This document shows positions 1 to 21,192 of a stretch of DNA of 21,192 nt, one piece after another. The DNA is taken from the IMG/VR virus record IMGVR_UViG_3300035688_000076, positions 1 through 21,192 of that record; one strand, written 5' to 3'. The notes under the pieces were generated by a model. The model ran no database searches and was not told where the DNA came from. It saw only the letters and a list, made by a program, of their open reading frames with translations. A program made the position numbers and the translations under genes. The stretch's first letter is position 1. The number at the start of each line of letters is the position of its first letter. This DNA comes from a virus.

Positions 1-1491
1 ACGCGGCGCAGTCCCCTATCGAGAGCCATCTCCGCCATCGGCAAGAGACTGGCTAAGGCGGATTGGCCCCAAGAGCCCGAGCCAAAAGAAACCTCGGTTA
101 CGGGCGTAGCGAGTACCGACGCAGGTCCTCTTTCCTTGCTTTTCCCCGAGATGTCCACTAAGCGCATCGATGTCTATGAGGACATGGACGAGATCGACGA
201 CACCATGACCGAGGGCGAGCGGGCCCTAGACATCCTTGCCGATAACGCGGTAAACTCAGAGGACGGCGGCATCTCCTACTTCACCGTGAGCTACGACGGC
301 AAGGCATCACGGCAGGCGCGCAACATCATCGAGGAGTTCATCGAGCGCATCGACCTTCGCCAGAACATCTATTCCATCACCCGCGACACCATCAAGTACG
401 GGGACAACTTTCAACAGGTCGTCGTGGGGGATGATAACCGCATCTATCGCCTCATCTATATGCCCCCCGACTCCATGCGGCGCAATGAGGATGAGTACGG
501 CCAACTGATGACCGGCGAGGAGCGGGGCAAGTGGGCCTTCGAGCAATATGACCCAGGGACCACGAACCTCATCGCCGGCTTTCTCCCCTGGCAGATCATC
601 CACATCAGGTGGAATCGCCCCGAGAAGAGCAAGTATGGGCGGCCCCTCTTGATGGCAGCTAGACCAGCCTGGAAGAAGCTCATTGCGATGGAGGAATCGC
701 TAGTCATCAACTGGCTGACCAGGGCCTTCACCCGTTTGCTGTTCAAGCTGGACGTGACGGGGAAGACGGAGAAGGAGGCCCAACTTTACATCAAGACCTT
801 CATGAAGGAGCTAACCACCAGGTCCCTGACGGCCAAGACCAAGGGCTTCCTGCACATGGTCGTCGCCAAGGACATCGCTATCGGCCAGCAACGCAACTCT
901 TTTGGCGGGCGGTGGGAGGAGTCCCTCAACGATGTCAAGGTCTTGGACACGACCAACACGGGCTTCACGAACATCACCGCCATCGAATACTTCAGGGATA
1001 AGTTCGTCAGCGGCACGGGAGTCCCTCGCGCCCACCTGGGGCTGGAGAAGGACATCAACGCCAAGGCCACCTTGGAGTGGCAGGACAGGCGTTTCAGCCG
1101 CACCGTGCGGCGTATCCAGTCTCTTATGAGCGAGTTCATCATCTATCTCATTCGCATGGAACTGGCCCTGCGGGGCCTCGATTGGCGCAAGGTGAAGCCG
1201 AATATCCGCTGGGAGAACCCGGCCACAACGGATGAGTTTACCGATAGCCAGACCTTCCTGAACAACACAATGGCCGCGCAGACGATGGACGCCCTGGGAA
1301 TCTTTGATCCCCAGTGGTTCCTGAAGAAGCGGCTCAAACTCTCCCCAGAGGAGATCGAGAACTATAAACCGCGTGCTTCCCCCAAGCAGCCTGAGCCGGT
1401 TTCCAGGCCCCCGGCTCAGGCTGCCCCTCCCGATGAGGAAGAGCCAGAGGAGGAGCCGGCGCGGGGTAACAAGCGAAAGAGAGGGAAGTAG
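1..1491 (+). CDS. Portal protein, T4 gp20-like (5' partial)
   Basis: The frame is open from base 1 with no stop before 1489, so the gene begins left of the window. A TTG at 136 could start translation, but the upstream codons read as sensible protein (a basic helix, then a proline/glutamate linker), so a start outside the window is more likely. The visible 496 residues have portal character: an alpha/beta body, a YMPPDSM segment, the stretch HIRWNRPEKSKYGRPLL, a long amphipathic helical region, and FVSGTGVPRAHLGLEKDIN. The C-terminal 35 or so residues are proline/glutamate-rich and then basic. Portals form the dodecameric DNA channel at one capsid vertex. The resemblance to T4 gp20 is from memory of the family and fits the gp23-like capsid protein two genes downstream. 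The stop lies 2 bases before the next ATG. Confidence 0.88.
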   Translation, partial: TRRSPLSRAISAIGKRLAKADWPQEPEPKETSVTGVASTDAGPLSLLFPEMSTKRIDVYEDMDEIDDTMTEGERALDILADNAVNSEDGGISYFTVSYDGKASRQARNIIEEFIERIDLRQNIYSITRDTIKYGDNFQQVVVGDDNRIYRLIYMPPDSMRRNEDEYGQLMTGEERGKWAFEQYDPGTTNLIAGFLPWQIIHIRWNRPEKSKYGRPLLMAARPAWKKLIAMEESLVINWLTRAFTRLLFKLDVTGKTEKEAQLYIKTFMKELTTRSLTAKTKGFLHMVVAKDIAIGQQRNSFGGRWEESLNDVKVLDTTNTGFTNITAIEYFRDKFVSGTGVPRAHLGLEKDINAKATLEWQDRRFSRTVRRIQSLMSEFIIYLIRMELALRGLDWRKVKPNIRWENPATTDEFTDSQTFLNNTMAAQTMDALGIFDPQWFLKKRLKLSPEEIENYKPRASPKQPEPVSRPPAQAAPPDEEEPEEEPARGNKRKRGK

Positions 1492-1493
1492 AT

Positions 1494-2924
1494 ATGCCGT
1501 ATACGAAAGGGACAATGCCCGATCCGCTCAAGGACAAGGGCATCCCGCAGAAGTATGCCAACATCTTCATCAATGTCTTCAACTCGGTCATGGACCGGGG
1601 GGGAGATGAGAGCTCCGCCTATCGCCAGGCTTACGGGGTGATGATTAAAGAACTCCGCAAGGCGGGTTATAGGCAGGGCCGGGACAAGAAGTGGCACAAG
1701 AGCAAGACCAAGGAGAGTATGACCGAGGCGGACATCATCTATGCCCTGCCCCTGGCCCCTACGCGCTCTAAGATCGTCATCTGTGAGGGGCAGACCCTAG
1801 AGGGGTCCTTGGCCCAGGGGTTGCGCTTCAAGGGCGTATCCCTGGTGGACTATGCGATTTCCCAACAGGGGACCTTCTGGCAGCGGTACTACTCGCCCGA
1901 GTTCAATGACCGGGCCATGTCGCGCACCAAGGACTTCATGGGTCTCGGTCACACGGTCACGATCTACAACACCCACGGGGCCGCCTTTGGCGGCTTCTTT
2001 AGCCTACCCTCAGAGAGCCCCATCGGTAAGATCGCCAAAGTCTGGCGCGAGGCTGACGAGATTCAGTATGAGGGATTCATCTCCCCTACAGCGAAGGGGA
2101 GAGACCAAATCCAACTGATCTTCGACGGCATCGTTGGTGAGACTTCGGTGAGGATTGCCGATCCAAAATATGAAACCCGTCGGTTACAAGACCCAGAGCC
2201 AGGTAAGGAGGAGGAAACACCAGAGGAATATATCGATGAGTTGCTTGACGGCTTTATCATCGGGATAGACTTCTGTGATGAGGCCGGTATCCCCGGAGCG
2301 GGGATGACAGGAGTTTTGGAATCGGCCCCTCACTGGGCCGCAGAACAAGAGTCGGACTCATCCGACTCAACAGAGGAGGACGAAAACATGGAATGGGACA
2401 AGGTGACACTTGAGGAGTTGAAGGCCAAGGTCCCTGATCTCCTAAATGCTCACGTGACTGCCTTGCTTGAGGCGGCCAATGCACAGATCACCCAACTGAA
2501 GGCGCAGGTTGCCGAGGTGGGGACGACCAAGACCGATCTGACGGCGGCTCAGGCGCAGGTGACGCAGTTGACCACGAGCCTTGAGGCCGCGACGACCAAG
2601 ATCGCGGGCCTGGAGGCCGAGGCGAAGCTGCGACAGGCAGCGGAGACCCCCTTGGGCAAGACCATCTATGCGGAGTTGGCCAAGCGGAATCCCAAGCCGG
2701 AGGAGCTTGAGGTCGTGCTGAAGGAAGCCCGCGAGGCGGCTCTGACGCAATTGGCTTTGGAGATTCAGGGCGAAGGCGGTGGTGGCAAGGGTTCCGCAAA
2801 GGGCAAGACGGCCCCTGGCGAGGGGCAGTCCGATGTGGGGGACCCTGGCAGCCACACAGAGGATGTGCCGGAGGGATTCACGGAGCAAGAGGCGGAGGAA
2901 CTTTACCGTCATTCCGCCCGTTAG
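1494..2924 (+). CDS. ChaB-like domain, prohead protease and scaffold in one polypeptide
   Basis: 476 residues in three parts. Residues 15-72 (IPQKYANIFINVFNSVMD through KKWHK) resemble the small ChaB-like domain found in some phage head genes. Residues 80-280 look like a capsid maturation protease: a beta-rich body with GHTVTIYNTHGAAF, where H161 is a candidate catalytic His, and GETSVRI, where S218 is a candidate nucleophile, followed by the GFIIGIDF strand. Residues 300-430 are alanine/glutamine/leucine heptads typical of a scaffold coiled coil, then a Gly/Lys-rich linker and an acidic tail. It lies between portal and capsid genes, where protease and scaffold belong. The catalytic assignment is inferred from position and spacing, not from an alignment. 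A second, internal start is annotated separately. Confidence 0.8.
   Translation: MPYTKGTMPDPLKDKGIPQKYANIFINVFNSVMDRGGDESSAYRQAYGVMIKELRKAGYRQGRDKKWHKSKTKESMTEADIIYALPLAPTRSKIVICEGQTLEGSLAQGLRFKGVSLVDYAISQQGTFWQRYYSPEFNDRAMSRTKDFMGLGHTVTIYNTHGAAFGGFFSLPSESPIGKIAKVWREADEIQYEGFISPTAKGRDQIQLIFDGIVGETSVRIADPKYETRRLQDPEPGKEEETPEEYIDELLDGFIIGIDFCDEAGIPGAGMTGVLESAPHWAAEQESDSSDSTEEDENMEWDKVTLEELKAKVPDLLNAHVTALLEAANAQITQLKAQVAEVGTTKTDLTAAQAQVTQLTTSLEAATTKIAGLEAEAKLRQAAETPLGKTIYAELAKRNPKPEELEVVLKEAREAALTQLALEIQGEGGGGKGSAKGKTAPGEGQSDVGDPGSHTEDVPEGFTEQEAEELYRHSAR
2349..2368 (+). repeat. Inverted repeat just upstream of the internal scaffold start
   Basis: GAGTCGGA and TCCGACTC form a perfect 8-bp stem with a 4-base loop (CTCA), ending 5 bases before the AGGAGG of the internal start at 2388. 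It lies inside the protease reading frame, in the acidic Ser/Asp linker. It could shape access of ribosomes to the internal site; this role is inferred. Confidence 0.5.
2388..2924 (+). CDS. Internally initiated scaffold protein (nested, same frame)
   Basis: An ATG at 2388 is in frame with the protease gene (its residue 299) and is preceded by a full AGGAGG at 2374-2379 with 8 bases of spacing, a better ribosome site than many true starts here. Translation from it would give a 178-residue protein starting MEWDKVTLEEL and consisting almost only of the coiled-coil scaffold segment plus the acidic C-terminus. The same arrangement is established for lambda, where Nu3 starts inside the protease gene C. 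Separate production of the scaffold is inferred; the start signal and the domain boundary are seen directly. Confidence 0.6.
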   Translation: MEWDKVTLEELKAKVPDLLNAHVTALLEAANAQITQLKAQVAEVGTTKTDLTAAQAQVTQLTTSLEAATTKIAGLEAEAKLRQAAETPLGKTIYAELAKRNPKPEELEVVLKEAREAALTQLALEIQGEGGGGKGSAKGKTAPGEGQSDVGDPGSHTEDVPEGFTEQEAEELYRHSAR

Positions 2925-2968
2925 TCCCCAAGTATTAGACTCACCTACCAAGTGTAGGAAGAGATCTT

Positions 2969-2987
2969 GGGCCGTCTTTAGCGGCCC
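2969..2987 (+). repeat. GC-rich hairpin between scaffold and capsid genes
   Basis: GGGCCG and CGGCCC form a perfect 6-bp stem around the loop TCTTTAG in the 114-base gap before the major capsid gene. There is no run of T after it, so it is a poor intrinsic terminator. It could instead be an mRNA processing or stability element that raises capsid message relative to upstream genes. The rest of the gap holds only a weak promoter candidate and the capsid ribosome site. Confidence 0.45.
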
Positions 2988-3016
2988 TTGGCACTGGAAT
3001 AACAAAACCCTATAGA
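2988..3016 (+). promoter_or_regulatory. Possible sigma70-type promoter before the capsid gene
   Basis: TTGGCA (5 of 6 matches to the -35 consensus), 17 bases, then TATAGA (4 of 6 to the -10). Transcription would start near 3022-3024, at or only a few bases before the AAGGAG at 3023-3028, leaving an unusually short leader. This weakens the case. Confidence 0.3.
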
Positions 3017-3038
3017 AATCAAAAGGAGTAGTAGGAAA

Positions 3039-4244
3039 ATGGACCAGTTTTTGCAAGAGGCACTGGCCACTATCTACGATAAGGAGTGGCGATCTCTGGC
3101 CGATGAACAGAGGGCTGAGGTCGCACGACTCGTCGGGAAGTGGTCTTGGTATCTTGGCGAGGGCACGAAGGAACATCCCTTGAAGCCCATCCCGGCCAAG
3201 ATGTGGCCCATGATGGCCATGATGTTCGAGAACCAGACGAAGTTCAACCCCCCGCCTCGCAGCATGTTCGAGGCCACGGTGAAGACAGACATCAGTTTGC
3301 CGGTGAAGTACACCCTGCCCGTCATCAGAGCGGTGTGGCCGGCGCTGATTATGAACCGCATCGCGGGTGTGCAGCCCATGCCGGCTACTTCGGGTGGAAC
3401 CATGAGTGTGTTCTGGAAGCACACCTATCGTGAGGACGTGACGCCGGAGACCAACGTGACCTTGGCCGACTCGGACTATGCCGTGGGCGTGGAGAACTCC
3501 GTCCCCAAGCGGCTGCGGATGGAAATCACCAGTCAGTCGGTGTCCGCGCTGAAGCGCATCCTCAATGCCACGTGGAGTACCGAGGTGCAAGAGGACGCGA
3601 TGGGCGCTCTGGGTATCGACGTGGGGCAGGAGCTACTGGATGATATGGGCCAGGAAATCCTGCGCGAGTTGGAGCAGATCGTCATCGCCGAGATTTGGGC
3701 CGGCGCAGCCGCAGGCAATGTGACCTGGGATGATGCACTTCCGGCTGGGGCAACCTATAGCCTCACCGACCACTATCAGACCCTTTTCCATGCCCTGGTG
3801 GACGCGGACAATCTGCTCTACGCGCAGCGTTATCGCCGAGCGGATTATGTCCTCTGCGGAGCCACGCTCGCTGGGTATCTGGACAAGGCCAAGATGTGGT
3901 CTTCGACGCCGAGTGAGAGAGAATCGCCGTCAACGATGGAGAGTGGTGTGCAGTTCATGGGCAACATCTCCAGGAGATGGGATGTGTTCCAGACCCCCTA
4001 CCTGGGGGTCAGAGATGGCGTCATGGGCTTCTATCCTCGTAGCCAAACGGACACGGGCTACATCTGGGCTCCCTACGTGCCCTTGATGCCCATGCCCCGG
4101 CAGTACGGGGAGATGCTCCCGTATGACGACCCGGACCTTCCTGGGGCCATCATCAACACGGATAAGTGGACCCAGAACGTGCGCACAAGGAATGCCAAGC
4201 TCTTGTGCCAACCAGCGATGTTCGCTCGCATCTCCGTTGTCTAA
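3039..4244 (+). CDS. Major capsid protein, HK97 fold, T4 gp23-like
   Basis: 401 residues; ATG with AAGGAG at 3023-3028. Residues about 90-130 contain LPVIRAVWPALIMNRIAGVQ and PMPATSGGTM, matching the pattern of the T4 gp23 N-arm and spine region (a VRRxFPNLIAxxIVGVQPM-type segment). Residues 185-225 hold the helical stretch beginning EVQEDAMGALGIDVGQEL, matching the QDL..HG.DAE.EL..I helix of gp23, and the segment GYIWAPYVPLMPMP matches the conserved IYYAPYVAL strand. It would form the capsid shell and be processed by the upstream protease; about 75 N-terminal residues precede the recognisable core, but no cleavage site was identified. Assignment is from remembered family motifs together with gene order. 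It is the first gene after the only sizeable gap in the head module, consistent with separate boosting of expression. Confidence 0.9.
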   Translation: MDQFLQEALATIYDKEWRSLADEQRAEVARLVGKWSWYLGEGTKEHPLKPIPAKMWPMMAMMFENQTKFNPPPRSMFEATVKTDISLPVKYTLPVIRAVWPALIMNRIAGVQPMPATSGGTMSVFWKHTYREDVTPETNVTLADSDYAVGVENSVPKRLRMEITSQSVSALKRILNATWSTEVQEDAMGALGIDVGQELLDDMGQEILRELEQIVIAEIWAGAAAGNVTWDDALPAGATYSLTDHYQTLFHALVDADNLLYAQRYRRADYVLCGATLAGYLDKAKMWSSTPSERESPSTMESGVQFMGNISRRWDVFQTPYLGVRDGVMGFYPRSQTDTGYIWAPYVPLMPMPRQYGEMLPYDDPDLPGAIINTDKWTQNVRTRNAKLLCQPAMFARISVV

Positions 4245-4265
4245 TTCCATCGAAAGGGGACCACG

Positions 4266-6167
4266 ATGAGAGTCAGAAACGGGACCGGAGTGATCCAGGT
4301 CTTCGGCTCGCCGAGTTTTCAGGCGAGCCCGGGCATTTGGTACAATGTGCCCAGAGACCTGTCTCTACAGCAGGCGATGTTTGGCTACAAGCATCGCCTG
4401 CTTGAGATACAGTTCGAGGGCGATGAGCGCGATTTACTCTGGAAGACCGCCGACGGCACGCACCTGCACTGGATGAGTCCCTTCTCCTTGGGCGATGGCT
4501 ATGCCACCGCTGCGGAGAATATGGTTCATGCCCTGATCCGTCAGGGGATGAAGCTCTACATCCAGCAGTGTTGGTTTGTCAGCACGGACGGGCTGCTGCC
4601 GGAGACGGTGCAGATGCTCAGGGAGCCGATCCCCGGCATCTGTCGCGTGGGCCTTTGTATGGCCACGCCAGGGGAGTTTCGCAAGCTCCCCACGCCCTAC
4701 CGCATCGGCCTGACCATGTACGAGGCCGATGATCCCTTGAAGATTCACCCTGAATGGGCGCATGATTGCCAGCAAGTAGATATGTTGGTCGTGCCCACGG
4801 CCTACTGCAAGAGGGTGTTTGAGGCGTTCGTTCATGTGCCGGTGGTGGTCTCACCTCTGGCGGTGAACCCGATCTACTGTCAGCCCGTCTTGAGGCAGCC
4901 CAAGGAGACCTTCACCTTCATCACGTATGGGACCCTGAGCGGGCGGAAAGCCCCCTTGGAGACCATCGAGACCTTCAAGAAGGCGTTTCCAATAGACCAC
5001 TATCCGCAGGTGAGAATGGAGTTCAAGACCCGTCTGGGGGTCTTTGGCTGGGGGCAGAATCAATTGCCGGGCAAGCTCGATGATCCGCGCATCAAGATCA
5101 TCGATACCGCCACCCCAGGCGCGCCCGCCGACTGGCTGCCGCAGCAGGTTTATGAGTGGCTTGTGGGGGCCGACGCCATGCTCTTCTTGACCAAGGGCGA
5201 GGGCTTCGGGATGCCGCCGAGAGAGGCGATGTCCACGGGCCTGCCGACGATCTTCACCGATTGCACGGGCATGGAGGACGTGGCCAACAAGCGGTATAAC
5301 TGGCCCATCCCCGTGGGGCGCGAAGAGCCCAGTCCCCTGGGCGGCAACTGGAGACTCTACGATGAGGATGCGACCATCGAGACCATGCGCTGGATGGTGG
5401 AACACCGCGAGGAGGCGTATGCCAAGGGCCTCAAGGGGGCGGAGTGGTTTCTGCGCACCTGGGGCAACGAGGCGGCTGGGGCCAAGCTCAAGACCGTCAT
5501 CGAGGGCGTGACGCCGGAGAGCATCAGACGCCCTGTGGTGTCCTATGGCGAGGCGATCACTAAGGGCAACATGCAGACTCACAAGCCATTCTACGAAATG
5601 GCCACCAAAGACCTCAGACATGGGGCCGTGGTGCTCGACCTGGGAGTTGGCGATGGCATGGCGTATGTAGCCCTCAAGGACATGGGTTTCGATGTCTATG
5701 GCATCGTCAAGCCCGGGACCCTGGAGGCGACGGCGGCCAAGATCAAGGCATCGGGTTGCGACTACAAGTTGGCGCAATACGAACTCCTGGGGGTCAGATT
5801 CAATATACTCAAGGACTTGGGTATCCCTCAGCCGGAGTTGGTTATCAGCCAGGGGGTATTGCAGCAGCTTCACGATACCGAGGCCAGGCTCGTCTTTCAG
5901 GCGATGCTGGCCTGCGCTCCCAGAGTATGGTTCAGCGTCCCCTCGGTCTACTATCCCGATGAGTATGCGGAAGGGGCCAGGCTGATGCGCTTGGGGGAGT
6001 GGAAGGATCGCTTCATCCACTTTGTCCTCTTCATGGACTACTACGGCGGGGAGAGGAGATACCTCTGGGGACGGTTGGAGAAGGAAGGGGAGCGCAATAA
6101 CCAGGGGGTGCGGTTCCGAGGGCGTATAGTGGATGGCGTTTGGCATCCCCGGGAGGCCCAAGCATGA
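4266..6167 (+). CDS. Bifunctional glycosyltransferase (GT-B) and SAM methyltransferase
   Basis: 633 residues; ATG with AAAGGGG at 4253-4259. After about 60 residues of unknown N-terminus (containing FGSPSFQASPGIWYNVP) comes a GT-B glycosyltransferase. Its C-terminal nucleotide-sugar site is seen at residues 310-325, EGFGMPPREAMSTGLP, with the E-x7-E pair E312 and E320. From about residue 430 a class I methyltransferase follows: motif I is VLDLGVGDG at 456-464, and residues about 510-545 (PELVISQGVLQQLHD) fit the later core strands. The order is sugar transfer, then methylation on one chain, suggesting that the transferred sugar or its target is methylated. Placement directly after the capsid gene, followed by a second glycosyltransferase with an ATGA overlap, suggests a virion-linked substrate, though host surface or DNA cannot be excluded. 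Confidence 0.82.
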   Translation: MRVRNGTGVIQVFGSPSFQASPGIWYNVPRDLSLQQAMFGYKHRLLEIQFEGDERDLLWKTADGTHLHWMSPFSLGDGYATAAENMVHALIRQGMKLYIQQCWFVSTDGLLPETVQMLREPIPGICRVGLCMATPGEFRKLPTPYRIGLTMYEADDPLKIHPEWAHDCQQVDMLVVPTAYCKRVFEAFVHVPVVVSPLAVNPIYCQPVLRQPKETFTFITYGTLSGRKAPLETIETFKKAFPIDHYPQVRMEFKTRLGVFGWGQNQLPGKLDDPRIKIIDTATPGAPADWLPQQVYEWLVGADAMLFLTKGEGFGMPPREAMSTGLPTIFTDCTGMEDVANKRYNWPIPVGREEPSPLGGNWRLYDEDATIETMRWMVEHREEAYAKGLKGAEWFLRTWGNEAAGAKLKTVIEGVTPESIRRPVVSYGEAITKGNMQTHKPFYEMATKDLRHGAVVLDLGVGDGMAYVALKDMGFDVYGIVKPGTLEATAAKIKASGCDYKLAQYELLGVRFNILKDLGIPQPELVISQGVLQQLHDTEARLVFQAMLACAPRVWFSVPSVYYPDEYAEGARLMRLGEWKDRFIHFVLFMDYYGGERRYLWGRLEKEGERNNQGVRFRGRIVDGVWHPREAQA

Positions 6168-6751
6168 GTGCTCTCTCTCTGCACTTGATTGTCAAGGATG
6201 AGGAGGAACTTCTGGGCAAACTCTTGGCGCATGTGACTCCCTATGTAGGCGAGATGGTCATCGTGGATACCGGGTCCCTGGATGGGACGGTGGCGGTGGC
6301 TAGAGAGTTCACCCGGAGGGTCTATACTTATGACCTGAACGGGGATTTTGGGGCGGCGAGGAACTTTGCTTTGGAACGAGCCATGCTGCCCTGGATTCTC
6401 CATCTCGATGCCGATGAGTGGCCCACGATGGAGCTTCTCACCTATCTGCATGGCTTTACCTCGGCAGGGGAGATCAAGGGAGTGGATGGCCTGAGTATCG
6501 TGCGGCACAACCTGGTGGGAGGCCAAGAGATCGGCAAGGCCACCTGGGAGCGGCATGTGCGAGTGTTCAGGAGTAAGTTGCGCTTTATGGGGCGGCTCCA
6601 TGAAAAGCTAATGATAGACCCCACAAGAATCATGGAGGTCCCTAAGAGCCTCATCCTTCGGCACTACAAGACTGCCGAGAGGCAGGAGAGACAGAATCAA
6701 TTCTACATGCGTTGGGAGGAACAGAGGGCGATTGTAAGAGGGAGAACATGA
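6164..6751 (+). CDS. Family-2 (GT-A) glycosyltransferase, short form
   Basis: 195 residues. The ATG at 6164 overlaps the stop of the upstream gene (ATGA) and has GGAGG at 6152-6156; an upstream TTG at 6140 is in frame but lacks a better site. The opening LHLIVKDEEELLGKLL, then VGEMVIVDTGSLDGT (residues 28-42), DFGAARNFAL (61-70) and ILHLDADE (78-85, DxD metal-binding pair D82/D84) is the classic GT2 pattern of proteins related to SunS and TPR-associated glycosyltransferases. It is shorter than the usual 300 or more residues and appears to lack the C-terminal helical part, so acceptor specificity may differ or it may work together with the preceding enzyme. It is co-translated with that gene, implying one glycan pathway. 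Confidence 0.85.
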   Translation: MSALSLHLIVKDEEELLGKLLAHVTPYVGEMVIVDTGSLDGTVAVAREFTRRVYTYDLNGDFGAARNFALERAMLPWILHLDADEWPTMELLTYLHGFTSAGEIKGVDGLSIVRHNLVGGQEIGKATWERHVRVFRSKLRFMGRLHEKLMIDPTRIMEVPKSLILRHYKTAERQERQNQFYMRWEEQRAIVRGRT

Positions 6752-6752
6752 C

Positions 6753-6950
6753 ATGGCAACAAGACGTTGGATCCGTAAGGCCATAAAGCGACCAGGCGCT
6801 TTGCGCAAGAGCTTGCGGATCAAGAAGGGGCGTAAAATCCCCATCGCTCGCTTGCGGGCAGCCGCCAAGAAGGGCGGCAAGCTGGGCAAGCGGGCACGAT
6901 TGGCTATCACCTTGCGCAAGATCAGCGCCAGAAGGCGTCGTCGGAGCTAG
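6753..6950 (+). CDS. Small, extremely basic phage protein
   Basis: 65 residues, 28 of them Lys or Arg and no Asp or Glu, ending in five Arg and a Ser. The pattern AIKRPGALRKSL, then KKGRKIPIARLRAAAKKGGK, then RARLAITLRK resembles a small protein family I recall from many unrelated phages, usually found among head or neck genes. The function is not known to me; charge and location suggest binding to packaged DNA or to acidic scaffold. The ATG follows the upstream stop by one base. Confidence 0.75.
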   Translation: MATRRWIRKAIKRPGALRKSLRIKKGRKIPIARLRAAAKKGGKLGKRARLAITLRKISARRRRRS

Positions 6951-6968
6951 GGGCCACAGGAGGCCGAG

Positions 6969-7661
6969 ATGCTGCTTACGGACATCAGAACAGCGGTCCG
7001 AGACCGGCTGACCACAGAGGATTTCACCACCACGCAGTTGGGCAAGATGATTGCAGCGGGGGTGACGGAGTATAGTCGCTGGAATCCGGTCATGGTGGAC
7101 GACGACTTTGACACGGTGGCAGAGCAGAATGAGTATGATCTCCCTGACGACTGCCTCTTCGTCGCCGACTGTTGGTGGTTCCCTGGTGGGGACATTTGGG
7201 ATGAGGACGAGGCCATTACCCCTGCTTCGGCGGCCAGCCTTAACGACTATAACTTCCCCAGCCATCAGGTGATCGACGACATCAACCAAGAGGCGGCGAA
7301 CAGGGTTGCCAGGGGGCAGTGGGAATCAGAGAGGGGCAGCCGGGTCATCAAACTCTTCCCAGAGCCGGGGGAGTCTGGACTTGATGTGGACTTTCGCTAT
7401 GCCAGTCCTCACGTGCTGAATGTGGGAGGGACCGGCTACGACACCGTCCCTACTGAGGACTTGGAGATATTGGTCGACCTCATCATGGCCCGCCACCTGG
7501 AGACGAGGGGAATGGAGGCGTCCCTGGAGCCGGACTATCAGTTGGCCATGCAGCGTGAGACCTTTCGCAATATTCCCAAGAATACCCTCATGTTTGCCGA
7601 ACAGTTGCGCGAGAAGGTCCGCCAGAAGTATGGCGGCTCCGGCGCAGCCCTGATCCCATAG
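6969..7661 (+). CDS. Head-tail adaptor (connector) protein, probable
   Basis: 230 residues with AGGAGG just before the ATG. It is acidic and mixed alpha/beta. The N-terminal helix pair MLLTDIRTAVRDRLTTEDF, the segment RVIKLFPEPGESGLDVDFRY (near residue 120), and YDTVPTEDLEILVDLIMARHLE followed by a C-terminal helix match phage adaptors that dock beneath the portal. Its position after the head genes agrees. The family is suggested by pattern only. The next neck component does not follow directly: about 7.6 kb of accessory genes lie between it and the probable head-closure gene at 15254. Confidence 0.65.
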   Translation: MLLTDIRTAVRDRLTTEDFTTTQLGKMIAAGVTEYSRWNPVMVDDDFDTVAEQNEYDLPDDCLFVADCWWFPGGDIWDEDEAITPASAASLNDYNFPSHQVIDDINQEAANRVARGQWESERGSRVIKLFPEPGESGLDVDFRYASPHVLNVGGTGYDTVPTEDLEILVDLIMARHLETRGMEASLEPDYQLAMQRETFRNIPKNTLMFAEQLREKVRQKYGGSGAALIP

Positions 7662-7673
7662 CAGGGGGAGAGG

Positions 7674-7964
7674 ATGGACTCCGCCATGATCGAACAGTTC
7701 TTGAAGATCAACGGTCCCTGGATGCTGATAGGGGCCTTGCTGGTATTCATCTTCGAGAGAGACCGGCGGGACACCAAGAGTACGGCCTCGGCCCTGGAGC
7801 TTCAGGTGGCTGCCATCAAGGAGATGATCGGGTCGATCTGTGAACTGCGCACGGCGCTCACCAACCATGATGAGCGTGTGGATGGGGTCATCAAGACCAT
7901 CACCGAGATCGGGGTGCGAATGGAGCGAGTGGAAAAGAGTATAAGTAGGCGGAAGGGAGTCTAA
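7674..7964 (+). CDS. Small membrane protein with coiled coil
   Basis: 96 residues. One hydrophobic segment at about residues 14-27 (PWMLIGALLVFIF) is followed by RDRR (positive, likely cytoplasmic side) and then about 60 residues of amphipathic helix (LELQVAAIKEMIGSICELR and the segment HDERVDGVIKTI). The G-rich stretch before the ATG serves as ribosome site. First of three consecutive small membrane-protein genes. A holin-like or membrane-anchored assembly role is possible, but no endolysin is present in the window to support lysis. Unrecognised family. Confidence 0.6.
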   Translation: MDSAMIEQFLKINGPWMLIGALLVFIFERDRRDTKSTASALELQVAAIKEMIGSICELRTALTNHDERVDGVIKTITEIGVRMERVEKSISRRKGV

Positions 7965-7965
7965 G

Positions 7966-8184
7966 ATGGAGTGGTGCTACGCTTTCGCCGTCACGGGTGT
8001 GATTCTGGCTCTGGTGTGGATGGGACTCACATCCCACAAGCGCGCCAAGAGTGTCAAGGGCATCTTACGCAGCAGCCAAGAGGTCTTGGACGGCGCTCGG
8101 AAAGAGAGGGAACAAACCCGTGGATATGCTGTTCTGTGTAAGGCTAGGAATGGCGGGGTTGCGAGTCCTATTAAGCTCATTTAA
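7966..8184 (+). CDS. Small single-pass membrane protein, unknown
   Basis: 72 residues; the ATG one base after the preceding stop, with GGAAGGGAG upstream. Hydrophobic residues 5-21 (YAFAVTGVILALVWMGL) are followed by a basic, soluble tail. It overlaps the next gene by 65 bases in another frame, as in holin/antiholin or spanin-type pairs, but the features that would prove either are missing. Not recognised. Confidence 0.5.
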   Translation: MEWCYAFAVTGVILALVWMGLTSHKRAKSVKGILRSSQEVLDGARKEREQTRGYAVLCKARNGGVASPIKLI

Positions 8185-8461
8185 CCTCATCTGGTATCTG
8201 AGGTTCTATCTCGCTGAGAAGTCGTGGACGACTCTCTTGTTGACCCTCTTCCCCTTGGGCCTGATGGTGGAGGGGATGAACAAGGTCAGCATCTTGCAAC
8301 ACAATATAGGCGATCCACGGTTCATCTTTGACGCCTTTGGTATCTTTACGGCCCTTTTGCTCTTGGGCATTGCGAGTTCGCAGACAGTGGGCATCTTTGC
8401 CCACTATCGCCGACTACTGAACGGCATAAAGGAGAATGGAAATGGCAGGATCAAAATCTGA
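8120..8461 (+). CDS. Multi-pass small membrane protein, unknown
   Basis: The frame is open from a GTG at 8051, but a GTG at 8120 has AGAGAGGG at 8103-8110 with good spacing and gives a 113-residue protein beginning MDMLFCVRLGMAG. Three hydrophobic stretches (about residues 9-30, 37-53 and 74-92) suggest three passes. It overlaps the gene before by 65 bases and the gene after by 20. Holin-like in size and topology; function not established. Confidence 0.5.
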   Translation: MDMLFCVRLGMAGLRVLLSSFNLIWYLRFYLAEKSWTTLLLTLFPLGLMVEGMNKVSILQHNIGDPRFIFDAFGIFTALLLLGIASSQTVGIFAHYRRLLNGIKENGNGRIKI

Positions 8462-8867
8462 TTATCTGGAGTGCGCAATCCTGGACCACGTGTTGGGCGG
8501 TGATGCGTTGCCTTGGACTCCTCCGGCCCACGTCTACGTAGCCCTGTACACGGTCGACCCCACTGATGCCGGTGGCGGCACAGAGGTCACGCAAGCGGGC
8601 GGGACATTGTATGCCCGTGTTGAGTTGGACAATGATGATGTTACTTGGCCATCGACAGGGGTTGGGGCCAAGGACAATGACATCGAGATCACCTTCCCCA
8701 CCGCAGGTGCGAACTGGGGCACGGTGACGGCCTTCGGCATCTTCGACTCGGCCATCGGTGGGGCCAACAACCTGCTCTACTGGGGCGAGTTGACGGTCGA
8801 TAAGGCAATCAATACCGGCGACACCGCCAAGTTCGCGGTGGGCGACATCGACATCACCGAGGACTAA
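8442..8867 (+). CDS. Phage virion-associated protein of a widespread family (tail-fibre region)
   Basis: 141 residues from the ATG at 8442, which has AAAGGAG at 8428-8434 at 7 bases; the ATG at 8436 is too close to that site. The sequence SDYLECAILDHVLGG, then VYVALYTVDPTDAGGGTEV, TFPTAGANWGTVTAFGIFD and NLLYWGELTVDKAINTGDT is the typical pattern of a common phage structural protein found near fibre genes in many genomes. It is all-beta in character. Its exact place in the virion is not known to me. It opens the run of surface-protein genes. Confidence 0.7.
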   Translation: MAGSKSDYLECAILDHVLGGDALPWTPPAHVYVALYTVDPTDAGGGTEVTQAGGTLYARVELDNDDVTWPSTGVGAKDNDIEITFPTAGANWGTVTAFGIFDSAIGGANNLLYWGELTVDKAINTGDTAKFAVGDIDITED

Positions 8868-8891
8868 CCCTACCTTTCCAGGAGGTTAGTC

Positions 8892-10118
8892 ATGTCCACA
8901 GTCAGTGGGCGTTTCGACCTGTCGGATGATGCTTCCAGTGACCCGAACAGCGTTTGGACGAGCGATGCCTACGCCTTCGACACGGATAACACGACCTATG
9001 CCGTCACGTCGACCAGTGGTGGCGTGGACTCGAACTACTTGTTCGGCGGCGGGTCGAGTGTGGCGGGGGCTGGGACCATCAGCCAGGTGCAGGTGCGCAT
9101 CAAGGGCCGCGTCCAAGCCGAAACGGACTATGTGTATGGGGCAGTCTATACCGACGGCTTAGGCGAGCTTCTAGGGACCGCTTCCTATAATGGCATCCTG
9201 CCGGATTGGGGCAACTATGTGACCCTCAATGCCCCATCAGGAGGTTGGGATTGGACTAAGGTCGCTGCCCTGGAGGTCAAGTTCTACCTGGTACGAGGTG
9301 CACTGGCCTACTATGGGCGCATCTACGACTCCGATATTCTCGTCACCTACACCGCCACGGTGGGCCTTGCGGGGGCCAGCGCGGGGGTAGCCGCAGTGAG
9401 CGGGGCTATCCTGCGGACACGAGGACTCGTTGGCGCATCGGCGGGAGTGGCCACAGTCGCGGGGGCGCTGGAGGCACTGGTCAAGCTCCTCGCGGGCCTC
9501 AGTACAGGCGTGGCTGCGGTCTCTGGGGGCATCACTAGGGACCGAGGACTGATTGGGCGCAGCGATGGCGTGGCAGCCGTTACGGGTCTAATCACAGGTC
9601 TTTGGGTCTTGGCGGGGTCCTCAGCAGGCAAAGCCACGGTTAGCGGGGTATTCGGCAAGGATGTCTTCTTGGCCGGGGACAGCGACGGCCTTGCAATCGT
9701 CTCAGCCCTTGTGAGGGCTTTAAGACCCTTGGCGGGGAGCTCGGCAGGGATGGCCACGGTCAGTGGGCTTGTCCTGCGCAGTCGCTCTCTGCACGGAAGC
9801 GCAGCGGGCGTGGCCACGGTCACAGGGAGCTTCTCATGCCTGTTGCAGATCATGGGGTCCTCGGCAGGCGTGGCCACAGTCTCGGCGGTTATTGAGAGCT
9901 TCCTCAGTTTGTCTGGGGTCTCTCACGGTCAGGCCACGGCAGGCGCTCTGGTCTCCCTCATGAAGTTGCTGGTGGGGGCGAGTCATGGGGTGGGGAGCTT
10001 GGCTGTAGTTTTACTCCGCATCCCCTATATGACGGACCTCCTGGTGGTAGAATTGGATGCTTCGGATAGTAGTGTGGTGATCGAGGATTCGGATTCCTAC
10101 GTGGAGTTTGGAGAATAA
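8892..10118 (+). CDS. Repeat fibre-like protein 1: beta-sandwich domain plus eleven ~20-residue repeats
   Basis: 408 residues; AGGAGG precedes the ATG. Residues 1-157 look like a carbohydrate-binding-type beta sandwich (alternating strands, many Tyr/Trp/Asp; ISQVQVRIKG, WGNYVTLNAPSGGWDW, YDSDILVTYT). Residues 159-378 are eleven tandem repeats of about 20 residues with consensus L-x-G-x-S-x-G-x-A-x-V-S-G-x-L-x5, for example LAGASAGVAAVSGAILRTRG; repeats 3 and 10 are one residue longer and shorter, and repeat 11 is degenerate. The C-terminus is LLRIPYM, then EDSDSYVEF. The alternating small and hydrophobic residues with fixed glycines suggest an elongated beta fibre, by analogy with repeat-built viral shafts. 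The second copy of this repeat type is at 12888. Function inferred: adsorption or fibre shaft. Confidence 0.7.
   Translation: MSTVSGRFDLSDDASSDPNSVWTSDAYAFDTDNTTYAVTSTSGGVDSNYLFGGGSSVAGAGTISQVQVRIKGRVQAETDYVYGAVYTDGLGELLGTASYNGILPDWGNYVTLNAPSGGWDWTKVAALEVKFYLVRGALAYYGRIYDSDILVTYTATVGLAGASAGVAAVSGAILRTRGLVGASAGVATVAGALEALVKLLAGLSTGVAAVSGGITRDRGLIGRSDGVAAVTGLITGLWVLAGSSAGKATVSGVFGKDVFLAGDSDGLAIVSALVRALRPLAGSSAGMATVSGLVLRSRSLHGSAAGVATVTGSFSCLLQIMGSSAGVATVSAVIESFLSLSGVSHGQATAGALVSLMKLLVGASHGVGSLAVVLLRIPYMTDLLVVELDASDSSVVIEDSDSYVEFGE
9366..10025 (+). repeat. Tandem array of eleven ~60-bp coding repeats
   Basis: Each unit encodes L-x-G-x-S-x-G-x-A-x-V-S-G-x-L plus five variable residues. Nucleotide copies are clearly diverged, with only short shared words such as GTGGCCACGGTC, so the array is old or selected rather than a fresh slippage product. 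Confidence 0.8.
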
Positions 10119-10121
10119 GTG

Positions 10122-10583
10122 ATGCCTGAAATCTCTTGGGGAACTGTAGCTCAGCAGTTAAAGACGTGGCTACAAAAGCAATATCCGAACGTCGAGTTCA
10201 AGCTCTCCGGCTGGGATCGAGAGCGCGAGGTGGCGCTGCACATTGTCTGGGAGAAGCCAGACGATCCCCTTCCGCCTGCCGTGGTGACATTCCTTTTGGA
10301 ACTCAAGACATCGCTGACCTTCCCACTTGATGATGTTGCTTGGCAACGGTTCAGCAGCGAATATCCTGAGAAGGCGGCCAGACTAATAGAGCTTCTAAGA
10401 GTTGGGGTGAGGACGGAGCAAACAGAGGTTACGACAGGGGCGAAATCGCGTCTGCTTGTGGAGATATTCACTCATCCCAAATTGGCCTTGCGCCTGATTC
10501 GGCGCTTCAGTTACGTAAATCCGGCTAATGACCGGCGCTGGGGAGCGATAGCTTCCATCGAGCATCGCCTGGAGGAGCTATAG
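10122..10583 (+). CDS. Hypothetical protein in the fibre cluster
   Basis: 153 residues from the ATG at 10122 (GGAG at 10110-10113); a GTG immediately before it is less well spaced. Mostly helical and mixed charge: MPEISWGTVAQQLKTWLQKQ at the N-terminus and RLIRRFSYVNPANDRRWGAI towards the C-terminus. No signal peptide, membrane segment or motif seen. It sits between a repeat fibre-like protein and a beta-helix spike, so it could be a fibre assembly factor or a small structural protein. Not recognised. Confidence 0.55.
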   Translation: MPEISWGTVAQQLKTWLQKQYPNVEFKLSGWDREREVALHIVWEKPDDPLPPAVVTFLLELKTSLTFPLDDVAWQRFSSEYPEKAARLIELLRVGVRTEQTEVTTGAKSRLLVEIFTHPKLALRLIRRFSYVNPANDRRWGAIASIEHRLEEL

Positions 10584-10584
10584 C

Positions 10585-11802
10585 ATGGCGACCTGGTATG
10601 TATCAATCAGCACCGGAAACGATGCTAACGATGGTCTGGCCTGGGCCACGGCCAAGGCGACTATCGGAGCGGCGGTGACGGCCTCTGCCAGTGATGACAC
10701 AATCAATATTGGTGAAGGGGTTTACAAAGAGTTTGTTAGTACCACCAAAACCGGTTTAACCTTGCAGGGTTTTGGCTATGTAGTTGTGGATGGCGAGAAC
10801 GCCCGGTCTCTGATTAATGGCACCTATGCCCCAGGAATGAAATTGTACGACCTAGGGTTTCGGGATAGTATTGGTGGAAGAGTTGTGCGGTTGCCATTTC
10901 CTACAGTGGTGAGGTGCAGGTTTTATAATATTATTGGTGGAAGCTTGCCTCCAAGTGATGCTTATAATAGTGGTATTTCGTTTGAGTATGGGGCTGTTGT
11001 CACTGATTGCGTTTTTGCTAATTGCAAAAATGTTGGCTTTCCGGTATCTGAGACTGGGACCAAGAGTATTCTACGAAATACTTGGGATTCTAACTGTTTG
11101 GTGCACATGGCTAATATTTCTGCATCGTCCACAATTCAATTTATAGACAACATTGTGTCCTGCCCATTCTATGCTTGGGCATCGTACTATGGCACTCTAG
11201 ACTACAACGATTACTATGGAAGCATCTATGCATGGATTAGTGGTGCATGGGTTCTTAAAACCTTTGGGGAGTGGCAAACATATACTGGTAAAGATGCCCA
11301 TTCGCTGAATGTCCTACCACAATTCCTGGATGAGACATATAACGATTTGTTTCTAAAATCCGCTTCCCTCCTCAAAACCGCCTCATCTACAGGTATACAA
11401 ATGGGCTGGGGTCGCGTGGGACACCACACCAATGTGCTGAGCACTGAGAGTCAGGCCGCCACGCTGACCAACGTGCATATAGATGATGACGGTTACTACG
11501 TGTTGGACGCGGGGCAACCCAACGGCACAGTGCTGTTCGATGTGATTGATTTGGGCGCGAGTTATAACATCCGGCGGCTGATGTGGCAGGCGACTGAGGA
11601 CCCCTGGCGCTCGGTGATTGACTCAGATGATACGACGGGGACGCCACTCTACAAGACGATTGAGTACCGTTACAAGACTACCTCATTTCTCAAGGGTGAT
11701 GCGCTGCCGGCCTGGAACACGGCGTACAATCTGCAAGACATCAATGTGACCGGACGCTACTTTCAATGGCGCGTCCGACTAACGACGACATCGGGGCCAT
11801 GA
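10585..11802 (+). CDS. Beta-helix tailspike-like protein
   Basis: 405 residues; GGAGGAG at 10571-10577 precedes the ATG. It opens WYVSISTGNDANDGLAWATA with KATIGAAVTAS and then INIGEGVYKE, the signature of right-handed beta-helix (pectate-lyase-like) proteins. Residues about 55-250 show rungs with repeated short strands and Asn/Cys/Phe-rich turns (VVVDGENARSLINGTY, VVRCRFYNIIGG, VTDCVFANCKN). Residues 290-405 form a C-terminal beta domain (HIDDDGYYVLDAG, SYNIRRLMWQA, YFQWRVRLTTT). Phage proteins of this type bind and often degrade host polysaccharide; the catalytic residues cannot be assigned here. DNA of the helix region is AT-rich, with 33% GC in the 60 bases from 10921. Confidence 0.75.
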   Translation: MATWYVSISTGNDANDGLAWATAKATIGAAVTASASDDTINIGEGVYKEFVSTTKTGLTLQGFGYVVVDGENARSLINGTYAPGMKLYDLGFRDSIGGRVVRLPFPTVVRCRFYNIIGGSLPPSDAYNSGISFEYGAVVTDCVFANCKNVGFPVSETGTKSILRNTWDSNCLVHMANISASSTIQFIDNIVSCPFYAWASYYGTLDYNDYYGSIYAWISGAWVLKTFGEWQTYTGKDAHSLNVLPQFLDETYNDLFLKSASLLKTASSTGIQMGWGRVGHHTNVLSTESQAATLTNVHIDDDGYYVLDAGQPNGTVLFDVIDLGASYNIRRLMWQATEDPWRSVIDSDDTTGTPLYKTIEYRYKTTSFLKGDALPAWNTAYNLQDINVTGRYFQWRVRLTTTSGP

Positions 11803-11803
11803 C

Positions 11804-12202
11804 ATGGCAGGAGAACCCTATCTCAAATGGTTGGCATTAGAGTGGGTGACGAGCGGGCCGATCCCGCGAGTCAACCCCTATTTCCGCTGGTTGGCGTTTG
11901 AGGGCATGACCAAACCGAACCTGTTTCTGACCGTGCAGACTAGCGCGGGAGTGGCCATATCAGGGGTGTCGGTGACATTCGCCGACCAGACAGGCAATCC
12001 AACATATAACCTGTCAGGCACAACGGACGCTGCCGGATTGGTGGCTACTTATCTGTATGACAATCACACCTATCTGGTGACACTGAGCAAAGCGGGATAC
12101 CGAACACGGAGTGTAACCTACGTGATGGATAGGCGGCGGGAGGAGATTGAGGTGCTGACACCGGCAGAGCGTCGATCTCGGATTCGGGGGCATGGCCTAT
12201 GA
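11804..12202 (+). CDS. Small protein with carboxypeptidase-regulatory-like beta sandwich
   Basis: 132 residues; the ATG follows the spike stop by one base. Residues 1-35 contain a short duplicated motif, PYLKWLALE and PYFRWLAFE. Residues 38-110 (LFLTVQTSAGVAISGVSVTF, then TTDAAGLVATYLYDNHTYLV, then SKAGYRTRSVTY) have the pattern of the transthyretin-like CarboxypepD-regulatory fold, a common accessory domain on phage tail proteins. The tail after residue 112 is strongly charged. It ends in an ATGA overlap with the next gene, so the two are translationally coupled. Role inferred as a spike or fibre accessory. Confidence 0.6.
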   Translation: MAGEPYLKWLALEWVTSGPIPRVNPYFRWLAFEGMTKPNLFLTVQTSAGVAISGVSVTFADQTGNPTYNLSGTTDAAGLVATYLYDNHTYLVTLSKAGYRTRSVTYVMDRRREEIEVLTPAERRSRIRGHGL

Positions 12203-12783
12203 TCTACAAGAACATTGCCGGCCAGAAGTGTCTCGTATACGCCTGGAACGCAGCTAATGGCACGCCCAAGACTGGCGATGCGGGCAATATCACGGCTTAT
12301 GTTTCCAAAGATGGTAGTGGGGCGGCCCCATCTGATGACGTGAACCCAAGTGAGTTGGACGCCACCAATCTGCCAGGTATTTACGCATTTGACTTAGCGC
12401 AAGCGGAGACGAACTGTGATTTATTTCTCTTGGCAGCAAAAAGTACCACGGCAGACATACAAATTGAGCCGGTTATTGCCTATACGACCGCCATGACCAC
12501 GACGCGGGCAGCTTATCTAGATGCACTCATATCCAGTCGCGCTGCCCCTGAAGATGAGATGGCCCTGACGGATGCCGCTATCGATGCCATCTTGGACGAG
12601 GTTGTAGAGGGATCACTGACCATGCGACAACTCGTCCGCCTGATAGCGGCTGCTGAGCTAGGGAAGACATCCGGCATGGCCGAAAAGTTGCCCGTGTTCA
12701 AGGCGGCAGATGGTAACACAACACGGATTGAGGGTGTCTTGGATGAGGACAACAACCGCACTTCCGTGACCTTGACGCCGTAA
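12199..12783 (+). CDS. Phage tail-fibre-region protein with BppU-like N-terminus
   Basis: 194 residues. The N-terminal 95 (IYKNIAGQKCLVYAWNAANG, ITAYVSKDGSG, then LDATNLPGIYAFDLAQAET and IQIEPVIAYT) are a very common phage pattern for a small beta-sandwich on baseplate or fibre proteins. The C-terminal part (ALTDAAIDAILDEVVEGSL, then MRQLVRLIAAAELGK and NNRTSVTLTP) is the helical-to-strand ending that often accompanies it. The start overlaps the previous stop (ATGA). It probably forms part of the adsorption apparatus; the assignment rests on remembered sequence patterns. Confidence 0.65.
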   Translation: MIYKNIAGQKCLVYAWNAANGTPKTGDAGNITAYVSKDGSGAAPSDDVNPSELDATNLPGIYAFDLAQAETNCDLFLLAAKSTTADIQIEPVIAYTTAMTTTRAAYLDALISSRAAPEDEMALTDAAIDAILDEVVEGSLTMRQLVRLIAAAELGKTSGMAEKLPVFKAADGNTTRIEGVLDEDNNRTSVTLTP

Positions 12784-12799
12784 GTGGAGTTTGAGTGAA

Positions 12800-12880
12800 A
12801 TGACCTTCTCGCCTCGCACGGACGACATAGACAACGTGATGGCTTTAGAGGGAGCTTCTGCGACGTCCAAGTCTAAGTAG
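12800..12880 (+). CDS. Very small ORF, 26 residues, unknown
   Basis: An ATG at 12800 with GGAG at 12786-12789 opens a 26-codon frame (MTFSPRTDDIDNVMALEGAS, then ATSKSK) ending 7 bases before the GTG of the repeat protein. It fills an otherwise empty 104-base gap. It may be a true small protein or a leader for translational coupling. No homology recognised. Confidence 0.35.
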   Translation: MTFSPRTDDIDNVMALEGASATSKSK

Positions 12881-12887
12881 GTGATCC

Positions 12888-13985
12888 GTGACTAAAGGCG
12901 GCTGGTGGAGCGGATGGTTTAATAACTGGTTCGATGAGTGGTTTGGCACTGTCGTCGGTATCCAACGCCTCGCCGCACAAAGCGCAGGAGTTGCAAGCGT
13001 CAGTGGCTCTTTAACAATCGAGAGAGGTTTGGTTGGAGCTTCAGCGGGGGCCGCCACGGTAGCAGCAGCGATCTCCAGGATGAGGGGCCTGCTAGGGTCC
13101 TCGGCGGCGGCCGCGACAGTCAACGGGCAACTTCCGGTTCTAAGGCCCTTGCAGGGTCGTTCAGATGGGCAGAGTTCGGTTCAGGGAGCCATAGTAGCTC
13201 TGTTGGCCCTGGCTGGGCAAAGCGATGGCCTGTCATCCGCATCAGCTATCCTCCAATCACTTGTATGGCTGCAAGGGTCTACGGCAGGCACAAGTGCCGT
13301 TGCAGGATACCTCACAGGGGTCTTTACCCTCGCGGGGCAGTCTGATGGCCTGGCAGCGGTCTTAGCAACTATATCCAGGATTCGCGGGTTGGCCGGGCTC
13401 TCAGAGGGAGCGGCCACGGTCACGGGGCAGTTGCTCATCTGGAGAGGACTCCAAGGGCGTTCGGATGGCTTGGCGAATGTGCAGGGGGCCATCGGGAGAT
13501 TGAGGGGCTTGATAGGGAGAGCCGATGGGGTCGCCCTGGTATCGGCGGCTCTGAGCGCTCTCAGGCCCCTGGCGGGAGCCTCGAATGGGCTGAGTGTTGT
13601 CAGTGGGGACCTGTGGAGGATTCGCGGGCTTGAGGGGACATCAGATGGTCTCTCCCTGGTAGCAGGGTCCCTGCTCAGGGAGCGGGGCTTGGCTGGGGTG
13701 AGCCAAGGGATTGCCACGGTCTCTGGCAAGTTCCTGATGACCTTGGCCCTTCAGGGGCGGTCTGATGGACGCAGCCTGGTGAGCGGTGAGTTGCCTCTGT
13801 TACTCATCTTGGCAGGGGCAAGTCATGGGCAGGCTGAGGTGCAGGCCCTACTCAGCAGGATTCTGCGACTCAGCGGTGAGAGTGATGGGCAGGCCACGGT
13901 GTTGGGGATTTTGCTCAGGATACCGAGGATGGTAGAGCCGCTTTACATCGTCATCGAAGACAGCGCATCAAGGGTTGTCTTCTAA
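12888..13985 (+). CDS. Repeat fibre-like protein 2: Trp-rich N-terminus plus sixteen 20-residue repeats
   Basis: 365 residues from a GTG at 12888, with a modest TAGGTGAT site close by. The N-terminal 20 residues carry five Trp and four Phe (GGWWSGWFNNWFDEWFG). Residues 28-347 are sixteen tandem repeats of exactly 20 residues without insertion or deletion, consensus L-x-G-x-S-D/A-G-x-A/S-x-V-x-G-x-L-x-x-x-R-x, for example LQGRSDGLANVQGAIGRLRG. The end is LLRIPRM, then IEDSASRVVF, a signature shared with the protein at 8892, so the two are paralogues with different N-terminal heads. An elongated beta-rich fibre or shaft is inferred. The Trp-rich tip could bind a partner protein, membrane or glycan. 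Confidence 0.7.
   Translation: MTKGGWWSGWFNNWFDEWFGTVVGIQRLAAQSAGVASVSGSLTIERGLVGASAGAATVAAAISRMRGLLGSSAAAATVNGQLPVLRPLQGRSDGQSSVQGAIVALLALAGQSDGLSSASAILQSLVWLQGSTAGTSAVAGYLTGVFTLAGQSDGLAAVLATISRIRGLAGLSEGAATVTGQLLIWRGLQGRSDGLANVQGAIGRLRGLIGRADGVALVSAALSALRPLAGASNGLSVVSGDLWRIRGLEGTSDGLSLVAGSLLRERGLAGVSQGIATVSGKFLMTLALQGRSDGRSLVSGELPLLLILAGASHGQAEVQALLSRILRLSGESDGQATVLGILLRIPRMVEPLYIVIEDSASRVVF
12969..13928 (+). repeat. Tandem array of sixteen 60-bp coding repeats
   Basis: Period is exactly 60 bases throughout, with glycine codons in register in nearly every unit. Nucleotide copies have diverged, so the fixed period with varied sequence points to selection on repeat length. Confidence 0.85.
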
Positions 13986-14009
13986 CATGGGGACGAAGGA
14001 ATAAGCGCC

Positions 14010-14915
14010 TTGGTTAATGTGAAACCGGAGGTGGAGCAACCCGCCGTCGTGAAGGTAGATTGGCGGGAGTTGGTCAAGGCCGCAGAGGGGCTACGCAAGT
14101 TCAGAGAACCTGTCACACTATCGACCATATCGCCCGAAGTGCGGATTGACACGGACAAGCCTATAGCGATATGCTTCTCGGCAGACTGGCATCTGGGCAG
14201 CGGAGCCACGGATCACCGCACATGGAAGGAGGACATCGAATATCTGCTCAATAACGATGGCCTTTATTACGCGGTCTTGGGGGATGAGACGGATAACGTG
14301 CTCACCTTCAAGACCCTCTCGATGGTCATGGAGCAAATCCTGCCCGTAGATTTGCAGACCAAGATGCTAGAAGCGGTGATTATGGAGTTGGTGGAAAAGA
14401 ACAAACTCGTCTTCACCACCTGGAGTAACCATCGAGATGAGTTCGATGAGCGGCTGATTGGCCGCTCGATGTTGGAACGATTGAGGAGGGAACAGGGAGT
14501 TCCCCACTTGGATGGGATGGGGGTGGTGAGACTCCATGTAGGCCCACAGACCTATACGATTCTCGCCACGCACAAATCGAGGTATAATAGCTATATCCAT
14601 GCATTGCATGGAGCCAAGCGCCTTTATCAGATGATCTTTCCTGCCGATGTGGTGGCGGTGGCCCACCAGCACCATCCGGGCCACGAGGAGTACAACCAGT
14701 ACCAGTTGGCCAGGAATCTGGGGCTTAATTTCGGGGGGACGAGTTGGTTGGTCGCCTGCTCGTCCTATAAGACGGAGGATAAGTATCAGAGGCGATACTT
14801 TGGATATATGCCCTTGATGTTGGAGACAGTGGTGTTCTGGCCCAATGAGCACAAGATGGAAGCCTTCTCGGACGCCAAGAGCGCCATTGAGCGCATCAGG
14901 GGTAAGAAGAGGTGA
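14010..14915 (+). CDS. Metallophosphoesterase (calcineurin-like)
   Basis: 301 residues from a TTG at 14010 with AAGGA at 13996-14000; a GTG at 14019 is an alternative. All five metal-site blocks are visible: FSADWHLGS (D59, H61), LGDETDN (D92, with D95), WSNHRDE (N140, H141), ATHK (H188) and AHQHHPGH (H219, H221). The third block usually reads GNHD/E; here the glycine is serine. Such enzymes hydrolyse phosphodiesters or phosphoesters (nucleases, cyclic-nucleotide or small-molecule phosphatases); the substrate is not readable. About 45 N-terminal residues precede the domain. It lies among surface-protein genes rather than DNA-metabolism genes, so it may act on host envelope polymers, on DNA, or against nucleotide-signal defence; none of these is shown. 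Confidence 0.85.
   Translation: MVNVKPEVEQPAVVKVDWRELVKAAEGLRKFREPVTLSTISPEVRIDTDKPIAICFSADWHLGSGATDHRTWKEDIEYLLNNDGLYYAVLGDETDNVLTFKTLSMVMEQILPVDLQTKMLEAVIMELVEKNKLVFTTWSNHRDEFDERLIGRSMLERLRREQGVPHLDGMGVVRLHVGPQTYTILATHKSRYNSYIHALHGAKRLYQMIFPADVVAVAHQHHPGHEEYNQYQLARNLGLNFGGTSWLVACSSYKTEDKYQRRYFGYMPLMLETVVFWPNEHKMEAFSDAKSAIERIRGKKR
14597..14611 (+). repeat. 15-bp palindrome inside the metallophosphoesterase gene
   Basis: CCATGCA-T-TGCATGG is a perfect inverted repeat, 8 bases after a TATAAT at 14583-14588. No matching -35 exists, and it is fully explained by codons for IHALHG, so a regulatory meaning is doubtful. Confidence 0.3.
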
Positions 14916-14918
14916 CGA

Positions 14919-15254
14919 ATGGCTACATTCTATGTGAAACAGAACGATGCCAAACAACTTATGACCATGTACCTGAAGAATGCGGACGACACGGCCATCG
15001 ACCTGACAGACGCTTCTCAGGTGCATTTGCATGTGGGCAAGAAGGGCGATGTAGTATCCAAGATCGTGGATGCAGCCTGCGTGATAGTAGCCCCTAAGAC
15101 GGCTGGCAAGGTGCGGTATACTTGGGTTGCAGCCAATACCATTGAAGCGGGGGAGTATGATGGTGAGGTGGAGATTCGTTGGCCGGATAGCACCATCAGG
15201 ACCGTTCCCTCCAAGGGGAACTTCAAGGTCGTGATTGGGCCGGAGGTGGCCTGA
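14919..15254 (+). CDS. BppU N-terminal-like baseplate/fibre protein
   Basis: 111 residues with AAGAGGTGA just before the ATG. TFYVKQNDAKQLMTMYLKNA, then AIDLTDASQVHLHVGKKGD, then GKVRYTWVAANTIEAGEYDG and EVEIRWPDSTIRTVPSKGNF follow the BppU-N pattern (an N-terminal QND start, a DLT block, aG.Y.gEvei and a terminal T.P..g). These are small beta sandwiches at phage baseplates or on fibre proteins. It ends the accessory block and shares a base with the next start (TGATG). Confidence 0.7.
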   Translation: MATFYVKQNDAKQLMTMYLKNADDTAIDLTDASQVHLHVGKKGDVVSKIVDAACVIVAPKTAGKVRYTWVAANTIEAGEYDGEVEIRWPDSTIRTVPSKGNFKVVIGPEVA

Positions 15255-15628
15255 TGCCCATCAACTGGAAGGCCAGACGAGTGCATGTGGGCAAGATCAT
15301 CGCCCGGGCCCCCTGGGACTGCACCTTGAGGCGCAAAGGCAGGACCCCAGATGATACCGAGACGAGCTTCACCTTCACCGCCGCCGTCATCCCTGGGGGG
15401 ATGTCCCTCAGCCCGGAGATGCAGGCCCTTATCTCGCAGATGGGGGGGGAACATCTGGTGGGGCGAGGGGACTGGGTACTTCTGGCCCCCTATGACACGG
15501 AGGAGATCAGGCAGGAGGACGAGATCGAGGCAGTGAGCCCGGACCAAGGCTATGCCATGCACTTTCGCGTGGCGTATGCGGCCCGCTTTGAGTCGAAATG
15601 GGAGTGTATCATCCATGAGAGACAATAA
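15254..15628 (+). CDS. Head-closure (stopper) protein, probable
   Basis: 124 residues; ATG overlaps the preceding stop. It is a small all-beta protein: WKARRVHVGKIIARAPWDCT at the N-terminus, then VGRGDWVLLAPYD, IRQEDEIEAVSPDQGYAMHF and a terminal FESKWECIIHERQ. The arrangement of a paired 'DxV..DDxI' block followed by a YxVxxV strand and a hydrophobic end is typical of SPP1 gp16-like neck proteins. Placed just before the terminator and tube genes, where neck genes belong. The assignment is by pattern and order, not by a strong motif. Confidence 0.5.
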   Translation: MPINWKARRVHVGKIIARAPWDCTLRRKGRTPDDTETSFTFTAAVIPGGMSLSPEMQALISQMGGEHLVGRGDWVLLAPYDTEEIRQEDEIEAVSPDQGYAMHFRVAYAARFESKWECIIHERQ

Positions 15629-15854
15629 TGAGGAAGAGAGCATCATCCCGGCGATGCGGCTCACTGAGAGCACAATTCGTCCCGTGATGGTGGACGTTCC
15701 GGGCTTTGGGTGTATGCGATGTGGAAGTATCGAATTGGGCGTAGACGTTGCCATGACTGGCGTTGGACAGATGGTAGTTAGACTCACTTGCCGACGCTGC
15801 GGCAACAGGAGACAACAGGTGTTGGAGGCGCTTCATGGCGATAATCGTAACTGA
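15615..15854 (+). CDS. Small zinc-ribbon protein
   Basis: 79 residues from the ATG at 15615 (GGAG at 15601-15604, inside the gene before); the frame is open further upstream but that start would overlap more. Two CxxC pairs, C33/C36 (GCMRCGS) and C59/C62 (TCRRCGN), lie 22 residues apart and are the only recognisable element, consistent with a single zinc ribbon. The ending is basic, then QQVLEALHGDNRN. It overlaps both neighbours, so it is coupled to the head-closure and terminator genes. Zinc ribbons of this size may bind nucleic acid or stabilise a small structural protein; the role here is unknown. Confidence 0.6.
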   Translation: MRDNNEEESIIPAMRLTESTIRPVMVDVPGFGCMRCGSIELGVDVAMTGVGQMVVRLTCRRCGNRRQQVLEALHGDNRN

Positions 15855-16326
15855 CGCGGCATCGAGTGTCGTGGACTTCCTGAAAAGCGGCGCTGGGGCT
15901 GCCGCTATCAGACTTTTGGTGCAAGGAGGTGCGACAGGAATACTGGAGACTGGGGACTTGAAGGCAACAGTCCTCACCGAACAATTGGCTGCTCGCCGCG
16001 CTGTGAGTGCGGATACCCTGGTACTATGCGTGGATGTGCAGGATGCGGGGGACAGGCCGGTCCCTGTGGACAAGCGGCTGCAAACCGTCGTCGTGCGCAT
16101 CTACGATCAAGACAAGGGCTACCGCAACATCAGAGCGGTGCGCGACCAGATCATCAAAGATTTGGACGGCTACGTGTCCTCCTTAACAAGCGTAGACGGA
16201 GAGAAACGAGGTTATCTAGAGTTGTCCTACCTGGAGCGCAGCGGCATTCGCTATGATTCCCGCTTCGCGGTGGACTTCGAGGCCGTTGCCTTCAGGGGGA
16301 TAGTAGACATTGAAGAAGGAGACTAG
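15835..16326 (+). CDS. Tail terminator / minor tail protein, probable
   Basis: 163 residues; GGAGG at 15824-15828 before the ATG. The core TVVVRIYDQDKGYRNIRAVR, then DQIIKDLDGY, and the closing LSYLERSGIRYDSRFAVDFE with VAF follows the tail-terminator pattern of a strand, a helix with R..I...L and two final strands. These proteins cap the tail tube and join it to the neck. It lies directly before the tail tube gene, as expected. Family assignment is moderate. Confidence 0.6.
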   Translation: MAIIVTDAASSVVDFLKSGAGAAAIRLLVQGGATGILETGDLKATVLTEQLAARRAVSADTLVLCVDVQDAGDRPVPVDKRLQTVVVRIYDQDKGYRNIRAVRDQIIKDLDGYVSSLTSVDGEKRGYLELSYLERSGIRYDSRFAVDFEAVAFRGIVDIEEGD

Positions 16327-16329
16327 AAC

Positions 16330-17187
16330 ATGACCGCTGGAAAGAATACTACCGGAATTGGCCTCCGACACGTCCGTGTTGGAACCCGATCCGACTATGG
16401 GCTGATGGTGATCCCGGCGGGGACCCCCGCAGCGACGGCCTATGCGGGCATCCAGGCGCAGAAGGCCAGGGCTTTGACCATTACCCCCGCTGAGCCGGTG
16501 CGTGTGACGGCTCGTGGTGATGACGTATCGTATCACACCTTTCAGGAGTCCCCGACGGATACCCCGACGGGCGAGCTCCGCACTCAGACCTCGGACATCG
16601 ACCTGATCGCCCTCATCACCTCGGTGAAGGACTTTGGCTCGCCCAACATGCGGGCCGTCGCCATCGGCACGGATAAGGTCGGGCAGGAAGAGGCGATGAT
16701 AATCTGGGGGCAGAGGAAGGCCATCGACTCGGACAAGACGCTGGCCACCTACGGCCAGAGGCACTGGGAAACGTACATCATCCTCAATGCCTATCTTGCT
16801 GCCAAGCCTCCTACGATGGAGGACCAGCAGATCGGCGAGTTCGTGTGGTCTTGCACGGGCAACAACTCCTCGGTGGACCATCTGGGCCGCACGATGACCG
16901 AGGGGGTGCACGGGTGCACCGAGGCCCCCTTCATCATCGTCCATACCAGGTACAAGTTCTGGATGGACGTGTTCGAGGGAGACAACTCGGAGACGGCGTT
17001 CCAGTGCTCCAAGAGCACGGGGCTCATCAAGTACAATACGGGCACGAGCCCTGTGGTGGTGACGGTGAACGGGGTGCTGACGCCTAGTGCTGGTAATTGG
17101 TCTATCAACGCCGCTGGGCTGATTACCTTCCTCGCTCCGCCCGCAAGTGGGGCCCGCCTGTGCGTTCAGTATGAGTTTGAGGACTAG
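16330..17187 (+). CDS. Major tail (tube) protein
   Basis: 285 residues; AAGGAG at 16316-16321 precedes the ATG. The N-terminal 200 residues are beta-rich (VGTRSDYGLMVIPAGTPAAT, TSDIDLIALITSVKDFGSPN, WETYIILNAYLAAKPPTMED) and fit a tube monomer. Residues 235-285 (SPVVVTVNGVLTPSAGNWSI, GLITFLAPPASGARLCVQYE) form an added Ig-like domain with a v-V-n-G-v...ItF.aPPa.Ga pattern, common as a surface decoration on tube proteins. No sheath gene lies next to it, so the tail is probably non-contractile. The gene is followed by an HNH endonuclease gene. Confidence 0.7.
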   Translation: MTAGKNTTGIGLRHVRVGTRSDYGLMVIPAGTPAATAYAGIQAQKARALTITPAEPVRVTARGDDVSYHTFQESPTDTPTGELRTQTSDIDLIALITSVKDFGSPNMRAVAIGTDKVGQEEAMIIWGQRKAIDSDKTLATYGQRHWETYIILNAYLAAKPPTMEDQQIGEFVWSCTGNNSSVDHLGRTMTEGVHGCTEAPFIIVHTRYKFWMDVFEGDNSETAFQCSKSTGLIKYNTGTSPVVVTVNGVLTPSAGNWSINAAGLITFLAPPASGARLCVQYEFED

Positions 17188-17191
17188 AAGA

Positions 17192-17220
17192 TTGACAAGC
17201 CGAGGAAACTGTGCTAAGAT
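17192..17220 (+). promoter_or_regulatory. Strong sigma70-like promoter candidate for the HNH gene
   Basis: TTGACA at 17192-17197 is a perfect -35, followed by a 17-base spacer and TAAGAT at 17215-17220, with a TG one base before the -10 (extended -10). It lies wholly in the 59 bases between the tail tube stop and the HNH start. It is the best promoter sequence found in the window and would let the HNH gene be expressed apart from the late operon. Confidence 0.65.
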
Positions 17221-17221
17221 A

Positions 17222-17246
17222 GGGTATCTTCCCAAAGGAGGGTATC
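17222..17246 (+). repeat. Direct repeat around the HNH ribosome site
   Basis: GGGTATC occurs at 17222-17228 and again at 17240-17246, flanking and overlapping AAAGGAGG at 17234-17241. The second copy abuts the ATG. It may be an operator or coincidence; nothing further supports a role. Confidence 0.3.
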
Positions 17247-17975
17247 ATGTCAAAGCACAGTTTCCAGGATGGCATCGAGGGCAAGGTTTGCGGACATTGC
17301 AAGGTTTGGAAGCCTATTTCGGAGTACTACAAATCAACACGTTATGGCTATCAAGGTCTCTGCAAGGTCTGCAAATCTGCCCTTGCCAAAGAGCCAGGGC
17401 GACACGAAGTCCTGAAAGTGCAAAAACGTGCTTGGTATTACAAGCACCATATCCGGGAGCTTGAAAAGAGGGCGCGAGAACGGAGAGACTTCCGCAAAGC
17501 GAGAGAGCTCCCTTCCGCAAGTTTAGTGAAGAGATTCTGGCAGATGGTCTTGAGAAGGACTGACAGTGAGTGTTGGGAATGGCAGGGCTATGTTGGGCCG
17601 AATGGATATGGACAAATCGGGCACAAAAGAGGGATAATGACGGCTCATCACGTCTCTTGGCTCATCCACAATGGCCCGATTCCGGAGGGGATGATGGTCC
17701 TGCACAAATGCGACAACAGGAAGTGTGTCAACCCAGACCATCTTTACTTGGGCACTGCCAGCGACAACATGCGCGATGCCTACACCAGAGGAAGGATGCC
17801 GGATCGCAAAGGCGAGAATGCCTCAGCCCATAAGCTCACTGAGGTTCAAGTGCTAGAGATACGTGCTCTTGCGGCTCAAGGGCAGATGACTCGCAGAGAA
17901 TTGGCGACTAAGTTCTGTATTTCTCTCTCAAATATCAAGTCCATTATCCGCAGAGCGATTTGGAAGCACATCTAA
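17247..17975 (+). CDS. HNH homing endonuclease (free-standing)
   Basis: 242 residues. Residues 15-42 carry CxxC...CxxC (C15, C18, C39, C42), a zinc finger. Residues 107-180 are the HNH nuclease: WEWQGYVGPNGYGQIG, AHHVSWLIHNGPIPEGMMVL (H134, H135), then HKCDNRKCVNPDHLYLGT (C155, C160, N162, H165). Residues 195-242 form a helix-turn-helix of the kind seen after such nucleases (KLTEVQVLEIRALAAQG, SNIKSIIRRAIWKH), used for DNA targeting. It lies between tail tube and tail chaperone genes, which are usually adjacent, and has its own promoter candidate, so it is probably a mobile gene that spreads by cutting alleles that lack it. It breaks no recognisable gene and looks full length. Confidence 0.88.
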   Translation: MSKHSFQDGIEGKVCGHCKVWKPISEYYKSTRYGYQGLCKVCKSALAKEPGRHEVLKVQKRAWYYKHHIRELEKRARERRDFRKARELPSASLVKRFWQMVLRRTDSECWEWQGYVGPNGYGQIGHKRGIMTAHHVSWLIHNGPIPEGMMVLHKCDNRKCVNPDHLYLGTASDNMRDAYTRGRMPDRKGENASAHKLTEVQVLEIRALAAQGQMTRRELATKFCISLSNIKSIIRRAIWKHI

Positions 17976-17987
17976 AAGGGGACCAGG

Positions 17988-18425
17988 ATGAGCAAGAAAG
18001 CAACGTTCGACTATAAGGACGGTGACTACGATCTGACGGTCATTGTCAAGCAGGCCACGGTGTTGGATGGCCTGCAACGGGCGGCCTTGGAACAGAAGAT
18101 TCAGGGCAGCGAGATGGTCAAGTATCTGACGCCGGAGATCGCCGAGAGGCCGTGGATCGTCACCTGGCTCAAGCAGCTTTATATCGCTGCCCAAACCCTT
18201 ACCGTGGACATCAAGAGCAACGATAAGGAGAAGGGTAAGGTCCAGAAGGGGCTGAGCCTTCAGGAGTTCTTGGAACTGCCCGAGGCTCTCTTGAACATTT
18301 GGTACATGACCATCATATCAGTGAACCCGCAGCTTGTGCCGACTCCCCCACCAGAGGTTAAAGAGGGAGAGACGGTAGAGAAGGCGGGGGAAGAGAGCGA
18401 GCCAAGCGGCGAGACAAGCTCCTAG
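17988..18425 (+). CDS. Tail assembly chaperone, lambda gpG-like
   Basis: 145 residues; AAAGGGG upstream of the ATG. Helical protein with KKATFDYKDGDYDLTVIVKQ, then ERPWIVTWLKQLYIAAQTL and LEFLELPEALLNIWYMTI-like segments (around residues 92-115), ending in a low-complexity acidic tail. It stands between tail tube and tape measure genes, the fixed place of the G/GT pair, and the next frame (18431) is -1 relative to it. Chaperones of this type coat the tape measure during tail assembly. The name rests on position and the two-frame layout rather than a diagnostic motif. Confidence 0.6.
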   Translation: MSKKATFDYKDGDYDLTVIVKQATVLDGLQRAALEQKIQGSEMVKYLTPEIAERPWIVTWLKQLYIAAQTLTVDIKSNDKEKGKVQKGLSLQEFLELPEALLNIWYMTIISVNPQLVPTPPPEVKEGETVEKAGEESEPSGETSS

Positions 18426-18700
18426 ATCAGATGGCCGCCTGGCTCACTAAAGATGATGAGTCAGCCGAAGAGGAGCCAGAGGAAACTCTGGCAGACTTAT
18501 ATGATCCTGAACTTGCTTGGTACGTGTTCAAGATGTTGGAGAACACGCAGGGAGATACCTGGCAATGGCTCCCCTGCGGGGGGGGGATTCTGGACCAACC
18601 GGAGTCCCTCTGGCATGACTTGATGATCCTGATGCGGGCCAAGAAGGTTGTCACGGAGATGCTGAGGCCGGGTCTTGACCGTGCGGCAAAAGGGGATTGA
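18362..18700 (+). CDS. Second tail-assembly-chaperone frame (gpT-like), probably reached by -1 frameshift
   Basis: The frame is open from 18362, just after a TAA at 18359-18361, to the stop at 18700. From the ATG at 18431 it encodes 89 residues (MAAWLTKDDESAEEEPEETL, then AWYVFKMLENTQG). That ATG has no Shine-Dalgarno sequence. Upstream in the same frame the codons read as a basic helix (RERAKRRDKLLDQMAAWL), so the region looks coding before the ATG. The frame is -1 relative to the first chaperone gene, as in lambda G/GT. A run of five G at 18386-18390 is a candidate slip site, although it is not a classic X-XXY-YYZ heptamer. Reinitiation at 18431, five bases after the stop, is the alternative. 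Confidence 0.6.
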   Translation, partial: RGRDGREGGGRERAKRRDKLLDQMAAWLTKDDESAEEEPEETLADLYDPELAWYVFKMLENTQGDTWQWLPCGGGILDQPESLWHDLMILMRAKKVVTEMLRPGLDRAAKGD

Positions 18701-19254
18701 TGGTTGAGTTCGCACTGCGGGCAAGGGCAGAGAGTATACAAAACCTCGGGCGGGTCTTTGACCACTTGGAGCAATTCGCCGAGAGGTTTATCGAGCCTGC
18801 ATCCGTTGAGGCCCAAACGGTTTGGATTCGCACCATCGACCAGAAGTTCGCAGAGGAGGGACCTGGTTGGCCCGACCTTGCCCAGAGCACCATCCGCGAG
18901 CGAGCTCAGCTTCTAGGCCCCAGTTTGGGGGCGCATCCCATCTTGGAGCGTTTCGGTTATCTGCGCCGCTCGCTAACTGACTGGACCTTTGAGGGTCCCC
19001 GCTCCGTTTCCTATGACACCTGGAGCCTGAATGAGGGCTTGGGGCAAAAAAGCATCGAGACCGGAAATGAGATCGAGACTCGCAGGCAACCGGGATATGG
19101 CCTTTATCGCTGGGTGATCTATGATGAGCGTTTCGAGGCCCTGATGGTGGATCGGCCTATGGTCCCTCTAGGGGGGGAAGCGGAAGGGATGTGCAAGGAG
19201 ATCGAGGATTCTTTAGTTCGCTTGGCCGAGCTGATGGGAGGCCCTAGTGCCTGA
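18700..19254 (+). CDS. Tail completion / virion morphogenesis protein
   Basis: 184 residues; ATG at 18700 overlaps the preceding stop (TGATG) with AAAGGGG upstream. A TTG one codon earlier is possible but less well placed. The segment FAEEGPGWPDLAQSTIRER, then PILERFGYLRRSLTDW, resembles the pattern of P2-S / Mu-G-type tail completion proteins (W..L...T...R, then iL..tG.L..s). Helical N-terminus, beta C-terminus (GLYRWVIYDERFEALMVDRP). It sits between chaperones and the tape measure gene, unusual but not unique. It overlaps the tape measure start by 8 bases. Confidence 0.65.
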   Translation: MVEFALRARAESIQNLGRVFDHLEQFAERFIEPASVEAQTVWIRTIDQKFAEEGPGWPDLAQSTIRERAQLLGPSLGAHPILERFGYLRRSLTDWTFEGPRSVSYDTWSLNEGLGQKSIETGNEIETRRQPGYGLYRWVIYDERFEALMVDRPMVPLGGEAEGMCKEIEDSLVRLAELMGGPSA

Positions 19255-21192
19255 TTACACCACCCACTACGTCTTTGACTTGGAGATCAATGGTGCGCAG
19301 GCCATCGCGCAGGCCAAGACCCTCCGCGCCATGATAGCCAAGGAGCTTCAGGGCGAGGAGCCTATCGGCGCGGGGATGAAGCAGGCCGTCCAAGGCGTGA
19401 CGGACCTCGATGTTGCCCTGAAGGGGCACATCACCACCCTCGATGCCTACCAGAAGGCCGTTGATGCGGCACAGAAGGCCACGGGCAACTGGGGTCAATA
19501 CGTACAGCAGGGCATCAACTCCTTGGCGCAGATGGGTCAGGCATATATGAGCCTGAACGCCTCCATGCAGCAGGCGGCCACCCAGCAGCAAGCCCCCGCA
19601 CAGCAGGTCGTCCAGGCTGTGCAGGTAGCTGCCGCAGGGGTCAAGGGATTTTTCCAACAGATGGCCACTTCCGCCGCACAGTCGGCGGGGCAAGTCAAGA
19701 CCTCGGCTGGGGTTATGCAGCAATCTCTCCAGCAAGTTGCCAAGGTTGCGCAATATACACAGCCGATGCTGCCAGGGACGCCGATAGCGGGTGGGGTTGT
19801 TGCTCAGCCGGGACTCCCTGGCATGGGAATGCCCACGATCCAGACCCAGATTGCCCAAGCACAGGCGCGGATGGCCCAAACTTTTACAGGGGGCAGAGGC
19901 GGCGGGGGGTTACAGCAGCAAAGGACCCTGCTCCAATCCTTCACCGAGGGCGTGAATGAGGCCACGGTGAATATCTGGGGCCTGCGTCGTGCGGCCTATG
20001 GCCTGGAGTCCGCAGGGCGAGCCCTCACTCGCTTCAGTGCAGGGCAAATCCAGAACATCCGCGAGGCGGTAGAAGCCTACGGGGAGTATGCCGATGCCAT
20101 CACCCGGGCGCAGATGGCAATGGAGATGCCCAAGGAATTGTTCGATTCCTTGTCCGATGCGGTACTGAAGACCAGTGTGGACTTGGCCCGCTTCAAGCCG
20201 GGGGAGTTAGCCGAGGGACTGCGTATCTGGGCCGCTGGAACGGGCGCGGTCATCCAGAATCAGGGCGACCTGAATAAACTCTTGGAGCAGACCGTAGACA
20301 TTCAGAAGCTCGCCGCGATGAACAACGTCTCCCTGGCCCAGACCACGGACACCGTGGGTGGCATCATGCACGAGTACGCCCTGGGCCTCAAGGACGTATC
20401 CATGATCTCCGAGGTCTTGAACTTCGTGGCGGCCAACACCTTCGCTAACGTCTCGGATATGGGGTCTGCCTTCAGGATGGTGGGGCCCTTGGCCGACAGT
20501 ATGGGCGTCACCTTCACCGAGACGGCGGCAGCCATCGGTCTACTCTCCAACGCCAACCTCAAGGGGACGATGGTGGGCCGCGCTATCAGACAGATGTTCC
20601 TCCAGATGCTCAAGCCCAGCGATGACTACAACAAGGTGATGAACGTCACCCTGGGGCTAACGGAGGACATGGGCGACGCCTGGCGCACGATGGTCTTCCC
20701 TCAAGGGCAGTTCGTCGGCATGGCCAACTATGTGGACTTGTTGGCCGAGAAGACGGAAAACTTGACTGAACAACAGCGCAATGAGACCCTTGCCGCCCTC
20801 TCCACGGCTAATGAACTTCCCACCCTGGTGACTCTGGTGAAGGAACAGATCGAGGCCCGCAAGTACGGGGTTAACATTCTCCGCGCCTATCAGAAGGCCA
20901 TCATGGGCGTGAATGATGCAGAGGTGCAGAACTTCCGTACTATGTATGAGCAGTTGACGGGCCTGCCCTTCACCATCGAGGGGGCTGCGGCTCGCTTCAG
21001 CGGCATGTGGGAGCAGTTTGTGCAGTCCCCCAACTTCGCTCTACAGCAGCTTCAGAGGCGTTGGGATGCAGCAATGATTCGTCTGGGGCAGGCATTCCGT
21101 TCTGGACTATTGCCCCTGTTGGAACAGTTGACCGGCTATCTAGAGAGCTTCTCCGCTTGGGCACGGGCCAATCCGTGGTTCGCGCAGTGGGC
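19247..21192 (+). CDS. Tape measure protein (3' partial)
   Basis: GTG at 19247 with GGGAGG at 19236-19241, 5 bases away; the frame then stays open for 648 codons to the right edge. Residues 1-110 are helical; residues about 110-220 are rich in Gln and Ala (SMQQAATQQQAPAQQVVQAV and similar). Residues about 295-470 show the TP901-type minor tail domain, with MGSAFRMVGPLADSMGVTFT and AAAIGLLSNANLKGTMVGRA as its core, the usual 'GikG..aGtalr' signature. The end is helical (FALQQLQRRWDAAMIRLGQA). It sets tail length and reaches the membrane on infection. Length and further domains cannot be judged as the gene is cut off. Confidence 0.85.
   Translation, partial: MPDYTTHYVFDLEINGAQAIAQAKTLRAMIAKELQGEEPIGAGMKQAVQGVTDLDVALKGHITTLDAYQKAVDAAQKATGNWGQYVQQGINSLAQMGQAYMSLNASMQQAATQQQAPAQQVVQAVQVAAAGVKGFFQQMATSAAQSAGQVKTSAGVMQQSLQQVAKVAQYTQPMLPGTPIAGGVVAQPGLPGMGMPTIQTQIAQAQARMAQTFTGGRGGGGLQQQRTLLQSFTEGVNEATVNIWGLRRAAYGLESAGRALTRFSAGQIQNIREAVEAYGEYADAITRAQMAMEMPKELFDSLSDAVLKTSVDLARFKPGELAEGLRIWAAGTGAVIQNQGDLNKLLEQTVDIQKLAAMNNVSLAQTTDTVGGIMHEYALGLKDVSMISEVLNFVAANTFANVSDMGSAFRMVGPLADSMGVTFTETAAAIGLLSNANLKGTMVGRAIRQMFLQMLKPSDDYNKVMNVTLGLTEDMGDAWRTMVFPQGQFVGMANYVDLLAEKTENLTEQQRNETLAALSTANELPTLVTLVKEQIEARKYGVNILRAYQKAIMGVNDAEVQNFRTMYEQLTGLPFTIEGAAARFSGMWEQFVQSPNFALQQLQRRWDAAMIRLGQAFRSGLLPLLEQLTGYLESFSAWARANPWFAQW

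Follow-up and report, generated by a model that had tools for sequence, protein, structure and literature searches.

An uncultivated phage with a long tail has two neighbouring genes, here called P1 and P2, that each encode a protein with repeated 20-amino-acid units. We consider it reasonably probable that both proteins serve as modular shafts of beta repeats in the fibre or spike apparatus, encoded beside a Gp80 adaptor. The analysis shows the repeats, their relatives in other viruses, the linkage to Gp80, and an exchange of N-terminal heads and purifying selection in one pair of relatives; a rod shape, docking on Gp80, a proximal C-terminus and a role in host contact are inferred from these. 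Because many unrelated phages encode a 20-residue repeat protein beside Gp80, a gene known for fibre attachment, proteins of the P1/P2 type are probably a widespread and undescribed part of the fibres with which phages contact their hosts. The homologous arrays, the Gp80 linkage, the head exchange in one pair and the hairpin predicted for each unit are new here. The window, that is, the whole stretch of DNA analysed, comprises 21,192 nucleotides, and the features of the locus are as follows.

8436..8867, + strand: Gp80-like gene, 143 aa; matches PF23140 'Podophage GP4 fiber I protein gp80'; about 24-25 bases upstream of P1
8892..10118, + strand: P1, repeat protein of 408 aa; AGGAGG upstream of the ATG
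8892..9365, + strand: P1 N-terminal head, 158 aa (sequence comparison)
9366..10028, + strand: P1 array, 11 units, one of 21 residues (repeat analysis)
10029..10115, + strand: C-terminal segment of P1, similar to its counterpart in P2 (direct sequence; a stretch 43% identical between P2 and P1 reaches the C-terminus)
10119..10583, + strand: 154-aa protein; no family matched
10585..11802, + strand: beta-helix protein of the pectate-lyase type, probably a tail spike (PF13229, E=9e-4, below cutoff)
11804..12202, + strand: Ig-like / CarboxypepD_reg-like (Big_1-like) protein (PF13620, E=2e-5; PF02369, E=4e-4; both below cutoff)
12199..12783, + strand: 194-aa protein; no family matched
12888..13985, + strand: P2, repeat protein of 365 aa; GTG start
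12888..12968, + strand: P2 N-terminal segment, 27 aa, Trp/Phe-rich, beginning MTKGGWWSGWFNNWFDEWF (sequence)
12969..13928, + strand: P2 array, 16 units, each of exactly 20 residues (repeat analysis, predicted structure)
13929..13982, + strand: C-terminal segment of P2, similar to its counterpart in P1 (direct sequence; short strands predicted)

Sequence similarity assigns gene 8436..8867, upstream of P1, to the Gp80 fibre/adaptor family (PF23140). It matched the PF23140 profile over positions 2-128 of 128 (E=5.9e-40, 137 bits against a cutoff of 27), chain 8jou_a of podophage GP4 over residues 7-138 (E=8.6e-13) and PHROG 240, labelled 'head protein' (E=3.4e-27). It thus shares its family with Gp80 of GP4 (8jou), and P1 and P2 matched no chain of the GP4 entries. 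A preliminary description of this DNA had the two repeat genes bracketing a spike cluster, which is fair because the beta-helix gene, the CarboxypepD_reg/Big_1-like gene and two unassigned genes lie between them; the beta-helix gene also matched PHROG tail fibre families (E=0.001-0.005).

The repeats reported in that description are real: both open reading frames exist, and their arrays lie far above chance. Lag-20 protein self-identity was 0.39 in P1 and 0.40 in P2, compared with maxima of 0.23 and 0.19, respectively, in 5000 shuffles over lags 10-40, and the PSSM chain scores were 216 and 329 compared with shuffled maxima of 20 and 10. In P2, sixteen 20-residue units without an indel occupy 12969..13928, exactly as claimed. 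The eleven units of P1 also begin where they had been placed, at 9366, but this array is not free of indels and ends at 10028 instead of 10025, because one extra residue (aa 199) follows unit 2. The copies were rightly called diverged, with mean pairwise identities of 41% (amino acids) and 44% (DNA) among the P2 units and 41% (DNA) among the P1 units; the amino acid value for P1, 29%, is too low because the units beyond the insertion were compared in the wrong frame of the repeat. With DNA identities of 41-44%, the copies within both arrays are old. Tandem Repeats Finder reported neither array, and no model in Pfam or NCBIfam covered them. The N-terminal regions differ between the two proteins, as had been noted (158 residues in P1, 27 in P2). 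The P1 head, which matched nothing in Pfam and only weakly a BA6 tail-fibre (E=0.1), shares 37-39% identity with the N-terminal part of a phage protein of 1441 aa (L043), and no 20-residue array was found in that protein.

A profile search with the repeat and a comparison of unit counts, both proposed in the preliminary description, proved productive: more than 20 viral contigs and three cyanophages carry homologous arrays, with unit numbers from 2 to 41. The cyanophages (Pan4, Mae-JY02 and Mel-JY03) encode 13-unit proteins at the end of the tail module, with PSSM scores of 225-230 compared with a shuffled maximum of 19; their array is of the P1/P2 type, whereas a Gly-rich N-terminal part replaces the head, and no Gp80 gene was found in Mel-JY03. 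The profile of PHROG 22415, a family of the same repeat class with no function, structure or name attached, matched the P2 array over 143 residues (E=4.9e-7) and P1 only at E=0.028; the match spans array stretches only, not heads or C-termini. A tblastn search of P1 and P2 in phages gave no match, probably owing to low-complexity masking, and a search for related loci with P2 as the query returned none.

In one pair of relatives (L033 and L039), Gp80 and the array are about 91-92% identical and the N-terminal heads are unrelated, with the boundary falling just before the array. The dN/dS ratio over the 177 codons of the common part was 0.13, which indicates purifying selection in this pair. 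LamG-type domains (PF13385) are present in four relatives (L004, L011, L034 and L039).

To quantify the linkage to Gp80, a gene was scored as period-20 when its best lag was 20 and above shuffles, and as adjacent when it lay within 2.5 kb 3' of Gp80. At 14 of 23 Gp80 loci a period-20 gene occurred at most 2.5 kb downstream; by the lag test used, it was absent from the other 9. Period-20 ORFs made up 14/68 of those near Gp80 (2.5 kb 3') and 2/252 of the others (p=1e-8), and the best lag was 20 in 14 of the 16 ORFs near Gp80 at p<=0.01. Starting from the repeats, a Gp80 HMM match was present in 7/23 loci, many of them short; in L004, L019 and L024, Gp80 lies directly upstream of the repeat gene on the same strand. 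Both P1 and P2 have a best lag of 20 (p=0.003 each); P1 begins about 24-25 bases from Gp80, and P2 lies 4.0 kb away, so that only P1 falls within the distance used.

Bcep22-like phages provide a comparison for which virion evidence exists. The period-20 gene gp56 of BcepIL02 is flanked by homologues of 8jou_a and 8jou_D, two proteins of one solved GP4 entry, and a homologue of the fibre chain 8jov_1 follows. BcepIL02 gp56, BcepMigl gp57 and JC1 gp54, the last homologous to BcepIL02 gp56 (53%), come after Gp80 and before spike/fibre genes, as P1 does, and the first two have the 20-residue period of P1 and P2. However, the Bcep22-like proteins carry a short N-terminal peptide in place of a head domain, and their C-terminus differs from that of P1 and P2. 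No significant homology was detected between the P1/P2 and Bcep22-type repeats (hhalign E=0.41, PSSM chain at or near the shuffled level), and only the period of 20 and the gene position are common to P1/P2 and the Burkholderia phage repeats.

Virion proteomics, another check that had been proposed, gives conflicting answers among these relatives, and here the explanation that P1 and P2 are assembly factors, which would fold, trimerise or mount adjacent spikes or fibres and then leave without being virion parts, has to be weighed. The virion mass-spectrometry list of JC1 includes gp53, gp55 and gp56 and not gp54 (PMC9144972), and Gp80 was found in the same proteome (PMC9144972). In phiM5, Gp80 and the next fibre carry a note of detection in the particle proteome and phiM5_18, the gene 3' of Gp80, does not, and POI1126 gp16 is labelled only 'hypothetical' between two 'virion-associated' genes. 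These cases favour an assembly factor. However, the deposited records of BcepIL02 gp56 and BcepMigl gp57 label them virion-associated, tryptic proteomics could under-detect arrays with little K/R, and lectin-like domains in array chains together with up to 41 units suit an exposed structural protein better. We therefore consider an assembly role rather unlikely.

The consensus of the unit is L1xG3xS5-D/A6-G7-xA9xV11xG13xL15, followed by a 5-residue loop; G3, G7, V11 and L15 are kept even in phages unrelated to one another, and even-numbered positions vary freely. Structure prediction, also proposed as a check, modelled each unit of the P2 array, as a monomer, as a hairpin of two strands with moderate confidence (AlphaFold with alignment, pLDDT 64, pTM 0.52), with strand 1-5, turn 6-7 and strand 8-15 in nearly every unit. 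A single-sequence prediction of P2 gave helices (pLDDT 40) and was uninformative. The PDB neighbours of the P2 model were weak (E>=1.1) and mostly beta-solenoids or beta-helices, the top one being the CsgA curli subunit, whose repeats of about 20 residues are likewise strand-turn-strand. The array might accordingly be a monomeric, curli-like or beta-roll-like solenoid that serves as an adhesive or carbohydrate-binding surface, its repeats binding host glycans or other particles, so that length would set avidity and not reach; the two strands per unit and the widely varying unit numbers would fit. However, none of the neighbours was significant, P1 and P2 matched no Pfam family even at E<=1, the curlin repeat included, and their context is that of a phage. 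In addition, several relatives already have dedicated lectin-like domains, and no conserved candidate binding residues were seen at the even-numbered positions, so that this explanation seems quite improbable.

Unit length is 20 residues in 82% of the relatives' units. The preliminary description held that the exact period implies selection on repeat length, which is too strong a statement, since units of +1 and +2 are common in relatives and P1 has one. None of the 48 insertions that could be placed in units fell at positions 1-7, all being within 8-20, and strand 1 and the turn are therefore a better site for the constraint. The pLDDT of 40 in single-sequence folding and the strongly differing unit numbers might suggest that repeat expansion has merely produced flexible linkers that are under little constraint and have no defined fold. 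This is very improbable, given the 16 indel-free units of P2 at about 41% identity, the dN/dS of L033/L039, the confinement of insertions, the four conserved positions and the pLDDT of 64 with an alignment.

The shaft of adenovirus and reovirus fibres is a trimeric triple beta-spiral with a repeat of about 15 residues. This viral shaft resembles P1 and P2, as predicted, in its tandem repeats of strand, turn and strand, in which hydrophobic residues alternate, but its repeat length differs from their period of 20. No match to the repeat proteins was found in the PDB, the GP4 entries included; a PDB search with the repeat profile returned designed repeat proteins as best matches (E>=0.02), which we took as chance. 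Comparing families by a 20-position hydropathy profile did not work even where the PSSM links them, since indels disrupt the 20-column register, and no evidence was drawn from it.

The shaft reading of P1 and P2 suggests the following arrangement. Each unit would fold as a beta hairpin that turns tightly at positions 6-7, and the units would stack into an elongated rod or spacer whose length is set by their number. One end would bear exchangeable N-terminal modules, such as the 158-residue head of P1, the aromatic segment of P2 or the lectin-like domains of relatives, and the other, putatively proximal, end the C-terminal segment common to P1 and P2. The cassette is headed by a Gp80-type protein, which in podophage GP4 belongs to the fibre/tail-adaptor region; P1 and P2 probably dock on this protein or on neighbouring spikes. 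The fibre shaft of adjustable length that had been guessed at the outset is partly supported: it agrees with the linked Gp80 gene, the spike genes between the arrays, the exchangeable heads, the 2 to 41 units of relatives and the all-beta prediction; against it stand a fold predicted only moderately and the conflict in virion proteomics.

A bolder and more doubtful version is that the hairpin repeat is an undescribed fibrous fold forming the length-adjustable spacer of a widespread Gp80-headed cassette. Its polarity would be inverted, with the C-terminal end on the particle and the N-terminal head toward the host, unlike ordinary tail fibres, and the P1/P2 and LTTxIPLxGAA type would share one structure with the Bcep22 type despite the lack of detectable sequence similarity.

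Existing annotations of such proteins read 'hypothetical', 'serine-rich adhesin' or even 'glycerophosphodiester phosphodiesterase'. The link to a structurally characterised fibre/adaptor gene indicates where such proteins could be sought in virions already available, those of Bcep22-like phages and phiM5, and makes tests of unit number and head swaps possible, and recombination at the repeat boundary may explain how phages change fibre reach or binding module.

One feature of the two proteins was missed in the preliminary description: their C-termini are alike, each with LLRIPxM followed by a short DS/V-rich strand.

We compared the arrays of the two 20-residue-repeat proteins, P1 (ATG, 8892-10118) and P2 (GTG, 12888-13985), with the preliminary description. 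P2 does comprise 16 units of exactly 20 residues each at 12969-13928, as claimed; the 11 units claimed for P1 likewise begin at 9366, but the array ends at 10028 and carries one extra residue after unit 2. Self-identity at lag 20 was 0.39-0.40 in the two proteins (shuffled maxima, 0.19-0.23), and the PSSM chain scores were 216 for P1 and 329 for P2, versus shuffled maxima of 20 and 10. The reported divergence of the copies was borne out, with a mean DNA identity of 41-44% and about 60% for the best pair, and Tandem Repeats Finder called no array in either gene; thus, the expansion is old. In P2, lags 40 and 60 scored about as well as lag 20, so no higher-order unit is visible. P1 and P2 are 43% identical where alignable and have a C-terminal LLRIPxM segment in common.

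Among 314 successive units, 256 have 20 residues, 48 have 21-22, and the rest have 18, 19, 23 or 24; the best-scoring insertion point lay within positions 1-7 in none of the 48 longer units and mostly at 11-20. AlphaFold2, given an alignment of 52 rows (pLDDT 63.9, pTM 0.52), predicted an almost uniform pattern across the units: a strand at 1-5, a turn at 6-7, often D-G, A-G, N-G or H-G, and a strand at about 8-15. A Foldseek search of the PDB returned no significant match (CsgA was top, E=1.1), and the other neighbours were mostly left-handed beta-helix enzymes or other solenoids; the nearest BFVD entries were mostly uncharacterised phage proteins, with E-values of at least 0.0066. The predicted hairpins and these neighbours make it plausible that the arrays form an elongated beta structure, either a solenoid or an intertwined oligomer. 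Because length depends on the fold, no nanometre lengths are given. For a repeat protein of contig L022 (884-2548, minus strand), the '6-fold beta flower' family PF21786 scored 23.8 bits, below its cutoff of 34, which offers a possible fold lead.

No Pfam or NCBIfam model covered the arrays, and PHROG 22415, of unknown function, matched P2 (E=4.9e-7). A degenerate two-unit DNA pattern, first validated on the window, was run on IMG/VR; its matches there, and one in a bacterial bin, encode the same array in their frames. A position-specific model gave 2 to 41 units per protein among the relatives. LTTxIPLxGAA-type repeats of four contigs (L032, L033, L034, L039) scored 150-281 against at most 19 for shuffled sequences, with a PSSM iterated on a set that included them. 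Contig L017 carries a repeat gene of at least 10 units right beside another of 41; therefore, pairing is not unique to the window. In the cyanophages Pan4, Mae-JY02 and Mel-JY03, the repeat protein is encoded at the end of the tail module; in the latter two (PP395635, PP395636), it is labelled 'glycerophosphodiester phosphodiesterase', apparently a mis-annotation. In a Bacteroidetes bin (L025, 1462-4269, minus strand), one chain carries GxATVxG-type units followed by a DxxHxHxxDN-type repeat of about 20 residues, hinting at a common scaffold. In contig L030, an RxLxQxVxExD-type motif is common to the C terminus of a two-unit repeat protein and the N terminus of a nearby gene (9373-9831, 10856-11449).

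P1 is preceded, at a distance of 24 bases, by a gene of the PF23140 family (Gp80 of podophage GP4), which also matches the solved chain 8jou_a. To examine this linkage, 23 loci were chosen by Gp80 similarity alone, excluding the window and near-duplicates, and an ORF was counted when its best period was exactly 20 (p<=0.01) and it lay at most 2.5 kb downstream of Gp80. Such an ORF was present in 14 of the 23 loci. Period-20 ORFs made up 14/68 of those near Gp80 versus 2/252 of the others (Fisher p=1e-8, which is indicative because ORFs are assumed independent, some phages are kin and the 2.5-kb limit was set after the first loci had been viewed). Of the 16 ORFs near Gp80 that reached p<=0.01, 14 had lag 20. 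In the reverse test, 7 of 23 loci selected by their repeats, many of them short, had a Gp80 match. P1 occupies the canonical place beside Gp80; P2 lies 4 kb off, past the spike genes.

The Bcep22-like phages have the order Gp80, period-20 protein, 92-residue protein, fibres. The 92-residue protein and the first fibre match 8jou_D (E=2.9e-20) and 8jov_1 (E=2.5e-24), respectively; thus, on both sides the period-20 gene of this group has a homologue of a protein from the same solved GP4 structure. For the repeat protein, the PDB gave no matching chain. Homology between the P1/P2 and Bcep22-type repeats was tested and none was found; the two may be analogous.

The conflicting virion data in relatives are the main weakness of the case. 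BcepIL02 gp56 and BcepMigl gp57 were deposited as virion-associated, and, according to the JC1 paper (PMC9144972), Gill et al. applied mass spectrometry to these phages. In JC1 virions, gp53 (Gp80), gp55 and gp56 were detected but the repeat-protein homologue gp54 was not (PMC9144972), and in phiM5 detection is noted for the Gp80 homologue, without such a note for the next gene. Because of this conflict, we also considered that the repeat proteins may instead be assembly factors.

Comparison of relatives points to modular proteins. Contigs L033 and L039 are 91% identical at the DNA level across Gp80 and 92% across the array, while the sequence between is unrelated; the common part starts just ahead of the array, at residue 36 of the L033 protein and residue 246 of the L039 protein, and has a dS of 0.226 and a dN of 0.029 (ratio 0.13, 177 codons). 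LamG-type lectin-like domains are N-terminal in L034 and L039; those of L004 and L011 precede the repeats or lie among them. The P1 head recurs N-terminally in another, long phage protein; an array was sought there and none found. A shared C terminus combined with a variable N terminus suggests that the C-terminal end would be proximal to the particle.

The 21,192-base IMG/VR record is classed as a possible fragment, and its gene content matches a long-tailed phage whose head genes are of the T4 type:

T4-like portal, PF07230
Gp23-like major capsid protein, PF07068
SU10-type adaptor, PF24175
Tape-measure-like protein, PF10145

The repeat-gene region is located between the adaptor and the tail genes, and an HNH endonuclease gene (PF13392, 17247-17975) is inserted amid the latter. 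Two glycosyltransferase genes, 4266-6167 (PF13692/PF00534) and 6140-6751 (PF00535), stand in the structural module between the major capsid and adaptor genes, and might possibly serve glycosylation of the virion or host surface; phage DSL-LC06 (L046) likewise has several upstream of its Gp80 gene. Contig L042 (IMGVR_UViG_3300035179_000320) ends inside a capsid gene 99% identical to that of the window over the matched part. It also has the window's portal and following gene and, upstream, further genes, some glycosyltransferase-like or methyltransferase-like by eye.
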